DNA of 64,000 bases from the NCBI RefSeq assembly GCF_036013525.1, contig NZ_CP107853.1, positions 3,534,001 through 3,598,000 on the forward strand. The letters run 5' to 3'. Numbering within the stretch: the first letter of the stretch is position 1; each line of letters begins with the position of its first letter. This stretch comes from Nonomuraea sp. NBC_00507 (GTDB taxonomy: Bacteria > Actinomycetota > Actinomycetes > Streptosporangiales > Streptosporangiaceae). The notes below the pieces were generated by a model. It searched no databases, was not told where the DNA came from, and saw nothing but the letters and a program-made list of their open reading frames with translations. Shown here one piece after another: positions 1 through 64,000 of the stretch. The translations under genes were made by a program, and so were the position numbers.

Positions 1-31
1 CAAGCCGATAGGTAAGTCGAAACACGGTCTA

Positions 32-898
32 ATGGGGATGCCCTGCCACAATGGGCAGGTGGCAGGAGACGGCAGGTTGGTGCTGGCAGGGGCCCCCATA
101 GGCCAGGCGGGTGACGTCTCTCCGCGGTTGCGCGAGGTGCTCGGGAGCGCCGACGTCGTGGCCGCCGAGGACACCAGGCGGCTGCGCAGGCTCGCGGCCG
201 AGCTGGGCGTCGAGATCGAGGGCCGGGTGGTGTCCTATTACGACCAGAACGAGGCCGCCCGGGCCCAGGAGCTCCTGGAGGTGCTCGAGCAGGGCCGCAC
301 GGTTGTGATCATCACGGACGCGGGCATGCCGGGCGTCTCGGACCCCGGCTACCGGCTGACCCGCCTCGCGGTCGAGGCGGGCATCACGGTCACCGCGCTG
401 CCGGGGCCGAGCGCCGTCACCACCGCACTGGCTGTGTCAGGGCTGGCCAGCGACCGGTTCTGCTTCGAGGGCTTCCCGCCGCGCAAGGCCGGCGACCGGG
501 CCCGCCGCCTGGCCGCACTGGCCGGCGAGGAGCGGACGATGGTCTTCTTCGAGGCCCCGCACCGGCTGGCGGACTCGCTCGCGGCCATGGCCGAGGCATT
601 CGGGGCGGACCGCGAGGCCGCCGTGTGCCGCGAGCTGACCAAGACGTACGAGGAGGTCCGCCGGGGCGGGCTCGGCGAGCTGGCCGAGTGGGCGGCCGGG
701 GGCGTCAAGGGCGAGATCACGATCGTGGTGGCCGGCCACGTGCCCGTGGCGGGCGAGCCGGACCCGGACGCGCTGGTCGCGGAGGTGGACCGCAGGGTGG
801 CCGAGGGCGCGCACCGCAAGCTGGCCATCGCCGACGTGGCCAAAGAGGCCGGGATCCCCAAGCGAGAGCTGTATGACCTGGTTCACAAACGCCTATAG
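32..898 (+). CDS. rsmI: 16S rRNA (cytidine1402-2'-O)-methyltransferase RsmI
   Basis: RsmI uses S-adenosylmethionine to 2'-O-methylate C1402 of 16S rRNA in the decoding centre. The protein is a tetrapyrrole-methylase-fold enzyme of 288 residues from this start. The N-terminal strand and loop (LVLAGAPIGQAGDVSPRL, about 16-33), EDTRR (46-50), the glycine-rich ITDAGMPGVSDPGY (94-107), ALPGPSAV (122-129) and FFEAPHRL (about 171-178) are the family blocks in the expected order. Family members usually begin just before the LVLAG strand, so the in-frame GTG at 59 is a credible alternative start. The stop codon overlaps the GTG of the following O-mannosyltransferase by one base (TAGTG), so the two are probably co-translated. 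The assignment is firm and only the start is open. Confidence 0.93.
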   Translation: MGMPCHNGQVAGDGRLVLAGAPIGQAGDVSPRLREVLGSADVVAAEDTRRLRRLAAELGVEIEGRVVSYYDQNEAARAQELLEVLEQGRTVVIITDAGMPGVSDPGYRLTRLAVEAGITVTALPGPSAVTTALAVSGLASDRFCFEGFPPRKAGDRARRLAALAGEERTMVFFEAPHRLADSLAAMAEAFGADREAAVCRELTKTYEEVRRGGLGELAEWAAGGVKGEITIVVAGHVPVAGEPDPDALVAEVDRRVAEGAHRKLAIADVAKEAGIPKRELYDLVHKRL

Positions 899-2496
899 TG
901 CGCATCGTGAGGAACAGGGGGGTTTCGCCACAGCGGCTCGTCCCGCCCTTTCAGGGGTCCGCGTTGCTGGGCTGGGTGGGGCCGCTCGTGGTCGCGTTGT
1001 TCGGCGGGATCCTGCGCTTCGTCAGGCTCGGCGAGCCCAAGGCCGTGGTCTTCGACGAGACCTACTACATCAAGGACGCGTACTCACTGCTCAGGTACGG
1101 CGTCGAGCGGGCCACCCTGGGTGACGCCAAGGATCCCATCGCCGACCGGCGCCTGATCGCCGGCAACCTGGACATCTTCAAGCAGTGCCCAGAGCCGGCC
1201 GACTGCGCCTCGTTTGTGGCGCACCCGCCGCTGGGCAAGTGGATGATCGGCGTCGGCGAGTGGTTGTTCGGCATGAACCCGTTCGGCTGGCGCTTCGCCG
1301 CAGCCCTCGTGGGCACGCTGTCCATCCTCGTCCTGGCCAGGGTGGCGCGCAGGATGACCCGCTCGACGCTGCTGGGCTGCCTGGCCGGGCTGCTGCTGGC
1401 GCTGGACGGCCTGCACTTCGTGTTGTCGCGGACGGCGCTGCTGGACATCTTCCTGATGTTCTGGGTGCTGGCCGGGTTCGCGTGCCTGGTGGCCGACCGG
1501 GACTGGGCGCGGCGGCGGCTGGTGGACTGGTACGAGAGCGCGCCCATCACCGAGCTCGGCCCGCGCCTCGGGGCTCGGCCGTGGCGGCTGGCCGCCGGGG
1601 CATGCCTGGGCGCGGCCTGCGCGGTCAAATGGTCGGGGATCTTCTTCCTCATCGCCTTCGCGGCGCTCAGCCTCATGTGGGACATGGGGGCCAGGCGGGC
1701 ACTGGGACTGCGGCGGCCGCACCGGGGGGCGCTGACGTACGACGCGCCCGGCGGGCTGGCCGCGATGGCCCTCCTGCCGGCGGCGGTGTTCCTGGCGAGC
1801 TGGACGGGCTGGTTCGCCACCGCCGACGGCTGGGGCCGCAACTGGGACCGGGCCACCTCGGCGCGAAGTCCGATCTTCTTCGTCATCGACTCGATGCGGT
1901 CATGGTTGGACTACCAGAGCCAGGTGCTCGGCTTCCACAGCGGCCTGGACGACTACCACTCCTACATGTCGGAGCCGTGGTCCTGGCCGCTGTTGTTGCG
2001 GCCTGTCTCGTTCCACTACCCGGCGAACCTGCCGCCGTCGGCCTGCGGCGCCGACAAGTGCTCCGAGGCCGTGCTCGGCGTCGGCACCCCCGCCCTGTGG
2101 TACGGCGCCCTGCTCGCCCTGCTCGGCCTCATCGCCTGGTACGTGTCCTCACGCGACTGGCGGGCCGGAGCCGTGCTGCTGGCGTTCGGGGCCGGCTGGC
2201 TGCCGTGGTTCTACTACGCCATCGCCGACAACCGCACGATGTACCTCTTCTACATGATCCCCGTGGTGCCGTTCATGGTGCTGGCTATCGTGCTGGTGGC
2301 GGGGCTGATCCTGGGCAAGGAGAGCGCGCCCCCGGCCCGGCGGGCGGCGGGGGCCGCGGTGGTCGGCGCGTTCGCGCTCATCGTGCTGATCAACTTCTGG
2401 TGGCTCTACCCGGTGTTGACCGCCGAGACCATCACACAGGCAGAGTGGTGGGCTCGGATGCTGATGCGCTCTTGGGTGACCGCCGCCCCCAAGTGA
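898..2496 (+). CDS. pmt: Dolichyl-phosphate-mannose-protein mannosyltransferase family protein (GT39, Pmt)
   Basis: This polytopic membrane enzyme is expected to move mannose from a polyprenyl-phosphate donor onto Ser/Thr of exported proteins on the outer face of the membrane. It has 532 residues, a first membrane helix near 25-42, and directly after it the FDETYY loop (52-57), whose Asp-Glu pair is the catalytic signature of bacterial and fungal PMTs. A run of hydrophobic helices follows, with DNRTMYLFYMIPVVPF near the C-terminus as in actinobacterial Pmt. The GTG start overlaps the rsmI stop by one base. Its 3' end overlaps the convergent membrane glycosyltransferase by 65 bp. A GT2 of the polyprenyl-phosphate-mannose synthase type lies 1.6 kb downstream and could supply the donor, which is an inference. 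Confidence 0.9.
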   Translation: MRIVRNRGVSPQRLVPPFQGSALLGWVGPLVVALFGGILRFVRLGEPKAVVFDETYYIKDAYSLLRYGVERATLGDAKDPIADRRLIAGNLDIFKQCPEPADCASFVAHPPLGKWMIGVGEWLFGMNPFGWRFAAALVGTLSILVLARVARRMTRSTLLGCLAGLLLALDGLHFVLSRTALLDIFLMFWVLAGFACLVADRDWARRRLVDWYESAPITELGPRLGARPWRLAAGACLGAACAVKWSGIFFLIAFAALSLMWDMGARRALGLRRPHRGALTYDAPGGLAAMALLPAAVFLASWTGWFATADGWGRNWDRATSARSPIFFVIDSMRSWLDYQSQVLGFHSGLDDYHSYMSEPWSWPLLLRPVSFHYPANLPPSACGADKCSEAVLGVGTPALWYGALLALLGLIAWYVSSRDWRAGAVLLAFGAGWLPWFYYAIADNRTMYLFYMIPVVPFMVLAIVLVAGLILGKESAPPARRAAGAAVVGAFALIVLINFWWLYPVLTAETITQAEWWARMLMRSWVTAAPK

Positions 2497-3979
2497 CCCC
2501 CTTGCGCAGCGTGATCGCCGCCGCGATGCAGGCCAGGGGGACGGCCGGAAGCACGTAGCGGTAGTCGAACTCGGCCGTCGCCGCCGGGGCCAGCAGCAGC
2601 CCGACCGCGCCCAGCCACGGCAGCACCACAGGGCCGCCGAACTTCCGCCAGCGCACGACGACGCCATACAGGCCGATCAGCAGGATGCCGCCGAGCATGA
2701 TGCCGCGCAGGTAGAACACCTTCTGGTAGCCGCTCATGATGTCGGCCCACGGGTGCACGATCCGAGTCTCCGGAGGGCCCTGCTCGTAGCTGAAAGCGTC
2801 AGTGTCGGTGAACCCGCCCCCGTAGGAGGACCACTTCGGCAGCCGCTTGGGCCAGCCGTTCTCGTCGAGCGCCACGTACGGCTTGAACTCGTACATGTTG
2901 TACGTGTTCTCGTCCGGGAAGCGCGGCCGGGACCAGTGGAACGAGCGGAAGAAGTCACGCGCGACCACCTTCAGGTAGTCGCCGGGCTGCGACAGGATCG
3001 CCCGGGTGGCGAACTCGCTCGCCGCGTCGTTGGTGATCTCGCTCCACTTCTTGTTGACGCCCCACCGGTGCAGCACCTCGCCGGTGGCCTCGCCGTTGTG
3101 GCTGCCCTGGCCCCAGAGGTACCACTGCGCGTATTCCTTGCGCTGGTTGACCGGCTCGTTGATGCACAGCAGCAGCAGCTGGACCTCTTTGTACTTGTCG
3201 ATGGTCATCTTGCCGCAGTCGGCGAAGATCGCCGTGCGCATGTAGAGGATGAGGCCGTCGCTGTTGGTCATCGCGAACTTGCCGTACTCCGTGGCGAACC
3301 AGCCCATGTAGGCCATCACCGGGATCGCGCAGGCCGTGATCAGCGCGGTGACCGGCCGCCAGCCCGTGCGCTTGACCAGCAGGTAGAGCACCACCAGGGC
3401 GAGCACGGGCAGGCCGATCGAGCGCGTCAGCCAGGTGAGCGCCAGCAGGAACCCGACGACCGCCCCCGCCTTCCACGTCAGCCGCCGCTTCCACAGCACC
3501 AGCGTGATCACGCCGACGACGAGCAGCATGAACAGGGTGTCCGACATCACCAGCTGCTCCAGCTGGATCTGGTAGGCGTCGAACAGCACCGGGGCCGCCG
3601 CCAGCGTGGCGCCCCACTTGGGCAGCCGGAACTTGATCCGCAGCAGCGCGTAGATCAAGCAGGCCGTGGCCAGGCCCATCAGGTGCTGCGTGAACGTCAC
3701 CAGCGCGAAGCTGTGGAACGGCTTCAACATCATCAGCCAGAAGCTGTAGCCGTCCGGCCTGATCGGGTGCGGCCGCGGATGCAGGGCCACCGAGACGTAC
3801 TCGTAGGAGTCGTTGAACCACATGGCCGGGCCGTATCCGAGCATGGTGATGAGCCGCAGCACGGCGCCCACGCCGAAGGCCGCGGCGAACACCCGATGCC
3901 GGCGCAGGAAGGACAGCCAACGAGCTGCCCGGCCAGGGGCGGAGTGGTCCACAGGGGTAATCTCCGCGACGCTCACCAT
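2432..3979 (-). CDS. GT-C fold membrane glycosyltransferase (PMT/ArnT-like)
   Basis: A 515-residue integral membrane protein of the GT-C superfamily. After a first hydrophobic helix (about 30-48) comes an extracellular loop with WFNDSYEYV (54-62), matching the Asp-containing loop that binds the lipid-linked donor in PMT/ArnT-type enzymes. About ten further helices and a large soluble segment (roughly 245-420) follow, then C-terminal helices. The donor and acceptor cannot be read from sequence. I chose the ATG at 3979 because the open frame further upstream runs antisense into the divergent GT2 gene. The gene is divergent from that GT2 (99 bp apart, with a small ACCCG-AG-CGGGT dyad at 4013-4024) and convergent with pmt. 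Cell-surface glycosylation is the safe reading. Confidence 0.78.
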   Translation of the reverse strand: MVSVAEITPVDHSAPGRAARWLSFLRRHRVFAAAFGVGAVLRLITMLGYGPAMWFNDSYEYVSVALHPRPHPIRPDGYSFWLMMLKPFHSFALVTFTQHLMGLATACLIYALLRIKFRLPKWGATLAAAPVLFDAYQIQLEQLVMSDTLFMLLVVGVITLVLWKRRLTWKAGAVVGFLLALTWLTRSIGLPVLALVVLYLLVKRTGWRPVTALITACAIPVMAYMGWFATEYGKFAMTNSDGLILYMRTAIFADCGKMTIDKYKEVQLLLLCINEPVNQRKEYAQWYLWGQGSHNGEATGEVLHRWGVNKKWSEITNDAASEFATRAILSQPGDYLKVVARDFFRSFHWSRPRFPDENTYNMYEFKPYVALDENGWPKRLPKWSSYGGGFTDTDAFSYEQGPPETRIVHPWADIMSGYQKVFYLRGIMLGGILLIGLYGVVVRWRKFGGPVVLPWLGAVGLLLAPAATAEFDYRYVLPAVPLACIAAAITLRKGVTWGRRSPKSASASEPTTLPV

Positions 3980-4078
3980 GATGTAAAGAATGCCAGTCGT
4001 TTTTGGGTCTTGACCCGAGCGGGTTCGGGCACAGGGCATGATGGTGCACTGGAACAGCCTTAACTGAAGGGTAGACAC

Positions 4079-5299
4079 GTGGAACTGACGGTGGTCATGC
4101 CCTGCCTCAATGAGGCGGAGACCGTGGAAGTCTGTGTGCGCAAGGCGCTGGCGTGCATGGAGGAGCACGGCATCGAGGGCGAGGTCCTGATCGCCGACAA
4201 CGGCAGCACGGACGGCTCTCAACAGCTTGCCCGCGACGCCGGCGCCCGCGTGGTCCACGTCGAGGAGAAGGGCTACGGCAACGCCCTCATGGGCGGCATC
4301 AGGGCGGCGCGCGGCAAATTCATCATCATGGGCGACGCCGACGACTCCTACGATTTCACTTCGCTGCTGCCGTTCGTCGAGCAGCTGCGGGACGGCGCCG
4401 ACCTGGTCATGGGCAACCGGTTCAAGGGCGGCATCGCGCCCGGGGCCATGCCCCCGCTCCACCGCTACCTGGGCAACCCGGTGTTGTCGTTCATCGGCCG
4501 GCTGTTCTTCCCGTCGGCGATCGGCGACTTCCACTGCGGCCTGCGCGGCTTCCGGCGCGACTCGATTCTGAAGCTGCAGCTGCAGACCGGCGGCATGGAG
4601 TTCGCCTCCGAGATGGTGGTCCGCTCCACGCTGTCGGGGCTCGACGTGCGCGAGGTTCCCACGACCCTCTCGCCCGACGGCCGCTCCCGCCCGCCGCACC
4701 TGCGCTCCTGGCGCGACGGCTGGCGCCACCTGCGTTTCCTGCTGCTCTACAGCCCGAAGTGGCTGTTCTTCTACCCCGGCGTGCTGATGATGATCATCGG
4801 CCTGGTGGCGGGGACCGCGCTGACCTTCGGCCCGGTGGAGATCGGTGAGCTCGCCTTCGACGTCGACACCCTGGTCGGGACGTCGGCGCTGGTGGTGATC
4901 GGCTTCCAGGCGGCGTTGTTCGCGCTGTTCACGAAGGTCTATGCGGCCGAGGAAGGGTTCCTGCCGGAGTCGCCACGGATCCGCAAAATCATCGACATCG
5001 TTACCTTGGAAAAGGGTCTCGTGGTCGGCGGGCTGCTGGCGCTGGCCGGCCTGGTCGGACTGGTGATGTCGCTGGTGCACTGGCAGGTGCGCAGCTTCGG
5101 CGAGCTGGACCCGCGTTTGTCGCTGCGTCTGGTGGTGCCGTCGGCGACGGCGCTGATCATGAGCTTCCAGACGATCTTCGCCACGCTCTTCGTCAGCATC
5201 CTCGGGATCCGGCGGTCCCGCGAAACCCCTATCGACCGCGCCGCGGCCGCCGCTGAGGAGGCCGCGGAGGCACTTACACGAGCAAAATCAAAAGCATAA
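4079..5299 (+). CDS. GT2 glycosyltransferase with C-terminal membrane helices (polyprenyl-phosphate sugar synthase-like)
   Basis: A 406-residue membrane-anchored family 2 glycosyltransferase, probably using a nucleotide sugar to charge polyprenyl phosphate. The N-terminal GT-A domain shows TVVMPCLNEAETV (4-16), IADNGSTDGS (38-47), the metal-binding DADDS (86-90) and an acceptor-region block near GDFHCGLRGFRRDS (about 150-163). Four hydrophobic segments occupy the C-terminal half (around 223-245, 265-290, 312-335 and 350-375), ending in a charged alanine-rich tail. The GTG start at 4079 follows a GAAGGG ribosome-binding site. Family members next to PMT/GT-C enzymes often make the lipid-linked donor for them, so mannosyl- or glucosyl-phosphoryl-polyprenol synthesis is likely, though the sugar is inferred. 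Confidence 0.8.
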   Translation: MELTVVMPCLNEAETVEVCVRKALACMEEHGIEGEVLIADNGSTDGSQQLARDAGARVVHVEEKGYGNALMGGIRAARGKFIIMGDADDSYDFTSLLPFVEQLRDGADLVMGNRFKGGIAPGAMPPLHRYLGNPVLSFIGRLFFPSAIGDFHCGLRGFRRDSILKLQLQTGGMEFASEMVVRSTLSGLDVREVPTTLSPDGRSRPPHLRSWRDGWRHLRFLLLYSPKWLFFYPGVLMMIIGLVAGTALTFGPVEIGELAFDVDTLVGTSALVVIGFQAALFALFTKVYAAEEGFLPESPRIRKIIDIVTLEKGLVVGGLLALAGLVGLVMSLVHWQVRSFGELDPRLSLRLVVPSATALIMSFQTIFATLFVSILGIRRSRETPIDRAAAAAEEAAEALTRAKSKA

Positions 5300-5519
5300 G
5301 GATCTTTTACGCGCTGCCGTGGTCGGCCAGTCGCCGCCGCTGGCTCGCGTCTGTCCAGGGAAACGGCCTCTGACCGGTCAGTGGCGCACCACCGCAACGA
5401 CGCGCTCAGTGGACCGAGTCCGTGGCTTACCACGCCGCTCCGGCAGCCGAAGTGCGGCGAGTAGCAGGCCACGGCACCGCGTAAACAATCGTGAAGTTAG
5501 AGTCCCTTAGGCTAAGACC

Positions 5520-7301
5520 ATGTCGCAGCACATTTTGACCGCCGTAGCTTGGCCGTATGCGAACGGCCCTCGTCACATCGGGCACGTGTCAGGTTTCGGC
5601 GTGCCGTCTGACGTTTTCAGCCGCTACCAGCGGATGGCGGGCAACAAGGTGCTGATGGTCTCCGGCACCGACGAGCACGGCACGCCCATCCAGGTGCAGG
5701 CCGACAAGGAAGGCGTCAGCGCCAGGGAGCTGGCCGACCGCTACAACCGCGTCATCGCCGAGGACCTCACCGGCCTGGGGCTGTCCTACGACCTGTTCAC
5801 CAGGACCACCACGAACAACCACTACGCCGTCACGCAGCAGATCTTCAAGGGTCTCTACGACAACGGCTACATCTTCCCGAAGACCACGATGGGCGCGATC
5901 TCGCCCTCGACCGGCCGCACGCTGCCCGACCGCTACATCGAGGGCACCTGCCCCATCTGCGGCTACGACGGCGCGCGCGGCGACCAGTGCGACAACTGCG
6001 GCAACCAGCTGGACCCGATCCAGCTGATCAACCCCAAGAGCCGCATCAACGGCGAGACCCCGGTCTTCGTCGAGACCGAGCACTTCATGCTCGACCTGCC
6101 CGCCTTCGCCGAGGTGCTCGGCTCCTACCTGCAGTCCAAGCAGGGCGAGTGGCGGCCCAACGTGCTGAAGTTCGCCCTCAACCTGCTCGGCGACCTGCAG
6201 CCGCGGGCGATCAGCCGCGACCTCGACTGGGGCGTGCCGATCCCGCTCGACGGCTGGCGTGACCAGCCCAACAAGCGGCTCTACGTGTGGTTCGACGCGG
6301 TCATCGGCTACCTGTCGGCCTCCATCGAGTGGGCCAGGCGCTCCGGCGACCCGGACGCCTGGCGCCAGTGGTGGCAAAACCCCGACGCCCGCGGCTACTA
6401 CTTCATGGGCAAGGACAACATCGTCTTCCACGCCGAGATCTGGCCGGCGATGTTGTTCGGCTACAGCGGGCAGGGCGCCCGTGACGGCTCGCCGGGCTCG
6501 CTCGGCGCGCTCAATCTGCCGTCCGAGGTGGTCTCCAGCGAGTTCTTGACGATGGAGGGCAAGAAGTTCTCCTCCTCCCGCCAGGTCGTCATCTACGTCC
6601 GCGACTTCCTCGCGCGCTACGACGCCGACGCGCTGCGCTACTACATCTCGGTGGCCGGGCCGGAAAACCAGGACACCGACTTCACCTGGCAGGAGTTCGT
6701 CAACCGCAACAACGGCGAGCTCGTCGCGGCCTGGGGCAACCTGGTCAACCGGTCGATCTCGATGGCGGCGAAGAACTTCGGCGCCGTCCCCGAGGCGGGC
6801 GACCTGACCGACGCCGACCGGGCGCTGCTGGAGCGCTCGCGCAACGCGTTCGGCCCGGTGGGCGCGGAGCTCAACAGGTCCAGGTTCAAGAACGCGATCA
6901 CCGAGGCGTTCGACGTGGTCCGCGAGGCCAACAAATACCTGGCCGAGCAGGAGCCGTGGAAGCTCAAGGAAGACCCGCAGCGGCAGAAGTCGATCCTGCA
7001 CGTCGCGCTCCAGGTGGTCGACGACGCCAAGACGATGCTCACGCCGTTCCTGCCCAGCTCCTCCAACAAGGTCTTCGCCATGTTGGGCGGCGAGGGCGTC
7101 TGGTCGGGCATGCCGGAGATCCACGAGGTCGACGAGGACGGCGGCAAGCCATACCCGGTGATCACCGGTGACTACGACGGCGCGGCCCGCTGGGAGCACC
7201 GGCCGATCAAGCCGGGCACGCAGCTCGCGCCGCCGGTGCCGCTGTTCAAGAAGCTCGACCCGAAGGTCGTGGACGAGGAGCTGGCCCGGCTGGCCGAGTG
7301 A
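5520..7301 (+). CDS. metG: Methionyl-tRNA synthetase
   Basis: Charges tRNA-Met and initiator tRNA with methionine in the cytoplasm. It has 593 residues and class I landmarks. HIGH is at 19-22 within [13 protein letters not shown] zinc knuckle with CPIC and CDNC lies near 144-160. The KMSKS loop appears as KKFSSSR (about 348-354), the usual variant in this branch. An alpha-helical anticodon-binding domain follows. No C-terminal tRNA-binding EMAP-like domain is visible, as expected for the shorter form. The 220 bp upstream hold no recognisable T-box or SAM riboswitch. A TAGGCT hexamer lies only 9 bp before the ATG, so transcription could begin almost at the start codon. The stop overlaps tatD by GTGA. 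Confidence 0.97.
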
Positions 7302-8161
7302 CCCCCGTGAGCAAGATTCCCACCGCGCCGGAGCCGCTTTCCGCGCCCGTGTTCGACAGCCACTGCCACCTCGACATCATGGTGGGCAACCGGCAGGCGT
7401 CCTCCGGCGACCCGGTGGCGCAGGCGGCTCAGGCGTCCGTGGCCACCGTACGGAGCATTCTGGAGGACGCCAGGGCGGTCGGCGTGACCAGGCTCGTGAC
7501 GATCGGCTACGACCTGAAATCCTCCCGGTGGAACGCGGAGACGGCGGCGGCGCAGGAAGGCGTGTACGCCGGGGTCGCGATCCATCCGAACGAGGCGCAC
7601 GAGGCGACTGCTGAGGTGCTGGCCGAGATCGAGGCACTGGCGGGGCGGCCGGAGGTGCGGGCAGTGGGGGAGACCGGGCTCGACTACTACCGCGACTGGG
7701 CGAGCAAGGACGACCAGCACGCCAGTTTCCGCGCGCACATCGAGATCGCCAAGCGCACCGGCAAGGCCCTGGTCATCCATGACCGGGACGCGCACGACGA
7801 CGTGCTGAAGGTGCTGGGCGCGGAGGGGGCGCCGGACAAGGTGGTGTTTCACAGCTTCTCGGGCGACGCCGAAATGGCGAAAAAGTGCGTTGAAGCTGGA
7901 TATTTCATGTCGTTCTCCGGGCCGGTCACCTACAAGAACGCCGCCTCCCTCCGCGAGGCCGCCGCCGCGGCGCCCCTCGAGCTCATGCTGGTCGAGACCG
8001 ACGCCCCCTACCTGCCGCCGGTCCCGCACCGCGGCAAGCCCAACGCCCCCTACCTCATCCCGCTCACCCTCCGCTGCCTCGCCGAGGTCAAAGAGATCCA
8101 TCCTGACCGGTTGTGCGAGGCGATCAGCGGCAACGGAGTCACGGTCTTCGGCGAGTGGTGA
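7298..8161 (+). CDS. tatD: TatD-family metal-dependent DNase/hydrolase
   Basis: A TIM-barrel amidohydrolase-superfamily enzyme of 287 residues. TatD proteins are metal-dependent 3'-5' DNases linked to DNA repair and RNA/DNA quality control. The metal ligands sit in DSHCHLD (20-26), [10 protein letters not shown] (around 126), [10 protein letters not shown] (around 160), FHSFSG (around 186) and [10 protein letters not shown] (around 234), in family order. The GTG start at 7298 overlaps the metG stop (GTGA), so translation is coupled; GTG 7307 is an in-frame alternative. metG-tatD is a conserved actinobacterial pair that usually continues into rpf and rsmA. Here a reversed kinase/FG-GAP pair separates it from rsmA. 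Confidence 0.93.
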
Positions 8162-8181
8162 CCACGCTTTGGTGAGCCGGC

Positions 8182-9435
8182 CTACCCCGCCACCGACACT
8201 CCGAAGTCGGCCCCCTTGGGCGGCTGAAGCGGCTGCAGGCTCTCGGCGTTCCGCCCGGCCACCGCGACCTTCCCGTACGGCTGCGCGTCCGGCTGCCCCA
8301 CGAACAGCTTGTTGCCGCTGAAGGCCACCGACCAGCCGAACAGTCCGTCGCCGGTCGGCAGCTTCCTGTCCTCGGAGGCGCTCTTCCACGACACGACGCG
8401 CACGCCGCCGCCGTAGGGGGCGCCGATGGCCAGCCGGCCGTCCGCCGAGGCGGCCAGCGAGAACCCGAACGCCTGCCTGCCGCCCTGCGTCACCGTCCTG
8501 ATGGGCTTTCTGGCGGGGTCGAGCAGCTGCACCGAGCCGGGTCCGGGGGAGCTGATCGCGTAACCGGATCCCTCCGAGTACGCCACCGCGTAGCCGTACC
8601 TGTCTCCGGAGGCCTTGGTCGGCGAGTCCAGCTTCAGGCTCGTGATCTGGGCCGCGAACACGTCGTCGATGAACACGGCCGAGCCCGAGTCGATCTTTCC
8701 GGCCTCGATCTGGCGGCCCGCGCCGTCGTCGTTCTCGTACGGGACACCGACGAGCAGCGCGTTCCCCGGCCCGAACGCCATCGACCAGCCGAACTGGTCG
8801 CCCACCTCGCTGTTGCCGCGTACGTCGACGCTCTCCTGGCTGATCCTGCGGAGCTCGCCCGTGCCCTTGCGCACGTAGATCGCGCCCACGTCGAGGAGCT
8901 TTCCTTCGTCCTCGTACGGTGCCCCGATGGACACCTGGTCGCCCCGGGCCGCCAGCGACCAGCCGAAGTGGGCGAAGCGCTGCGGCTGCGCGGCCGTCAG
9001 GCGCTGCGGAGGCTTGGCGCCGCCGCCGTAGACCACGTACGCGGCCCCGGCGTCCTCGACGCCGTCCACATCCGCGTACGGGACGCCGACCACCACGTCG
9101 GCGCAGGCGTCGCCGTCGACCTTCGCCAGGCGCGTCACCCAGCCGAAGGCGTCACCCCTGACCAGGCCCGGCACCGAGACGGGGACGACCTTGTCGCCGG
9201 ACAGCACGTGCACGGCGCCCTTCTGATCGTCCGCGAACGGGTCGCCCACCACCACGTCGTCCACGCCGTCACCGTCGAAGTCGGCTGCTCCCGCGCAGGC
9301 CGCGGCCGTTGCGGCCGGCGCCACCGCAGCCGTGCCGGTCGCGGTCGGCGCCACCACGGCCGAAGCGGCGGTGGCCGGCGCCACCGTCATGCCGGCCGCG
9401 GACAGCAGCGCGATGAGCGCCTCTCGGATCCTCAC
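8182..9435 (-). CDS. Secreted FG-GAP repeat (integrin-alpha-like beta-propeller) protein
   Basis: A 417-residue exported protein of unknown specific role. Residues 1-26 form a Sec signal peptide ([16 protein letters not shown], then an Ala-rich region ending TAASA). The mature part carries about seven FG-GAP-type repeats: the calcium-binding DFDGDGVDDVVVGDPFAD comes first, later repeats read FGWSLAARGDQVSIGAPYEDEG, FGWSMAFGPGNALLVGVPYEND and similar. Such propellers commonly bind ligands or proteins outside the cell. The GTG start overlaps the stop of the upstream Ser/Thr kinase gene by four bases (GTGA on the minus strand), so both are made together. The propeller may interact with the kinase's extracellular domain, which is an inference. 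It ends 20 bp from the convergent tatD. Confidence 0.82.
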   Translation of the reverse strand: MRIREALIALLSAAGMTVAPATAASAVVAPTATGTAAVAPAATAAACAGAADFDGDGVDDVVVGDPFADDQKGAVHVLSGDKVVPVSVPGLVRGDAFGWVTRLAKVDGDACADVVVGVPYADVDGVEDAGAAYVVYGGGAKPPQRLTAAQPQRFAHFGWSLAARGDQVSIGAPYEDEGKLLDVGAIYVRKGTGELRRISQESVDVRGNSEVGDQFGWSMAFGPGNALLVGVPYENDDGAGRQIEAGKIDSGSAVFIDDVFAAQITSLKLDSPTKASGDRYGYAVAYSEGSGYAISSPGPGSVQLLDPARKPIRTVTQGGRQAFGFSLAASADGRLAIGAPYGGGVRVVSWKSASEDRKLPTGDGLFGWSVAFSGNKLFVGQPDAQPYGKVAVAGRNAESLQPLQPPKGADFGVSVAG

Positions 9436-11474
9436 AGCGCCACCTCGATCTGCTTGCCGTTCTCGAGCATGGTCGCCGTCAACTTCACCGGTTTGCGGTA
9501 ATTGGCCAGGTCGAACACGAAGGCGCTGTCCACGCGGGCGCCCGGCAGGATGGCCGGGGGCAGCGTGACGGGGGCGGGGTCGTGCTCGCCGCCGCGGTCG
9601 TCGACCATGGTGACCACGGGCTGGATCAGCACTTTGCGCTCACCGCCCGGGTTGAGCATCGTCCAGCGGATCACGCAGAGCTGACCCTGGGTCGCGGTCT
9701 TGCCCTCGTACTCCTTCAGCCCGCACTCCGGGGCGGCCGCCACGATGGCGACGGGGTCGTCGAAGTTGGCGCCCAGCGGGAACCTGCGGCCCACGTCGTT
9801 CGGGCCGGCCGTGGGGGCGGCCTGGGACTGGTTGCCGGCGGTGGAGGGCACCGTGTTCCGGCCGGACGTGACGATCAGGACGGCCACCGTGACGACGATG
9901 GCCAGCACGGCCGCCGCGGCGGCGATGAGCCACCGGGTGCCCTGGGTTCTGGTGCCACCTAAGGTATCGGGCTCGCTCGGGAGCAGCTCCGGGGTGATCC
10001 GGCTCGCCTGATCGCCCGGCTGGGTGTCGGCGGCCGTTTGCCGCGGTTGCGCCTCGGGCGCCACAGGAGGCGCTTGCCGCATTTGCTGTTGCGCCTGGGC
10101 GTCGGGCGCTCCAGGAGCCGCTTGCCGCATTTGCTGTTGCGCTCGGGTGTCCGGCGCTCCAGGAGCCGCTTGAGGCGCCTGCCGCTCCTTCTGCCGATCG
10201 CCTCGCCGGAACAGCCCGCCGGGCCGAGCCTGCTCCTGACCAGGCGCTCCACCCTGGGCCGCGGCGGGCCAGCGGGCCAGCTCCTCCTTGGCCGCCTGCT
10301 CCTCCCTGCGCGCCAGCTCTTCGAACGACGCCGGATTCGGCCGTGCCTCACCCGGTCCGCCAGGCGCCGCCGTACCGGACCCGCCAGGCGCGACCGCGCC
10401 GGGTCGGGCCGGCGGCGCCGTACCAGAGCCGCCAGGCAGACCGGGTCCGCCCGGCGCTGGCGCGCCGGAGCCGCCAGGCGCCCCAGAGGAGGCGCTGGGC
10501 CCGCTAGGCGCTCGGCCCATGGTGTCGCTCGGCGGCGGAGTTGTGAACGTCGCCGTGATGTCGGGTTTGTCCACCACGTTCTGCGGCGGCTGCCAGTCAG
10601 TGAGCATCTCGGTCGCGACCAAGGTCGGCGGATTGACCGACGGCGGCGGCGTATTGCCTCCCACCAGCGCGATCAGCAGATCCTGCGCCGTCGGACGCGA
10701 CGCGGGATCCATCGAGGTGGCCTGCCGCGCCAGCTCATTCAGCGGCGCGGGCAGCGCGCCCAGCTCCGGTGGGGCGTTCAGCACGCGGTGGGCCATCGTG
10801 ATGGGGTCGCCACGGCCGAACGGATGCCGCCCGTTGCCCGCGTACGCCACCAGGCAGCCCCAGGCGAAGATGTCGGCCGCCGGGCTGACCATCTCACCAC
10901 GTACCTGCTCGGGCGCCCACCACCCCGGGCTGCCCAGCAACTCGCCGGAAAGGGTGAACCCGGTCTCCCTGTCGAGCGCCCTGGCGATCCCGAAGTCGAT
11001 CACCCGTGGCCCGGACAGCGAAAGGATCACGTTGGCGGGCTTGAGATCCCTGTGCACCAGCCCCGCCACGTGGATCGCGGCCAACGCTGCCGCCACCCCC
11101 AGCGCGACGCCATGGAGCGGTCCCGGATCCAGGGCCCCATATTTTGTGATCTGATCGGACAGCGGGGTGCCCGCGATGTACTCGGTCACCATGTACGGCC
11201 GCCCGTCACCGGTGTTGCCGTTGTCCAGCACCTGAGCCGTGCAGAACGACGCCACGCGGCGAGCGTTGTCGACCTCCGCATGGAACCTGGCCGCGAACCC
11301 CTCCTGGTTGGCGAACTCCGCCTTCACCACCTTGAGCGCGACGAAACGCCCCGTCGGCGCACGTGCGAGGAAGACGGTCCCCATCCCGCCTTCGCCGAGC
11401 CTGCCCAGCAGGCGATATGGCCCGATCTCCCGCAAGTCCGTCGGGCGGAGCGGCGCGGCGCCCGTTGGCTCCAT
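9432..11474 (-). CDS. Membrane-spanning serine/threonine protein kinase with extracellular DUF4352-like domain
   Basis: A 680-residue receptor-type kinase. The N-terminal Hanks kinase domain has the glycine loop [12 protein letters not shown] (24-35), catalytic Lys48 in [13 protein letters not shown] (141-149, Asp143), DFGIA (160-164) and WAPEQ (186-190). A proline/glycine/alanine-rich juxtamembrane linker (about 320-500) follows with collagen-like GGSG/PGGPG runs and 16-residue repeats. One membrane helix lies at 515-536. The extracellular module (540-680), with two cysteines (584, 600), resembles DUF4352 sensor domains. I chose ATG 11474 for its AGGAAGGG ribosome-binding site; ATG 11531 would add 19 residues. 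It is divergent from rsmA (88 bp) and coupled to the FG-GAP gene. The signal sensed is unknown. Confidence 0.87.
10060..10176 (-). repeat. 48-bp tandem repeat in the kinase linker
   Basis: About two and a half copies of a 48-bp unit (starts of the shared CGCTTGCCGC block at 10071 and 10119, partial copy at 10167). It encodes a 16-residue unit rich in Gln/Ala/Pro ([15 protein letters not shown]) in the juxtamembrane linker of the Ser/Thr kinase. The period is a multiple of three, so copy-number change would keep the frame and vary linker length. Confidence 0.75.
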
Positions 11475-11562
11475 GAGGGACGTCCCTTCCTGTTCCACGC
11501 CATCCTCTCCTTTGGTCTCCCCATATGCCATTGCACGTTCTTCGATACGAGAGACTGGTTGG

Positions 11563-12405
11563 ATGATGAGGCTGTTGGGCCCTGCAGAAATACGTATTTT
11601 GGCGGATAAGCTAGATCTTCGTCCCACAAAAAAGCTGGGCCAGAACTTCGTGATCGATGCCGGAACGGTCCGGCGCATCGTCCGCGTGGCCGACTTGTCG
11701 CCGGACGACGTGGTCATCGAGGTGGGACCTGGCCTCGGTTCGCTCACCCTGGCCCTGCTGCCGGCGGCCGCGCACGTGGTGGCCGTCGAGATCGACCCGG
11801 TCCTCGCCACCCAACTCCCCATCACGGTCGCCGACCGCGGCCCGTCCGACAAGCTCACGGTCGTCAACGCCGACGCCATGAAGATCACGCCTGACGACCT
11901 GGCAGGTCACGTTCCCACGGCGCTGGTCGCCAACCTCCCGTACAACGTGGCCGTCCCGGTGGTGCTCCACCTCCTGCAGGTGCTCCCGTCCCTGCGCAAG
12001 GGCCTGGTGATGGTGCAGTCCGAGGTGGCCGACCGCCTCGCCGCCGGACCGGGCTCGAAGGTGTACGGGGTGCCGTCGGTCAAGGCCGCCTGGTACGCGG
12101 ACGTACGCCGGGCCGGCCCGGTCGGCCGTACCGTCTTCTGGCCCGTACCCAACGTCGACTCGGGCCTCGTCTCCCTCACCCGCCGCGAACCGCCCACCAC
12201 GACCGCCTCCCGCGAGGAGGTCTTCGCCGTGATCGACGCCGCGTTCGCCCAGCGCCGCAAGACCCTGCGCGCGGCTTTGGCGTCATGGGCGGGCAGCCCG
12301 GCCGAGGCGGAGCACGTCCTCAGGGCGGCCGGCGTGGACCCGTCGGCCCGCGGCGAACAACTCGACATCACTGCCTTCACGCGCATCGCCGAGGTCCGCC
12401 ACTGA
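11563..12405 (+). CDS. rsmA: 16S rRNA (adenine1518/1519-N6)-dimethyltransferase RsmA (KsgA)
   Basis: Dimethylates two adjacent adenosines in the 3' terminal hairpin of 16S rRNA late in 30S assembly. A 280-residue Rossmann methyltransferase: LGQNFVID (25-32) is the RsmA N-terminal signature, [10 protein letters not shown] (53-62) is the AdoMet-binding motif I, and VANLPYNVA (about 123-131) is motif IV with the catalytic NLPY. A C-terminal helical domain ([10 protein letters not shown]) binds rRNA. ATG 11563 is followed directly by a second ATG (11566), and either may initiate. The open frame extends upstream but would run antisense through the kinase gene. In relatives rsmA is followed by ispE; here an NlpC/P60 gene and an arginase-like gene intervene. 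Confidence 0.96.
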
Positions 12406-12537
12406 GGTTGTCCACAGCGCCCATAGCCCCCACCCTCCCATCCACAGAACCACGTTCGGCCCCTCGACACTCAGCCTCCCCGCACGATGCTGGCCTTCCT
12501 CATCCACCCACCACGGACGGACCCCGGAAGGCCTCCC

Positions 12538-13137
12538 ATGATGCACCCCTTCGCCCTCCTCTCGCTCACGTTCACGAGCGGCTTCTTCGCCACCTTCACC
12601 CCTCTCCCCGGCACAACGGCCCCCACCGCCGGCCCCGACACGGCAAGCCAGATCTCGCTCCCGCAGCAGCAGGAACCGAAGCAGAAAAGACAGAAGAAAC
12701 CGAAGAGGGAAAGGAAGGGCAAGACCACCCTTGGCGCCATCGCGGCCGCCGCTGCCCTCGACCAACTAGGCGTCTCCTTCTCCTGGGGAGGAGGGTCAGC
12801 GAAAGGGCCCACCCTCGGCATAGGCCGAGGAGCGAACACCAGAGGCTTCGACTGCAGCGGTCTGACCCTCTACGCCTGGTCCAGAGCGGGGGTGACCCTG
12901 ACCCACTACACGGGCGCCCAGTTCCGCCAGGGCCGCAGGATCGCACCCGGCGCGCGCCGGATAGGCGACCTGCTCTTCTTCGGCGGTGGCACAGGTGACC
13001 CCACCCACGTCGCCCTCTACCTGGGCGGAGGACGAATGATCCACGCCCCCAAGACCGGCGACGTGGTCAAGAAGACCGACTTCCTCAGATCGTCCTACTA
13101 CCGCGCCACCTACCGAGGCGCCGTACGCCCAGGCTGA
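12538..13137 (+). CDS. Secreted NlpC/P60 peptidoglycan endopeptidase
   Basis: A 199-residue cell-wall hydrolase, probably cutting the D-Glu/diamino-acid bond of peptidoglycan stems outside the membrane. A signal peptide spans about 1-28 (MMHPFALLSLTFTSGFFATF), followed by a very basic linker (50-63, KQKRQKKPKRERKG). The NlpC/P60 domain occupies about 66-199 with catalytic Cys106 in RGFDCSGL, His157 in THVALYLG and a third residue, His169, in RMIHAP. I chose ATG 12538 for its GGAAGG ribosome-binding site and because it places the signal peptide at the N-terminus; an in-frame ATG at 12487 would precede it. The last 28 bp overlap the convergent arginase-like gene. Confidence 0.87.
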   Translation: MMHPFALLSLTFTSGFFATFTPLPGTTAPTAGPDTASQISLPQQQEPKQKRQKKPKRERKGKTTLGAIAAAAALDQLGVSFSWGGGSAKGPTLGIGRGANTRGFDCSGLTLYAWSRAGVTLTHYTGAQFRQGRRIAPGARRIGDLLFFGGGTGDPTHVALYLGGGRMIHAPKTGDVVKKTDFLRSSYYRATYRGAVRPG

Positions 13138-14018
13138 GCCCGCCGACCGGCACAGGCATTCACCAACCCGGCTACGAGTCCGGACAGCAACTCCCGATCT
13201 TCATGCCGGGCGGGCTCATACTCCATGAGTCCAAGCCCAACCACCTCGAACCGCTCGGCAATGGCGGTCACCAAGGACAGGAGCCGCTCAGGATGCAGCC
13301 CTCCTGGCGCAGGACTCCCCACACTTCGGAAGACCTCCGGATCGAGCACGTCGAAGTCGACATGCACATAGACGACGGCGTCACCGGGACCGGCGGAAGG
13401 GGACACGACAGCACCTTCTATCGCCTCCACGAGCGCGGCGGCTGCGGCATCGCCTCCGACCTTTGCTTCCGTGAGTGCGACGGCTGCGGCATCGCCTCCC
13501 GCCTCCGCATCCACCAGGGGAATGCCCAGGGCAGCAACGAAGTCCACCTCCGCAGGATCGAGATCCCGCACGCCCGCCAGCACGATCCGCCCCGGATCCA
13601 GGGGCGTGTCCGGCACCAGCCCCTGAGGCCCTTCCCCGGTCAACGCCCGCAGCACCATCCCGTGATAAGCGCCAGAAGGTGAGGACTTCGGCGTGTTCAA
13701 ATCCGCATGCGCATCAAACCAGACCACGACCAGCCGATCCCCATACCGCTTCCTGGCCGCCGCCACTGGCTCGAGCTCAACCCCGCAGTCCCCACCGACA
13801 GCGACCACCAGCCCGCGCTCATCCGCAATCGCCGCTCGAACCCGGGAAGCCGTCACCACAAGGCTGTCATCGTCAACCTCGACCCGCACCCGCCGATCGG
13901 CCTCCACCATGTTGGCGACCAGCCGCGCCCCTTCCCGAAGTCGCTCCCTCGTCCGCGATCCGGACCCTGACGACTGAGCCACCTCGACAACCGTGACCTC
14001 GGACAATGCGCCCTCCAA
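13110..14018 (-). CDS. Arginase/agmatinase-superfamily (ureohydrolase) protein
   Basis: A 302-residue protein with the arginase fold, which hydrolyses guanidino compounds with a binuclear manganese centre. Metal-site motifs are FDAHADLNTP (101-110) and HVDFDVLDPE (about 224-233). The first motif reads GGDCG (75-79) where classical arginases have GGDHS, so one histidine ligand is replaced by Cys. I recall other actinobacterial members with GGDC, so this may be a subfamily trait. Between the motifs is an imperfect internal duplication (GGDAAAVALTEA / GGDAAAAALVEA). The apparent start is TTG 14018 without a clear ribosome-binding site, so the N-terminus is uncertain. The substrate cannot be named. 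Confidence 0.75.
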   Translation of the reverse strand: MEGALSEVTVVEVAQSSGSGSRTRERLREGARLVANMVEADRRVRVEVDDDSLVVTASRVRAAIADERGLVVAVGGDCGVELEPVAAARKRYGDRLVVVWFDAHADLNTPKSSPSGAYHGMVLRALTGEGPQGLVPDTPLDPGRIVLAGVRDLDPAEVDFVAALGIPLVDAEAGGDAAAVALTEAKVGGDAAAAALVEAIEGAVVSPSAGPGDAVVYVHVDFDVLDPEVFRSVGSPAPGGLHPERLLSLVTAIAERFEVVGLGLMEYEPARHEDRELLSGLVAGLVNACAGRRAQPGRTAPR

Positions 14019-14276
14019 GCACCAAACCCATCCATGTCACGCTCAAGCTTGCCGTACCGCACCGAACGGAACGAAGAAGCCCGGACTCCACCAAAGGCGG
14101 TGAGGCTACTCTTCGTCACCAGTCAGTCATGGGGCAAACACCCATCTACTGACTCTGTGTGTTGGCGAATGGGCCGTTCCCTGGGGCATATTGCGAGAAC
14201 CGCATGTCAGGGCGGCGTGCCCCGATAGCATCTAGTGTCCTTGACCCCGGCAAGTGATGAGAGTGGCGCAAGATCG

Positions 14277-15179
14277 ATGAGTTCGGTGACCGTGCGTGTG
14301 CCAGCCAAGGTCAACGTGCAGCTTTCTGTCGGCCCGCTCCGGGACGACGGCTACCACGACCTGGTCAACGTCTTCCACGCAGTGTCGATCTTCGATGAGG
14401 TGGTGGCGAAGGAGTCCGAGTCCATCTCGGTGTCGGTTACCGGGAAATGGTCCGATCAGGTGCCGGTCGACGACAGCAACCTGGCGATCCGGGCCGCCCG
14501 CGCGCTCGCCAAGCACGCGGGACGCACCTACGGCGCTGACCTGATCATCCACAAGTCCATCCCGGTCGCGGGCGGGATGGCCGGCGGCAGCGCGGACGCC
14601 GCCGGAGCTCTCGTCGCCTGCAACGAGCTCTGGGGGCTGGGCCTGCCCTTCGACGACCTCATGGAGATTGCCGGAGATCTTGGCAGCGACGTGCCGTTCT
14701 CCCTGCTCGGCGGCACCGCGGTCGGCACCGGCCGAGGCGAGCAGCTGAGCGAGCTCCCGACCGGCGGCACGTTCCACTGGGTGTTCGCCCTGGCCGACGG
14801 CGGCTTGTCCACGCCCAGTGTTTACGCCGAATGCGATCGGCTACGTGCCGCCGAGGCGGCCGAAGTGCCCTGGCCCCAACTGAACGACTCGCTCCTGGAG
14901 GCCCTGGGCACCGGCGACGCCTACGCTCTGGGCGCTCACCTGAGCAACGACCTCCAGCCCGCCGCACTCAACCTCCGCCCAGAGCTGGCGCCGACCTTGG
15001 ACGCCGGCCGCCAGCACGGAGCCCTGGGCGCGATCGTCTCCGGCTCCGGCCCCACCTGCGCCTTCCTGGCCATCGACGCCCTCCACGCCCGGGACCTGGC
15101 CCTCAGCCTGACAACCACGGGCGCCACCCACACCGCCGTCTCCGCCCACGGCCCCGTCCGCGGCGCCACCCTCATCTGA
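14277..15179 (+). CDS. ispE: 4-diphosphocytidyl-2-C-methyl-D-erythritol kinase
   Basis: Phosphorylates CDP-methylerythritol in the MEP route to isoprenoid precursors. A 300-residue GHMP kinase: VRVPAKVNVQLSVGPLRDDG (6-25) is the IspE N-terminal block with the catalytic Lys, DSNLAIRAARAL (66-77) follows, and the ATP loop PVAGGMAGGSADAAGAL (96-112) and GSDVPFSLLGGTAVGTGRGE (about 140-160) are diagnostic. ATG 14277 aligns with the family N-terminus; GTG 14235 would add 14 residues. A TAGCAT hexamer at 14226-14231 is a possible -10. It normally lies next to rsmA and an ABC-F gene, as it nearly does here. Confidence 0.95.
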   Translation: MSSVTVRVPAKVNVQLSVGPLRDDGYHDLVNVFHAVSIFDEVVAKESESISVSVTGKWSDQVPVDDSNLAIRAARALAKHAGRTYGADLIIHKSIPVAGGMAGGSADAAGALVACNELWGLGLPFDDLMEIAGDLGSDVPFSLLGGTAVGTGRGEQLSELPTGGTFHWVFALADGGLSTPSVYAECDRLRAAEAAEVPWPQLNDSLLEALGTGDAYALGAHLSNDLQPAALNLRPELAPTLDAGRQHGALGAIVSGSGPTCAFLAIDALHARDLALSLTTTGATHTAVSAHGPVRGATLI

Positions 15180-15578
15180 CCGGTGCTCCTCCAACCGTCC
15201 GGAAGAACGCACGAGCCCCACCGCACCACATCAACGCAGGACTTGCCCCACCGCCGCGATCCAGCGGGCCCCGGCCGGCTCCGCCATCCCAGGCGACGGA
15301 TCAGCTCCTGAGGCGAGCAATCCGCCGTGGTTCGTGCGCACGTCGGCCCCGTCTGCTTGTCGGAGGGTGCCTGCCGCGCCAGGCTCTTGCCCGGGGGTGC
15401 CTGCCGCGCCAGACCTCCTGTCGGGGGGTGCCTGCTCCGCTAGACCCGTGTCGGGGGATGCCTGCTGGGCCAGACCGGCCTGGCTGACCCTTGCCGGCCA
15501 TGCGGTGCCTCGGGGCTGTGTTGGGCCGCATCGAGGGCGGACGGGGTGTGGCCGGGGAGCCTATACCCTGGACAAGTC
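15180..15578 (+). other. 399-bp intergenic region between ispE and the ABC-F gene
   Basis: No convincing gene. It contains a four-copy 30-bp repeat (15358-15480) in the middle. At the end, TATACC at 15563-15568 could be a -10 element placing the transcript start within about 10 bases of the ABC-F ATG. Confidence 0.6.
15358..15480 (+). repeat. Four imperfect ~30-bp tandem repeats
   Basis: The core GGGTGCCTGC recurs at 15365, 15395 and 15426, and as GGATGCCTGC at 15456, spaced 30, 31 and 30 bp and each followed by a variant of CGCGCCAGAC. The 31-bp step breaks any reading frame, so this is not a coding repeat. The function is unknown; it may be a slippage-prone array in the leader or promoter region of the ABC-F gene. 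Confidence 0.75.
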
Positions 15579-17414
15579 ATGAATCTGGTCAATCTTGAGT
15601 CGGTTTCCCATGCCTACGGGCCCAAGCCGCTCCTCAGCGACGTGTCCCTCGGCGTTGAGGCCGGGGAGCGGATCGGCGTCGTCGGGCGCAACGGGGGCGG
15701 CAAGACGACCCTGATGTCCGTCATCGCGGGAGACGTGCGCCCCGACAGCGGTCGTGTCACGCACACCCGTGGACTGCGGGTCGGTTTCCTCTCCCAGCAG
15801 GACACCCTCGATCCGGCCGTCACCATACGAGAGACCGTCATGGGTGGGATGGCCGAGCACGAGTGGGCCGGGGATCAGCGGGTTCGGGAGATCCTGGCCA
15901 ACCTCATCGGCGACCTCGATCTCGACGCCAAGACCGGCGACCTGTCGGGTGGCGAGCGCAGGCGTACGGCGCTGGCGAAGCTGCTCATCGACGAGCACGA
16001 CCTGATCTTGCTGGACGAGCCCACCAACCACCTCGACATCGAGGCCATCGCGTGGCTGGCCGGGCATGTGGCGGCCATGAAGAGCGCGCTGCTCGTGGTG
16101 ACGCACGACCGATGGTTCCTCGACGCCGTCTCCACCCGCACGTGGGAGGTCGTGGACGGGCGCGTCGAGCGCTACGAAGGAGGCTATGCCGCCTACGTGC
16201 TCGCCAAGGCCGAGCGGGCGCGCATCGCCCAGGCCGCCGAGGACCGCCGCCAAAACCTCATGCGCAAGGAGATCGCCTGGCTGCGCCGCGGCCCGCCCGC
16301 CCGCACATCCAAGCCGAAGTTCCGCATCGAGGCCGCGCAGGCGCTGATCGCGAACGAGCCGCCGCCGCGAGAGGCCGTCGAGCTGATGCGGTTCGCCGCG
16401 GCACGGCTGGGCAAGACCGTGTACGACCTCGAGGACATCACCCTGCACGCGGGCGGGCCGGGCGCCGGGCCGCTGGTGCTCGACCGCTGCACGTGGCAGT
16501 TCGGGCCTGGTGACCGCATCGGGCTGATCGGGGTCAACGGGTCAGGTAAGTCGTCGGTGTTGCGGCTGCTCGCCGACACGATCAAGCCCGACTCCGGCCG
16601 CCTGGTCAGGGGCAAGACCGTACGTCTCGCGCACCTGTCCCAGGAGCTGGCCGAGCTCGATCCGACGCGGCGGGTGCTGGAGTCGGTCGAGGAAGTGCGC
16701 AAATACCTCCAGCTCGGCAAGAGGGAATGGACCGCCTCCCAGCTCCTCGAACGCCTGGGCTTCCGGGGCGACGCGCAGTGGAAGGTCATCGGCGACCTGT
16801 CCGGTGGCGAACGCCGCCGGCTCCAACTGCTCAGACTGCTCATGGACGACCCCAACGTCCTGCTGCTCGACGAGCCGACCAACGACCTCGACATCGAGAC
16901 GCTCAACGAGCTGGAAGACCTGCTGGACGGCTGGCCCGGCACGCTGATCCTGGTGAGCCACGACCGCTACTTCCTGGAGCGGGTGACCGACCGCTCCGTC
17001 GCGCTGCTGGGCGACGGCAAGCTGTCGCTGCTGCCCGGCGGGGTGGACGAATACCTGGAACGGCGCGCGGCGGGCAGCGCCATGACCGCCCGCCTGGCCT
17101 CCGCGGCCGCGACGGCCAGCGTGTCCGGTTCTGCCGATAGTGGGCCGGGGCCGACTGCAGGGCCGGCGTCCGGCCAGCTGCCGTCCGGGCTGTCGACCAA
17201 GGAGGAGCGGGAGCTCCGCAAGGAGCTCAACCGCCTGGAACGCCAGCTCGATAGGCTGACCGACCAGCAGGCCCGCCTCCACACCGCCATGGCCGAGGCG
17301 GCCAGCGACTACGCCAAGCTGGGCACCCTGGACGCCGAACTACGCGAGATCACGGCCCAGAAGGACATCATCGAATCGGAGTGGCTCGACCTGGCCGACC
17401 GCCTCGGCGACTGA
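15579..17414 (+). CDS. ABC-F family ATPase (ribosome-associated, Uup/EttA-like)
   Basis: A cytosolic 611-residue protein with two ATPase domains and no membrane helices, as in ABC-F translation factors that act in the ribosomal E site. Domain 1 has Walker A GRNGGGKTT (36-44), signature LSGGERRRTALAKLL (about 126) and Walker B LLDEPTNHLDIEA (about 145). An inter-domain linker region spans about 210-285. Domain 2 has GVNGSGKSS (about 318-326), LSGGERRRLQLLRLL and LLDEPTNDLDIE. A C-terminal coiled coil (about 540-611) resembles the Uup tail. ATG 15579 opens directly on the family N-terminus. ABC-F genes next to ispE are common in actinobacteria; housekeeping is more likely than antibiotic resistance. 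Confidence 0.9.
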   Translation: MNLVNLESVSHAYGPKPLLSDVSLGVEAGERIGVVGRNGGGKTTLMSVIAGDVRPDSGRVTHTRGLRVGFLSQQDTLDPAVTIRETVMGGMAEHEWAGDQRVREILANLIGDLDLDAKTGDLSGGERRRTALAKLLIDEHDLILLDEPTNHLDIEAIAWLAGHVAAMKSALLVVTHDRWFLDAVSTRTWEVVDGRVERYEGGYAAYVLAKAERARIAQAAEDRRQNLMRKEIAWLRRGPPARTSKPKFRIEAAQALIANEPPPREAVELMRFAAARLGKTVYDLEDITLHAGGPGAGPLVLDRCTWQFGPGDRIGLIGVNGSGKSSVLRLLADTIKPDSGRLVRGKTVRLAHLSQELAELDPTRRVLESVEEVRKYLQLGKREWTASQLLERLGFRGDAQWKVIGDLSGGERRRLQLLRLLMDDPNVLLLDEPTNDLDIETLNELEDLLDGWPGTLILVSHDRYFLERVTDRSVALLGDGKLSLLPGGVDEYLERRAAGSAMTARLASAAATASVSGSADSGPGPTAGPASGQLPSGLSTKEERELRKELNRLERQLDRLTDQQARLHTAMAEAASDYAKLGTLDAELREITAQKDIIESEWLDLADRLGD

Positions 17415-17785
17415 CCTCACTGGCGCCTCCTGGCGCGATCTCCCCCCAGGGTATGGACTGCTTGTCATATTCGCTAGGAAAGCCTAAGCGTCTGCAGTGA
17501 TCTCGTGGTGGCGCTCTTCGGTTTGGAGGCGAGAGTCAGACCCCGCGCGTGATCATCCAGCCCGGCCGGTAGGCGTTGGTGATGTGCCCGCCGATCTGAT
17601 CGTCTGGCGACGCCGCTGAGCTGAGCCCTTACGCCCGCGACGCGGCGGGCAGTGCCCGGTTCTGGCCAGTCAGGTGAGGGTGAGGTGGGCATGAAGTCGT
17701 TCACATGTTCTACCCGACAGGGCCAAATGTTGGTAGTCTTACGGTCACTGACGGTGACAGTCGGAGCGGGTTGGGGGTGCCGGGT
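17415..17785 (+). other. 371-bp non-coding region upstream of the TnpB-like gene
   Basis: No supported gene. It includes the proposed left end of the TnpB element (from 17476) and a dyad at 17744-17758. Short open frames here have no family features. Confidence 0.5.
17744..17758 (+). promoter_or_regulatory. Dyad GTCAC-N5-GTGAC before the TnpB region
   Basis: A perfect 5-5-5 inverted repeat lying inside two 10-bp direct repeats (ACGGTCACTG / ACGGTGACAG, 17741-17760). It is 28 bp upstream of the small ORF that overlaps tnpB and just after a TAGTCT hexamer (17734-17739) that could be a -10. It may be an operator, but no regulator is adjacent. Confidence 0.3.
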
Positions 17786-17884
17786 ATGCGGGCGTGCCGG
17801 TCGTCGAGCATGGCCGCACGCCGGCCGATCCCGGTGCGACTGGTCAGCTTCGGCCTGCCCGAGGCGGGGCCGGTGGGTGCATGA
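17786..17884 (+). CDS. Small 32-codon ORF overlapping the tnpB start
   Basis: A short frame (begins MRACRSSSMAARRPIP, ends PEAGPVGA), too small for family recognition. It has a good ribosome-binding site (GGGGGT, about 8 bp before the ATG), and its TGA overlaps the ATG of the TnpB-like gene (ATGA at 17881-17884). That layout would allow translational coupling. It is basic and has no motif I recognise. It might be a leader that sets TnpB output or simply fortuitous. The in-frame GTG at 17794 of the TnpB frame is the competing interpretation: if TnpB starts there, this ORF is meaningless. Confidence 0.3.
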   Translation: MRACRSSSMAARRPIPVRLVSFGLPEAGPVGA

Positions 17885-19875
17885 GCAGGCTCACCGCGAC
17901 GGCGACCTGTACCGCCCATAGTGCGATCGTGGAGCAGACCGGTCAGGTCGTCTCGCAGGCGCTGCTGGCCGAGCGGGTGGCCTGGCTGACCGGCCTGGCG
18001 CGGGATTTGACCGCCGACCTGGTGGCCGGCCGGTGGAGTGCGGCGGGTCTGGACGTCCTGGCGTCTGGGGTGGGGTTGGACGGGCGGGTGTTGCCGGCCA
18101 AGGGCTGGATGGCCCTGCGGCGGCTGGGCTGGGGCGTGAGTCCGGCCCCGGGTGTGCACCTGTGTGATCGGGTGGCGCGGTGCGCCCAGGAGCAGGCGGC
18201 CCGTCTGTTGCGGCTGGCGCTGCACCGCCGCGAGCTGGTGGCGGCCATCGTGACCGCCTGGCCGCGTGACCCGAGCAAGCGCACCGACGCCGAATGGGCG
18301 GCGTTGCGGGCGGTGCTACCGGATGGGGCAGGCGCGGCGGAGATCCGCAACCGGACCCGGCAGATCCGCGCCTACCGCGACGCGCACGACGGCGTGCTGC
18401 CGGCGGATCTCACGCAGTTGGAGGGCCCGCCTGCATGTGCGGCGCAGATCGTGCTGGCCGCGGCCGACCGGCAACTGGCCACCCTGGAACGCACCGGCGA
18501 GCGCAGCGCCCGGCTGCGGGTGAAGCTGCCCCTGACCGCGTCCCCGGCCTCCGGAAGGGACTGGGCCTGGCACGTGCTGCCCATCGCCCTGCCGCCGACG
18601 GTGCCTGCGGAGGCGAAACTGTGCTCCCCCACCCTGCGCGTGAAAGGCGGCCGGGTACGCGTCGATCTGCCGTTCCAGATCCCGATCGGTTTTGCGCCGG
18701 CCGCCGGTCATGTGATCGGGTGCGGCTTCGACTGGGGCCTGAACACCCTGCTCACCGGCACCATCGGGCATCTGACGGCCGACGGCAGGGGGGTCACGGA
18801 CGGGCGGCCGCTCGCCTACGACGCGAGCGGCGTGTCGGCCAAGCTGCACCGCCTGCGGGCCGAGCGCGAGCACCTGGCCGCCAAACGCAAACACCAGGAG
18901 CGGCTGCTGGCCGGCATCACGCCCGCCGACCCCCGCTTCCCCGCGTTGGCCTCAGCTCATGAGGTCATCGCGGTGGAGCACGAGCGGCTGTGCGCGCGCA
19001 TCCGGCACCTGAACAAGGCGCTGGCCTGGTCGGCGGCCCGCTGGGCGGTCGACCAAGCGGTTGCCGCCGGGGCAACGGTCATCTACGTGGAGGACCTGGC
19101 CACCTTGGAAGCACGCGGGCGGCGGGGACGGGCGAACGCGCGGCTGTCGGGGCAGGTGCGCGGCCAGGTGGTGGAGGCGATCCGGCACCTGGCGGCCAAA
19201 AACAACATCGCCGTGGTCACCGTCCCCGCGCGAGGCACCTCCAAGTACTGTCCCCGCTGCGGTGACGGCACGTCGGTCCTGCGGCATTGCCCGGCCCCGG
19301 ACCGGCTCGCCGAGCGGGGTTGGGCGTGGGCGTTCTGTCCGGCGTGCGGGCTGTCGTGTGATCGGGACTGGGCGGCGGCCGAACGCATCCTCGTCCGCGG
19401 CCTGCTCGGCCAGCAGGCCACCCGCACCGACCGCACTACCGGGACCCGCACCATCGCCGCGGTGGTGGAGGGCAACGTGGCCCGCGCCCGCCGCCCTCGC
19501 AAGGCGACCCGGGCCGCCCGCCGCGCCCGCCGCACCCGAACCGACCTGCACCCCCGACCAGCCGCCCGGGACAGAGCCAAGAACCGGCCCACCCCCAAAC
19601 GCCCCACCCGCACCTCGAAGAACAGCTCGATGACCTCCAGCCGTGTGCCCGACCGGCGCACGGTGCCCGCCCCACCCCCCAACAGGGGTGGACAGCGTCC
19701 GGCGGGCCAAGCACCCCAGACGACCCGCCCAGCGGGACGCACAGGGCTTGCACGCGATCCTCACCACCGGACCGGCTTCCACCGTGTCGCGGCCACCCCC
19801 GTACTCCCCCTGGGACAGTACGCAGACGGCCCGCCACGGCCACGCCCGCCCGATTTGCCGGAAATGCTCAGGTAA
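17881..19875 (+). CDS. TnpB-like RNA-guided nuclease family protein (RuvC/zinc ribbon)
   Basis: A 664-residue protein with the split RuvC nuclease of TnpB/Cas12 relatives. Motif I has Asp284 in GCGFDWGLNTLL, motif II has Glu404 in VIYVEDLATL, and motif III has Asp494/Asp496 in SCDRDWAAAERIL. A four-cysteine zinc ribbon lies between (CPRC 457-460, CPAC 486-489). All catalytic acids are present, so cleavage activity is plausible. It is longer than typical TnpB (about 400): a roughly 280-residue N-terminal part precedes RuvC, and a 150-residue Arg/Pro-rich low-complexity tail follows the ribbon. In TnpB systems the guide RNA scaffold arises from the 3' end of the gene, so that odd tail may reflect RNA constraint (inference). 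No CRISPR array is near. Confidence 0.8.
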   Translation: MSRLTATATCTAHSAIVEQTGQVVSQALLAERVAWLTGLARDLTADLVAGRWSAAGLDVLASGVGLDGRVLPAKGWMALRRLGWGVSPAPGVHLCDRVARCAQEQAARLLRLALHRRELVAAIVTAWPRDPSKRTDAEWAALRAVLPDGAGAAEIRNRTRQIRAYRDAHDGVLPADLTQLEGPPACAAQIVLAAADRQLATLERTGERSARLRVKLPLTASPASGRDWAWHVLPIALPPTVPAEAKLCSPTLRVKGGRVRVDLPFQIPIGFAPAAGHVIGCGFDWGLNTLLTGTIGHLTADGRGVTDGRPLAYDASGVSAKLHRLRAEREHLAAKRKHQERLLAGITPADPRFPALASAHEVIAVEHERLCARIRHLNKALAWSAARWAVDQAVAAGATVIYVEDLATLEARGRRGRANARLSGQVRGQVVEAIRHLAAKNNIAVVTVPARGTSKYCPRCGDGTSVLRHCPAPDRLAERGWAWAFCPACGLSCDRDWAAAERILVRGLLGQQATRTDRTTGTRTIAAVVEGNVARARRPRKATRAARRARRTRTDLHPRPAARDRAKNRPTPKRPTRTSKNSSMTSSRVPDRRTVPAPPPNRGGQRPAGQAPQTTRPAGRTGLARDPHHRTGFHRVAATPVLPLGQYADGPPRPRPPDLPEMLR

Positions 19876-20182
19876 ACATAGAGAATCGCAGACGCTCGCC
19901 CATCTCTTCCTGTGACTGACGGTCGCGTCCCCTGCGTCCGTGCGGTCGCGTCCCCTGCGTCCGTGCGGTCGCGTCCCCTGTGTCCGTGCGCCCCTGGTTC
20001 CATGCGCCCCTGCGCCCGTGAGCCGTGCGTCCTCGTGAGCCGTGAGCCATGCGTCCGTGCGCCGTGCGTCGTGCTCCCCTACGGTCGCGCCAACGCTGGT
20101 TTCCGTATGGCGTGGCCAGTCGTGAAGGCTCACGGAGTCCTCGCCGTTACGAGCGCATCGTTGGCCGGGATAACGGCGCAGA
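19876..20182 (+). other. 307-bp region downstream of tnpB with repeats
   Basis: No gene is supported. The right inverted-end candidate (19888-19911) and a triple 23-bp repeat (19921-19989) come first. A degenerate GTGAGCC/GTGCGTCC-rich stretch (about 20017-20075) follows, then unremarkable sequence up to the convergent end of the MarR gene. Confidence 0.5.
19921..19989 (+). repeat. Three tandem copies of a 23-bp repeat
   Basis: Units at 19921, 19944 and 19967, each starting GGTCGCGTCCCCTG; the first two are identical and the third has one change (TGTGTCC for TGCGTCC). The copies abut without spacers, so this is not a CRISPR array. It begins 10 bp beyond the proposed right end of the TnpB element. 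Confidence 0.85.
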
Positions 20183-20689
20183 TCAGCGGGGAGAGTCGAA
20201 GGGGGCGAGGAGCGTGCGGAGGAGAGAGGCAAGGGCGCGCTGATCGCCCAGCTCCAGCCCGGACAGCAGATCATGCTCCCGCCGCAGCAGGTCGGCGAAG
20301 GCGGCGTCGACGCGGGCCAGCCCCGTGTCCGTCAAGGACACCAGCACGCCGCGTCGATCCTCGGGATCGGGTCGCCGGCGGACGAGCCCCGCCTGGGCGA
20401 GGCGGTCGATACGGTTGGTCATGGTCCCCGAGGTGACCAATGTGGCACGGAGCAGCGCCCCGGGGCTGAGCTCGTACGGCTTTCCGGCGCGCCGCAGCGC
20501 CGTCAGCACGTCGAACTCCCAGGGCTCCAGATCGTGCTCGGCGAACGCGGCACGGCGGGCCCTGTCGAGATGCTTGGCGAGTCGTGACACTCTAGAGAGC
20601 ACCTGGAGCGGCTCGACATCGAGGTCGGGGCGTTCCGCTCGCCAAGCCGCCACGAGGCGGTCGACCTCGTCTCTCGCATCCTCGGTCAT
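20183..20689 (-). CDS. tamR: MarR-family regulator, TamR-like
   Basis: A 168-residue winged-helix dimer. The HTH and wing are around 60-110 (EFDVLTALRRAG, then SGTMTNRIDRLAQAGLVRRRPDPEDRRGVLVSLT), with a long N-terminal helix and a C-terminal dimerisation helix. It is transcribed divergently from a trans-aconitate methyltransferase, the arrangement of Streptomyces coelicolor TamR, which represses tam and itself and is released by citrate, aconitates or isocitrate. The 57-bp gap holds tandem dyads that fit this model. The name rests on family plus context, and effector binding is inferred. Confidence 0.82.
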   Translation of the reverse strand: MTEDARDEVDRLVAAWRAERPDLDVEPLQVLSRVSRLAKHLDRARRAAFAEHDLEPWEFDVLTALRRAGKPYELSPGALLRATLVTSGTMTNRIDRLAQAGLVRRRPDPEDRRGVLVSLTDTGLARVDAAFADLLRREHDLLSGLELGDQRALASLLRTLLAPFDSPR

Positions 20690-20704
20690 GACACAGAAGT
20701 GTAC

Positions 20705-20755
20705 TGTCTTGACATCGAGATATATCTCTCGATATCAATTATCTTCATGTCAAGA
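20705..20755 (+). promoter_or_regulatory. Putative TamR operator region with three dyads
   Basis: Site 1 is TGTCTTGACATCGAGATA (20705-20722). The perfect palindrome GAGATATATCTC (20717-20728) overlaps it and leads into a second, weaker CTCGATATCAATT dyad. Site 3, TCTTCATGTCAAGA (20742-20755), covers the tam start codon. All are variants of TCTTGA-N2-TCAAGA, the type of site bound by TamR/PecS-like MarR proteins. TTGACA at 20709-20714 is also a good -35. Binding here would block both divergent promoters. Confidence 0.7.
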
Positions 20756-21517
20756 GATATCTGGGACCCGGTAACCTACGCGGTCTACGCTGACGAGCGG
20801 TCGCGGCCGTTCATCGAGCTGATCTCCAGAGTGGGGGCGGTCGAGCCCGACTATGTCGTGGACGCCGGCTGCGGCAGCGGGGAGCTCACCGTCGAGCTGG
20901 GCAATCGCTGGCCCAACGCGACGATCGAGGGCTTCGACTCCTCGCCCGCCATGATCACCAAGGCGCGTCAGCTCGAGACCTCCGCCAGGTTCGCCGTCGC
21001 CGACGTGGCCACCTGGCGGCCGGACCGCCCGATGGACGTGATCGTCTCCAACGCCGTCCTGCAGTGGGTGCCCGCCCATCGCGACGTGCTGGAGCACTGG
21101 ATGGAGGAGCTGGCTCCGGGCGGGTGGCTGGCCTTCCAGGTGCCGGGCAACTTCGACGCGCCGAGCCACGTCGCCATCCGCGAGCTGTGTGCCTCGCGGA
21201 CCTGGTCCGACAAGCTCAGCGACGTCATCAGAGGCAACCCGGTCGACGACCCCGCCGAATACCTCGACCTGCTCAACCAGGGCGGCACCCAGGTGGACGC
21301 CTGGGAGACGACGTACGTGCACGTGCTCCAGGGTGAGAACCCGGTGCTGGACTGGGTCTCCGGCACCGCCCTGCGCCCGCTGCTCGACCGGCTGGACCCG
21401 GACGAGCAGCGGCGGTTCAAGGCCGATCTGGCCGGGCCGCTCGCGCAGGCGTATCCGGCCAGGCGCTACGGCACGCCCTTCCCCTTCAGGAGGATCTTCG
21501 TGGTGGCCCAGAAATGA
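20747..21517 (+). CDS. tam: Trans-aconitate 2-methyltransferase
   Basis: Methylates trans-aconitate with AdoMet, removing an aconitase inhibitor that forms spontaneously from cis-aconitate. A 256-residue class I methyltransferase with DAGCGSGELT (motif I, about 38-47), EGFDSSPAMI (about 60-69), FAVADVATWRP and SNAVLQWVP, the last being typical of Tam. N-terminal WDPVTYAVYADERSRPF is also a Tam signature. ATG 20747 lies inside operator site 3. The stop overlaps the following VOC gene (ATGA). Regulation by the divergent MarR protein is strongly suggested. Confidence 0.9.
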   Translation: MSRDIWDPVTYAVYADERSRPFIELISRVGAVEPDYVVDAGCGSGELTVELGNRWPNATIEGFDSSPAMITKARQLETSARFAVADVATWRPDRPMDVIVSNAVLQWVPAHRDVLEHWMEELAPGGWLAFQVPGNFDAPSHVAIRELCASRTWSDKLSDVIRGNPVDDPAEYLDLLNQGGTQVDAWETTYVHVLQGENPVLDWVSGTALRPLLDRLDPDEQRRFKADLAGPLAQAYPARRYGTPFPFRRIFVVAQK

Positions 21518-21861
21518 TCAGAGCACTGCATCACGTCCAGCTCGCCGCGCCCAAAGGCAGCGAGCCACTCCTCAGAGATTTCTACGTGGGCGTGCTCGGC
21601 CTGCGTGAGGTGTCAAAGCCGCCGAAACTCGCCGAACGCGGCGGCGCCTGGTTCAGGGGCGACGGCGTAGAGATCCACCTCGGCATCGAGGACGACTTCA
21701 GGCCTGCACGCAAGGCCCATCCGGCCTTCTTGGTGGACGACCTCGACGCGTACGTCGCCAAGCTTCCTGACGCGGTCCCCGATGACCTTTTCCCAGGTTA
21801 TCGGCGGATCTATGTCTCCGATCCGGTCGGGAACAGAATCGAGCTCCTGCAATTAGTGTGA
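21514..21861 (+). CDS. VOC/glyoxalase-superfamily protein
   Basis: A 115-residue single-module vicinal-oxygen-chelate protein: HHVQLAAPKGSEPLLRDFYVGVLGL (about 5-29) gives the N-terminal His, EIHLGIEDDF (about 53-62) the middle ligand region, and the C-terminal block ends YVSDPVGNRIELLQ, where Glu is the last metal ligand. Proteins of this size are annotated as glyoxalase, bleomycin-resistance or dioxygenase relatives; the substrate cannot be told. The ATGA overlap with tam implies co-regulation by TamR, which suggests a role in handling reactive or mis-formed metabolites (inference). Confidence 0.78.
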   Translation: MIRALHHVQLAAPKGSEPLLRDFYVGVLGLREVSKPPKLAERGGAWFRGDGVEIHLGIEDDFRPARKAHPAFLVDDLDAYVAKLPDAVPDDLFPGYRRIYVSDPVGNRIELLQLV

Positions 21862-21884
21862 TGTTTACCTAGTGGTGGCATCAT

Positions 21885-21900
21885 TGTCCGAAATCGGACA
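21885..21900 (+). promoter_or_regulatory. Perfect inverted repeat TGTCCGA-AA-TCGGACA
   Basis: A 7-2-7 perfect dyad in the 52-bp gap between the VOC gene and the CYTH-CHAD gene, ending 13 bp before the GTG start. It lacks a T-run, so it is not a classical terminator. An operator for the CYTH-CHAD/P450 operon or a small RNA hairpin near the ribosome-binding site are both possible. Confidence 0.5.
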
Positions 21901-21913
21901 CTTGTGAGGCGTA

Positions 21914-23455
21914 GTGGGCATCGAGATCGAGGACAAGTTCGACGTTCCGCGGGATTATGTGATTCCGGACCTGAGCCGCCTGGCCGATGTCGTAGGCCCG
22001 AAGAGCTACCAGCTCGTGGCCCTTTACTATGACACGCCCGACCTGCGGCTGGCCGCCCGAGGCGTCACGCTCAGGCGGCGACGAGGTGGCAGCGACGCCG
22101 GCTGGCACCTGAAGCTGCCCAAGGCGAAGGGCGTGCGGCAGGAAATCACTCATCCGCTCACCCGCAGCACCAAGATCGTGCCTGCCGAGCTCGCCGAACT
22201 CGTCCGCGCCTACACCCGGGGCGCCGATCTCCAGGTGGTCGCCGAGCTGGACACCCGCAGAAGCGTCACGGTCCTGCATGACGGTGGGACCATGCTGGTC
22301 GAGATCGCGGACGACCGCGTCAAGGGCACCATCTACGCGCGCGATTCGGCCGAAGACAAAACCGCCGAACCAGCCGAGGATGGAGCAGCGGGAGACGAAG
22401 ACGCCGGTGTCAAGGTCGTGCGGTGGCGCGAGGTCGAGGCGGAGCTGCTCGACGACACCAGGCAGGCGCTGCTGGCCAAGGTCGGCAAACGGCTCAGGAA
22501 GGCCGGCGCCACTCCCTCTGATGCCACCAGCAAACTCGCCAAGCTGCTCGAACCCGCCCCACCCGCCCGAGCCCGCACCGTACCAGGGTCGGCCGGCGAG
22601 ACCGTCGTCGACTATCTGGCGAGCCAGGTGTCCGCCCTGCTCTCGCAGGATCCCCGCGTACGCCGGGCCGAGGACGACGCCGTGCACCAGATGCGCGTGG
22701 CGTGCCGCCGGCTGCGGAGCGCGCTGAAGGCGTTCAAGTCCGTGGTCGTTGACACCGGGCAGCTCCAGGAGGAGCTGCAGTGGCTCGGCAACGTGCTCGG
22801 CGAGGCCCGCGATCTGGAGGTGACCAGGGCCAGGTTCGCCAAGCTGCTCGCCCGTGTGGCCCCCGAGCTGATCATCGGCCCCATCCACACCAGGCTCGGC
22901 TCGGACCTCCTCAAACGCGAGGAGGAGTCGTACGTGCGGATCAAGGACGCGCTCAGCGGCGAGCGCTACTACGCGCTTCTCAACGCGCTCGACGAGCTCA
23001 TCGCCGAGCCGAACCTGGGCAAGGCGGCGGCCAAGCCGGCACAGGAGCGGCTCAGCGCCATCGCCGCGGACGGCTGGAACAGGGTGACCAGAGCGTACGA
23101 CTTCGCCCAGGCCATCGAGGACCCCGAACGCCGCGAGATCGCCATGCACGACGTGCGCAAAGCAGCCAAACGCGCCCGTTACACCGCCGAAGCGCTGCAA
23201 CCCACTCTCGGCAGGAACATGGCCAAGCTGGCTAAGCTGTCCGAGGACATCCAGGAAGTACTGGGGACGCACCAGGACGGCGTGGTCGCACAGGAAACGT
23301 TGGCGAAGGAGGCGGAAAGCGCCCGTCAGGCAGGTGAGGACACCTTCACATACGGGCTGCTGGTCGGGATAGAACGCAACATCGCAGACCGGGCACACGC
23401 CGACTTCCCCAGGGTATGGGCGGAAACTGTCAAAGCAGTGGGGAAGCTTCTATGA
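21914..23455 (+). CDS. CYTH and CHAD domain protein (polyphosphate/triphosphate-related)
   Basis: A 513-residue two-domain protein. The N-terminal CYTH domain (about 1-195) shows IEIEDKFDV (EXEXK-type motif), LYYDTPDLRLAARGVTLRRRRG and WHLKLPK, the charged tunnel that binds triphosphate or polyphosphate. The C-terminal CHAD domain (about 225-510) is helical with conserved His/Arg: DDAVHQMRVACRRLRSALKAF, EARDLEV and MHDVRKAAKRARYTAE. CHAD proteins bind polyphosphate granules, and fused CYTH-CHAD proteins may sense or cleave polyphosphate. GTG 21914 has a GTGAGG ribosome-binding site. The ATGA overlap with a cytochrome P450 is unexpected. ppk lies 18 kb away. Confidence 0.88.
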   Translation: MGIEIEDKFDVPRDYVIPDLSRLADVVGPKSYQLVALYYDTPDLRLAARGVTLRRRRGGSDAGWHLKLPKAKGVRQEITHPLTRSTKIVPAELAELVRAYTRGADLQVVAELDTRRSVTVLHDGGTMLVEIADDRVKGTIYARDSAEDKTAEPAEDGAAGDEDAGVKVVRWREVEAELLDDTRQALLAKVGKRLRKAGATPSDATSKLAKLLEPAPPARARTVPGSAGETVVDYLASQVSALLSQDPRVRRAEDDAVHQMRVACRRLRSALKAFKSVVVDTGQLQEELQWLGNVLGEARDLEVTRARFAKLLARVAPELIIGPIHTRLGSDLLKREEESYVRIKDALSGERYYALLNALDELIAEPNLGKAAAKPAQERLSAIAADGWNRVTRAYDFAQAIEDPERREIAMHDVRKAAKRARYTAEALQPTLGRNMAKLAKLSEDIQEVLGTHQDGVVAQETLAKEAESARQAGEDTFTYGLLVGIERNIADRAHADFPRVWAETVKAVGKLL

Positions 23456-24627
23456 GCGATCTTCCGGTCATTCCCTTCGAACGCAGCAACCTCCTCGAGG
23501 TGCCCCCGGCCTACCGGGAGCTTCGGGTCAAGGAGGGCATCGCCAAAGTACGCACCCGCATGGGGGACGAGGTCTGGCTCGTCAGCGGCTACGAGGACGC
23601 CCGCAAGCTGTTCAACGACAGCAGGCTGGGGCGCTCGCATCCGGAGCCGGACAAGGCCGCGCGGCTGTCGGCCTCGGCCCTGCTGGGTGGGCCGCAGGGC
23701 GACATCGCCACGGAGAAGGCCGAGCACGACCGCATGCGCAAGCTCTTCATGCCGTCGTTCTCGGCCCGCCGCATGAAGGCGCTCACCGAGCACGTGGGCG
23801 CACTGGTCGACGAGCGGCTCGACCACATCGCCAAGCTCACGCCGCCGGTGGACCTGCACGCCGAGCTGTCCTTCCCGCTGCCGGTGCTGGTGATCTGCCA
23901 GCTGCTCGGCGTGCCGTACGAGGACAGGGACTACTTCGGCGGCGTGTCGAGCCGCATGGGCGACATGCTGGACCCCGAGAAGAGCCAGGCCGCCCGCGAG
24001 GAGCTGGGCGCGTACATGGCGGGCCTGATCGAGCGCAAGCGGCATGAGCCGGGCGAGGACGTGCTGTCCGACCTGGCGGGTGAGCTGGACGACGACGGCA
24101 AGATCGCCGAGCTGGCCGGCGGGCTGCTGTTCGCCGGGCACGAGACCACGGTCAACCGCATCGACTTCGGCGTGCTGCTCCTGCTGTCCAACCCTGATCA
24201 GCTCGAGCTCCTCAAGGCCGATCCCGGGCTGGCGCCGGGGGCGGTCGAGGAGATCCTGCGCATGGTCGTGACGAGCCTGCACGGCCTGCCCAGGTACGCC
24301 CACGAGGAGGTCGAGGTCGACGGCCGGACCATCCGCAGGGGCGAGGCGGTGGTGATCCTTCCGGGCGTGGCCAACCGGGACGAGCGGGTCTATCCGGATC
24401 CTGACGTGTTCGACATCAGGCGTCCGCAAACGGACCCGCATCTGAGCTTCGGCTACGGGCCGCGCTTCTGCATCGGCGCCAGCCTGGCCAGGGTCGAGCT
24501 GATCGCCGTGTTCAGCAGGCTGTTCGAGCGCTTCCCTGAGCTGCGGCTGGCCGTCCCCGCCGAGGAGCTGCCGCGCACGGCGGGCAGGATCGCCGACGGG
24601 TTCGCGAAACTGCCCGTCACCTGGTGA
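23452..24627 (+). CDS. Cytochrome P450
   Basis: A 391-residue soluble bacterial P450. It has the I-helix AGHETT (228-233), ExxR as EEILR (266-270) and the heme loop FGYGPRFCIGA with Cys340. ATG 23452 overlaps the CYTH-CHAD stop (ATGA) and has a GGGGAAG ribosome-binding site. No ferredoxin, ferredoxin reductase or biosynthetic genes are adjacent, so the substrate cannot be predicted and redox partners must come from elsewhere. The stop abuts the stop of the convergent binding-protein gene with no intervening base. Subfamily assignment would need alignment; CYP105/107-like length and motifs are compatible. Confidence 0.92.
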   Translation: MSDLPVIPFERSNLLEVPPAYRELRVKEGIAKVRTRMGDEVWLVSGYEDARKLFNDSRLGRSHPEPDKAARLSASALLGGPQGDIATEKAEHDRMRKLFMPSFSARRMKALTEHVGALVDERLDHIAKLTPPVDLHAELSFPLPVLVICQLLGVPYEDRDYFGGVSSRMGDMLDPEKSQAAREELGAYMAGLIERKRHEPGEDVLSDLAGELDDDGKIAELAGGLLFAGHETTVNRIDFGVLLLLSNPDQLELLKADPGLAPGAVEEILRMVVTSLHGLPRYAHEEVEVDGRTIRRGEAVVILPGVANRDERVYPDPDVFDIRRPQTDPHLSFGYGPRFCIGASLARVELIAVFSRLFERFPELRLAVPAEELPRTAGRIADGFAKLPVTW

Positions 24628-25782
24628 CTACTTGCCCCAGAGCTTCCGGTACGCCTCACGGTAGCCCTTCGGATCCCAGGAGGAGCCGGCGTCGCTGTTG
24701 GCGGCCGTGGTGATGTGGACAGGTGCGACGATGCCGCTGGCGGGCTCGCCGGAGAAGGCCCGGTTGAACTCGTCGATGATCTGCCAGCCCTGCGTGGCCA
24801 GCGGTTCCGGCACCGTGGCGGCCTGGAACGCCTTGCTGTTGATGCGCTGGAAGGCGGACGGGTCGCCGTCGCCCGCGCCGATGTTGAACGGAGCGTCCCC
24901 GCCCTGCTTGCCCGCGGCACGCAGGGCGGGGGCGGCGTCGGCGAAATAGAGGTCGTTGATGGCCACGGAGTGCGTCCACTTGTCGCCGAAGCGGGACAGC
25001 AGGGAGGAGACCTCCTGCGGGGTGCGGGTGCTGGCGTCGGGGATGGGAATGTTCGACTCCGAGAGGAGCTCGACGCCGGAGCAGGTCGCGAGCTCTTTCT
25101 TGATCAGGTCCGACTTTCCCTTGGCGAAGGGGATGGAGGCGTCGGTGAAGACGACCACGCCTGCCCGGCCGTTCGATTGACTGATGATCCAGTCCGCGCT
25201 GATCTTCGCGACGTCCTCGACCTTTGTGGTGATGTTGGTGAAGAGCTTGGGGTCCTTGCTGGGGCCGGGCATGGCGACGGCGTGCCAGCCGATGAGGGGG
25301 ATGCCCGCGGCTTCGGCCTGCGCCACCTGCTGGGCGGTCGACTTGGGGTCGAAGCCGGACAGGACGATGCCGGCCGGTTTGACGGCGACGGCCTGGCTCA
25401 GCGCCGCCTGGATACCCGCAGGGGTGCCCTGCCCGTCGATGATCCGCACCTGCCAGCCGATGGCCTGCGCGGCTTCCTTGACGCCTTCGGCCGTGCCGGC
25501 GACGCCAGGGTTGGTCATGCTTTGGGCGACATAGACGATGCTCTTGCCCGCAACCGCTTTCGGGCCGCCGTCCGGGCCAACCCAGGGGGCGTTCACGTCT
25601 TCGGCCTGCTCGACCGCCGTCTTCGCGGTCGCGAGGACGGCGGGGCAGCCGGCTTGCGAGGACGGGGCGGCGGCGGTGGCGGCGGCGGTCTCCGACCCGC
25701 GGGTGCAGCCGGTGACGGACGTGGTGACCACGGCCAGGGCGGCCAGGGCTCGCAGGGTTTCCTGACGAGTGAGGTACGGCAT
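24628..25782 (-). CDS. Sugar ABC transporter substrate-binding lipoprotein
   Basis: A 384-residue exported receptor for an ABC importer. The signal peptide ends in the lipobox SVTGC with Cys26, so it is membrane-anchored outside the cell. The mature part has a type I periplasmic-binding fold: IVYVAQSMTNPGVAGTAEGVKEAAQAIGW, GIQAALSQAVAVKPAGIVLSGFDP and IAINDLYFADAAP-type segments resemble ribose/xylose/autoinducer-binding proteins. ATG 25782 follows AAGGAG at ideal spacing. It is the last gene of the ATPase-permease-receptor operon. The ligand is unknown; the setting among sugar-acid genes suggests a sugar or sugar acid. Confidence 0.88.
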   Translation of the reverse strand: MPYLTRQETLRALAALAVVTTSVTGCTRGSETAAATAAAPSSQAGCPAVLATAKTAVEQAEDVNAPWVGPDGGPKAVAGKSIVYVAQSMTNPGVAGTAEGVKEAAQAIGWQVRIIDGQGTPAGIQAALSQAVAVKPAGIVLSGFDPKSTAQQVAQAEAAGIPLIGWHAVAMPGPSKDPKLFTNITTKVEDVAKISADWIISQSNGRAGVVVFTDASIPFAKGKSDLIKKELATCSGVELLSESNIPIPDASTRTPQEVSSLLSRFGDKWTHSVAINDLYFADAAPALRAAGKQGGDAPFNIGAGDGDPSAFQRINSKAFQAATVPEPLATQGWQIIDEFNRAFSGEPASGIVAPVHITTAANSDAGSSWDPKGYREAYRKLWGK

Positions 25783-25834
25783 GGGGAACTCCTTGACGGC
25801 ATGCGGAACAGGGGGCCTGGGGTGAGGGCGCGGG

Positions 25835-26923
25835 CTACGTGAGGCTCTGCGTCGATTCAGCGGCCGATGACGGCGCACCCGCGGTGTCGTCCGCCCTGTC
25901 GGGCGCCGGCCGGCGGGTGGCGGTGGCGCCTGCGCGGAGCCTGCGACGGGCGGAGAGGCCGGCCAGGCCGACCGCCAGCAGCAGGGTGCTGCCGTTGAAC
26001 AGTGGTGTCGCCCAGAAAGCGGCGCCGAACTGTCCGATGCCCGCCAGACCGATGGCCAGGATGGCGACGGCGACCACGGTGCCGGCGGCGTTGGCACGGC
26101 CCGGCTTGATCGCGGTGGAGCCCAGCAGGGCGCCCACGAACGCGGGCAGCAGGTAGTCCATGCCGACACTCGGGTTGCCGATCTGCTGCTGCGAGGCCAG
26201 CAGGACACCGGCGAAGCCGACCACCAACCCTGAGCCGGTGAAGGCGAGGATGCCGTAGCGGCGGGTGGGGATGCCGACGAGTTCGGCGGCGCGGGCATTG
26301 GAGCCGATGACGTACAGGTAGCGGCCGAGCGGCAGCCGCTCGAGCAGCAGCCAGAGCGCGGCGGCGAGGGCCAGCACGTAGAAGGCAGGCACGGGGAGGC
26401 CGAGAAGCTTGGAGTCGTACAGGTCCGTGAAGGCCGGAGGCAGGCCCTGCGGGCCCGGGACGATCCTGGCGCCGTCGGTGCTCCAGAGGGTGAGGGCGTA
26501 CAGGACGCTGCCGGTGCCCAGGGTGGCGATGAAGGAGTCGATCTGGGCGAACTCCACGAGCAGGCCGTTGAGCACGCCGACGATCCCCCCGCCGAGGATG
26601 ACGGCGGCGCAGGCCAGCGGCCAGGACCACCCGTTGCCCACGATGAGCTGCATCGTCATGACATGGGCGAGCCCCAGGCCGTAGCCGATCGACAGGTCGA
26701 ACTTGCCGATGACGATGGGGATCATCGCGCCTAGCGCGAGGATGGCCGGGATCGACTGGTTGGACAGGATCGACGAGGCGTTGGCCAGGGTCGGGAAGGT
26801 GTCCGGCAGTGCCAGGGAGAACCCGATGAACAGCAGCACGGCCAGGACCAGCAGGCCGTACGTGCCGATCAGGTGACCACGCAGGCGGCCGGCCGCGGAC
26901 CGTGCGGTGCCGGTCGCCATCAT
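25835..26923 (-). CDS. ABC transporter permease, RbsC/XylH type
   Basis: A 362-residue membrane permease of the ribose/xylose branched family. About nine or ten hydrophobic helices; the conserved cytoplasmic loop IGSNARAAELVGIPTRRYGILAF, which contacts the ATPase, is present around 215-240. ATG 26923 overlaps the ATPase stop (ATGA), so it is translated with it; the next codon is also ATG. The C-terminal ~35 residues are charged and Ala/Thr-rich with no predicted helix. It probably forms a homodimer with the twin-domain ATPase at 26920-28476. Confidence 0.9.
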   Translation of the reverse strand: MMATGTARSAAGRLRGHLIGTYGLLVLAVLLFIGFSLALPDTFPTLANASSILSNQSIPAILALGAMIPIVIGKFDLSIGYGLGLAHVMTMQLIVGNGWSWPLACAAVILGGGIVGVLNGLLVEFAQIDSFIATLGTGSVLYALTLWSTDGARIVPGPQGLPPAFTDLYDSKLLGLPVPAFYVLALAAALWLLLERLPLGRYLYVIGSNARAAELVGIPTRRYGILAFTGSGLVVGFAGVLLASQQQIGNPSVGMDYLLPAFVGALLGSTAIKPGRANAAGTVVAVAILAIGLAGIGQFGAAFWATPLFNGSTLLLAVGLAGLSARRRLRAGATATRRPAPDRADDTAGAPSSAAESTQSLT

Positions 26924-28476
26924 TCGCCCACCGTTCCGGTCAGGGCGGGCCCAGTCAAAGCGGGCCCAGCCAAAGCGGGCATGGCCGAGGCGGCGTGGGT
27001 GAGCTCGGTGACGGTGAGGTCGTCGCCGCTCAGCTCGGCGGTCACGGTGCCGCGTACGAACACCAGGGCGCGGTGGCACACGTTGGCTATCTCCTCGAAG
27101 TCGGTGGAAATGAGCAGGACGGCGAGTCCTTCTGCGAGTGCGCCGTCGAGCAGGCGATAGATCTCGGCCTTGGCGCCCACGTCCACACCGGCGGTCGGCT
27201 CTTCGAGGATCACCACGCGCCTGCTGATGCGCAGCCAGCGTCCGATCATGATCTTCTGTTGGTTCCCGCCCGACAGGGTGGCGATCGGCGCCTCGGAGTC
27301 GGCGGGCCGCACGCCGAACCGCTCGACCAGGGACGTCGCGTCTGCGCGCTCGCGCCGCGGGCTGATCCAGCGCAGCGCGGACAGGCCGCCGGCGCGGGGG
27401 TTGGCCAGGAAGTTCTCCCGCACGGTGAGTTCGAGCGCGCAACCCTCCTCATGGCGGTTGCTGGTGACGAATCCGATGCCCGCGTCGACGGCGGCGGCTA
27501 CCGACCCGGGCCGGTACGGCCTGCCGTCGAGCAGCGCCTCACCGCCCAGGAGGGGCCGCGCTCCGGCGAGGGCCCGGCCGAGCTCCATGTGGCCCGCGCC
27601 GGTGAGGCCCACCATGCCGAGGACCTCCCCGGCACGCAGATCCAGATCGACCGGCCCGGCGCCGCGCGTGGTGACGCCGGTGAGCCGGAGTACGGTGGCG
27701 CCGGGGGCGCGAGAGGCGTGGGGCCGATGACTCTCCGGCTCGTGTCCCACGATGTCGCGCACGAGCCGGTCGGGACCATGGTCGGCGAGGTGGCCCTGGC
27801 TGATGAGGCGGCCGTCGCGCAGGACCGCGAAGCGGTCGGCCACCTGATAGACCTCGTCGAGCCGGTGGCTGACGTAGACGATGCCGTGCCCGCGGTCGCG
27901 CAGCGTGTGCAGGACGTCGAACAGCCGCGCGCAGTCCGTGGCGGGCAGGCTGGCCGTGGGCTCGTCGAGGACGATGAGACCGGCCCGGGTGGACAGTGCG
28001 CGGGCGATGGCGACGAGGGAGCGTTCAGCGCGCGTGAGGTCGGCCACCGGCGTGTCCGGATGCAGATGACCGGCGACGATCCCGAGGGCCTCGGCGCAGC
28101 GCTCGCGGACCCGCCGCCAGGAGACGAGCCCGGCGCTGCGCGGGTAGCCGGTGCCGAGGGCGATGTTCTCGGCCACCGTCATCCACTCCACCAGGCCGAG
28201 GTCCTGATGGATGAACGACATCTCGGCGGAGGCGACGCCCGTGCCGAGGGAGTGTCCCGCCACGGTGACCCGGCCCTCGTCGGCGCGGTAGACGCCGGCG
28301 AGGATCTTGATGAGCGTCGACTTCCCCGCGCCGTTGTGACCCAGGAGCGCGAGCACGCTGCCCTTGTGGATGTCGAGGTCGAGATCGGCCAGTGCCAGGG
28401 TGCCGCCGAACCGCTTGCGCAGGCCCCGGATGGTCACCAGCGGACTGGATGCCGCGTCGTCGGTAGCGTCATGCAC
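26920..28476 (-). CDS. Twin-domain sugar ABC transporter ATPase, RbsA/XylG type
   Basis: A 518-residue fusion of two nucleotide-binding domains for a ribose/xylose-type importer. Domain 1 has Walker A GHNGAGKST (46-54), signature LTRAERSLVAIARAL and Walker B LIVLDEPTASL. Domain 2 lacks a proper Walker A (GLTGAGHMELGRAL) but keeps LSGGNQQKIMIGRWL and VVILEEPTAGVDVG, as usual in this family. I chose GTG 28476, which has GGAGAA five bases upstream; ATG 28512 would start very close to the predicted transcription start. A promoter with an overlapping dyad precedes it. First gene of the importer operon. Confidence 0.9.
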   Translation of the reverse strand: MHDATDDAASSPLVTIRGLRKRFGGTLALADLDLDIHKGSVLALLGHNGAGKSTLIKILAGVYRADEGRVTVAGHSLGTGVASAEMSFIHQDLGLVEWMTVAENIALGTGYPRSAGLVSWRRVRERCAEALGIVAGHLHPDTPVADLTRAERSLVAIARALSTRAGLIVLDEPTASLPATDCARLFDVLHTLRDRGHGIVYVSHRLDEVYQVADRFAVLRDGRLISQGHLADHGPDRLVRDIVGHEPESHRPHASRAPGATVLRLTGVTTRGAGPVDLDLRAGEVLGMVGLTGAGHMELGRALAGARPLLGGEALLDGRPYRPGSVAAAVDAGIGFVTSNRHEEGCALELTVRENFLANPRAGGLSALRWISPRRERADATSLVERFGVRPADSEAPIATLSGGNQQKIMIGRWLRISRRVVILEEPTAGVDVGAKAEIYRLLDGALAEGLAVLLISTDFEEIANVCHRALVFVRGTVTAELSGDDLTVTELTHAASAMPALAGPALTGPALTGTVGE

Positions 28477-28531
28477 GGATTTCTCCGAAGGGATCTTCCG
28501 GCCGATGACCATTCACCGGCACGAACAGAAT

Positions 28532-28559
28532 CCTGTACATCGACCAGTATGTTGGTCAA
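28532..28559 (-). promoter_or_regulatory. Promoter and overlapping operator of the sugar ABC operon
   Basis: On the minus strand TTGACC (28559-28554) and TACAGG (28537-28532) are spaced 16 bp. The dyad GACCA-N6-TGGTC (28542-28557) overlaps the -35 and spacer, as for a repressor site. A start near 28525 gives a leader of about 50 bases to GTG 28476. The nearest regulator is the IclR gene at 28646-29440. Confidence 0.5.
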
Positions 28560-28645
28560 TAGTTGAGGCGGTATTTGTTGCCGCAAAGTTAAGGCGGCCG
28601 CACGGAGCGATGTCCGTACGGCCGCCGTAAGGGTCGGTGGCCCGC

Positions 28646-29440
28646 TCAGCCGCCGCCGTCGGCGCCTCCCTTGGGCAGCAGCGGGTTTTCCATGCCCGCC
28701 GCGATCGCGCGCAGGTCACCGAGCAGCGCCTCGCGGAACTCCTCGTCGAGACGGGCCTTGAGCACGGTGACGCTGATCGCGAACGGTGCCGAGTCCGTGC
28801 GGAACCCGCTGACCGGCACCGCGAGGCAGACAATGCCCGCGGTGGTCTCCTCGTCGTCGATCGCGTAGCCGCGCCTGCGGGTCGCCTCCAGGTCCGCCAG
28901 CAGCGCGGGCACGGAGGTGATCGACCGCTCGCTCAGCGCGACCAGGGGGCGAGTGCGAAGCCGGTCCTCGGCCACCGCCCGGTCCAGGGTCGACAGGATG
29001 GCCTTCCCCGTCGCCGTGCAGTTGGCGGGGAAGCGGTCGCCGATGTTGGCCGTCAGCCGCAGCGGCTGCGTGCCGTCATATCGGCCCAGGTAGAGCACGT
29101 CCATGCCGTCCAGCACGGCGACCCGCGCGGTCTCCCTGGAGATGTGCCCGCTGCGCCGGCACAGCTCGTAGAAGTCGCGCAACTGGTCGACGGTGGCGAG
29201 GTAGCGGCCGCCGAGCTCGACGAGTTTGCGCCCGAGGCCGAAACCTTGGCCGATGCGGGCGACCATGCCCGCCGCCTCCAGGGAGGCGCACAGGTTCGCC
29301 GTCGAGGATTTCGGCAGACCGAGAGCGCGGGCTATCTCGCTGACCGACAGCGGGCGCCCCTCCGCTTCGCCGAGCGTGTCGAGGATGGCCACGGCCCGCG
29401 TGATCGCGGGGACGAGGCTTCCCGGATCGCTTGCGCTCAC
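28646..29440 (-). CDS. IclR-family transcriptional regulator
   Basis: A 264-residue regulator. The N-terminal winged helix reads ITRAVAILDTL, LSVSEIARALGLPKSSTANLCASLEAAGMV (about 12-55). The C-terminal effector domain contains SRETARVAVLDGMDVLYLGRYDG, FPANCTATGKAILSTL and GYAIDDEETTAGIVCLAVPV. I chose GTG 29440, preceded by GGTGGAG; GTG 29452 is the alternative. It lies between the ABC importer operon (same strand, ahead) and the divergent cyclase operon, so it probably controls one or both. It is a paralogue of the second IclR at 39710, and both have AACGTCGTT upstream. Confidence 0.88.
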   Translation of the reverse strand: MSASDPGSLVPAITRAVAILDTLGEAEGRPLSVSEIARALGLPKSSTANLCASLEAAGMVARIGQGFGLGRKLVELGGRYLATVDQLRDFYELCRRSGHISRETARVAVLDGMDVLYLGRYDGTQPLRLTANIGDRFPANCTATGKAILSTLDRAVAEDRLRTRPLVALSERSITSVPALLADLEATRRRGYAIDDEETTAGIVCLAVPVSGFRTDSAPFAISVTVLKARLDEEFREALLGDLRAIAAGMENPLLPKGGADGGG

Positions 29441-29505
29441 CAGCAACTCCACCCATCATTCTGTTCATCGTTCAGCATGCTGTTATTGTCCGTCCTGCGT
29501 CCCTG

Positions 29506-29520
29506 AACGACAACGTCGTT
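29506..29520 (+). promoter_or_regulatory. Dyad AACGAC-AAC-GTCGTT between iclR and the cyclase operon
   Basis: A perfect 6-3-6 inverted repeat in the 174-bp divergent gap. It contains AACGTCGTT (29512-29520), also found before the second iclR gene (39621-39629). The 10-bp palindrome CAGCATGCTG lies nearby at 29473-29482. A likely IclR operator. Confidence 0.45.
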
Positions 29521-29614
29521 GCATCCGCTTCGTCCGCCGGGACCCTCCGACCGTAGCGCCGATGCGGGCGTGCCGATCCCCACCCCCTCCGAGCCTTGGA
29601 GCGCTGAGCAACAG

Positions 29615-30571
29615 ATGACCAGCCCGGAAGAATCCCCGCCGCCGACCCCCGGCAACGGGCCTACGGTCTCCCGCCAGGAGTTCGACGAACTGTTCGCGGC
29701 CGTACGCACCTGGGGCCGGTGGACCTGCGCCGACCGCGGCGCCTGGAACCGCGTCACCCCGGAGCACGTCCAGCGCGCCGCCGCACTCGTCCGCATCGGC
29801 GTCACCGTCCCGATGGCATTGCCGTGGAACACCGTGCCCGGCCCGGACAACGGCAAGCCCGCTCTGCACTACATGTCCGACCTCGGCGACGTGGAGGCCC
29901 CCGAGCCGGCCACGCACAAGGACTTCATCGCCGTCGACTACCACGGCAAGGGCGTCAGTCACCTCGACGCCCTCTCCCACATCGCCTACCGGGGGCAGCT
30001 CTACGACGGCCGCACCGCCCGCGAGGTGGTCGATGCCGGGGGAGCCCGGTTCGGCGCGGTCGCCCAGCTCGGGCCGCTCGTCACCAAGGGCGTACTCCTC
30101 GACCTGCCCGCCGTGCTCGGCATCAGCTGGCTGGAGCCCGGCCGGGCCGTGCACGCGGAAGACGTCCTCGCCGCCGAGAAGGCGCTCGGCGTGACCATCG
30201 GCGAAGGCGACGCGGTGCTGTTGCGCTCCGGGCACGTCCGCCGCCGCGCCGAGCTCGGCGCCTGGAACCCGGACAACGCCAGCGCCGGTTTCCACGTCGA
30301 CGCGATACCGCTGCTGGCTGAACGCGGGATCGCCCTGCTCGGCGCCGACGGCGACAGCGACGTTCGCCCGTCCCCGGTCGAAGGGCTGCATTCCCCGGTG
30401 CACGCACTGGCCATCACCGCCATGGGTGTGCCGCTGCTCGACAACCTGGACCTGGAGCCGCTCTCCGCCGCCTGCGCCGACGCGGACCGCTACGAGTTCC
30501 TGCTCGCCGTGGCGCCGCTGAACATCCCCGGCGGTACGGGGTCGCCCGTGAACCCGGTAGCGGTCCTATGA
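29615..30571 (+). CDS. Cyclase-family (PF04199) metal-dependent hydrolase
   Basis: A 318-residue protein related to kynurenine formamidase and bacterial 'cyclase' hydrolases. The metal site is recognisable as GKGVSHLDALSHIAY (about 112-126), a variant of HxGTHxDxPxH, with a second block ITAMGVPLLDNLDLEPL near the C-terminus. Family members open amide, lactone or ester rings. In this operon, with a 2-hydroxyacid and a 3-hydroxyacid dehydrogenase, lactone or sugar-acid ring hydrolysis is a reasonable guess but unproven. I chose ATG 29615 with a GAG ribosome-binding site; an upstream TTG would add 32 poorly conserved residues. The ATGA overlap with the next gene marks an operon. Confidence 0.82.
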   Translation: MTSPEESPPPTPGNGPTVSRQEFDELFAAVRTWGRWTCADRGAWNRVTPEHVQRAAALVRIGVTVPMALPWNTVPGPDNGKPALHYMSDLGDVEAPEPATHKDFIAVDYHGKGVSHLDALSHIAYRGQLYDGRTAREVVDAGGARFGAVAQLGPLVTKGVLLDLPAVLGISWLEPGRAVHAEDVLAAEKALGVTIGEGDAVLLRSGHVRRRAELGAWNPDNASAGFHVDAIPLLAERGIALLGADGDSDVRPSPVEGLHSPVHALAITAMGVPLLDNLDLEPLSAACADADRYEFLLAVAPLNIPGGTGSPVNPVAVL

Positions 30572-31677
30572 CGGCCGGTCCGCGGATCACGGTGGGCGTC
30601 AGCCGGGACTTCCTGGACGACCACGGCCGCAACGTGTGGGGCGACATCCGGCTCGGCGAGCTGGACGCCGCCGGGATCGCCTGGCATTACCTGCCGCGCG
30701 ACACCGGCGAACTGCTCGCGGCGGACGTGGCCGGCCTGGACGCCGTCCTGTTCGCCGCGCCCGCCGTCACCGAGCGCACCTTCGCGGGCCTCGACCGCCC
30801 CCCGCTGCTGTTCGCCCGCTTCGGTGTCGGCTACGACGCGGTGGACCTCGACGCCTGCACCCGGCACGACGCCCTGGTGACGATCACCCCGGACGGCGCG
30901 CGCCGGCCGGTGGCGACGGCCGCCCTCACCCTGCTGCTGGCCACTTTGCACAACGTCACCGCCAAGGACCGGCTGGTACGGGAGGGACGCTGGGCCGAGA
31001 AGGACCGGTGGATGGGCCGCGGGCTCACCGGCCGCCGCATCGGCCTGATCGGCCTCGGCAACACCGCCGGTGACCTGGTGGGGCTGCTGAGGCCGTTCGA
31101 CGTCGAGGTCATCGCGTCCGATCCGTACTGCACGCAGGAGACCGCCCGCAGGCTCGGCGTACGCCTCGCGGACGTCGACACGGTGATGGCGGAGGCCGAC
31201 GCGGTGATCGTCATGTGCGTGCTGACCGAGGAGACCCGCCACCTCATCGACGCGCGTCGACTGGCCCTGATGCGGCCCACGGCCGTGCTGCTCAACGTGG
31301 CCCGCGGCCCCATCGTCGATGAGGCTGCGCTCATCGAGGCGCTGCGGTCGGGTCGCATCCGCGCCGCAGGGCTGGACGTGTTCGAGACCGAGCCGCCCGA
31401 ACCCGGCAATCCCCTCCTGCACCTGGACAACGTCGTGCTCAGCCCGCACGCGCTGGCCTGGACCGACGAGATGTCGGCGGGCAACGGCGGCAGCGCGGTC
31501 CAGGCCGTGCTCGACGTGGCGGCCGGCCGGGTTCCGCGTTTCGTGGTCAATCGCGACGTCGTCGGCCGGCCGGCCCTCGCGGACCGGCTAGGCGCGCTGG
31601 CGGCTCGCGCGGAGATCCGTACCGTTCTCGATACCGGGGCAGGCGAACCGGCGGCTCGGGCGGAGGGAGGCTCATGA
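30568..31677 (+). CDS. NAD-dependent D-2-hydroxyacid dehydrogenase
   Basis: A 369-residue D-isomer-specific 2-hydroxyacid dehydrogenase that interconverts a 2-keto acid and its D-2-hydroxy acid with NAD(P). The catalytic domain frames a Rossmann domain with IGLIGLGNTAG (158-168), LNVARGPIVDE (the catalytic Arg), DVFETEPP (Glu) and LSPHALAWT (His). The longer N-terminus (WGDIRLGELDAAG) and C-terminal tail of about 40 residues differ from glycerate-type enzymes. It overlaps both neighbours by ATGA. Given the locus, keto-gluconate, hydroxypyruvate or a related sugar-acid intermediate is the likely substrate (inference). Confidence 0.88.
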   Translation: MTAGPRITVGVSRDFLDDHGRNVWGDIRLGELDAAGIAWHYLPRDTGELLAADVAGLDAVLFAAPAVTERTFAGLDRPPLLFARFGVGYDAVDLDACTRHDALVTITPDGARRPVATAALTLLLATLHNVTAKDRLVREGRWAEKDRWMGRGLTGRRIGLIGLGNTAGDLVGLLRPFDVEVIASDPYCTQETARRLGVRLADVDTVMAEADAVIVMCVLTEETRHLIDARRLALMRPTAVLLNVARGPIVDEAALIEALRSGRIRAAGLDVFETEPPEPGNPLLHLDNVVLSPHALAWTDEMSAGNGGSAVQAVLDVAAGRVPRFVVNRDVVGRPALADRLGALAARAEIRTVLDTGAGEPAARAEGGS

Positions 31678-32564
31678 CGCCCGTGCAGGAGACCGTCGGT
31701 TTCATCGGGCTCGGCGCCATGGGCTTGCCGATGGCGGCGAACCTCGCCAAGAGCGGATACGACGTCCTGGCCTGGAACCGCGCCCGCCCGCCGCTGCAGG
31801 CCGCCGGATCGTCCGGCTGCCGCACCGCGGGACGTCCGGCTCAGGTGAGCGCCGCCGCACCCGTCGTCATCACCATGCTGCCCGACCTGCCCCAGGTCGC
31901 CGAGGTGCTGGACGGCCCGGACGGGCTGCTCTCCGGGGACCCGGTCATGGACATCCTGCTCGTGATGGGCACCGTCTCACCGACCGGCGTGCGTGTGCTG
32001 GCCGAGCGGCTGCGCCCGTACGGCATCACGGTCATCGACGCCCCCGTCAGCGGCGGAGTGACCGGCGCCCGCGCCGCCACGTTATCGATCATGGCGGGTG
32101 GGCCGGTGGACGCCGTCGAGCGCGTCCGCCCGTACCTGGAGTCAATGGGTTCGACCGTCCGCCGCATGGGGGACACCGGCGCCGGATCACTCGCGAAGGC
32201 CTGCAACCAGCTCGTCGTCGCAGGCACCCTGGTCGCCCTGGCCGAAGCCGTGCTCCTCGCCGAACGCGGCGGACTCGAACCGGCGGAGCTGCTCGACGTG
32301 CTGGCCGGTGGGCTGGCCGCCTCGGAAGTGCTCGCACAGAAGCGTCACCACCTGGCCACCGGGGACTTCACACCCTCTGGTCCGGCCCGCTACCTCCGCA
32401 AGGACCTGGGGTTCGTCCTGGAGAGCGCCGCCGGCGCGCGGACCGCGCTGCCGCTCTCCACGGCCGTCGCCCGGCTGTACGAGGCGGTCGACGCCGAAGG
32501 GCTCGGCCACCTCGACAACAGCGTCGTCCTGGACATTCTCCGCAACACTCCCGGTACGGACTGA
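31674..32564 (+). CDS. Beta-hydroxyacid dehydrogenase (3-hydroxyisobutyrate/tartronate-semialdehyde reductase family)
   Basis: A 296-residue NAD(P)-dependent enzyme. N-terminal Rossmann motif VGFIGLGAMGLPMAANLAKSG (8-28), substrate-binding DAPVSGGVTGA (about 122-132), catalytic Lys in GSLAKACNQL (about 171-180) and the C-terminal KDLGFVLESA helix place it in the family. Members reduce 2- or 3-semialdehydes such as tartronate semialdehyde, an end product of sugar-acid breakdown. Last gene of the cyclase operon; it overlaps the 2-hydroxyacid dehydrogenase by ATGA. A second, divergent paralogue lies at 35787-36671. Confidence 0.88.
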   Translation: MTPVQETVGFIGLGAMGLPMAANLAKSGYDVLAWNRARPPLQAAGSSGCRTAGRPAQVSAAAPVVITMLPDLPQVAEVLDGPDGLLSGDPVMDILLVMGTVSPTGVRVLAERLRPYGITVIDAPVSGGVTGARAATLSIMAGGPVDAVERVRPYLESMGSTVRRMGDTGAGSLAKACNQLVVAGTLVALAEAVLLAERGGLEPAELLDVLAGGLAASEVLAQKRHHLATGDFTPSGPARYLRKDLGFVLESAAGARTALPLSTAVARLYEAVDAEGLGHLDNSVVLDILRNTPGTD

Positions 32565-32569
32565 GATCA

Positions 32570-32695
32570 ATGCAGGCGGGAGTCGTCGGCCTCGGAGGCA
32601 TGGGCGGGAACTCGCGCTTCAGCGACGACGCCGTGCCCGCGGCAGCCGGCGCTACCAGGGCATCTCGCGCAACACCCGGTACAACTGCTCGGTGA
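32570..32695 (+). pseudogene. Possible remnant N-terminus of a further beta-hydroxyacid dehydrogenase
   Basis: A 41-codon frame whose first 12 residues, MQAGVVGLGGMG, match the start of the Rossmann fold of 3-hydroxyacid or 6-phosphogluconate dehydrogenases. After that the sequence loses all similarity and stops. It begins 5 bp after the previous dehydrogenase gene and runs into the 3' end of the convergent kinase. This looks like the stump of a third dehydrogenase cut off by a rearrangement, though 12 residues is little evidence. Confidence 0.4.
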
Positions 32696-34139
32696 GGTGC
32701 CGCGTGGCGGCCATCCGCCGGGCGGCCACGGGGTCGGGCGTGACGGTGCGATGGGCACGGAAGCCGGCTTCGGACGTCGCGGAGGGCAGCGAGGGGAGGG
32801 CGCCGAGAGCACGCCAGCCCAGCAACGCGGCGCCGAAGCCGGAGCCGGCGGCGTCGTCCGTGATCTCCAGCGGCATGTCGAGCGCGGCGGCGAGCACCTC
32901 GGCCCACAGCGGTGAGCGCAGTGCGCCGCCGGTGGCCCGCACCGCGGTGATCGCCGACCCGGCCGCGAGCACTGAGTCGCGTACCAGTGCGAGCTGCTGC
33001 CCGACCCCCTCGATCATGGCCCTCGTCAGATGCGCCCTGCCGTGTCCGCGCCGTAGCCCGACCAGGGCGCCCCGAGCGTCCGGATCCCACCATGGGGCGC
33101 GTTCGCCGAGCAGGTGCGGCAGCCCGATCAGACCTTCAGCGCCGGGTTCCACCTGTGCCGCCTCCTTGAGGAGGTCGGCGAGGTCGGCGCCGCCGAACGA
33201 CTCGGCCGCCCATTGGGCGACCACCCCGGCGTTGCTGACCGCGCCACCGAGCACCCACAGTCCGTCGGCGAGGTAATAGCAGAACACCCGGCCCTGCTCG
33301 TCCACACCCGGGCGGTCGCGTACGACCCGGAGGGCCCCGCTGGTGCCGAGGGACAGAGCCGCCATTCCCGGGACGGTGGCGCCAACGGCGAGGTTGGCCA
33401 GCGGGCCGTCCCCCGCGCCGGCGACCACGGGCAGTCCGGCAGGCAACCCCAATGCGCGGGCCGGCTCAGGAAGCAGTGTCAACACCTCGGTGGGCGGTAC
33501 GAGCTCGGGCAGCCGATCGCCGGACACTCCGGCGACGTCCAGCGCGGGTCCGTGCCATCGGGAGTTCCGAAGGTCCATGAGCCCCATGCCCGACGCACAG
33601 GAGAGGTCGGTCACCAGCCGGCCGGTGAACCGGAGCAGGACGAGATCTTTCAGACCACACCAGCGGGTCGTACGCCGGACGAGCTCGGGCTCGTGAACGG
33701 AGAACCAGGCGAGCTTGGCCATCGGCGACATGGGATGCACAGGAGTGCCGGTCGCCCGATGCAGCTCGGTGCCGCCGCCGTCGGCGCGTAACCGCCGGGC
33801 GACATCGGCCGAACGGGTGTCCGCCCAGCTCAGTGCGGGGGTAAGCGGGTCGTCAGAGGGGCCGAGCGCGAGGAGCGTGTGCATGGCGGCGCTGAAGGAC
33901 AGCCCACGCACCGCGAGGCCGCGCCGCGCGCAGACTTCGGCGCTCTCGCGCACCGCGCCGTACACTCCGGCGAGCACCTCTCCGGGGTCGTGCACGGCTT
34001 CGCCGTCGCGCCCGGTGCGCATCGGAGCTGGGCGCTCGACCGTCGAGACCAGCCGATGGGCTCGGTCCACCGCAACGACCTTGGTCATGGTGGAGCCCAG
34101 GTCGATGCCGAGCACGATCTCGCCCGCGACCTTCATCAT
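32652..34139 (-). CDS. FGGY-family carbohydrate kinase, gluconokinase-like
   Basis: A 495-residue ATP-dependent sugar kinase. The N-terminal phosphate loop is VLGIDLGSTMTKVVAVD (9-25), the catalytic Asp region LSWADTRS (about 101-108) and the C-terminal ATP site TGGALRSPLWAEVLAAAL. HRATGTPVHPMSPMAKLAWF (about 124-143) closely matches the FGGY gluconokinase block rather than xylulokinase or glycerol kinase. I chose ATG 34139, preceded by ACGGAG; GTG 34178 is an in-frame alternative 3 bp after the transporter stop. Co-transcribed with the MHS transporter, it would phosphorylate gluconate made by IdnO to 6-phosphogluconate (inference). Confidence 0.85.
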   Translation of the reverse strand: MMKVAGEIVLGIDLGSTMTKVVAVDRAHRLVSTVERPAPMRTGRDGEAVHDPGEVLAGVYGAVRESAEVCARRGLAVRGLSFSAAMHTLLALGPSDDPLTPALSWADTRSADVARRLRADGGGTELHRATGTPVHPMSPMAKLAWFSVHEPELVRRTTRWCGLKDLVLLRFTGRLVTDLSCASGMGLMDLRNSRWHGPALDVAGVSGDRLPELVPPTEVLTLLPEPARALGLPAGLPVVAGAGDGPLANLAVGATVPGMAALSLGTSGALRVVRDRPGVDEQGRVFCYYLADGLWVLGGAVSNAGVVAQWAAESFGGADLADLLKEAAQVEPGAEGLIGLPHLLGERAPWWDPDARGALVGLRRGHGRAHLTRAMIEGVGQQLALVRDSVLAAGSAITAVRATGGALRSPLWAEVLAAALDMPLEITDDAAGSGFGAALLGWRALGALPSLPSATSEAGFRAHRTVTPDPVAARRMAATRHLTEQLYRVLREMPW

Positions 34140-34181
34140 CGTCTCCGTTCGGCTCAGAATTCGGGGGCGGGCGTTCACCGG

Positions 34182-35522
34182 CTAGCGGGCGTCGGCGAGG
34201 TCGGCGAGATCCCGGCCCCGGGTCTCCGGCGTGAAGAAGGTCGTCCCGAAGGTGATCAGCGAGAGGATCACAACGTACGCGGCCAGCGGCCACCACGAGT
34301 TGCTGAACGCCAGCAGCAGCGCCGCGCCGATCATGGGCGCCACTCCGCCGGCGATGATCGCGCTGAACTCCCGGCCGATCGCCACACCGGTGTAGCGGTG
34401 CCGGGCGCCGAACAACTCGGACAGCAGCGCGCACTGCGCGCCCAGCATGCCGTTGACCCCGACGCCGATACCAAGGGTGATGACCACGCAGATCAGAACC
34501 GTGTTTCCGGTGCTCAGCAGCGCGAACGCGGGAACGGCGAACAGCGCCTGGAAGAGCGCCGCCATGCGGTACAGCGGCACCCGGCCGATCCGGTCGGACA
34601 GCATGCCGAACAGGGGAATGGAGACCACGCCTGCGAGCGAGGCGCAGGCCACCGCCAGCGGGCCGACCGAAGCGGACACTCCGACGACGGCGGTCACGTA
34701 GCTGATGCTGAACGTGGAATACAGATAGGACGTGCCGTTCTCGGCCATCCGCAGCCCGAAGGTGATGAACAGGTTGCGGCGACTGTGCGCGAACAGGTCC
34801 CGCAGCGGACGCTTGCTCACGTCCCCGGACTCCGACAGCTGTTCGAAGGTGGGGCTCTCGTCCATCTGCCGCCGGATGTAGACCGCGAGCACGATGAGCA
34901 CCGCGCTCAGCAGGAACGGCACCCGCCATACCCATCCGAACAGCAGGTCCTGCTCCAACGTGGCGAGCGGGATGAACAGGACGGTGGCGGCCAGCATGCC
35001 GACCTGGATGCCGACGAAGGGCAGTGCGGCGTAGTAGCCGCGCCGGGCCCGGGGGGCGTACTCGGCCATCAGCGTCGACGCGCCGGCCTGCTCGGCCCCG
35101 GCGCCGAAGCCCTGGAGCACCCGCAGGATCATCAGCAGGATCGGACTCCACACGCCCGCGGTCTCATAGGTGGGCAGCAGCCCGATGGCGAACGACGAGC
35201 CGCCCATCAGCGCGACCGTCACGACCAGCACCGTTTTCCGGCCATGCCGGTCGCCCAGTGACCCGAAGAACAGCCCGCCGAGCGGACGGGCGACGAAGCC
35301 GACCGCGTAGGTGGCGAAGATCGCCACGAGCCCGACCGCCGAGCCGAGCCCGGGGAAGAACAAGTGCCGGAACACCAGGGCCGAGGCGAGGCCGTAGATG
35401 GCGAAGTCGTAGTACTCGAGGGCGCTGCCCACCGAGCTGGTCAAGAGTGCGCGGCGCAGTCCGGGGGGCGTGGGGGTGCTGTCGCCGCCGGTGGTCTGGG
35501 TTGTCGAGGTTGGCACCTGCAT
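34182..35522 (-). CDS. MFS transporter, metabolite:H+ symporter (MHS) family
   Basis: A 446-residue, 12-helix proton symporter. GSALEYYDFAIYGLASALV in helix 1, RPLGGLFFGSLGDRHGRKTVLV after helix 2 (the MFS loop 2-3 signature) and RVLQGFGAGAEQAGAST in helix 4 are typical of MHS proteins such as KgtP, ProP and ShiA, which carry organic acids and related anions. I chose ATG 35522 because it fits the family N-terminus; ATG 35567 and an earlier start lack a better ribosome-binding site. It starts the operon with the gluconokinase, so a sugar acid such as idonate or ketogluconate is a likely cargo. Confidence 0.87.
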   Translation of the reverse strand: MQVPTSTTQTTGGDSTPTPPGLRRALLTSSVGSALEYYDFAIYGLASALVFRHLFFPGLGSAVGLVAIFATYAVGFVARPLGGLFFGSLGDRHGRKTVLVVTVALMGGSSFAIGLLPTYETAGVWSPILLMILRVLQGFGAGAEQAGASTLMAEYAPRARRGYYAALPFVGIQVGMLAATVLFIPLATLEQDLLFGWVWRVPFLLSAVLIVLAVYIRRQMDESPTFEQLSESGDVSKRPLRDLFAHSRRNLFITFGLRMAENGTSYLYSTFSISYVTAVVGVSASVGPLAVACASLAGVVSIPLFGMLSDRIGRVPLYRMAALFQALFAVPAFALLSTGNTVLICVVITLGIGVGVNGMLGAQCALLSELFGARHRYTGVAIGREFSAIIAGGVAPMIGAALLLAFSNSWWPLAAYVVILSLITFGTTFFTPETRGRDLADLADAR

Positions 35523-35608
35523 GGGGGGATGCCGCCTTCCGTCTCGCGGAGGTAACACGCAGTTCATCTGCGGACGACTGAGACCGTAACAGGAAGCAGC
35601 ACACAAGC

Positions 35609-35774
35609 CAATATTCTGAACACATCTTGTTACGCGGGACGAACCCGGGAAGCGCCGTCCATTTTTGGCTTTTACCTGGTAGATCGGGCCATTGGGGAGG
35701 TCTGGGCCGCGATCGGAGCTTGCCAGGCGCCATCAACGAGGGTTCAATATGCTGATAAGAGGACAGAATATGGG
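35609..35774 (+). promoter_or_regulatory. Recurrent CAATAT(T/G)CTGA motif in the divergent promoter region
   Basis: CAATATTCTGA (35609-35619), CAATATGCTGA (35745-35755) and an inverted copy CAGAATAT (35764-35771) occur between the MFS and dehydrogenase operons. The last two form an inverted repeat 15 bp upstream of the ATG at 35787. They are probably binding sites for a regulator acting on both operons, perhaps one of the IclR proteins. Confidence 0.4.
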
Positions 35775-35786
35775 CCAGGAGGGCGC

Positions 35787-36671
35787 ATGGAGGAGCAGAT
35801 AGAGGTGGGGATCGCCGGGCTGGGCGTCATGGGCGCGGCCATCGCCCGCCGGCTGGTGAAGCAGGGGTGGCCGGTGCGGGTCTACGACATCCGGCCCGAC
35901 GCCGTCGCCGAGCTCTCCTCAGAAGGGGCGCTCGCGGCGCGGTCGCCGGGGCATCTCGCCGAGTCGTCCGTGGTGCTCCTCTCCCTCAACACCGCCGACA
36001 TCGTCGAGGACGTGGCCTTCGGGCCGGAGGGCGTGCTCGCCGGCGCGCCGGACGGCGTACTGGTGATCGACATGTCCAGCATCGACCCCGAGCGCACGCG
36101 CGAGTTCGCCCGGCGCGCCGCGAAGCTCGGCGCCGGCTGGGTGGACGCGCCGCTGTCCGGCGGGGCGCCGGGAGCCGCGCGTGGTGAGCTGACCCTGATG
36201 CTCGGCGGTGATGACGAGCACGTGGAGCGGGCCCTGCCCGTGCTGGAAGACCTGGCCTCCCGGCTGACCCACCTCGGCCCGGCGGGCTCCGGGCAACTGG
36301 CGAAGTCCATCAACCAGGTGCTGGTCGGTTGCGGGTTCGCCGCCCTCGCCGAGGCCGCCGCGCTGGTGCGGGCGGCCGGGCTGCCGGCGCGGCAGGTGCT
36401 CGCGGCGCTCTCCGGGGGTAGGGGGGACTCCGCGCTGTTGCAGGAGTTCTTCGTGAAGTTCGCCGAGTTCGATCTCTCGCCGACCGGGAGAGTCAGCAAT
36501 ATGGTCAAAGATCTGGAAGCCGCCCGCGACTACGCGCGCTCGGCCGGCGTGCCGCTGCCGGTCACCTCCGCCGTGGCCGAGCTGCACCGCTGGCTGGCCG
36601 CCGCCGGTCACGGCGAGGCCGACAACGCCGCACTGATGCACTACTACTGTCCGACGGAGGCCGGCTCATGA
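35787..36671 (+). CDS. Beta-hydroxyacid dehydrogenase (6-phosphogluconate/3-hydroxyisobutyrate dehydrogenase superfamily)
   Basis: A 294-residue NAD(P)-dependent enzyme with VGIAGLGVMGAAIARRLVKQG (7-27), DAPLSGGAPGA (about 119-129), catalytic Lys in GQLAKSINQVL (about 170-180) and VKDLEAARDYA near the C-terminus. ATG 35787 follows AGGAGGG. It opens the operon with the IdnO- and IdnD-like genes (ATGA overlap with the next) and is divergent from the MFS/kinase operon. It shares the fold but not close identity with the paralogue at 31674. A semialdehyde or hydroxy-acid step of the sugar-acid pathway is the likely role. Confidence 0.87.
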   Translation: MEEQIEVGIAGLGVMGAAIARRLVKQGWPVRVYDIRPDAVAELSSEGALAARSPGHLAESSVVLLSLNTADIVEDVAFGPEGVLAGAPDGVLVIDMSSIDPERTREFARRAAKLGAGWVDAPLSGGAPGAARGELTLMLGGDDEHVERALPVLEDLASRLTHLGPAGSGQLAKSINQVLVGCGFAALAEAAALVRAAGLPARQVLAALSGGRGDSALLQEFFVKFAEFDLSPTGRVSNMVKDLEAARDYARSAGVPLPVTSAVAELHRWLAAAGHGEADNAALMHYYCPTEAGS

Positions 36672-37441
36672 AGGGTTCCGCGTTGTTCGACCTGTCGGGG
36701 CGCCGCGCTCTGGTGACGGGGTCCAGCAAGGGCATCGGGGAGGCCCTGGCCACCGGACTGGCCGAGGCGGGCGCCGAGATCGTGCTCAACGGCCGCGACC
36801 CCGAGGTGCTGGAGCGCGCACGGGACAGGCTGGTGGAACGCACCGGGGCGAAGGCGCACGCGATGCCCTTCGACGTCACCGACCCGGCGGCCGTGCAGCG
36901 GGCGGTCCAGGAGATCGAGCACCGGGTCGGCGCGGTGGACATCCTGGTGAACAACACCGGGATCCAGCACCGTGAGCCGCTGCTCCAGGTGCCGGCGGAG
37001 ACCTTCGACAGGGTCGTCCACACCAATCTGACCAGCGCTTTCCTCGTCGGACGCGCGGTCGCCGCAGGCATGATCGAGCGCGGTTACGGAAAGATCGTCA
37101 ATATCTGCTCCGTGCAGACCTGGCTCGCCCGGCCCGGCATCGCGGCCTACTCCGCGTCCAAGGGAGGCCTGGCGATGCTGACCAAGGGCATGTGCGCGGA
37201 ATGGGCGGGCTCCGGGGTGACGGTCAACGGGCTCGCCCCCGGATACGTGATCACCGAGCTGACCCGCCCGCTCGTCGACGATCCCCCCTTCGACGCCTGG
37301 ATCCGGGGCCGCACCCCGGCCGGGCGCTGGGCGTCCGTCGAGGATCTCGTCGGAACGCTGGTGTGGCTCGCGGCACCGGCGTCGGATTTCGTCAACGGCC
37401 AGGTCATCGCCGTCGACGGCGGACTGACCGCGGTCGTCTGA
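36668..37441 (+). CDS. idnO: Gluconate 5-dehydrogenase / 5-keto-D-gluconate 5-reductase (SDR)
   Basis: A 257-residue short-chain dehydrogenase that interconverts 5-keto-D-gluconate and D-gluconate. Cofactor loop TGSSKGIGEAL (17-27), NNTGIQHREPL (about 96-106), catalytic Tyr and Lys in AAYSASKGGLAML (about 158-170). Blocks close to E. coli IdnO include NICSVQTWLAR, LTKGMCAEWA, VNGLAPGYVITELT and the end ASDFVNGQVIAVDGG. It is followed by an IdnD-like gene and lies near a gluconokinase, matching the L-idonate route. The ATGA overlap links it to the upstream dehydrogenase. Specificity is inferred from these matches. Confidence 0.8.
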   Translation: MKGSALFDLSGRRALVTGSSKGIGEALATGLAEAGAEIVLNGRDPEVLERARDRLVERTGAKAHAMPFDVTDPAAVQRAVQEIEHRVGAVDILVNNTGIQHREPLLQVPAETFDRVVHTNLTSAFLVGRAVAAGMIERGYGKIVNICSVQTWLARPGIAAYSASKGGLAMLTKGMCAEWAGSGVTVNGLAPGYVITELTRPLVDDPPFDAWIRGRTPAGRWASVEDLVGTLVWLAAPASDFVNGQVIAVDGGLTAVV

Positions 37442-37459
37442 GGAAGGGTGGGTCAAGAC

Positions 37460-38530
37460 ATGACGTCGACGACGACGCGGCCGGCCATGCGCGCGGTGGT
37501 GGCGCACGGCGCGGGAGACCTGCGCCTGGAAGAACGGCCCATTCCGGTGCCCGGACCGGGCGAGGTGGCGGTGGACATCAGGTACGGCGGCATCTGCGGC
37601 TCCGACCTGCATTACTGGCGGCACGGCGCGGTCGGCGAGTTCCGCTTGCGCGAGCCGCTGATCCTCGGCCACGAGATCGTGGGCCGGGTGCGTGCGGCCG
37701 GCCCCGGCGCGCGGCTGTCCCCAGGAACCCCGGTGGCCGTGCACCCGCTGGTGTCGTGCGGGAAATGCCGGCAGTGCCGCGCCGGGCGGCGCAACACGTG
37801 CCTGGACACCGGCTACCTCGGGAGCGCCGCCCGCTCCCCCCACGTGCAGGGCGGCTTCGCCGACGTCCTGGTGGCACCCGCCGAGCGGGTGCTGCCGCTC
37901 CCCGAGGGCCTGGATCTGAGGACGGCCGCCGTGGCCGAGCCGGCGGCGGTGGCCTGGCACGCCGTGCGGCAGGCGGGCGATGTGCGCGGCAAACGGGTGC
38001 TCGTGACCGGTGCGGGTCCCATCGGCTGCCTGGTGGTCGCGGCGCTGCGGGCGTCCGGCGCCGGCGAGATCGTCGTGACCGACGTGTTCGAGGAGCCGCT
38101 GACGGTCGCGAAGGCAGTGGGCGCCACCTCGGTGATCCGCGTCGGCGGGGCCTCGGACACCGGCGTGATCGAGGACCTGGCGGCGGATCTCGCCATCGAG
38201 TCCTCCGGCACCTCCGCGGGCCTGCGCAGCTGCGTGTACGGGGTGGACCGGGGCGCCACCGTGGTGGGCCTCGGCCTGCTTCCGCCAGGCGACACGCCGG
38301 TCCCCGCCAACACGATGATCACTCGGGAGCTTCGGTTCGTCGGCTCTTTCCGCTTCGACACCGAGCTCGGGGAGGTCCTCCAGGCACTGGAGGACGGCCG
38401 CCTCGCCGTCGATCCGGTGATCACCTCCGTGCTTCCGGCGGAACGCGCGAACGACGCGTTCGAGCTGGCCGCCGACCCGGCGCGCTCCTGCAAGGTCCTG
38501 CTCGGCTTCGCCGATCCCGGCGCGGCGTGA
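37460..38530 (+). CDS. idnD: L-idonate 5-dehydrogenase-like zinc alcohol dehydrogenase
   Basis: A 356-residue medium-chain dehydrogenase expected to oxidise L-idonate to 5-ketogluconate. GGICGSDLHYWRHGAVGEF (catalytic zinc Cys), LGHEIVGRV (His/Glu), the structural-zinc loop CGKCRQCRAGRRNTC and LGSAARSPHVQGGFADV match E. coli IdnD positions closely; VTGAGPIGCLVVAAL is the NAD site. I chose ATG 37460; an in-frame GTG 37448 is too close to its ribosome-binding site. It follows idnO by 18 bp. Sorbitol/xylitol dehydrogenase is the main alternative, but the IdnO neighbour favours idonate. Confidence 0.78.
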   Translation: MTSTTTRPAMRAVVAHGAGDLRLEERPIPVPGPGEVAVDIRYGGICGSDLHYWRHGAVGEFRLREPLILGHEIVGRVRAAGPGARLSPGTPVAVHPLVSCGKCRQCRAGRRNTCLDTGYLGSAARSPHVQGGFADVLVAPAERVLPLPEGLDLRTAAVAEPAAVAWHAVRQAGDVRGKRVLVTGAGPIGCLVVAALRASGAGEIVVTDVFEEPLTVAKAVGATSVIRVGGASDTGVIEDLAADLAIESSGTSAGLRSCVYGVDRGATVVGLGLLPPGDTPVPANTMITRELRFVGSFRFDTELGEVLQALEDGRLAVDPVITSVLPAERANDAFELAADPARSCKVLLGFADPGAA

Positions 38531-38597
38531 CCATGCCGCCCGCCGGTCCGGGTACGCCTGGTGTAAGTCTGAAGATTTCCCTGAAACGGAGCACAAC

Positions 38598-39599
38598 ATG
38601 TCTGGCACGCCCGCATCTCGCCCGCGCGTCGCGGTTTCCCGCGCCGACCTCCCGGGAGACGCCGTCGCCCGCCTGGCCGAGCGCTACGACGTCACCGTGT
38701 GGGCGGGGACGGCGCCACCAGTCCCCGCCGAGCTCGCCGACCTGGCCCACGGGTGCGACGCCCTGCTCGCCGTTGGCAACGACCGCATCGGAGGCGAGTT
38801 CCTGGACGCGGCCGGGCCGCGGTTGCGCGTCGTGGCGCTGGCGTCGATGGGGTACGACAGCGTCGACGTGGCGGCGGCCGGCGAGCGCGGTGTCGTCGTC
38901 ACACACACGCCGGACGTGCTGGCCGACACCACCGCCGATGTGGCGATGGCGCTGATCCTGATGGCGCGGCGCCGCCTGGTCGCCGGCATGGACGCCATGC
39001 GGCGCGGCGAGTGGGGCTCGGCCGCCGTGAACGAGTTCTTCGGCCTCGACGTCCACGGCGCGACCCTCGGGCTGATCGGCTACGGCCAGATCGCCCGCGC
39101 CCTGGCTCGCCGGGCGGCCGGGTTCGGCATGCGGGTGCAGCACCATCACCCGAGACGAAAGGAGGACGACGTGCTGTCTCGCTGGGTCCCCTTCGACGAG
39201 CTGCTGTCGACCAGCGACGTGGTCTCCATCCACACGCCTCTGACACCTGAGACCTCGGGCATGATCGGCCGCGAGGAGCTGGCCAGGATGAAGCCGACGG
39301 CGACTCTGGTCAACACCGCCCGGGGCGGGATCGTCGACGAGGATGCCCTGCTGGCGGCCCTGCGCCGAGGCGAGCTGCACTCGGCGGGACTCGATGTGAT
39401 GACCGATGAGCCCCGTACGGATCCGGCCGATCCGCTGTTCGCCGAGCCGCGCCTGGTGGTGCTGCCGCACGTGGGCTCGGCGACCGGGGCGACGCGCGCG
39501 GCGATGACCGACCTCGCGGCCCGCAACATCGAGGCCGTCCTCGGTGGCGAGGCCGCGCCGACCCCGCTGCCCGGAACCCAGGACCGGCCGGGTCACTGA
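38598..39599 (+). CDS. D-2-hydroxyacid dehydrogenase (glyoxylate/2-ketogluconate reductase-like)
   Basis: A 333-residue enzyme of the GhrB/2-ketogluconate reductase type. LGLIGYGQIARALARRA (about 156-172) binds NADPH; the catalytic set is VNTARGGIVDE (Arg), DVMTDEPR (Glu) and LPHVGSATGATR (His). The His motif HVGSAT is typical of glyoxylate/hydroxypyruvate/ketogluconate reductases. GGAG 7 bp before the ATG is a good ribosome-binding site. It lies 67 bp after idnD and probably belongs to the same transcript, where it could reduce 2-ketogluconate to gluconate (inference). It is distinct from the longer paralogue at 30568. Confidence 0.87.
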   Translation: MSGTPASRPRVAVSRADLPGDAVARLAERYDVTVWAGTAPPVPAELADLAHGCDALLAVGNDRIGGEFLDAAGPRLRVVALASMGYDSVDVAAAGERGVVVTHTPDVLADTTADVAMALILMARRRLVAGMDAMRRGEWGSAAVNEFFGLDVHGATLGLIGYGQIARALARRAAGFGMRVQHHHPRRKEDDVLSRWVPFDELLSTSDVVSIHTPLTPETSGMIGREELARMKPTATLVNTARGGIVDEDALLAALRRGELHSAGLDVMTDEPRTDPADPLFAEPRLVVLPHVGSATGATRAAMTDLAARNIEAVLGGEAAPTPLPGTQDRPGH

Positions 39600-39618
39600 C
39601 CTCGTCTGTCGCGCTGGC

Positions 39619-39631
39619 GGAACGTCGTTCC
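39619..39631 (+). promoter_or_regulatory. Dyad GGAAC-GTC-GTTCC before the second iclR gene
   Basis: A perfect 5-3-5 inverted repeat containing AACGTCGTT (39621-39629), the same 9-mer as upstream of the first iclR gene. It lies about 40 bp upstream of a TAGTAT -10 candidate (39672-39677). Likely an IclR site. Confidence 0.45.
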
Positions 39632-39709
39632 AAAAACTGTACAGAGGTACCGCGGTCTGGGTCATCGTTCGTAGTATGGGAGCACAGCGTAATGACAAGA
39701 GGAGCCCTC

Positions 39710-40522
39710 ATGATCCAGGCCGTCGGCGCCTCTCTGGCGGAGCAGCCCGAGGAGCGTTCGCTGCGCTCGGTCGAAAGCCGCTCCCCTGCAGTGACCAGGG
39801 CGGTCGCGGTGCTGGAGATCCTCTCCAAGAGCAGGCGGCCGCTGTCCGTGACCGAGCTGGCGAGGGCGCTCGACCTGGCGAAGTCCACCGTCGCGAATCT
39901 CTGCGCGGCGCTGGAGGACAGCCACATGATCCGCCGCATCGACGGCCGCTGGGCGCTGGATTACAAGGTGCTCGAGCTCGGCCAGGGCTTCCTCGCCGGC
40001 ACCGACATACTGGGCGAGTTCCGCACGGGCGCCGCCGCGCTTCCCGCGGCCTCGCAGGAGACGCTGCTGCTGGCCACGCTGGACGACCTCGAGGTCGTCT
40101 ACCTCGCCCGGCACGACGGCAGCCAGCCCGTCCGGCTGGCCAGCGACATCGGGCGGCGCATGCCGGCCGTGGTGACCGCGCTCGGCAAGGCCATGCTCGC
40201 CTCTCTTCCCGCGGACGAGCTGGAGCGGCGCCTGGCCCGAGTGCACGAGCTGCCGGCGTTCACGCCCCGTTCCCACCGGAGCATGGACGCTCTGCGCCGT
40301 GATCTGGACAGCACTCGCGAGCGCGGCTATTCCGTCGACGACGAGGAAAACACCGAAGGCATCACCTGCGTGGGCGTCGCCGTGCCCGGCGACCGCCCCA
40401 CTCCCGTGGCGGTCAGCGCGACCCTGCTCACCGTGCGGTTCACCACCCGGCTCCGCGAGTCCCTCGTCGAGGACCTCGGCTCGCTCGCGCAGCGCCTGGC
40501 CAGGGTCGCCCCCATCTCGTGA
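39710..40522 (+). CDS. IclR-family transcriptional regulator
   Basis: A 270-residue regulator with a winged helix at about 25-75 (AVTRAVAVLEILSKSRRPLSVTELARALDLAKSTVANLCAALEDSHMI) and a ligand domain containing GRRMPAVVTALGKAMLASLP and GYSVDDEENTEGITCVGVAVPG. ATG 39710 has AGGAG six bases upstream, better than ATG 39692. It follows the idn-like operon in the same direction with a 110-bp gap holding a dyad and a possible promoter, and is thus probably an autoregulated controller of the sugar-acid genes. Similar in layout to the IclR at 28646. Confidence 0.88.
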   Translation: MIQAVGASLAEQPEERSLRSVESRSPAVTRAVAVLEILSKSRRPLSVTELARALDLAKSTVANLCAALEDSHMIRRIDGRWALDYKVLELGQGFLAGTDILGEFRTGAAALPAASQETLLLATLDDLEVVYLARHDGSQPVRLASDIGRRMPAVVTALGKAMLASLPADELERRLARVHELPAFTPRSHRSMDALRRDLDSTRERGYSVDDEENTEGITCVGVAVPGDRPTPVAVSATLLTVRFTTRLRESLVEDLGSLAQRLARVAPIS

Positions 40523-40528
40523 GGCCGG

Positions 40529-41371
40529 TCAGGCGGCGTAGCGCTCCACGCTGACGACCTGCCCGCCCGTCTTGTGCAGCACCGCGAACGCGCCCTTGCG
40601 CAGGTGCACGTTCTTGCCGCTCAGCGCCTGGATCAGCTCGGGCAGCACCTTGCCGTGACTGCACACGGCGGCGGGCACCGTGATGTCCCTGACCAGGGCC
40701 GGCGTCTTGTGCGGGTCCTGACTCTCCTCGCTGAGCAGCGGCTCGACCTTGATCTCGCCGTCATAGGCGTCATCGTAGGGTTCTAAGGTCTGCACGCAGC
40801 GGGCGCTGGGCGAGCTCATCAGGACCTCGGGCCGGTACGCGGGCAGCGCGGTGGCCAGGGTGGCCGCCTGGGAGCGGCCGACGGTGTCCAGCGGCCGCAG
40901 CGCGTCGTCGCCGGTCCACTCGCTCCTGGAGCCGGCCGAGCCGTGCCTGATGAGGACGAGGGGCACGGTCTCGAGCGGCGCGACCGACAGAGCCCGCAAC
41001 AGCCCGGCGTCCCATTCGTACGTCAGCAGCGCCTTGGCCTCCTCCAGCGGAAGCCAGCGCAGCTCGTCCACTTCTTCGCCGGGCGCGAACCCGTCGTCGG
41101 CGACCGCGCGGGCCGTCCAGTAGTCGACCCGCTTGAGCCGGCCCCTGCTGATGTAGTGCACGGGCGGCAGGGCGCGGCCGAGCGCGACGGTCATGCCGGT
41201 CTCCTCGCGTACTTCGCGGAGGGCGGCGGCGATCACGTGTTCCCCGGTCTTCAGCTTGCCCTTGGGGAAGGTCCAGTCGTCGTAGGCGGGGCGGTGAATG
41301 ACAGCGACCTGGGGGCTGCTCTCCGCGCCCCTCCAGACCACGGCTCCGGCTGCGCGGAGCAGGTCAGTCAT
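40529..41371 (-). CDS. mutT1: NUDIX hydrolase with C-terminal histidine phosphatase domain (MutT1-like)
   Basis: A 280-residue two-domain protein as in mycobacterial MutT1, which removes 8-oxo-dGTP and related nucleotides. The NUDIX domain (about 1-130) has the box [22 protein letters not shown] (about 40-61) with REVREE. The phosphatase domain begins at [17 protein letters not shown] (RHG motif, about 139-155) and ends with a second catalytic His in [14 protein letters not shown] 41371 overlaps the ppk stop by 8 bp. The ppk-mutT1 pair is conserved in actinobacteria. It ends 6 bp from the convergent iclR. Confidence 0.9.
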
Positions 41372-43424
41372 CAACGGTCCTCCAGCGGCGCGTACTGATG
41401 AGATGGCTCTGCAGGTCCTCGCCGGGATGGCGGGCCCACGTGCCATCGGAGTTGAGCCACCACACGCTCGTGGTCTCGGCCATGGCCTTGTCCATCAGCT
41501 CGATGAGGTAGGCCTTGTGCTGCTGCGACGTCACCTTGACCAGGGCTTCGACGCGGCGATCGATGTTCCTGCGCATGAGGTCGGCGCTGCCGATCCAGAC
41601 CTCGGGCCGCCGGCCCAGGCCGAACTCGTACACCCGGGAGTGCTCGAGGAAGCGCCCCAGAATTGACCTTACGCGGATATTTTCGGACAGGTCCGGGACG
41701 CCCGGCCTGAGGATGCAAATGCCACGCACCCACAGGTCCACCGGGACTCCCGCCCTGGACGCCCGGTAGAGCGCGTCGATGAGCTGCTCGTCCACCAGCG
41801 AGTTGGTCTTGATCCGGATCCTGGCGGGGCGGCCGGCCTGCTGGTGGGCGATCTCCCGCTCGATCCTGGCCAGCAGCCCGGTGCGCATGGAGTGCGGCGC
41901 GACCAGCAGCCTGCGGTAGGCGGAGTGGTTGGAGTAGCCGGTCAGGTGGATGAACAGGTCGGTGACGTCCTCGCCGACCAGCGGGTCCGCCGTGAGCAGG
42001 CCGAAGTCCTCGTAATGGCGGGCGGTCTTGGGGTTGTAGTTGCCGGTGCCGATGTGGCAGTAGCGGCGCAGCTCGCCCGAGGCCTCCTGGCGCACGACCA
42101 GGGCCAGCTTGCAGTGGGTCTTCAGGCCGACCACGCCGTAGACGACGTGGCAGCCGGCGCGCTCCAGCTTCCTGGCCCAGGAGATGTTGGCGTGCTCGTC
42201 GAAGCGGGCCTTGATCTCCACGACCACCACGACCTGCTTGCCGGCCTCGGCCGCGTCGATCAGGGCGTTGACGATGGGGGAGTCACCGCTGGTCCGATAG
42301 AGGGTCTGCTTGATCGCCAGCACCCTGGGGTCGTCCGCGGCCACCTCGATGAAGCGCTGCACGCTGGTGGCGAAGGAGTCGTACGGGTGGTGCAGCAGCA
42401 CGTCGCGCTCGCGCAGGACCGCGAAGAGGTCGTCCTCGGCGTTGATCACCTCCGCCGGCACGAAGGGGCGGTAGCTGAGCTCGCCGCGCTCCAGATCGGC
42501 GATGGCGTGCAGGCCCGTCAGGTCGAGCGGCCCGGACAGGCGGTAGATCTCGTGCGGCGCCAGCTCCAGCTCCTCCACGAGCGGGGCCAGCACCTCAGGC
42601 GTGATCGTGTCCTCGACCTCCAGCCGCACCGGCGGGCCGAAGCGCCGCTTGAGCAGCTCCTTCTCCAGGGCCTGCATGAGGTTCTCGGTGACGTCCTCGT
42701 CGACGTCGAGGTCCTCGTTCCTGGTGACACGGAAGGCGTGGTGCTGGAGGATCTCCATGCCCTTGAAGAGCTGGCCCAGGTGGGCTGCGATCACGTCCTC
42801 AAGGGGGACGAACCGGTCCTTGGACGCCTGGACGAACCGCGGCAGCTGCGAGGGGACCTTGACCCGGGCGAAGACCGTGTGATCGGTCACCGGGTTGCGC
42901 ACCAGAACCGCCAGGTTCAGGCTGAGCCCGGAAATATAGGGAAACGGGTGTGCGGGGTCCACGGCCAGCGGTGTCAGCACCGGCCTGATCCGCTCCCTGA
43001 ACAGCTTGCGCAGCTCCGTGCGCTCCTCGCGGCCCAGATCGTCCCACCGGACGATCTCGATGCCCTCGCCCGCCAGCTCCGGGGAGATCTTGTCGTGGAA
43101 GACCGACGCATGCCGCCTGGCCAGCTCGTCCGCGATCGCCGCGATCCTGACCAGCTCCTCGCGCGGCTTCAGCCCGCTCTTGGTCCGCAGCAGCAGGCCC
43201 GTCGCCATACGCCGCTTGAGGCCCGCCACCCGTACACGGAAGAACTCGTCCAGGTTGCTCGCGAAGATCGCGAGAAACCGCACCCGCTCGAGCAGCGGAA
43301 GTGTGGGGTCTTCGGCCAGTTCCAGCACCCGCTCGTTGAACTGGAGCCAGCTCTCCTCACGGTTGAGGAACCGTTCCTGTGGCAGCGGCAGGTCGTTGGC
43401 AGATTGCAGCGGTTCGGCGGACAT
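41364..43424 (-). CDS. ppk: Polyphosphate kinase 1
   Basis: Makes inorganic polyphosphate reversibly from ATP. A 686-residue protein with the PPK1 order: N domain from [20 protein letters not shown] (about 18-37), head domain, and catalytic C domains with [26 protein letters not shown] (about 395-420), the phosphohistidine region [17 protein letters not shown] (about 423-440, His) and [26 protein letters not shown] 43424 is the clear start. A PHO-box-like direct repeat lies 19 bp upstream, suggesting PhoP control under phosphate limitation, as known for ppk in Streptomyces. Forms an operon with mutT1. Confidence 0.96.
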
Positions 43425-43442
43425 ATGACCTATATTGCCCTT

Positions 43443-43464
43443 ATTGGTTGAACAGAACGTTAAC
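43443..43464 (-). promoter_or_regulatory. PHO-box-like direct repeat upstream of ppk
   Basis: On the minus strand GTTAACGTTCT is followed directly by GTTCAACCAAT: two 11-bp units fitting the GTTCACC-type PhoP box of Streptomyces, the second better than the first. It sits at about the -35 position relative to an AT-rich CAATATA segment near 43431-43438, close to the ATG, so the transcript may have almost no leader. Confidence 0.55.
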
Positions 43465-43544
43465 GGAGTAGCAACGACGCGCTCCGGCCGGTCATTCCCG
43501 ATCGGCCATTCAGGTCATTGTGGCGGCGCGTGCGTGCAAAGCCG

Positions 43545-44450
43545 TCACTCCGGCTGATCAACCTGCTCAAGACGGGCGGCGCGCTCGGCCAGCCGCGCCT
43601 CCCGCTGGCGGATCTTCTCCTCGCGCTCGTGCGCTTTCTCCGCCTCTTTCAAGAGCCGCTCGCGCTCCTTCAGCTCGCGCACCCGGGCCTTTTCGGCCTC
43701 TTTGAGTTCGCGCTGGCGGATCTTCTCCGCCTCCTTGGCCTCCTTCTCGCGGGCCTTCTCGAACTCGCGCAGTTCCTTCTCGCCCGCGCGGGGCTTGGCC
43801 GGCGAGGGGAAGAGCTCGCGGCTGACCGCGGTGATGGTGGGGTTGGCGTTGAGCCCGGTCAGGCCGTTCCAGGCCAGGTTGACGAGGTGGGCGGCGACCT
43901 CCTCGCGGCCCGGTTTGCGTACGTCCAGCCACCACTGGCCGGTCAGTGCCACCATGCCCACCAGCATCTGCGCGTACATCGGCGCGAGCTTGGGATCGTA
44001 GCCGCGGGCCGCGAACTCGTCGGCCAGGACGTCCTCGACCTGGCTGGCGATCTCGCTGATCAGGCTCGCGAACGTGCCGGTGCCCGACGCGGCGTGCGAG
44101 TCGCGCACCAGGATGCGGAAGCCCTCGCTGCTCTCCTCGATGTACTGCAGCAACGCCAGTGCGGCGCGCTCCAGCTTGATGAGGGAGTGAGAGGCCGACA
44201 GGGCCTCGGTGATCATGGTGAGGAGTTTTTGCATCTCGCGGTCGACCACGACCGCGTAGACGCCCTCCTTGCCACCGAAATGCTCGTATACCACGGGTTT
44301 CGACACCTGTGCGGTAGCGGCGATTTCCTCGATAGAGGTCCCGTCGAACCCCTTCTCCGCGAAGAGCGTGCGACTGATGCGGATCAGCTGCTCTCGTCGC
44401 TCGCTGCCGGACATACGCCTGCGAGATCGGGGTTCGGTCACGGTTTCCAT
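43545..44450 (-). CDS. TetR-family regulator with long charged C-terminal helix
   Basis: A 301-residue regulator. The HTH is at about 19-62 (QLIRISRTLFAEKGFDGTSIEEIAATAQVSKPVVYEHF), followed by a ligand domain to about residue 220. The remaining roughly 78 residues are an unbroken Glu/Lys/Arg/Ala-rich helix (EKELREFEKAREKEAKEAEK and onward), predicted coiled coil, which ordinary TetR proteins lack. I chose ATG 44450; TTG 44501 and ATG 44480 are possible. The adjacent desaturase and the tandem dyads upstream of it suggest lipid-responsive control of unsaturated fatty acid formation (inference). Confidence 0.85.
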   Translation of the reverse strand: METVTEPRSRRRMSGSERREQLIRISRTLFAEKGFDGTSIEEIAATAQVSKPVVYEHFGGKEGVYAVVVDREMQKLLTMITEALSASHSLIKLERAALALLQYIEESSEGFRILVRDSHAASGTGTFASLISEIASQVEDVLADEFAARGYDPKLAPMYAQMLVGMVALTGQWWLDVRKPGREEVAAHLVNLAWNGLTGLNANPTITAVSRELFPSPAKPRAGEKELREFEKAREKEAKEAEKIRQRELKEAEKARVRELKERERLLKEAEKAHEREEKIRQREARLAERAARLEQVDQPE

Positions 44451-44493
44451 AATGACGGCCACGGATCCATGGCCGTTCATCGGATTATCGTCG

Positions 44494-45432
44494 TCAGGCA
44501 ATGCGCTTCGCCGCCAGGCGCTCCGGCGTCGGCCAGCGGACGTCGTACACCCAGCCCAGCTTCTCGAAGATCCTGATCAGGCCGGCGCTCAGGTCGATCT
44601 GGCCCTTGAGCGCGCCGTGGCGGGCGCAGGTCGGGTCGGAGTGGTGCAGGTTGTGCCACGACTCGCCGAAGGACGGGATGGCCAGCCACCACACGTTGCG
44701 GGACTTGTCGCGCACCTGGAAGTCCTCTTCGCCGAAGACGTGGCAGATGGAGTTGATCGACCAGGTCACGTGGTGCAGCAGGCCGATGCGGACGAGCGTG
44801 CCCCAGAACAGCGCGGTCAGCGCGCCCTGCCAGGACCAGGTGATGAGCCCGCCCAGGACGCCGGGCAGCACCATCGAGGCAACGGCGAGCGGGCCGAACC
44901 ACTTGTGCAGCTTGACCACGTCCTGGTCCTTGCACAGGTCCGGCGCGTACTTCTCCCTGTTGGTGCGCTCGCTCTCGAACAGCCAGCCCATGTGGGCGTA
45001 GAGCAGACCCTTGGCCATGTTCTTGAAACCAGGGCCGAAGCGCCACGGCGAGTGCGGGTCGCCCTCCTTGTCGGAGAATTTGTGGTGCTTGCGGTGCGTG
45101 GCCACCCAGTCGAGCACGGACATCTCCAGCGACAGGCTGCCGGCGATGCCGAGGGCGATCTTCAGCGGTCGCTTGGCCTTGAACGAGCCGTGCGTGAAGT
45201 AGCGGTGCAGCCCCACGGTGACGCCGAGTCCCGAGACCATGTAGAAGACGAACGCGATCGCGATGTCCGTCCAGCCGAGACCCCATCCCCATGCGAGCGG
45301 CACGGCAGCGGCGATCGCGACCAAGGGCAGTCCGACGACCAGACCGAAGATGATCAGTTCTGCGCGGGATTTCGGCTCGGGTTCGAAGTCGGGCTTTGGG
45401 GTGGGTGCGGAGCGCTCGGCGATAACGGTCAT
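44494..45432 (-). CDS. Acyl-CoA (stearoyl-type) fatty acid desaturase
   Basis: A 312-residue membrane diiron desaturase that introduces a cis double bond into long-chain acyl chains. Three histidine boxes are present: HRYFTH (about 76-81), HRKHHK (about 113-118) and HNLHH (about 250-254), separated by two hydrophobic hairpins. ATG 45432 has GGAGG six bases upstream. An NAD(P)H/ferredoxin reductase partner is not nearby. It is followed by the TetR regulator (about 43 bp), and TACG-N4-CGTA dyads lie upstream; together these suggest feedback control of membrane fluidity. Confidence 0.93.
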   Translation of the reverse strand: MTVIAERSAPTPKPDFEPEPKSRAELIIFGLVVGLPLVAIAAAVPLAWGWGLGWTDIAIAFVFYMVSGLGVTVGLHRYFTHGSFKAKRPLKIALGIAGSLSLEMSVLDWVATHRKHHKFSDKEGDPHSPWRFGPGFKNMAKGLLYAHMGWLFESERTNREKYAPDLCKDQDVVKLHKWFGPLAVASMVLPGVLGGLITWSWQGALTALFWGTLVRIGLLHHVTWSINSICHVFGEEDFQVRDKSRNVWWLAIPSFGESWHNLHHSDPTCARHGALKGQIDLSAGLIRIFEKLGWVYDVRWPTPERLAAKRIA

Positions 45433-45473
45433 GGGCGACCTCCAACGACATGTATGAGGATGAATGTCCTGGC

Positions 45474-45500
45474 TACGCAACCGTAACCTACGCCATCGTA
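45474..45500 (-). promoter_or_regulatory. Two tandem TACG-N4-CGTA dyads upstream of the desaturase
   Basis: TACGCAACCGTA (45474-45485) and TACGCCATCGTA (45489-45500), centre to centre 15 bp. The first extends to GGCTACG/CGTAACC. On the minus strand the second includes TACGAT, a plausible -10. Two adjacent identical dyads are typical of TetR-family cooperative binding; the TetR gene in this operon is the obvious candidate. Confidence 0.6.
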
Positions 45501-45709
45501 AGTAAGGAAGACCTAAGCAAGCATGTGGGGAATGTGACGGGTTGCCCGCGCAAGGTGAGCGGGTTCGTGCCTTGCTGCTTTAGGGACGGTCTGTTAAGGG
45601 GCGTTACCGCCGTCACCTGCGGAGTTCCGGCACGGAGGTAATTACGGGCGCGCGCCGGGGTCCGGGCTCTGTATCGTAGGGGGGTGTCGGACGTCACGTG
45701 TCCGATCTA

Positions 45710-45781
45710 TCCCGGATCGTCTAATCGGCAGGACAAGTGGTTTTGGTCCACTTTGTAGGGGTTCGAGTCCTCTTCCGGGAG
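45710..45781 (+). tRNA. tRNA-Gln (anticodon UUG)
   Basis: A 72-nt cloverleaf. Acceptor arms TCCCGGA (45710-45716) and TCCGGGA (45774-45780) pair fully; D arm GTC...GAC; anticodon stem AGTGG/CCACT with loop TTTTGGT, anticodon TTG; T arm with GTTCGAGT. The discriminator is G45781. The full CCA is not encoded (CCT follows). It precedes glmU, as in other actinobacteria. TATCGT about 35 bp upstream may be a -10. Confidence 0.95.
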
Positions 45782-45907
45782 CCTTGAGGTCCTCCCCGAG
45801 AGAGAATGTTCCGGGTGCGGCCAGGTATCCTCACGGTGTCGGGAGGGTAGCGGTGCGGTAGCCGTACCAAATGCCCTGATCCGTCCAGTCACAGGGAGCC
45901 TCAGTCC

Positions 45908-47359
45908 GTGAGTGTGCCGCGCCCGGCAGCTGTCATCGTCCTCGCCGCGGGCGAGGGCACCCGGATGAAGAGCCGGACCCCGAAGGTCCTGCACGAGTTG
46001 TGCGGTCGCGCTCTGGTGGACCACATGCTCGCCGCCGCCCGCGACCTGGGGCCTGAGCGCCTCATCGTCGTCATCGGGCATGCGCTCGAGCAGGTCGGCG
46101 GCCACCTGGCCGCCACCAGCCCCGACGCGCGAGCCGTCGTCCAGCAGGAGCAGCGCGGCACCGGCCACGCGGTCCGCACCGTGCTCGAGGAGGTCGGCAC
46201 GATCTCCGGCACGGTGCTGGTCACCTACGGCGACGTGCCGCTCCTGCGCACCGAGACCCTCGCCGCGCTGCTCGAACGGCACGCCGCCGAGGGCAATGCG
46301 GTCACCGTGCTGACCGCCGAGGTGCCCGATCCGACCGGCTACGGGCGGATCATCCGCGACGGGAACGGCGCCGTCCTGGAGATCGTCGAGGAGAAGGACG
46401 CCACGCCGGAGCAGCGTGCCATCAAGGAGATGAACTCCGGCATCTACGCCTTCGACGGCGAACTGCTCGCCGACGGCGTCAAGCGCGTGTCCACCGACAA
46501 CGCTCAGGGCGAGGAATACCTCACCGACGTCCTGTCCATCCTGCGCGGCGACGGCCACCGGGTCGGCGCCTGCGTGGCCGGCGACCACGTCGAGGTCGAG
46601 GGCGTCAACGACCGCGTGCAGCTCGCCGCCGCCCGCAAGGTGCTCAACCAGCGCCTGCTGGAGGGCCACATGCGGGCCGGCGTCACGATCATCGACCCGG
46701 CCAGCACCTGGATCGACGTCGGCGTGCGGATCGCGTCCGACGCCGTCATCCATCCCGGCACGCAGCTGCACGGCGACACCGTCATCGAGACCGGCGCCGA
46801 GGTCGGCCCGGCCACCACGCTGACCGGCACCCGGGTGGGCGAGCGGGCCGTCGTGCGCAACGCCGTCTGCGACAGCGCCGAGATCGGCCCCGAGGCCAAC
46901 GTCGGCCCCTACGCCTACCTGCGGCCCGGCACCGTGCTCGGGCGCAAGTCCAAGGCCGGCACGTTCGTCGAGATGAAGAACGCGAAGGTCGGCGACCGCT
47001 CGAAGGTGCCGCACCTGACCTACGCGGGCGACGCCACGATCGGCGAGGACGCCAACATCGGCGCCGCCACCGTCTTCGTCAACTACGACGGGGTCAACAA
47101 ACACCACACCACCGTGGGCGACGGCGTATTCGTCGGCTGCGACACCATGCTCGTCGCCCCGGTGACCGTCAACGACGGCGCCTACACGGCGGCGGGCTCG
47201 GTGATCGTGGACGAGGTGCCCCCCGGCGCCATGGGAGTGGCGCGGGCACGGCAGCGCAACATCGAGAAATGGGTCTTGCGCAGGCGCGCGGGCACGAAGT
47301 CGGCCGCGGCCGCCGAGCGGGCGCTGGCGCGGCAAGAGCAGCAGGAGAAAGAACAGTGA
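45908..47359 (+). CDS. glmU: Bifunctional GlcNAc-1-phosphate uridyltransferase / glucosamine-1-phosphate acetyltransferase
   Basis: Makes UDP-GlcNAc for peptidoglycan and surface glycans. A 483-residue protein: the uridyltransferase domain has VLAAGEGTRMKSRTPKVLH (11-29), QRGTGHAV (about 82-89) and TYGDVPLL (about 105-112). The C-terminal left-handed beta helix of hexapeptide repeats (about 260-450, for example YAYLRPGTVLGRKSKAGTFVE) carries the acetyltransferase with KVPHLTYAGDA and FVNYDG. The last about 20 residues are charged and variable. The GTG 45908 start follows AGGGAG. The stop overlaps prs (GTGA), giving coupled translation. Confidence 0.96.
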   Translation: MSVPRPAAVIVLAAGEGTRMKSRTPKVLHELCGRALVDHMLAAARDLGPERLIVVIGHALEQVGGHLAATSPDARAVVQQEQRGTGHAVRTVLEEVGTISGTVLVTYGDVPLLRTETLAALLERHAAEGNAVTVLTAEVPDPTGYGRIIRDGNGAVLEIVEEKDATPEQRAIKEMNSGIYAFDGELLADGVKRVSTDNAQGEEYLTDVLSILRGDGHRVGACVAGDHVEVEGVNDRVQLAAARKVLNQRLLEGHMRAGVTIIDPASTWIDVGVRIASDAVIHPGTQLHGDTVIETGAEVGPATTLTGTRVGERAVVRNAVCDSAEIGPEANVGPYAYLRPGTVLGRKSKAGTFVEMKNAKVGDRSKVPHLTYAGDATIGEDANIGAATVFVNYDGVNKHHTTVGDGVFVGCDTMLVAPVTVNDGAYTAAGSVIVDEVPPGAMGVARARQRNIEKWVLRRRAGTKSAAAAERALARQEQQEKEQ

Positions 47360-48333
47360 CCAGCATCAAGCAGCCTGGAGAGAAGAACCTCATGCTCTTC
47401 TCCGGGCGGGCCCACCCGGAGCTGGCGGAGGAGGTCGCCCGGCATGTCGGCGTCTCACTCACTCCGACCAAGCTGGTCGATTTCGCCAATGGCGAGATCT
47501 ATGTCCGCTTCATGGAGTCCGTACGCGGCTGCGACGCCTTCGTGATCCAGAGCCACACCGGGCCCATCAACAAGTGGATCATGGAACAGCTCATCATGGT
47601 CGACGCGCTGAAGCGGGCCTCCGCCAAGCGCATCACCGTGGTCATGCCGTTCTTCGGCTACGCCCGCCAGGACAAGAAGGGCCGCGGACGCGAGCCCATC
47701 ACGGCCCGGCTGATGGCCGACATGTTCAAGACTGCGGGGGCCGACCGGCTCATGTCGATCGACCTGCACACCTCGCAGATCCAGGGCTTCTTCGACGGGC
47801 CGGTGGACCACCTGTTCGCCATGCCGGTCCTGGAGCGCTACCTCAGGAACAAGCTGGACCTGGAGCGCACCACCGTCGTCTCGCCCGACACCGGCCGCGT
47901 CCGCCTGTCGGAGCGTTGGGCCGACACGCTCGGCACGCCGATGGCGTTCATCCACAAGCGCCGCGACCTCGACGTGGCCAACCAGGTGAAGGTCAACGAG
48001 GTGGTCGGAGACGTACGCGGGCGCACCTGCGTGGTGATCGACGACATGATCGACACCGCGGGGACGATCTGCAAGGCCGCCGACGCCCTCTACGAGCAGG
48101 GCGCCACCAATGTGATCACCGCCGCCACCCACGCGGTCTTCTCCGACCCGGCCGTGGACCGGCTGAAGAACTCCAGGATCTCCGAGGTCATCGTCACCAA
48201 CACGCTGCCGTTGGCGCAGGCCAGCAGGTTCGACAAGCTGACGGTCCTGTCCATCGCGCCGCTCATCGCCCGGGCCATCACCGAGATCTTCAACGACGGC
48301 TCGGTGACGAGCTTGTTCGAGGGTGACACCTGA
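47356..48333 (+). CDS. prs: Ribose-phosphate pyrophosphokinase (PRPP synthetase)
   Basis: Forms PRPP from ribose 5-phosphate and ATP for nucleotide, histidine and arabinan-donor synthesis. A 325-residue class I enzyme: MLFSGRAHPELAEEVA (13-28), ANGEIYVRF (about 44-52), FGYARQDKKGRGREPITARL (about 96-115), DLHTSQIQGFFDGPVDHL (about 136-153) and the PRPP loop VVIDDMIDTAGTI (about 225-237). GTG 47356 overlaps the glmU stop and has AGGAG upstream. The glmU-prs order is conserved in Gram-positive bacteria. The promoter for rplY appears to lie around its end. Confidence 0.96.
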   Translation: MTSIKQPGEKNLMLFSGRAHPELAEEVARHVGVSLTPTKLVDFANGEIYVRFMESVRGCDAFVIQSHTGPINKWIMEQLIMVDALKRASAKRITVVMPFFGYARQDKKGRGREPITARLMADMFKTAGADRLMSIDLHTSQIQGFFDGPVDHLFAMPVLERYLRNKLDLERTTVVSPDTGRVRLSERWADTLGTPMAFIHKRRDLDVANQVKVNEVVGDVRGRTCVVIDDMIDTAGTICKAADALYEQGATNVITAATHAVFSDPAVDRLKNSRISEVIVTNTLPLAQASRFDKLTVLSIAPLIARAITEIFNDGSVTSLFEGDT

Positions 48334-48339
48334 CGCCTA

Positions 48340-48396
48340 TAGAATGAGCAGGTTGCGCTCGTAACGCCTTCCGCTAGGGCGGGTGAGGGAGAGCGC
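48340..48396 (+). promoter_or_regulatory. rplY promoter -10 and structured 5' leader
   Basis: TAGAAT (48340-48345) is a good -10, giving a start near 48352. The leader can fold as GCGCTC (48355-48360) with GAGCGC (48391-48396), enclosing CGCC (48365-48368) with GGCG (48378-48381). About 36 bases then lead to the AGGAGAT ribosome-binding site. Ribosomal-protein leaders often bind their own product, but no named family is recognised. Confidence 0.45.
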
Positions 48397-48432
48397 ACCA
48401 CACCGATCCCCGATGCATCCCTAGGAGATGGC

Positions 48433-49050
48433 ATGTCTGAAGTACGTATCGCCGCCGAGTCCCGCACCGTGTTCGGCAAGGGCGCCGCTCGCAAGATCCG
48501 CCGCGCCAACAAGGTGCCTGCCGTTCTCTACGGGCACGGCATCGACCCCAAGCACCTGAGCCTGCCCGGCCACGAGGTGCTGCTCGCGCTCCGCACGCCC
48601 AACGTGCTGATCCGCCTCGAGGGTGACGGCGTGGACGAGCTGGCCCTGCCCAAGGGCGTGCAGCGCGACCCGATCAAGGGCTTCGTCGAGCACGTCGACC
48701 TGCTCCTGGTCAAGCGCGGCGAGAAGGTCACCGTCGAGATCCCGGTCACCACCGTCGGCGACGTGCACTCCGACGGCCTGCTCGACCAGCAGCTCGTCCA
48801 GGTCGCCGTGGAGGCCGAGGCCACCCACATCCCGACCGGCGTCGAGGTCAACGTCGAGGGCCTGACAGTCGGCACCGCCATCACCGCCGCCCAGCTCCAG
48901 CTCCCGCAGGGCGCCACGCTGGTCGCCGGCCCCGAGACCGTCATCCTCCAGGTCATCGCCAAGCCGGTCGAGGCTGCGGAGGAGGCCGCCGAGGGCGAGG
49001 TCGCCGTGGCCGCCGCCGAGGGCGAGACCGCCGAGGCCTCGGCCGAATAA
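48433..49050 (+). CDS. rplY: 50S ribosomal protein L25/general stress protein Ctc
   Basis: Binds 5S rRNA in the large subunit. A 205-residue protein of the long CTC type: the N-terminal L25 domain (1-95) has RIAAESRTVFGKGAARKIRRANKVPAVLYGHG. The C-terminal TL5 beta domain (96-185) has VTVEIPVTTVGD, VQVAVEAEATHIP and AAQLQLPQGATLV. An acidic, alanine-rich tail of about 20 residues (EEAAEGEVAVAAAEGETAEA) follows. ATG 48433 has AGGAGAT. It appears to have its own promoter and ends in a strong terminator before pth. Confidence 0.95.
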   Translation: MSEVRIAAESRTVFGKGAARKIRRANKVPAVLYGHGIDPKHLSLPGHEVLLALRTPNVLIRLEGDGVDELALPKGVQRDPIKGFVEHVDLLLVKRGEKVTVEIPVTTVGDVHSDGLLDQQLVQVAVEAEATHIPTGVEVNVEGLTVGTAITAAQLQLPQGATLVAGPETVILQVIAKPVEAAEEAAEGEVAVAAAEGETAEASAE

Positions 49051-49057
49051 GCACCGT

Positions 49058-49092
49058 AAAACGGGGCGGCCGGCACACGGCCGCCCCGTTTT
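49058..49092 (+). terminator. Intrinsic terminator after rplY
   Basis: A perfect 15-bp stem: AAAACGGGGCGGCCG (49058-49072), loop GCACA, CGGCCGCCCCGTTTT (49078-49092). The T4 tract is part of the stem end, so it is strong and probably bidirectional. pth lies 18 bp beyond and must use read-through or a promoter in this short gap. Confidence 0.9.
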
Positions 49093-49110
49093 CGCGATTA
49101 AGGGAAGCGC

Positions 49111-49695
49111 ATGGACCGCTGGCTGATCGCCGGACTGGGCAACCCGGGGCCCGAATACGCCGACAACCGGCACAACGCCGGATTCATGGTGCTCGACGAG
49201 CTGGCCGCCAGGGCGGGCGGGCGGTTCAAGGCGCACAAGAGCCGGGCCGAGGTGTGCGAGACCCGTGCCGCCATCCTGGCCAAGCCGCTGACGTACATGA
49301 ACCTGTCCGGCGGGCCGGTCAAGGCGCTCGCCGACTTCTACAAGATCGGCCCGGACCGGCTGATCGTCGTGCACGACGAGCTTGACGTGCCCTACGGGGC
49401 GTTGCGCGCCAAGCTCGGCGGCGGCGACAACGGCCACAACGGTCTCAAGTCGATCACCAAGGTCCTGGGCACCCGCGACTACCTGCGGGTCCGGTTCGGC
49501 ATCGGGCGCCCGCCCGGCCGCATGGACGCCGCCACCTTCGTGCTGAGGGACTTCGCCACCGCCGAACGCAAGGACCTGCCTTTTCTCGTCGACCGGGCGG
49601 CCGACGTCGTGGAATCGCTGATGGCCCGCGGCCTCGAAGCCACGCAGAACGAGTACCACCGGGCTGATCTGCACATTTCCGGCCCTCCTCGCTGA
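49111..49695 (+). CDS. pth: Peptidyl-tRNA hydrolase
   Basis: Releases peptides from prematurely dropped peptidyl-tRNA. A 194-residue monomer: [27 protein letters not shown] (4-30, with catalytic His21), [15 protein letters not shown] (about 58-72), [11 protein letters not shown] (about 92-102, Asp) and [13 protein letters not shown] (about 108-120, Asn/His). ATG 49111 follows AAGGGAAG. It is the usual neighbour of rplY in actinobacteria. Its last gene-free 100 bp lead into the exopolysaccharide locus. Confidence 0.96.
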
Positions 49696-49804
49696 TCACC
49701 GCATAGGTCCTTTCGCCGGTGCTCCGCTTGTCGTGTCGCTACGATCGGTGACTGTCCGCTCATGAATGGTCACAGTGGAGGCGTGCGTGCGCGGTGGGGG
49801 ACTC

Positions 49805-51235
49805 ATGACCGTCGGCCATGTGGTCTCATGGCGAGTCGGCCCCCGCGCGCCTGCCTGGATCCGCTCCTATCGCCTGTGCGCCGTCGCGGCCGACCTGTGC
49901 GGCGCCGGCATCGGGTCCGCCGTGGCCTTCTTCGTGCGCTTCGGCGGGCTCACCCCATACGCGCTTCCCTACCTACTGGTCAGCCTGGCGCTGCCGGTGG
50001 TGTGGACGTGCGCGGTGGCGCTCAACCGGGCCTATGAGCCGCGCTTGATCGGCGTCGGCTCCGAGGAGTTCCGCAGGATCCTGCAGTGCGGCGTGGCGCT
50101 CACCGCCGGCACCGCCATCGGGTCCTATCTGACCAAGACCGACGTCGCCCGCGGCTACGTCGTGCTCGCGCTGCCCCTGGTCACGCTGCTCACGCTGGTC
50201 TTCAGGCACGCGTTGCGCAGCGCGCTGCACCGGCGCAGGGCGGTCGGCGCCTGCATGCGCAAGGTCGTCGCGGCGGGCCACGCGGCCTCGATCGCCGAGC
50301 TGGTCGAGTTGTTCCGCAAGGAGCGTTACCACGGCATGGAGGTCGTGGCGGCTTGCGTGCCTGCGGCCGCGCCCGGGGAGTGGGTGGCCGGAGTGCCGGT
50401 GGTCGGCGACCTCAGCGACGTGCCGCTCGCGGTGGCACAGCTCGACGCCGACACCGTGGCCGTGCTGGCCTGCCCTGAGATGGACGGGCAGGCGCTGCGG
50501 CGACTGGCCTGGCGGCTGGAACGCACGCACACCGAGCTCGTGGTCGCTCCCGCGCTGATGGACGTGGCCGGGCCGCGCACCACGATCAGGCCCGCCGCCG
50601 GGCTGCCGCTCCTCCATGTGGAGCATCCCGAGCTGGCCGGGGCCAGGCAGCTGATCAAAAACGTCTTCGACCGGCTGGTCGCCGTCGCGCTGCTGGTGCT
50701 GCTCGCGCCGGTGCTGGCCGGGCTGGCGGCGGCCGTACGCGTGACGAGCCCCGGACCCGCGTTGTTCAGGCAGACCCGGGTGGGCAGGGACGGGAAACCG
50801 TTCACGATCCTGAAGTTCCGCACCATGCGGCGCGGCTCGGAGCAGCGGAAGATCACCTTGGTCAGCGACCGTGACGGGGTGCTGTTCAAGATCCGGAACG
50901 ATCCACGCGTCACGCCGCTCGGCATGCGGATGCGCCGCCACTCGCTCGACGAGCTGCCCCAGCTCATCAACGTCGTGCTCGGCCACATGTCTCTGGTGGG
51001 GCCCAGGCCGCCGTTGCCGGAGGAGGTCGCGCGCTACGGTGACGACGTGCGCAGACGGCTCCTCGTACGTCCTGGGCTGACCGGACTGTGGCAGGTCAGT
51101 GGTAGATCTGACCTATCTTGGGAGGAATCCGTACGTCTCGACCTGCGTTACGTGGAGAACTGGTCCCTCACGCTGGACTTGCAGATCCTGTGGAAGACTT
51201 GGTCGGCTGTCGCCCGCGGGCAAGGAGCATATTGA
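49805..51235 (+). CDS. Polyprenyl-phosphate sugar-1-phosphate transferase (WbaP/WcaJ-type initiating enzyme)
   Basis: A 476-residue membrane protein that starts exopolysaccharide assembly by placing a sugar-1-phosphate on undecaprenyl phosphate. It has four N-terminal helices (about 20-135), a Rossmann-like middle domain (about 145-260), and the conserved C-terminal transferase from FDRLVAVALLVLLAPVLAGL (about 288-307). That includes SPGPALFRQTRVGRDGKPFTILKFRTM, RRHSLDELPQLINVV, SLVGPRPPLPEE and RPGLTGLWQVSGR. ATG 49805 has GGTGGGGG; ATG 49766 is an alternative. TACGAT (49740-49745) could be its -10. The stop overlaps cysQ by one base (TGATG). Confidence 0.9.
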   Translation: MTVGHVVSWRVGPRAPAWIRSYRLCAVAADLCGAGIGSAVAFFVRFGGLTPYALPYLLVSLALPVVWTCAVALNRAYEPRLIGVGSEEFRRILQCGVALTAGTAIGSYLTKTDVARGYVVLALPLVTLLTLVFRHALRSALHRRRAVGACMRKVVAAGHAASIAELVELFRKERYHGMEVVAACVPAAAPGEWVAGVPVVGDLSDVPLAVAQLDADTVAVLACPEMDGQALRRLAWRLERTHTELVVAPALMDVAGPRTTIRPAAGLPLLHVEHPELAGARQLIKNVFDRLVAVALLVLLAPVLAGLAAAVRVTSPGPALFRQTRVGRDGKPFTILKFRTMRRGSEQRKITLVSDRDGVLFKIRNDPRVTPLGMRMRRHSLDELPQLINVVLGHMSLVGPRPPLPEEVARYGDDVRRRLLVRPGLTGLWQVSGRSDLSWEESVRLDLRYVENWSLTLDLQILWKTWSAVARGQGAY

Positions 51236-51999
51236 TGACGATTCGCGACGACCACGCGCTCGCCGCTGACTTGGCGAGCGAGGCGGGCGAGCGGCTGCTG
51301 CGGATAAGGGAGCGCCTGGGGTTCGGCGACGCGCCCGCGCTCAAGGCGGAAGGCGATCGGTCCTCCCACGTCTTTCTGATGGAGTCCCTGGCCCGGCTGC
51401 GGCCCTCCGACAGCGTGTTGTCGGAGGAGGCCACCCGCGAGGAGCGGCTCGACCCGCGCAGGCTCGCGGCGGACCGGGTGTGGATCGTGGATCCCCTCGA
51501 CGGCACGCGCGAGTTTTCTGAGGAGGGCCGGGCTGACTGGGCCGTGCACGTGGCGTTGTGGGAGCGCGGGCAGCTGACCGCGGGCGCCGTGGCGCTGCCC
51601 GCCCAGGGCCGCACGCTGAGCACCGCCGAGCCGCCCAAGCCGCCCGCCTACGACGGAGGCCGCTTCCGCATCGCGGTCAGCCGCACCAGGCCGCCCGAGT
51701 TCGTCCAGAAATTGGCCTACCTTGCGGGCGCCGACCTCGTGCCGATCGGCTCGGCGGGGGCGAAGATCTCCGCGGTGCTCACCGGCGAGGTCGAGGCATA
51801 CGTGCACGCCGGCGGCCAGTATGAGTGGGATTCCGCCGCGCCCGTCGCCGTCGCGCTGGCCGCCGGGGCCCACGCGAGCCGAATCGACGGCTCGCGGCTC
51901 ACCTATAACCAAGCCGACCCGTCACTACCAGATATTCTGGTTTCCCTACCGGAGCTGGCGACATCTCTGCTCGCCGGCATTCGGGACCTGCACCGCTGA
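51235..51999 (+). CDS. cysQ: 3'(2'),5'-bisphosphate nucleotidase, inositol-monophosphatase family
   Basis: Removes the 3'-phosphate of PAP, the inhibitory by-product of sulfotransferases and PAPS reduction. A 254-residue metal-dependent phosphatase: LSEEATREERLD (61-72 region, metal Glu), RVWIVDPLDGTREFSE (about 80-95, the DPxDGT motif) and the C-terminal YEWDSAAPVAVALAAG (about 199-214, the last metal Asp). ATG 51235 sits at the glycosyltransferase stop (TGATG). It stands directly before cysD/cysN and near three sulfotransferase genes, so PAP clearing for glycan sulfation fits well. Confidence 0.87.
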   Translation: MTIRDDHALAADLASEAGERLLRIRERLGFGDAPALKAEGDRSSHVFLMESLARLRPSDSVLSEEATREERLDPRRLAADRVWIVDPLDGTREFSEEGRADWAVHVALWERGQLTAGAVALPAQGRTLSTAEPPKPPAYDGGRFRIAVSRTRPPEFVQKLAYLAGADLVPIGSAGAKISAVLTGEVEAYVHAGGQYEWDSAAPVAVALAAGAHASRIDGSRLTYNQADPSLPDILVSLPELATSLLAGIRDLHR

Positions 52000-52018
52000 A
52001 ACGCCGGAGGAAGCACCC

Positions 52019-52933
52019 ATGCTCCAGCGCGACTACACCACGTCGCAGCTTGACGTGCTCGAAGCCGAGGCCATCCACATCATGCGAGAGGTGGCGGCCG
52101 AGTTCGAGCGTCCGTGTCTGCTCTTCTCCGGGGGCAAGGACTCGATCGTCATGCTCCGCATCGCGGAGAAGGCGTTCTGGCCCGCGCCGATTCCGTTCCC
52201 CCTGATGCATGTGGACACCAGCCACAACTTCGACGAGGTCATCGAGTTCCGCGACCGCCGATCGGCGGAGCTGGGCGCGCGCCTGATCGTGGCCAGTGTC
52301 CAGGACTCCATCGACCAGGGCCGGGTCGTGGAGGAGACGGGGCGGCGCGCCTCGCGTAACCGGCTGCAGACCACCACGCTGCTGGACGCGATCGAGGAGC
52401 ACGAGTTCGACGCCGTGTTCGGCGGCGCGCGCCGCGACGAGGAGAAGGCCCGCGCCAAGGAGCGCGTGTTCTCCTTCCGCGACGACTTCGGTCAGTGGGA
52501 CCCGAAGAACCAGCGCCCCGAGCTGTGGAACCTTTACAACGCGCGCATCCGCAAGGGCGAGCACATCCGCGTCTTCCCGCTGTCCAACTGGACCGAGCTC
52601 GACGTCTGGGACTACATCAGGCGCGAGGGCATCGAGATCCCCTCCATCTACTTCGCCCACACCCGCAAGGTGTTCGAGCGTGACGGCATGCTGCTGCCCG
52701 ACTCCGACGTCGTGCAGCGCGGCGACGACGAGCCGCTGTTCGAGGCCGTCGTCCGTTACCGGACCGTGGGTGACATGACCTGCACCGGCGCCGTGCAGTC
52801 CACGGCCGCCACGGTCGAGGAGATCATCGAGGAGATCGCGGTCACCCGGATCACCGAGCGCGGGGCCACCAGGGCCGACGACCGCTCGTCCGAGGCCGCC
52901 ATGGAAGACCGGAAACGAGAGGGCTACTTCTAA
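52019..52933 (+). CDS. cysD: Sulfate adenylyltransferase subunit 2
   Basis: The catalytic half of ATP sulfurylase, making APS from ATP and sulfate with GTPase CysN. A 304-residue PP-loop protein: LLFSGGKDSIVMLRIAEKAF (34-53; SGGKDS loop 37-42), MHVDTSHNFDEVIEFRD, FGGARRDEEKARAKERVFSFRD, FPLSNWTELDVWDYI and the family C-terminus EDRKREGYF. ATG 52019 follows GGAGGAAG. The TAA overlaps the ATG of the first of three small tandem ORFs (TAATG) that stand between cysD and cysN. In most bacteria the two genes are directly adjacent. Confidence 0.96.
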   Translation: MLQRDYTTSQLDVLEAEAIHIMREVAAEFERPCLLFSGGKDSIVMLRIAEKAFWPAPIPFPLMHVDTSHNFDEVIEFRDRRSAELGARLIVASVQDSIDQGRVVEETGRRASRNRLQTTTLLDAIEEHEFDAVFGGARRDEEKARAKERVFSFRDDFGQWDPKNQRPELWNLYNARIRKGEHIRVFPLSNWTELDVWDYIRREGIEIPSIYFAHTRKVFERDGMLLPDSDVVQRGDDEPLFEAVVRYRTVGDMTCTGAVQSTAATVEEIIEEIAVTRITERGATRADDRSSEAAMEDRKREGYF

Positions 52934-53004
52934 TGCCAACCGTCCGTACCAGTTCCGGTTCACCCTGGAAGACCGGCTGTGTCTACTTCAAGGGCTACTT
53001 CTAA
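52933..53004 (+). CDS. Small ORF 1 of the cysD-cysN triplet (23 aa)
   Basis: A 23-residue ORF that begins MPTVRTSSGSPWK and ends GCVYFKGYF. Its ATG overlaps the cysD stop (TAATG) and its own TAA overlaps the ATG of the next copy. GAGAGGG, nine bases before the ATG and inside the end of cysD, is a fair ribosome-binding site. No signal peptide or known family. It has one Cys, encoded by TGT, a rare choice in this GC-rich DNA. The TAATG chain favours real translation by re-initiation; whether the peptide or only the act of translation matters is unknown. Confidence 0.5.
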   Translation: MPTVRTSSGSPWKTGCVYFKGYF

Positions 53005-53075
53005 TGCCGACCGTCCGTACCAGTTCCGGTTCACCCTGGAAGACCGGCTGTGTCTACTTCAAGGGCTACTTCTAA
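53004..53075 (+). CDS. Small ORF 2 of the cysD-cysN triplet (23 aa)
   Basis: Encodes the same 23 residues as copy 1 (one synonymous change, CCA to CCG, at codon 2). Linked by TAATG overlaps on both sides and preceded by AAGGG nine bases before the ATG. The conservation of peptide and overlap between copies would follow either from recent duplication or from selection. Confidence 0.5.
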   Translation: MPTVRTSSGSPWKTGCVYFKGYF

Positions 53076-53146
53076 TGCCGACCGTCCGTACCAGTTCCGG
53101 TTCACCCTGGAGGACCGGCTGTGTCTACTTCAAGGGCTACTTCTAA
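53075..53146 (+). CDS. Small ORF 3 of the cysD-cysN triplet (23 aa)
   Basis: Third copy, with one amino-acid change (Lys13 to Arg, AAG to AGG). Its stop is followed after one base by the cysN ATG (TAA-A-ATG), so ribosomes finishing it could re-initiate on cysN, which otherwise has only a distant AAGGG site. Confidence 0.5.
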   Translation: MPTVRTSSGSPWRTGCVYFKGYF

Positions 53147-53147
53147 A

Positions 53148-54410
53148 ATGGACATTCTTCGCTTTGCCACGGCGGGAAGCGTCGACGACGGCAAGTCCAC
53201 CCTCATCGGACGGTTGCTCTACGACTCCAAGGCGATCTTCGAGGACCAGCTCGAAGCCGTCGAGCGGACCTCACGTGACCGCGGCACCGAATACACCGAC
53301 CTGTCGCTGCTGACCGACGGGCTGCGGGCCGAGCGCGAGCAGGGCATCACGATCGACGTGGCATACCGTTATTTCGCGACGCCGCGCCGGAAGTTCATCA
53401 TCGCGGACACGCCGGGGCACATTCAGTACACCCGCAACATGGTCACCGGCGCCTCCACGGCCGACCTGGCGATCATCCTCATCGACGCCCGCAAGGGCGT
53501 GCTGGAGCAGTCGCGCCGGCACGCGTTCCTGACGTCGCTGCTGCGGGTCCCGCACCTGGTGCTGGCCGTCAACAAGATGGACCTGGTGGACTACTCGCAG
53601 GAGCGGTTCGAGGAGATCAGGGAGGAGTTCACGGCGTTCGCCTCCAAGCTCAACGTCTCCGACCTGACGTTCATCCCGATCTCCGCGCTCAACGGCGACA
53701 ACGTGGTCTCCCGCTCGGAGAACATGCCCTGGTATCTCGGCACGTCGCTGCTGCACCACCTGGAGAACGTGCACATCGCCTCCGACCGCAACCTGACCGA
53801 CGTGCGCTTCCCCGTGCAATACGTCATCCGCCCGCAGCGCGCCACCGAGCACGCCTTCCATGACTACCGCGGCTACGCTGGGCAGGTGGCGGGCGGCGTG
53901 CTGAAGCCGGGTGACGAGGTGGTGCACCTGCCGTCGGGCCTGACCACGCGGATCGCCTCGATCGACACGTTCGACGGCCCGGTGGAGGAGGCGTTCCCGC
54001 CCATGTCGGTGACGTTGCGTTTCGAGGACGACCTCGACATCTCGCGCGGCGATATGATCGCCCGGCCCAACAACCAGCCGAACGTGGCGCAGGAGCTGGA
54101 GGCGATGGTCTGCTGGATGGGCGACGGGGTCAAGCTGACGCCGCGCTCCAAGCTGACGATCAAGCACACCACCCGTACGGCCCGCGCCCTCGTCCGCGAC
54201 CTGCACTACCGGCTCGACGTCAACACCCTGCACCGGGACGAGGAGGCGACCTCGCTCGGCCTCAACGAGATCGGGCGGGTGTCGTTGCGCGTCACGCAGC
54301 CGCTGTTCGTGGACGACTACGGACGTAACCGGCTCACGGGCGGTTTCATCCTGGTGGACGAGGCCACGAACAGCACGGTCGGCGCCGGCATGATCATGGA
54401 CGGCCGCTGA
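53148..54410 (+). CDS. cysN: Sulfate adenylyltransferase subunit 1 (GTPase)
   Basis: The GTP-hydrolysing partner of CysD. A 420-residue EF-Tu-like GTPase: G1 GSVDDGKST (10-18), switch region GITIDVAYRYF (about 62-72), G3 DTPGH (87-91) and G4 NKMD (142-145), then two beta-barrel domains. It ends where stand-alone CysN ends; no CysC (APS kinase) domain is fused and no cysC gene is in the window, so PAPS formation needs a kinase elsewhere. I chose ATG 53148, since a GTG extension upstream would merely translate repeat DNA. Expression may depend on re-initiation from the small ORFs. Confidence 0.95.
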   Translation: MDILRFATAGSVDDGKSTLIGRLLYDSKAIFEDQLEAVERTSRDRGTEYTDLSLLTDGLRAEREQGITIDVAYRYFATPRRKFIIADTPGHIQYTRNMVTGASTADLAIILIDARKGVLEQSRRHAFLTSLLRVPHLVLAVNKMDLVDYSQERFEEIREEFTAFASKLNVSDLTFIPISALNGDNVVSRSENMPWYLGTSLLHHLENVHIASDRNLTDVRFPVQYVIRPQRATEHAFHDYRGYAGQVAGGVLKPGDEVVHLPSGLTTRIASIDTFDGPVEEAFPPMSVTLRFEDDLDISRGDMIARPNNQPNVAQELEAMVCWMGDGVKLTPRSKLTIKHTTRTARALVRDLHYRLDVNTLHRDEEATSLGLNEIGRVSLRVTQPLFVDDYGRNRLTGGFILVDEATNSTVGAGMIMDGR

Positions 54411-54502
54411 ACGGTAGATCTTTTCGCTCTTCCCTTACCCACTGATTACTCTCCGCGTTAGGGTTCTCGCGTTCCGTATTCGCGACGCGAAAGCCCTCCT
54501 CC

Positions 54503-55405
54503 GTGACCGACCGCGCTATCACCACCCGGGTGATCTACTTGGGCGGTTTGGGCCGTAGTGGCACCACTCTGCTCGAGAGGCTCCTTGGCGAGCTGCCCGG
54601 CGTGGTCGCGCTTGGGGAGGTAGTGCACCTGTGGGAGCGGGGAGTCCTGGCGAAGGAACCCTGCGGGTGTGGCGAGCCCTTCCCCGCCTGCGCCTTCTGG
54701 TGCCAGGTCGGGGAGCGCGCGTTCGGTGGTTGGGCGAGCGTGACGGCCAACCGGGTCCTGATGCTCCGGCGCCGGGTCGACCGCACCCGCAGGATCGTCC
54801 GCATCGCCCATCGCGATCTGGCCGAATACGTGCAGGCCTACCGGCTGGTTTACGCCGCCACCGGCGCCCGCGTCGTGATCGACTCCAGCAAGCACGCCTC
54901 CCTCGCCTGGTGTCTGGTGACGAGCGGCGTGGACGTCCACGTGGTCCATGTGGTCAGGGATCCGCGTGCCGTCGCCTACTCCTGGGGCAGGACCGTGGCG
55001 CGGCCTGAAGACGGGCAGCCGATGACCCGCTGGGGGCCCGCCCGCACGGCGCTGCAGTGGAGCGCGCAGAATGCCGCGCTGGAGCTGCTCGCGCGGCGCG
55101 GGGCCCGCGTGACGACGGTCCGCTACGAGGATCTGCTCGCCGCCCCTGAGCGCACGCTCACGGGGCTGGTCCGCGAGCTCGGGCTGTCCGGCGTCCCCGA
55201 GCTCCCGTTCGTCGACGGCCACGCCGTCTGGCTGGGGCCGTCGCACACGGTGTCCGGCAATCCGATGCGGTTCCACGTGGGGCGGGTGGAGCTGCGGCGA
55301 GACGACTCCTGGGCGACGGGGCTGGGCAATGGTGACCGGCGGGTGGTCAACGCGCTGACGTGGCCGCTGAGGGCCAGATACGGGTACGGGAGGGCGGCGG
55401 GGTGA
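54503..55405 (+). CDS. PAPS-dependent sulfotransferase family protein (1)
   Basis: A 300-residue sulfotransferase expected to move sulfate from PAPS to a hydroxyl or amino group of a carbohydrate or small molecule. The 5'-phosphosulfate loop is GGLGRSGTTLLERLLGELPG (14-33), the 3'-phosphate site HVVRDPRAVAYSWGR (about 151-165) and a C-terminal RFHVGRVELRRDDSW element resembles the PAPS-binding GxxGxxK region only loosely. It lacks membrane helices, unlike eukaryotic Golgi enzymes. GTG 54503 is 92 bp after cysN; its TGA overlaps the GT2 start (GTGA). The acceptor is presumably the local glycan. Confidence 0.83.
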   Translation: MTDRAITTRVIYLGGLGRSGTTLLERLLGELPGVVALGEVVHLWERGVLAKEPCGCGEPFPACAFWCQVGERAFGGWASVTANRVLMLRRRVDRTRRIVRIAHRDLAEYVQAYRLVYAATGARVVIDSSKHASLAWCLVTSGVDVHVVHVVRDPRAVAYSWGRTVARPEDGQPMTRWGPARTALQWSAQNAALELLARRGARVTTVRYEDLLAAPERTLTGLVRELGLSGVPELPFVDGHAVWLGPSHTVSGNPMRFHVGRVELRRDDSWATGLGNGDRRVVNALTWPLRARYGYGRAAG

Positions 55406-56382
55406 CGCGGCTGCCATCCGTGGGTGTGGTGATCCCAACGCGCGGCGACCGTCCCGGGCCGTTGCGCGAGGCCGTTGCGGCCGTGCTGGCTCAGGACTAT
55501 GAGGGGGAGCTGGCGCTGGTCGTCGTGGTGGACACCACAACGACGCCAGGTGTGGCGGCTGTGGACGCGGCTGCTCCTGGTGTGGTGTGTGCGGGCCCGG
55601 CGGGATCTTGTGTGGCGGCTGCGGACGCGGCGGACCTGGGCTTGGCGTGTGGCGATGCGGCGGTTGTCGTCCTGCCGAACACGCGCACCCCAGGGCTCCC
55701 AGGTGCCCGCAACACCGGCATCGCCGCCTGTGACACCGATCTCGTGGCCTTCTGCGACGACGACGACGTCTGGCTGCCGGGCAAGCTCGCGGCCCAAGTG
55801 CGCGCGCTACGGGACGCCGGTGGCGAGTTCGCCAGCTGCGGCATCGAGGTCGCCTACGGCCACCGCCGCGTGGCCCGGCTGGCCGGCGCCGAGTCCATCA
55901 CCGCAGACGATCTTCTGCGGTCGCGCATGGTGATGGTCCACTCATCGACGTTCCTGTTCGTACGTGGCGCGCTGTGGGTCGACGAGAGCGCGCCCGCCGG
56001 ACAGAACGAGGACTGGGACCTGGCGCTGCGAGCGGCCAAGCGGCGGCCGATCGCGCACGTCGACCGGCCGCTCGTCCAGGTGCGCTGGGGCGGGTCCCAC
56101 TACGTCGCCCGCTGGGCGGACCGCATTGCCGGGCTCGACTGGATGCTCGCCCGGTACCCCGAACTGGCCGTGGACCCGCGCGGCGCGGCACGGGTCTACG
56201 GCCAGCTGGCCTTCAGCCACGCCGCCTTGGGACGCCGGCGCGAGGCCGCGCGCTGGGCCCTGCGCACGTTCGCGGCCCGGGCCGCCGAGCCACGGGCGCC
56301 GATCGCCCTGGCGGTGGCCGCCGGCCTCGTCTCGGCGCCGACCGTGCTGTCGATGTTGCACAACCGGGGACACGGGATTTGA
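55402..56382 (+). CDS. GT2 glycosyltransferase
   Basis: A 326-residue GT-A transferase: VGVVIPTRGDRPGPLREAVAAVLAQDY (about 7-33), GARNTGIAACDTDLVAFCDDDDVWLPGKL (about 101-129, with the metal-binding DDDD), and NEDWDLALRAAKRRPI (about 192-207, the acceptor/catalytic ED block). Between the first strand and the LPNTRTPGLPGARN motif is an extra Ala/Val/Cys-rich stretch (about 44-90) built from a 60-bp duplication. GTG 55402 overlaps the sulfotransferase stop and has GGGAGGG. It adds one sugar during repeat-unit assembly; donor unknown. Confidence 0.85.
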   Translation: MTRLPSVGVVIPTRGDRPGPLREAVAAVLAQDYEGELALVVVVDTTTTPGVAAVDAAAPGVVCAGPAGSCVAAADAADLGLACGDAAVVVLPNTRTPGLPGARNTGIAACDTDLVAFCDDDDVWLPGKLAAQVRALRDAGGEFASCGIEVAYGHRRVARLAGAESITADDLLRSRMVMVHSSTFLFVRGALWVDESAPAGQNEDWDLALRAAKRRPIAHVDRPLVQVRWGGSHYVARWADRIAGLDWMLARYPELAVDPRGAARVYGQLAFSHAALGRRREAARWALRTFAARAAEPRAPIALAVAAGLVSAPTVLSMLHNRGHGI

Positions 56383-56507
56383 CCTCGCCGTACACAGGGA
56401 TCGGGCCATCGACCCCAGCCCCTTCGCCGGCTTCGGGATCCGGCGCGGTGGCGCGCGAGGGTGCGCCCGGGTCCGGCACCATGCCGGCCGTGCCTGGGTC
56501 CGGCACC

Positions 56508-57311
56508 ATGCCCGGCAAGCGCGCCGTCGGTGGGCGAGTGCGGGTGGGTGGGGTCGGGGTGGATGCGCTCACCGAGGAGCAGGTGGTGCAGCGGGTGGCC
56601 GGCGAGCTGGAGGCCGGCAGAGGCGGCCGGATCGTCACCCCCAACGTCGACATTTGCCGGATCGCCGCCGCCTGCCCCGAGCTGAAGGACCTGGTGTGCT
56701 CGGCCGAACTCGTGGTGCCCGACGGGATGCCGTTGGTGTGGGCGGCCCGGCTGCTGGGCACGCCGCTGCCCGAGCGCGTCACCGGAGCCGACCTCCTCTG
56801 GGCGCTCAGCGAGCTGGCCGCCCGCCGAGGCTGGCCCGTCTACGTGCTCGGCGGCGGCCCCCCAGACGTCCCGCAGCGAGCCGTCGGCGAGCTCATGAGC
56901 CGCTATCCACGGCTACGGGTCTGCGGCTCGCACGCGCCGCCCTACGGCTTCGACGCCACCCCGGAGGGACGCGAGCTCGTACGGCGCAGGCTCGTCGCCG
57001 CGCAGCCGCGGCTCGTCTTCGTCGGCCTCGGCTTCCCGCGGCAGGACCAACTCATCGTGGACCTGCGGAAAGAGCTGCCGGAGGCATGGTTCCTCGGATG
57101 CGGGGCGGCGATCGCCTTCGCGGCGGGCACGGTGCCGAGAGCGCCGGGATGGATGCGGCAGACCGGGCTGGAGTGGGCGTTCCGGCTGGCCGGCGAGCCG
57201 GGTCGGCTGGCACGCCGCTACCTGGTCGACGATCTGCCGTTCGCGGCGCGGCTGCTGGGCCGCTGTCTGGCGACGCGTCTCAGGAGAAGAGCCGATCCAG
57301 CCCGGACGTGA
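56508..57311 (+). CDS. WecG/TagA/CpsF-family glycosyltransferase
   Basis: A GT26 enzyme, typically adding N-acetylmannosamine(uronic acid) or a similar residue to a lipid-linked sugar. It has 267 residues from this start: VRVGGVGVDALTEEQVV (11-27), VTPNVDICRIAAACPELKDLVCSAELVVPDGMPLVWAARLLG (about 44-85, catalytic Thr/Asp region), ERVTGADLLWAL and FVGLGFPRQDQLI, all family blocks. The start is uncertain: a 27-bp duplication puts GGCACCATG at both 56475-56483 and 56502-56510, and a TTG at 56379 overlaps the GT2 stop. Its 3' end overlaps the convergent sulfotransferase by 32 bp. Confidence 0.82.
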   Translation: MPGKRAVGGRVRVGGVGVDALTEEQVVQRVAGELEAGRGGRIVTPNVDICRIAAACPELKDLVCSAELVVPDGMPLVWAARLLGTPLPERVTGADLLWALSELAARRGWPVYVLGGGPPDVPQRAVGELMSRYPRLRVCGSHAPPYGFDATPEGRELVRRRLVAAQPRLVFVGLGFPRQDQLIVDLRKELPEAWFLGCGAAIAFAAGTVPRAPGWMRQTGLEWAFRLAGEPGRLARRYLVDDLPFAARLLGRCLATRLRRRADPART

Positions 57312-58194
57312 GGGCGCGGACGCGGGCCGCGTCTTCCTCGCCAAGGCCGCGGGCGGCCCCCTGGAGCGCGCGGCGCGAGTCCATGCGCCGGTACGCCGTG
57401 CGCGACAGGCCCGACCAGGCGAAGGCACCGGCGACCCGCCCGGAGCCTCCCATGCACGCCCTGGCGATGCGACGCGCGGCGGCAGGCGTCCAGGGCAGAT
57501 CCGCGTAGGCGTACAGGCGCCGGAACCCGGCGATCGGGTCGGCGGCCAGCGACTCGTACGAGGTGACGAGGACGCCGGGCGTCCGGGTCAGGATCGTGTG
57601 GGCGACCCGCCACAGCGCGGCGGCCGTGGCGATGCGGTCGTCGGAGCCGGCGACGGCACGCAGCTCCACCACCTCCGGATGGTCGCGGACCAGCAGGGGC
57701 TGGTCCAGGAGCTCACGAACGTCGATCGTCCACCCCAGCCGCTGCCAGCTGGCCACGAACGACACCGGATCCCGCACCAGTGCGACCACCCGGCACCCCA
57801 GCCGCCGGGCGAACCACCCCGCGCTCAGCACCGCGAACGGGTCGTCGAGCAACGCGCGCCGCCCCGCCAGGCGGCCCAGCGCGAAAGCGGTCCCGTAGCG
57901 GAGCAGGCGGGCCAGGTCGTAGGGGGAGCGGTTCGCGCGCAGCTCGGCCAGCCAGTGGTAGCGCAGGGCGACCGTATCCCGGAAGGCAGGCAGCCAGGCG
58001 CCGGCGTTGTCGTCGCAGATGTACTGGAACCGGTGCGTCACCTCGGCCCTGAGCACTCCCGGGCAGCGGCCGGGCGGGTGTTGCGGGTTGAGCGGCTCGT
58101 TCACGTAGACGAGGTCGCCGCCGGCCGTGAGCATCTTGCCCGTCCAGCTGGTGCCGCTGCGCGGGAGCCCGGTGACGAGGACGGGGGCGCTCAT
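57280..58194 (-). CDS. Sulfotransferase family protein (2)
   Basis: A 304-residue cytosolic sulfotransferase. The phosphosulfate loop is VTGLPRSGTSWTGKML (7-22) and the 3'-phosphate site VVALVRDPVSFVASWQRLGW (about 163-182). YANEPLN-like YVNEPLNPQHP (about 30-40) is seen in bacterial glycan sulfotransferases. ATG 58194 overlaps the flippase stop (ATGA). It is the last gene of the reverse arm and runs into the forward WecG-like gene. It shares only the PAPS motifs with the other two sulfotransferases here, suggesting three different sulfation positions. Confidence 0.83.
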   Translation of the reverse strand: MSAPVLVTGLPRSGTSWTGKMLTAGGDLVYVNEPLNPQHPPGRCPGVLRAEVTHRFQYICDDNAGAWLPAFRDTVALRYHWLAELRANRSPYDLARLLRYGTAFALGRLAGRRALLDDPFAVLSAGWFARRLGCRVVALVRDPVSFVASWQRLGWTIDVRELLDQPLLVRDHPEVVELRAVAGSDDRIATAAALWRVAHTILTRTPGVLVTSYESLAADPIAGFRRLYAYADLPWTPAAARRIARACMGGSGRVAGAFAWSGLSRTAYRRMDSRRALQGAARGLGEEDAARVRALTSGLDRLFS

Positions 58195-59465
58195 GCCGCC
58201 GCCCAGGCACGCCACCGCAGCGCCCCAAGGGTGTGACGGCCGAACGGGTGCAGCCCGTAGCGGCGGTGGAGCTGCCACAGCGGGAGCAGGTTCTTGACGA
58301 GCACCCCGCCCGACCAGCCGGCGACCGCGCCGAGCGCCCCATGGGCGGGGATGAGCGCCAGGTCGAGCGCCAGCGTGCATGCGACGGCCGCCAGCAGGTT
58401 GAGGAGGCTCGTCCAGGTATGCCCGGCGGCGGTGAGCACGACGTCCACCATCCCGCAGGCCGTGGCCACCATCATCGTCCCGGCCAGCACCAGCGCCACC
58501 GGCGCCGCCGACCCGTACGAGGGGCCGAACAGCCGCAGCAGCCACGGCGCCAGCGCGGCGTAGCCGAGCCACACCGGCCACGTCAGCAGGACCAGCCAGA
58601 TAGTCGCGGCCTGGTAGAGCTCCCGGGCCCGCGCAGGCTCCCCGCTCGCGAGCGCGCCGACCAGCCGAGCCTGTACGGCCTGCGCGAGCCCTTGGTTCGC
58701 CAGCTGCCCGACGACCTTGAACCGTGTGGCCGCCGTGTAGACGGCAGCCTGCGCAGGCCCCGCGAGCAGCGCGACGACCACGATGTCCACCCGCTGGAAC
58801 ACCGCCTGAACCGCCCCCGCCACCGACCGGGGAGCCGTGTGGCGCCACAGATCCCGCCCCGTCCCCGGCAGGTACGGGCTCCGCGGCGCCCGCCCCCGCA
58901 CCGCGGCCGCGGCCAGGACCAGCACCGGCACGTAGGGCAGGGCCCAGGCCACCGGCAACCACTCGACCGCCCCGGCCACGGCTACCCCGGCGACCAGGAC
59001 CAGCTGGGCGGCAGGCAGCACCATCCCGTCCAGGAGCACGGTCGGGCGCATGGCCCCGAAGCCGCGGGTGGCGGCCAGCAGCACATCACCCAGCACCACG
59101 ACCGGCACGACCGCCGCCACCACCCCCACCTGGGGGTACAACACCACCGCCGCGGCGCCCGCCGCCACCGCACAGGGCACGAGCGCCGCCCTGATATATC
59201 CGGAAATGCCGAGATAGCCGTACGTCTCCGCGCGGGCGATGAAGTACACGAGCCCGTTGCCCGCATCCAGCTTGGCGATCCCCGCCGCCATGAGCACCAC
59301 GGCGGTCGCCGCGAAGAAGCCCCCGGCCTCAGCGGCCGTGAACGCCCTGGTCACGACCACCACCAGCACGAACTGCGCCAAGGCGGAGAAGGCCGCCGCC
59401 GTGACCCCCGCGATCCCGGCCCGCCCCGGCCCCTCGACCTGCCCCTCGACTGGGCCCTGGGTCAT
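58191..59465 (-). CDS. Polysaccharide flippase (Wzx/MOP superfamily)
   Basis: A 424-residue protein with about 12 hydrophobic helices and almost no long soluble loops, typical of Wzx-like exporters of lipid-linked repeat units. AFSALAQFVLVVVVTRAFTAAEAGGFFAATAVVLMAAGIAKLD (about 22-64) is the family's N-terminal helix pair, and FQRVDIVVVALLAGPAQAAVYTAATRF (about 235-261) the central one. ATG 59465 overlaps the stop of the upstream sulfotransferase; its own stop overlaps the next sulfotransferase. With Wzy- and Wzz-like genes it completes a Wzx/Wzy-dependent pathway. Confidence 0.83.
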   Translation of the reverse strand: MTQGPVEGQVEGPGRAGIAGVTAAAFSALAQFVLVVVVTRAFTAAEAGGFFAATAVVLMAAGIAKLDAGNGLVYFIARAETYGYLGISGYIRAALVPCAVAAGAAAVVLYPQVGVVAAVVPVVVLGDVLLAATRGFGAMRPTVLLDGMVLPAAQLVLVAGVAVAGAVEWLPVAWALPYVPVLVLAAAAVRGRAPRSPYLPGTGRDLWRHTAPRSVAGAVQAVFQRVDIVVVALLAGPAQAAVYTAATRFKVVGQLANQGLAQAVQARLVGALASGEPARARELYQAATIWLVLLTWPVWLGYAALAPWLLRLFGPSYGSAAPVALVLAGTMMVATACGMVDVVLTAAGHTWTSLLNLLAAVACTLALDLALIPAHGALGAVAGWSGGVLVKNLLPLWQLHRRYGLHPFGRHTLGALRWRAWAAA

Positions 59466-60316
59466 CGCCGCCACGACGGCTCCTCGCCCAGCCACCGCAC
59501 CAGCCGCGCGTCGTACGGCTCGAAGTGCTCCCGCAGCGCCCGCCCGAGCACATGGGGCACCGGCCGCGGCAAGGCCCGCCCGTTGTGCTGCTCAAACACC
59601 GGATACCCCAGATGCGGCACCCCCAGGAACTCCAGCACCCGGTCGTAGACCTGCTCGGGGTCCCGGAAGAACCGGTGGCTGTCCAGCACCAGCATCCGGT
59701 CCCGCCCGATCAGCGGCTCCAGCCGGTCGAGCTGATCGGCGTAGCGGCCCCGGGCCACGTACGCGTGGTGGCGGTGCGAGTGGTGCAGCGCGTACGGCGA
59801 CCCGCGCAGCAGCGCCTCTGCCCCCGCCAGCCGTCCTTCCTCCAGCTCGATCGCGTACTCGAGGTGTGACTCCGTCTCGAACCCCCTGGCCAGCTCATGG
59901 GCGTGGGCCGAGCAGGCCCGCTCCACCGGATCGCGGACCAGGACGATCAGCTTCACGTCGGGAAGATCGGCCGCTATCCGCTCCCCGGCCAGCGGATGGA
60001 ACAGGTAATAGGGGGACGACTCGAACGCCAGCGGCCGGCCGCCGTACCGGCGTCCGACCAGCGTCGCCCCCACCCGCAGCGGAAAGTGCGCCTGATACCA
60101 GGACAGCCCGTGCCAGTAGGCGACGTCGAAGTAATGCACCCCCTTGTGCAGCACCGGTTTGAGCAGCAGCGGATGTTGCGCCAGCGCCCGGTACAGGGAC
60201 GTGGTGCCGCACCGCTGCGCCCCCGTGATCAGGAACGACGGCAGCACCCGCGCACTGGACGTGAGCCTGCCCGCGCCCCGCGACAGCGACAGCGCGGACC
60301 GCTTGGTGGTCCTCAT
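59462..60316 (-). CDS. Sulfotransferase family protein (3), heparan-sulfotransferase-like
   Basis: A 284-residue enzyme resembling glycosaminoglycan N-/O-sulfotransferases. PSFLITGAQRCGTTSLYRALAQHP (26-49) is the phosphosulfate loop, KGVHYFDVAYWHGLSWYQAHFP (about 58-79) the substrate-binding segment of heparan sulfotransferases, and LIVLVRDPVERACSAHAHELARG (about 129-151) the 3'-phosphate site. The N-terminal 20 residues are basic and Ser-rich without a signal peptide. It overlaps both neighbours by ATGA. Of the three sulfotransferases this is the one most clearly directed at a polysaccharide. Confidence 0.87.
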   Translation of the reverse strand: MRTTKRSALSLSRGAGRLTSSARVLPSFLITGAQRCGTTSLYRALAQHPLLLKPVLHKGVHYFDVAYWHGLSWYQAHFPLRVGATLVGRRYGGRPLAFESSPYYLFHPLAGERIAADLPDVKLIVLVRDPVERACSAHAHELARGFETESHLEYAIELEEGRLAGAEALLRGSPYALHHSHRHHAYVARGRYADQLDRLEPLIGRDRMLVLDSHRFFRDPEQVYDRVLEFLGVPHLGYPVFEQHNGRALPRPVPHVLGRALREHFEPYDARLVRWLGEEPSWRR

Positions 60317-61209
60317 GTCAGCAGCTCCTCGTGGTCGACGGCCGGATTGAGCCACGTCTGCGGCGGCCCGAGCGGTGTGTGCCCGTCCGCGGCGTGCCGG
60401 TCGGCCAGCGCGATGAGGTAGCGCAGCGCGGTCTGCCTGGCGGTGGCCGCCGACAGCCCCAGAGGGGCCAGCTCGCGTGCCGCCCGCGCCACGCACGCCC
60501 GGGCGGCGGTAGGCGGATCCATCCTGCGCAGCGCCCGCTGGAAGAAGTGGTGCACGGCGTCGAACCCGTAGGGCACGCCGAGCTCGTAGCGTTCCCAGTC
60601 CCATACGAGCAGCCGGCCGCCGGGCGCCGGGCATATGTTCCACGGCGCGAAATCCCCGTGCCAGGCCGGGCTGGGACCGCCGGTGCGTGCGATCTCCTCG
60701 ATCGCGGCCAGCAGCAGCGGCCGGGGCACGCGGCGGCGCCGCACCGGCAGGGGCGACAGCGCCAGCACCGCCAGCCCGCGCCAGTCGCCGTGGTGGAGCA
60801 CCGCGGGCGGGGTCACGGTCCTCAGCCCCAGCCCCGCCAGCCTGCGCAGCGCCGTGGCCTCGGAGGTGATCAGCTCGCGTGCGCGGGGGCTGTCGCCGAT
60901 CTTCACGAACGCGAGCGGCCGGCCGCCGGAGCGGGCCTCCAGGATCGGCTTGCGGTTGGCCCGCAGCGCGGGACGTACGTGGAGGACGGTCTCCACCGGC
61001 CGGCCGAAGACCTCGCTCAGATGCGCCGTGATCGACCCCCCGCCCGGAACCACGACCTCGGACCACAGGTGCCACCACCGGCGCGGCGCCAGCCGCCGGG
61101 GCACGGCGGCGTGCGGCAGCAGGGTGTACGCCCGGGGCGAGCCGGGCCCCGGATAGAGCAGCCGGACGGTCTCCGAGAGGTAGCCCAGACGGGCGGTCGC
61201 ATCACTCAT
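60313..61209 (-). CDS. Aminoglycoside-phosphotransferase-fold kinase in the exopolysaccharide locus
   Basis: A 298-residue protein with a complete APH/choline-kinase-type active site: Lys103 in LAFVKIGDSPRA, Glu117 in ITSEATAL, the catalytic HGDFAPWN (184-191) and metal Asp204 in LLVWDWERYELG. The N-terminal about 90 residues (including RWWHLWSEVVVPGG) are not typical of resistance enzymes. Overlap by ATGA on both sides places it firmly in the exopolysaccharide operon, between the Wzy-like and sulfotransferase genes. A sugar or lipid-intermediate kinase is likely; the substrate is unknown and antibiotic resistance is improbable. Confidence 0.75.
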   Translation of the reverse strand: MSDATARLGYLSETVRLLYPGPGSPRAYTLLPHAAVPRRLAPRRWWHLWSEVVVPGGGSITAHLSEVFGRPVETVLHVRPALRANRKPILEARSGGRPLAFVKIGDSPRARELITSEATALRRLAGLGLRTVTPPAVLHHGDWRGLAVLALSPLPVRRRRVPRPLLLAAIEEIARTGGPSPAWHGDFAPWNICPAPGGRLLVWDWERYELGVPYGFDAVHHFFQRALRRMDPPTAARACVARAARELAPLGLSAATARQTALRYLIALADRHAADGHTPLGPPQTWLNPAVDHEELLT

Positions 61210-62471
61210 GCGTTCCTCCAAAGAAGGGCGAAGGAGATGAGGTAGAGGCCGAGCGGGGTGACCAGGCCGTCGTAGACGAACATGTAGATCAGCACCAGCC
61301 CCATCACGAGGACCCCCGCGAGCCCGATGGGGCTGCGGTCGGACCAGTGGCGGCGGATCGCGCCGAGGAAGAACGCGACGTACAGTGCCGCCCCCGTGAA
61401 GCCCTGCGTGATGATCAGCAGCCAGAGTTGCCCGTCGCTGCCGAGCGGCGGGTGCCCGCAGGTCGTGCACCACTCGGTACGGCCCGTGGTGATCGTGCGG
61501 TGGTTGCCCGTCGCGTTGCGGGTGTTGCCGTAGCCGATCACCGGCGAGTGCTGGGCGGCCGCGAGGGTGGCGGTCACGGTGAAGGCCCTGATGTCGTTCG
61601 AGTGTGGTTTGTCCAGCCGCTGCGCCACGAGCGCCGCGAGCGGGCTGAGCGCGAAGGCCAGCGCGGCCGCCGCCACGGCCCCGCACAACGCCACCCTGAT
61701 GCGTCCGCCGACCCGGACGATCAGGTAAACGACCGCCAGGCCGAGGCCGATCCACAGGCCGCGGTTGAGCGAGTAGACGATGGGGATCGCGGCCAGGGCG
61801 ATCGCGGCGGCCACGAAGAGCTTGTGCCGCGGCCCGCCGTGGACCCACCAGCCGACCACGGCCCAGATCAGCAGCACCGACACGTTGCTGCCCCACGCGT
61901 TCGCCCATTCGAACGGGGCCTCCGGCCTGGGCATGGCGTAGCCGAGCACCTTCTGTGTCTGGGCGGCCGTGGGGTGGATCAGGTTCTGGACGAACGGGTT
62001 GTCGCCCAGCCACCGCGGCAGCAGCCACTCGACCGGCGAGGTGTAGGAGAACCCGGGCAGGAAGACGCCGAGCAGCCCGCCCGCTACCGTCGTGACGAAC
62101 AACACGCCGAGCATGCGCACCAGGCGCAGTTGCGGCAGCTCGCGCTCGGTCAGGTTACCGAGGTAGAGCACCATGATCAGGACGGCCGCGTACAGCGCCA
62201 GCCGCATGGCGTAGCCGACGATCCGGCCGGGGCCGAGCTCGCCGTAGGTGCCCGGCGGCGTCTCGGCGAGCATGATCGCACTCACCAGGTAGCCGGCGAT
62301 CAGCAACAACCACAGCCCGAACCCGGGCGGCACCCTGATCGGGCGGCGCCGCCACAACAGCACCGCCATCGGCACGGCCAGGACGACCACCGACAGGCCG
62401 CCGAACCCGAGCGCCCACCAGAGCGGGTAGCCGACCAGCAACGCCGCGATGGGCCAGGCGGGTCCCCTCAC
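61206..62471 (-). CDS. O-antigen ligase/polymerase (Wzy-like) membrane protein
   Basis: A 421-residue protein with about 11 helices and one large extracellular loop (about 285-350), the layout of Wzy polymerases and WaaL ligases. FEWANAWGSNVSVLLIWAVVGWW and the segment IPIVYSLNRGLWIGLGLAVVYLIVR (Wzy_C region) plus the loop ending HSPVIGYGNTRN (H/G-x-x-x-GxG type) support the family. I chose GTG 62471, which overlaps the Wzz-like stop (GTGA); the frame extends upstream only as antisense shadow. It would polymerise flipped repeat units at the outer face. Confidence 0.82.
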   Translation of the reverse strand: MRGPAWPIAALLVGYPLWWALGFGGLSVVVLAVPMAVLLWRRRPIRVPPGFGLWLLLIAGYLVSAIMLAETPPGTYGELGPGRIVGYAMRLALYAAVLIMVLYLGNLTERELPQLRLVRMLGVLFVTTVAGGLLGVFLPGFSYTSPVEWLLPRWLGDNPFVQNLIHPTAAQTQKVLGYAMPRPEAPFEWANAWGSNVSVLLIWAVVGWWVHGGPRHKLFVAAAIALAAIPIVYSLNRGLWIGLGLAVVYLIVRVGGRIRVALCGAVAAAALAFALSPLAALVAQRLDKPHSNDIRAFTVTATLAAAQHSPVIGYGNTRNATGNHRTITTGRTEWCTTCGHPPLGSDGQLWLLIITQGFTGAALYVAFFLGAIRRHWSDRSPIGLAGVLVMGLVLIYMFVYDGLVTPLGLYLISFALLWRNA

Positions 62472-63784
62472 GTCGGCTGGCCGGGGCGGGGTGGGCGCAG
62501 CGCCTGCATGGGCGTGGTCTCCGCCGACACGCTCACCCCGAACTCGCCGGTGGCGACGAGCTTGCCCAGCGGCGTGTGCGGGCGCGGCTCCAGCAGCGGA
62601 ACGAACGACGGCACCGCGTCTGCGGCCGTCACCACGCCGATGATCGGCACGTCGTGCCGGCTCAACCGGCTCGCGGCGGCCGTGACCTGCTGCGCGGTGA
62701 CCCGGCCGAGCCCCACGAGCAGCAGGGCCGCGTCTGCCCTGGCCAGGTCGCGCACGTCGGAGCCGTCGAGCACCGACAGCGGCGCGCGGACCTCCAGCGG
62801 CTCGGCGGCGAACGAGGCGCCGAGGTCGGCAGGCAGCGTCTTGATCAGCAGCCGTTTGCCGGGGCACGCGGCGACCACGGCGCAGGCCAGATCGTGCGCC
62901 ACACCGTGCTCGCGGGGGTCGGAGAGGTCGCCCAGCACGGGCAGGCCGGTCAGCCGCTCGACGTCGGCGGCCGTACGCAGCCGGGTGTCGAGGCGGTCGC
63001 GGGCGTATGCGGCGGCGGAGCCGGTCAGAAGCCCCGCCATCAGCCCGGTGCCGAGGTGGAGCGGCAGGCTGGGCGAGCTGGGCGCGGCCGGCGGCGCGGC
63101 CCGGCTGATGATCGCGCCGGGCGTCACCGCGACCGTGCGCAACGCGTCGTACTTGAGCGCGAGGCTGGCGGCCTGCCGGTTGAGCACGCCCTGCCGCTGC
63201 AGCGCGATCGCCCGCTCGGGGCTGCCCTTGGGCAGTTGGCCGAGATCCTTGATGCCCGCGTCGATGCCGGCGTTGACCTGCTTGAGCTTGGCCAGCACCG
63301 CCTGCTGCTGCGCGGCGAGCGCGTCCAGCGTGCTCTCGCGCCGGTGCGCGAGGTAGGCCTCGGCATACGCATGGGACTGGGCGGCGGAGACGCCGGGCTC
63401 GGGGGCGGTGACGGAGATCCACAGGACCGCCGAGTTCGGCGGCACCGAGACCACGGCGGGCTCGGCCTTCTCGATCCCCAGCGCCTGCGCGGCGCGGGTG
63501 GCGACGACGGCCGACTGCGCGACCTGAGCCTCGGTGTCGAGGTTGAGCGGCTCGCGCTGGCGGGCGGTCACCGGGTTGCCCGGCTCCTGCGGCCCGACCG
63601 GCATGACGTGCACCTGCGTGACGGCGGTGTAGGCGGGCGGGGTGAGGCGCATCAGCGCGAGCCCGGCCGTGCCGCCGAACACCACGCAGCCCACGAGCAG
63701 CAGCCACCGCCTGCGCAGCAGCGAGAGATGCTCGTCCAGGTCGGCGCCGGGGCGGCGGGCCTGGACGTCCGGCGACTGGCTCAT
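62468..63784 (-). CDS. Wzz-type chain-length/export regulator with degenerate BY-kinase domain
   Basis: A 438-residue protein. The Wzz domain has helix 1 at about 28-46 (WLLLVGCVVFGGTAGLALM), an extracellular coiled region (about 50-240) and helix 2 at about 243-262. The cytosolic part resembles bacterial tyrosine autokinases (RLTGLPVLGDLSDPRE) but lacks a Walker A loop (GKRLLIKTLPADLGAS instead of GxxxxGKS/T) and has no C-terminal tyrosine cluster. It therefore probably regulates chain length without kinase activity. ATG 63784 has AGGAG. First gene of the reverse exopolysaccharide operon. Confidence 0.82.
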   Translation of the reverse strand: MSQSPDVQARRPGADLDEHLSLLRRRWLLLVGCVVFGGTAGLALMRLTPPAYTAVTQVHVMPVGPQEPGNPVTARQREPLNLDTEAQVAQSAVVATRAAQALGIEKAEPAVVSVPPNSAVLWISVTAPEPGVSAAQSHAYAEAYLAHRRESTLDALAAQQQAVLAKLKQVNAGIDAGIKDLGQLPKGSPERAIALQRQGVLNRQAASLALKYDALRTVAVTPGAIISRAAPPAAPSSPSLPLHLGTGLMAGLLTGSAAAYARDRLDTRLRTAADVERLTGLPVLGDLSDPREHGVAHDLACAVVAACPGKRLLIKTLPADLGASFAAEPLEVRAPLSVLDGSDVRDLARADAALLLVGLGRVTAQQVTAAASRLSRHDVPIIGVVTAADAVPSFVPLLEPRPHTPLGKLVATGEFGVSVSAETTPMQALRPPRPGQPT

Positions 63785-63814
63785 GGGGGAGGTCTCCTGG
63801 AAGGTGTGCGCATT

Positions 63815-63864
63815 GTCGTCGGCCGACGACTCTGCGTCACATGTCGAGGCGTGCGCCCACTATA
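63815..63864 (-). promoter_or_regulatory. Promoter and 16-bp palindrome upstream of the reverse exopolysaccharide operon
   Basis: On the minus strand TATAGT (63864-63859) is a good -10 without a clear -35. Between the expected start (about 63852) and the ATG at 63784 lies GTCGTCGG-CCGACGAC (63815-63830), a perfect 16-bp palindrome. It may be an operator just downstream of the start site. The rest up to 64000 shows no gene. Confidence 0.5.
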
Positions 63865-64000
63865 GGCCGGACGATCAGACCCCGGTCGAATACCCCAAGA
63901 TTTTCTCCTGTACGGCAGGAAAGAAGGGACGCAATAAATCGAAATAGCCGGAAAATCCGGGCGCACTATTACCCAGCGTGAACTGCGAAGACTTCCCCGC

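Follow-up and report, generated by a model that had tools for sequence, protein, structure and literature searches.

What is the role of three tandem 71-bp units, each a 23-codon open reading frame (ORF) joined to its neighbours by TAATG, that separate cysD from cysN in Nonomuraea sp. NBC_00507, given that the two genes encode subunits of a single enzyme? The units lie at 52933-53146 of the stretch of DNA analysed here, 64,000 nucleotides of the forward strand of contig NZ_CP107853.1 (the window), and a preliminary description of their number, length, ORFs and links was confirmed by the sequence, the ORF list and Tandem Repeats Finder. From the arrangement of these elements and from the junctions of related genomes, it is probable that the array serves as a ribosome relay by which translation of cysN remains coupled to that of cysD in spite of the DNA inserted between them.

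The array (Table 1) was placed by Tandem Repeats Finder at 52920-53146 (period 71, 3.2 copies, 98% matches), with a score of 440 that is the highest among 23 rows for the window; other tandem repeats in the window include those at 10054-10172 (period 48, score 189) and 19920-19990 (period 23, score 135). An assembly artefact is an unlikely source of the array, since the 12.9 Mb genome of this strain is in 2 contigs and the array spans only 227 bp. The peptide MPTVRTSSGSPWKTGCVYFKGYF is identical in copies 1 and 2, and copy 3 carries a K13R change. The A of each rung ATG is the last A of the preceding TAA, and the TAA of rung 3 is followed by a single base (53147) and then by the cysN ATG at 53148, which gives link distances of -1, -1, -1 and +1.

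Table 1. Features of the cysD-cysN junction, with positions in the window.
Feature	Position	Strand	Basis
cysD, sulfate adenylyltransferase small subunit, 304 aa, ends ...MEDRKREGYF*	52019..52933	+	NCBIfam TIGR02039, E 1.3e-137
Coupling junction in cysD 3' end: SD-like GAGAGGG, then CTACTTCTAA	52917..52933	+	Sequence; last A starts rung 1
Rung 1, 23-codon ORF MPTVRTSSGSPWKTGCVYFKGYF, ATG overlapping cysD stop	52933..53004	+	Sequence, ORF list, Tandem Repeats Finder
Rung 2, 23-codon ORF, ATG overlapping rung 1 stop, own SD-like AAGGG upstream	53004..53075	+	
Rung 3, 23-codon ORF (K13R), ATG overlapping rung 2 stop	53075..53146	+	
cysN, sulfate adenylyltransferase large subunit (GTPase), starts MDILRFATAGSVDDGKST	53148..54410	+	NCBIfam TIGR02034, E 1.1e-173

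The preliminary description also placed one sequence block before every start, cysN included; the three rungs are immediately preceded by AGGGCTACTTCTA, and the cysN start follows AGGGCTACTTCTAAA. What all four starts share is a Shine-Dalgarno (SD)-like AGGG 9 or 11 bases upstream plus the block CTACTTCTA, which is the end of cysD and encodes the last CysD residues, EGYF; each start also has a weak 4-nt match to AAGGAGGTG upstream. Two features of a termination-reinitiation coupled gene pair are found in the window, as every link is a -1 or -4 overlap or a gap below ~10 nt, and an SD-like motif, although a weak match, precedes each downstream start. A comparison of 51800-54600 with Rfam yielded no family at gathering score, and a consensus scan of 52850-53200 yielded no promoter or terminator.

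The 3' end of cysD packs an SD-like motif, a stop and the overlapping next start into under 20 bases. This block also closes the 71-bp unit, and a complete, stop/start-linked mini ORF is thereby gained with every copy that is added; because 71 is 72 minus 1, a copy of the unit always restores the link. Ribosomes that end cysD would re-initiate on rung 1, then on rungs 2 and 3 and finally on cysN, with each rung handing ribosomes on so that cysN would remain coupled to cysD. Duplication of the junction would copy the SD, stop and start together, and the duplicated block could in this way supply the bridge for the insertion that it creates. An unbridged insertion would be predicted to cut the supply of CysN and be purged by selection, and bridged insertions should be approximately neutral, with copies gained and lost through short direct repeats.

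A copy count in relatives, one of the checks proposed at the outset, gave three copies in the window, none in another genome of the same species (G182) and a single diverged copy in four other Nonomuraea (G149, G189, G137 and G153). These counts derive from 53 genus loci placed in a tree, cysD being found in 52 of the 54 genomes of the genus set, one of them with two loci; 12 genus loci that contain second, more distant copies of cysD (L196-L207), none of them with a separate long spacer, were left out of the tree and the counts. Genome G154 has a second, closely similar cysD-cysN locus (C1:9186476-9187369 and 10850164-10851075). Inserts are thus carried by 5 of the 53 loci, with stop-to-start lengths of 214 bases in the window, 69 in G149, 67 in G189, 74 in G137 and 55 in G153, and in three of the five carriers, including the window, the last rung ends 1 to 3 bases before cysN without overlapping it. 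The window and G182 differ at 13 of 915 bases of cysD and at 13 of 1283 bases from the cysN start onward. Both have the junction ends TAAAATGG, and G137 and its empty sister G171 both have TAAAAAATGG, as expected if a copy had been lost (or gained) through a flanking direct repeat. Of the 13 positions at which cysD differs between the window and G182, three fall within the last 28 bases of the gene (window 52906-52915), and two of the three make the window tail resemble the repeat unit, which hints at conversion between the cysD tail and the unit.

The carriers are scattered on the tree, where 5 Fitch changes are needed for 5 carriers and the random mean is 4.9, so inheritance of the insert limited to one clade was rejected. 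The inserts are nevertheless related: outside the shared junction, homology was found when the window insert was compared with each of the other four (P 0.002 or less) and in 8 of the 10 carrier pairs (P 0.003 or less), with P 0.014 for G189-G153 and none outside the junction for G137-G153 (P 0.87). Relative to the window genome (G000), the unit differs at 7 of 66 bases in G149, 15 of 66 in G189 and 24 of 69 in G137, and the corresponding third-position differences of cysN are 0.16, 0.18 and 0.32. The fit is poor for G153 (22 of 51 bases vs 0.18), so plain inheritance does not account for every pair, because this unit has diverged more than cysN. On the whole, these values suit a history in which an old single copy was inherited at an approximately neutral rate, often lost, and tripled in the window strain; exchange of the unit between strains may be a further possibility.

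A cysD search matched 329 of 338 family genomes, 52 of them in the genus, and junctions were read in 97 of the 277 matched non-genus genomes (96 plus G058), namely those with the cysD most like that of the window; the sample therefore leans to close relatives of the window, and most genomes of genera g35 and g55 fall outside it. In 55 of the 96 non-genus loci the genes lie at a distance of -5 to +8 and are counted as spacer-free, 41 of these being at -1, the commonest state, and the other 41 have a spacer of over 8 nt. After three with a spacer in frame with cysN (an N-terminal extension; L284, L297 and L301) were dropped, the remaining 38, the five Nonomuraea inserts and G058 make up a set of 44 spacers of 34 to 220 bases from 15 genera.

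By walking from the cysD stop to the cysN start, it was found that 43 of these 44 spacers are fully bridged by linked small ORFs, compared with 10.0 expected from Markov shuffles that kept the end bases and left the length free by one base, a simple null applied to species that are not independent. When one spacer per genus was taken, 14 of 15 were bridged and 2.5 were expected. A single bridging ORF with a stop that overlaps the cysN ATG is present in 36 of the 44 (null 9.5, by a slightly stricter criterion); the walk was added to this count since multi-rung spacers and those with end gaps of 1-8 nt fail it. Spacer lengths are 1 mod 3 for 9 of 9 distinct lengths in genus g52 and 8 of 8 in g58, and an unbridged spacer of 117 nt occurs in G322. 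Ladders of two rungs are found in G020 and in a locus of another family (L358), and the window has three. Thus, among those family members with the overlap whose junctions were read, inserts at this site are almost always bridged while the peptide drifts, and the stop/start-linked chain of variable length that was originally described is borne out as a chain in which links and frame are kept. The spacer after cysD in G209 (L238) is bridged by an ORF of 71 codons and consists largely of a run of 24-base repeats, whose in-frame translation is MAGSRRSD or a close variant.

A different picture emerged from 17 further family loci (L313-L329) that were added to the survey. In 16 of them (L314-L329) cysN starts without an overlap, and their spacers of 41 to 221 bases are bridged in 2 of 16 cases, slightly above the 0.3 expected (P 0.03), to give 45 of 60 when pooled with the set of 44. 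Because spacers of similar size are bridged so rarely here, bridging, as read from these junctions, goes with the overlap and not with the base composition of the family. The low count also suggests that coupling of cysN to cysD can be given up, and these loci would represent a switch away from it. Many of the 16 have a TTGGAC-like stretch shortly before the cysN start. Of 42 loci from other families, 34 have a start in the cysN frame at -1 to +2, and no cysN was seen in one (L362). Eleven of these loci were walked in the same way; four have in-frame extensions and seven have separate spacers. All seven spacers are bridged; for L349, which has three possible cysN starts, this holds only if the farthest is taken.

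Some related spacers indicate where inserted DNA can come from. In G020 and G323 the spacer clearly repeats ~105 bases from the cysD 3' end, with scores of 161.5 and 138 against shuffle maxima of 30 and 31.5, and decayed copies of the cysD tail are found in G058 (38 vs a shuffle maximum of 28) and G202 (28 vs 28, P 0.003); the spacers of G068 and G303 show no likeness to the cysD tail beyond chance (P 0.25 and 0.35). Outside the junction, the window unit resembles the cysD tail in one 14-base stretch (P 0.004), and the units of the four Nonomuraea relatives give P 0.09 to 0.93. Derivation of the window unit from the cysD tail is therefore proposed by analogy, because its likeness outside the junction is short, and absent or weak in the relatives.

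Three other overlapping gene pairs of the window were used as controls, each read at 30 Nonomuraea loci of 53-54 matching genomes. One pair has a distance of -4 in 28 of 30 loci, +8 and +11 in the other two, and no long spacer. At glmU-prs (54 matches), the distance is -4 in 23 of the 30 loci read, -14 in one, and a 64-nt spacer is present in six, where it is spanned in 6 of 6 cases by a 23-codon ORF with ATGA links at both ends. This ORF (MTELVEVI...S in L374, L385, L386, L389, L392 and L395) has 81, 76 and 24 changes at codon positions 1, 2 and 3, summed over all pairs. The third pair is at -1 in 16 of 30 loci, and the other 14 distances include stops that the script met inside the upstream gene. 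At this third pair, L460 of G153 has a spacer of 4.8 copies of a 39-bp repeat (1299-1485); a single frame, which may begin with TTG, runs through the repeats and ends in the TGATG that starts the next gene. Bridged inserts at overlaps may therefore be a general phenomenon.

Several alternatives to a relay were weighed against these data. The preliminary description had suggested that a cysteine-containing peptide senses sulfur status, and a functional or cysteine-sensing 23-mer would suit the sulfur assimilation operon, the one Cys codon in each unit and the poly-Cys leader ORFs that occur in mycobacteria. However, the unit has a single Cys and not the run of Cys codons of a Cys leader; 16 of 1578 residues (1.0%) are Cys in 46 bridging peptides, of which 13 hold any; Cys-16 of the 23-mer is replaced by Tyr in G189, and the G153 peptide lacks Cys altogether; and the rung peptide has no NCBIfam match. 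The changes between copies also look neutral, since the codon substitution pattern, another check proposed at the outset, showed amino-acid changes about as frequent as in neutral simulation, with the synonymous share at or below the simulated 95% point in 10 of 10 Nonomuraea pairs. This explanation is scarcely credible. Among same-length pairs in g46 and g58, the third codon position is the most changed in 6 of 8, which would be a weak and non-independent sign of coding, and one g52 pair shows the reverse. Bridging peptides are mostly unlike between genera; an RTTSGEQF-like ending is common to several, and the same DNA carries the cysN SD. Selection thus seems to act on the links and frame of bridging ORFs, and the rung peptide is probably a by-product. 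Action of the repeat through its CCGGT/ACCGG hairpins, also raised at the outset, was rejected, since shuffled sequences fold at least as well as the three window units (z +1.33, +1.36 and +1.01); units of two relatives gave z -0.52 and +0.34. It could also be argued that linked ORFs arise by chance and are meaningless, as most frames of a GC-rich spacer are open: the bridging frame is open in 37 of the 44 spacers, the other two frames in 25 and 31, and 16 spacers are open in every frame, and even the uncoupled spacers are bridged slightly more often than expected. Yet an open frame does not suffice, as the phase and both links must fit as well, and the excess of bridged spacers over the 10 expected makes this explanation very improbable.

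Two further explanations concern why the unit is there and how it arrived. If each rung lost a share of ribosomes, copy number could act as a rheostat that sets, and is selected for, the CysD:CysN ratio, and the difference between three copies in the window and none in its close relative G182 is what such tuning might produce. We consider this unlikely, because the scattered carriers show no sign of a selected level and the SD-like motif on each rung would offset losses. That the unit is a mobile repeat which inserts at overlapping stop/start sites, in the manner of the mycobacterial MIRUs, is distinctly improbable. Its patchy occurrence, the excess divergence of the G153 copy and the logic shared with MIRUs, short repeats with an ORF coupled to the next gene (as outlined in PMC12548453), would favour such an element, but the unit has one locus with E below 0.1 in its own genome and is thus not dispersed over many intergenic loci. 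Of the 12 weak matches that follow (E 0.11 or more), five were read in context, and all five overlap open frames of 100 codons or more. The 13 matches in 341 family genomes include 11 at cysD-cysN, six of which cover no more than the final 27-28 bases of the query; of the two elsewhere, L140 lies inside long open frames and L141 does not. In addition, divergence of the unit in G149, G189 and G137 is close to that of cysN third positions. A dispersed mobile element was therefore rejected as the main reading.

The relay proposed for the array bears on a disputed point, namely how ribosomes cross gaps between genes. According to Huber et al. (2023; PMC10666635), the coupling of overlapping genes works by termination-reinitiation, overlaps are over-represented among genes for subunits of heteromeric complexes, the class to which CysD and CysN belong, and gaps of ~20 nt almost abolish coupling in both E. 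coli and Haloferax; the rival model is one of long scanning, and contrary work cited in a review (PMC12548453) describes spacing up to +25 nt without lower coupling. The lineages read here that use the overlap provide a natural test, as they have inserts of 34 to 220 nt almost only when these are spanned by linked mini ORFs, and natural variants with 0, 1, 2 and 3 rungs are available for measuring the cost per re-initiation; bridged inserts also offer a simple route for the birth of small ORFs. As a tentative extension, which is possible although not the likelier outcome, stop/start overlaps may be self-propagating, such that tandem duplication of a junction generates new coupled mini ORFs if the unit is 3n-1 long and open. 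Actinobacterial operons might then keep growing and losing chains of relay ORFs, of which cysD-cysN, glmU-prs and the other junction would be instances, and such chains could be a nursery of small ORFs whose length can shift subunit ratios between strains.

A search of open-licence literature for small ORFs at cysD-cysN, or for relay ORFs, found no title or opening of an abstract on the cysD-cysN junction, and the array is best placed by comparison with known systems. Like the termination-reinitiation pairs described in the relevant parts of PMC10666635 and PMC6728339, it has a TGATG or TAATG overlap, an SD-like motif inside the upstream gene, and genes for subunits of one complex; in those papers two genes are coupled directly, whereas cysD-cysN interposes up to three mini ORFs and keeps the link at each step. 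Bicistronic designs and uORFs, as presented in PMC12548453, also use short ORFs that deliver the ribosome to the next gene, but they are upstream or engineered, while the rungs lie inside an operon between two long genes and ORFs of this type recur in different forms across many genera.

A likeness also exists to the mycobacterial MIRUs, and the earlier statement that there is no described equivalent does not stand, since MIRUs too are short repeats that carry an ORF coupled to the next gene, which is expressed almost as before when one of them inserts (PMC12548453, citing Supply et al., 1997, in its account of these elements). By the same account, MIRUs are interspersed, appear mobile and have -4 nt links, whereas the array occupies one locus with -1 nt TAATG links; the start and stop of its ORFs overlap their neighbours as in MIRUs, yet fall one base short at cysN. 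Some related cysD-cysN spacers are local copies of the end of the upstream gene, unlike MIRUs as they are described there. For three reasons the array is not classed as a MIRU: it is not dispersed, its links are of the -1 type, and in form it is akin to local duplications. The relay logic itself is already known from MIRUs, as far as that account describes them, and the array is a new variant of it.
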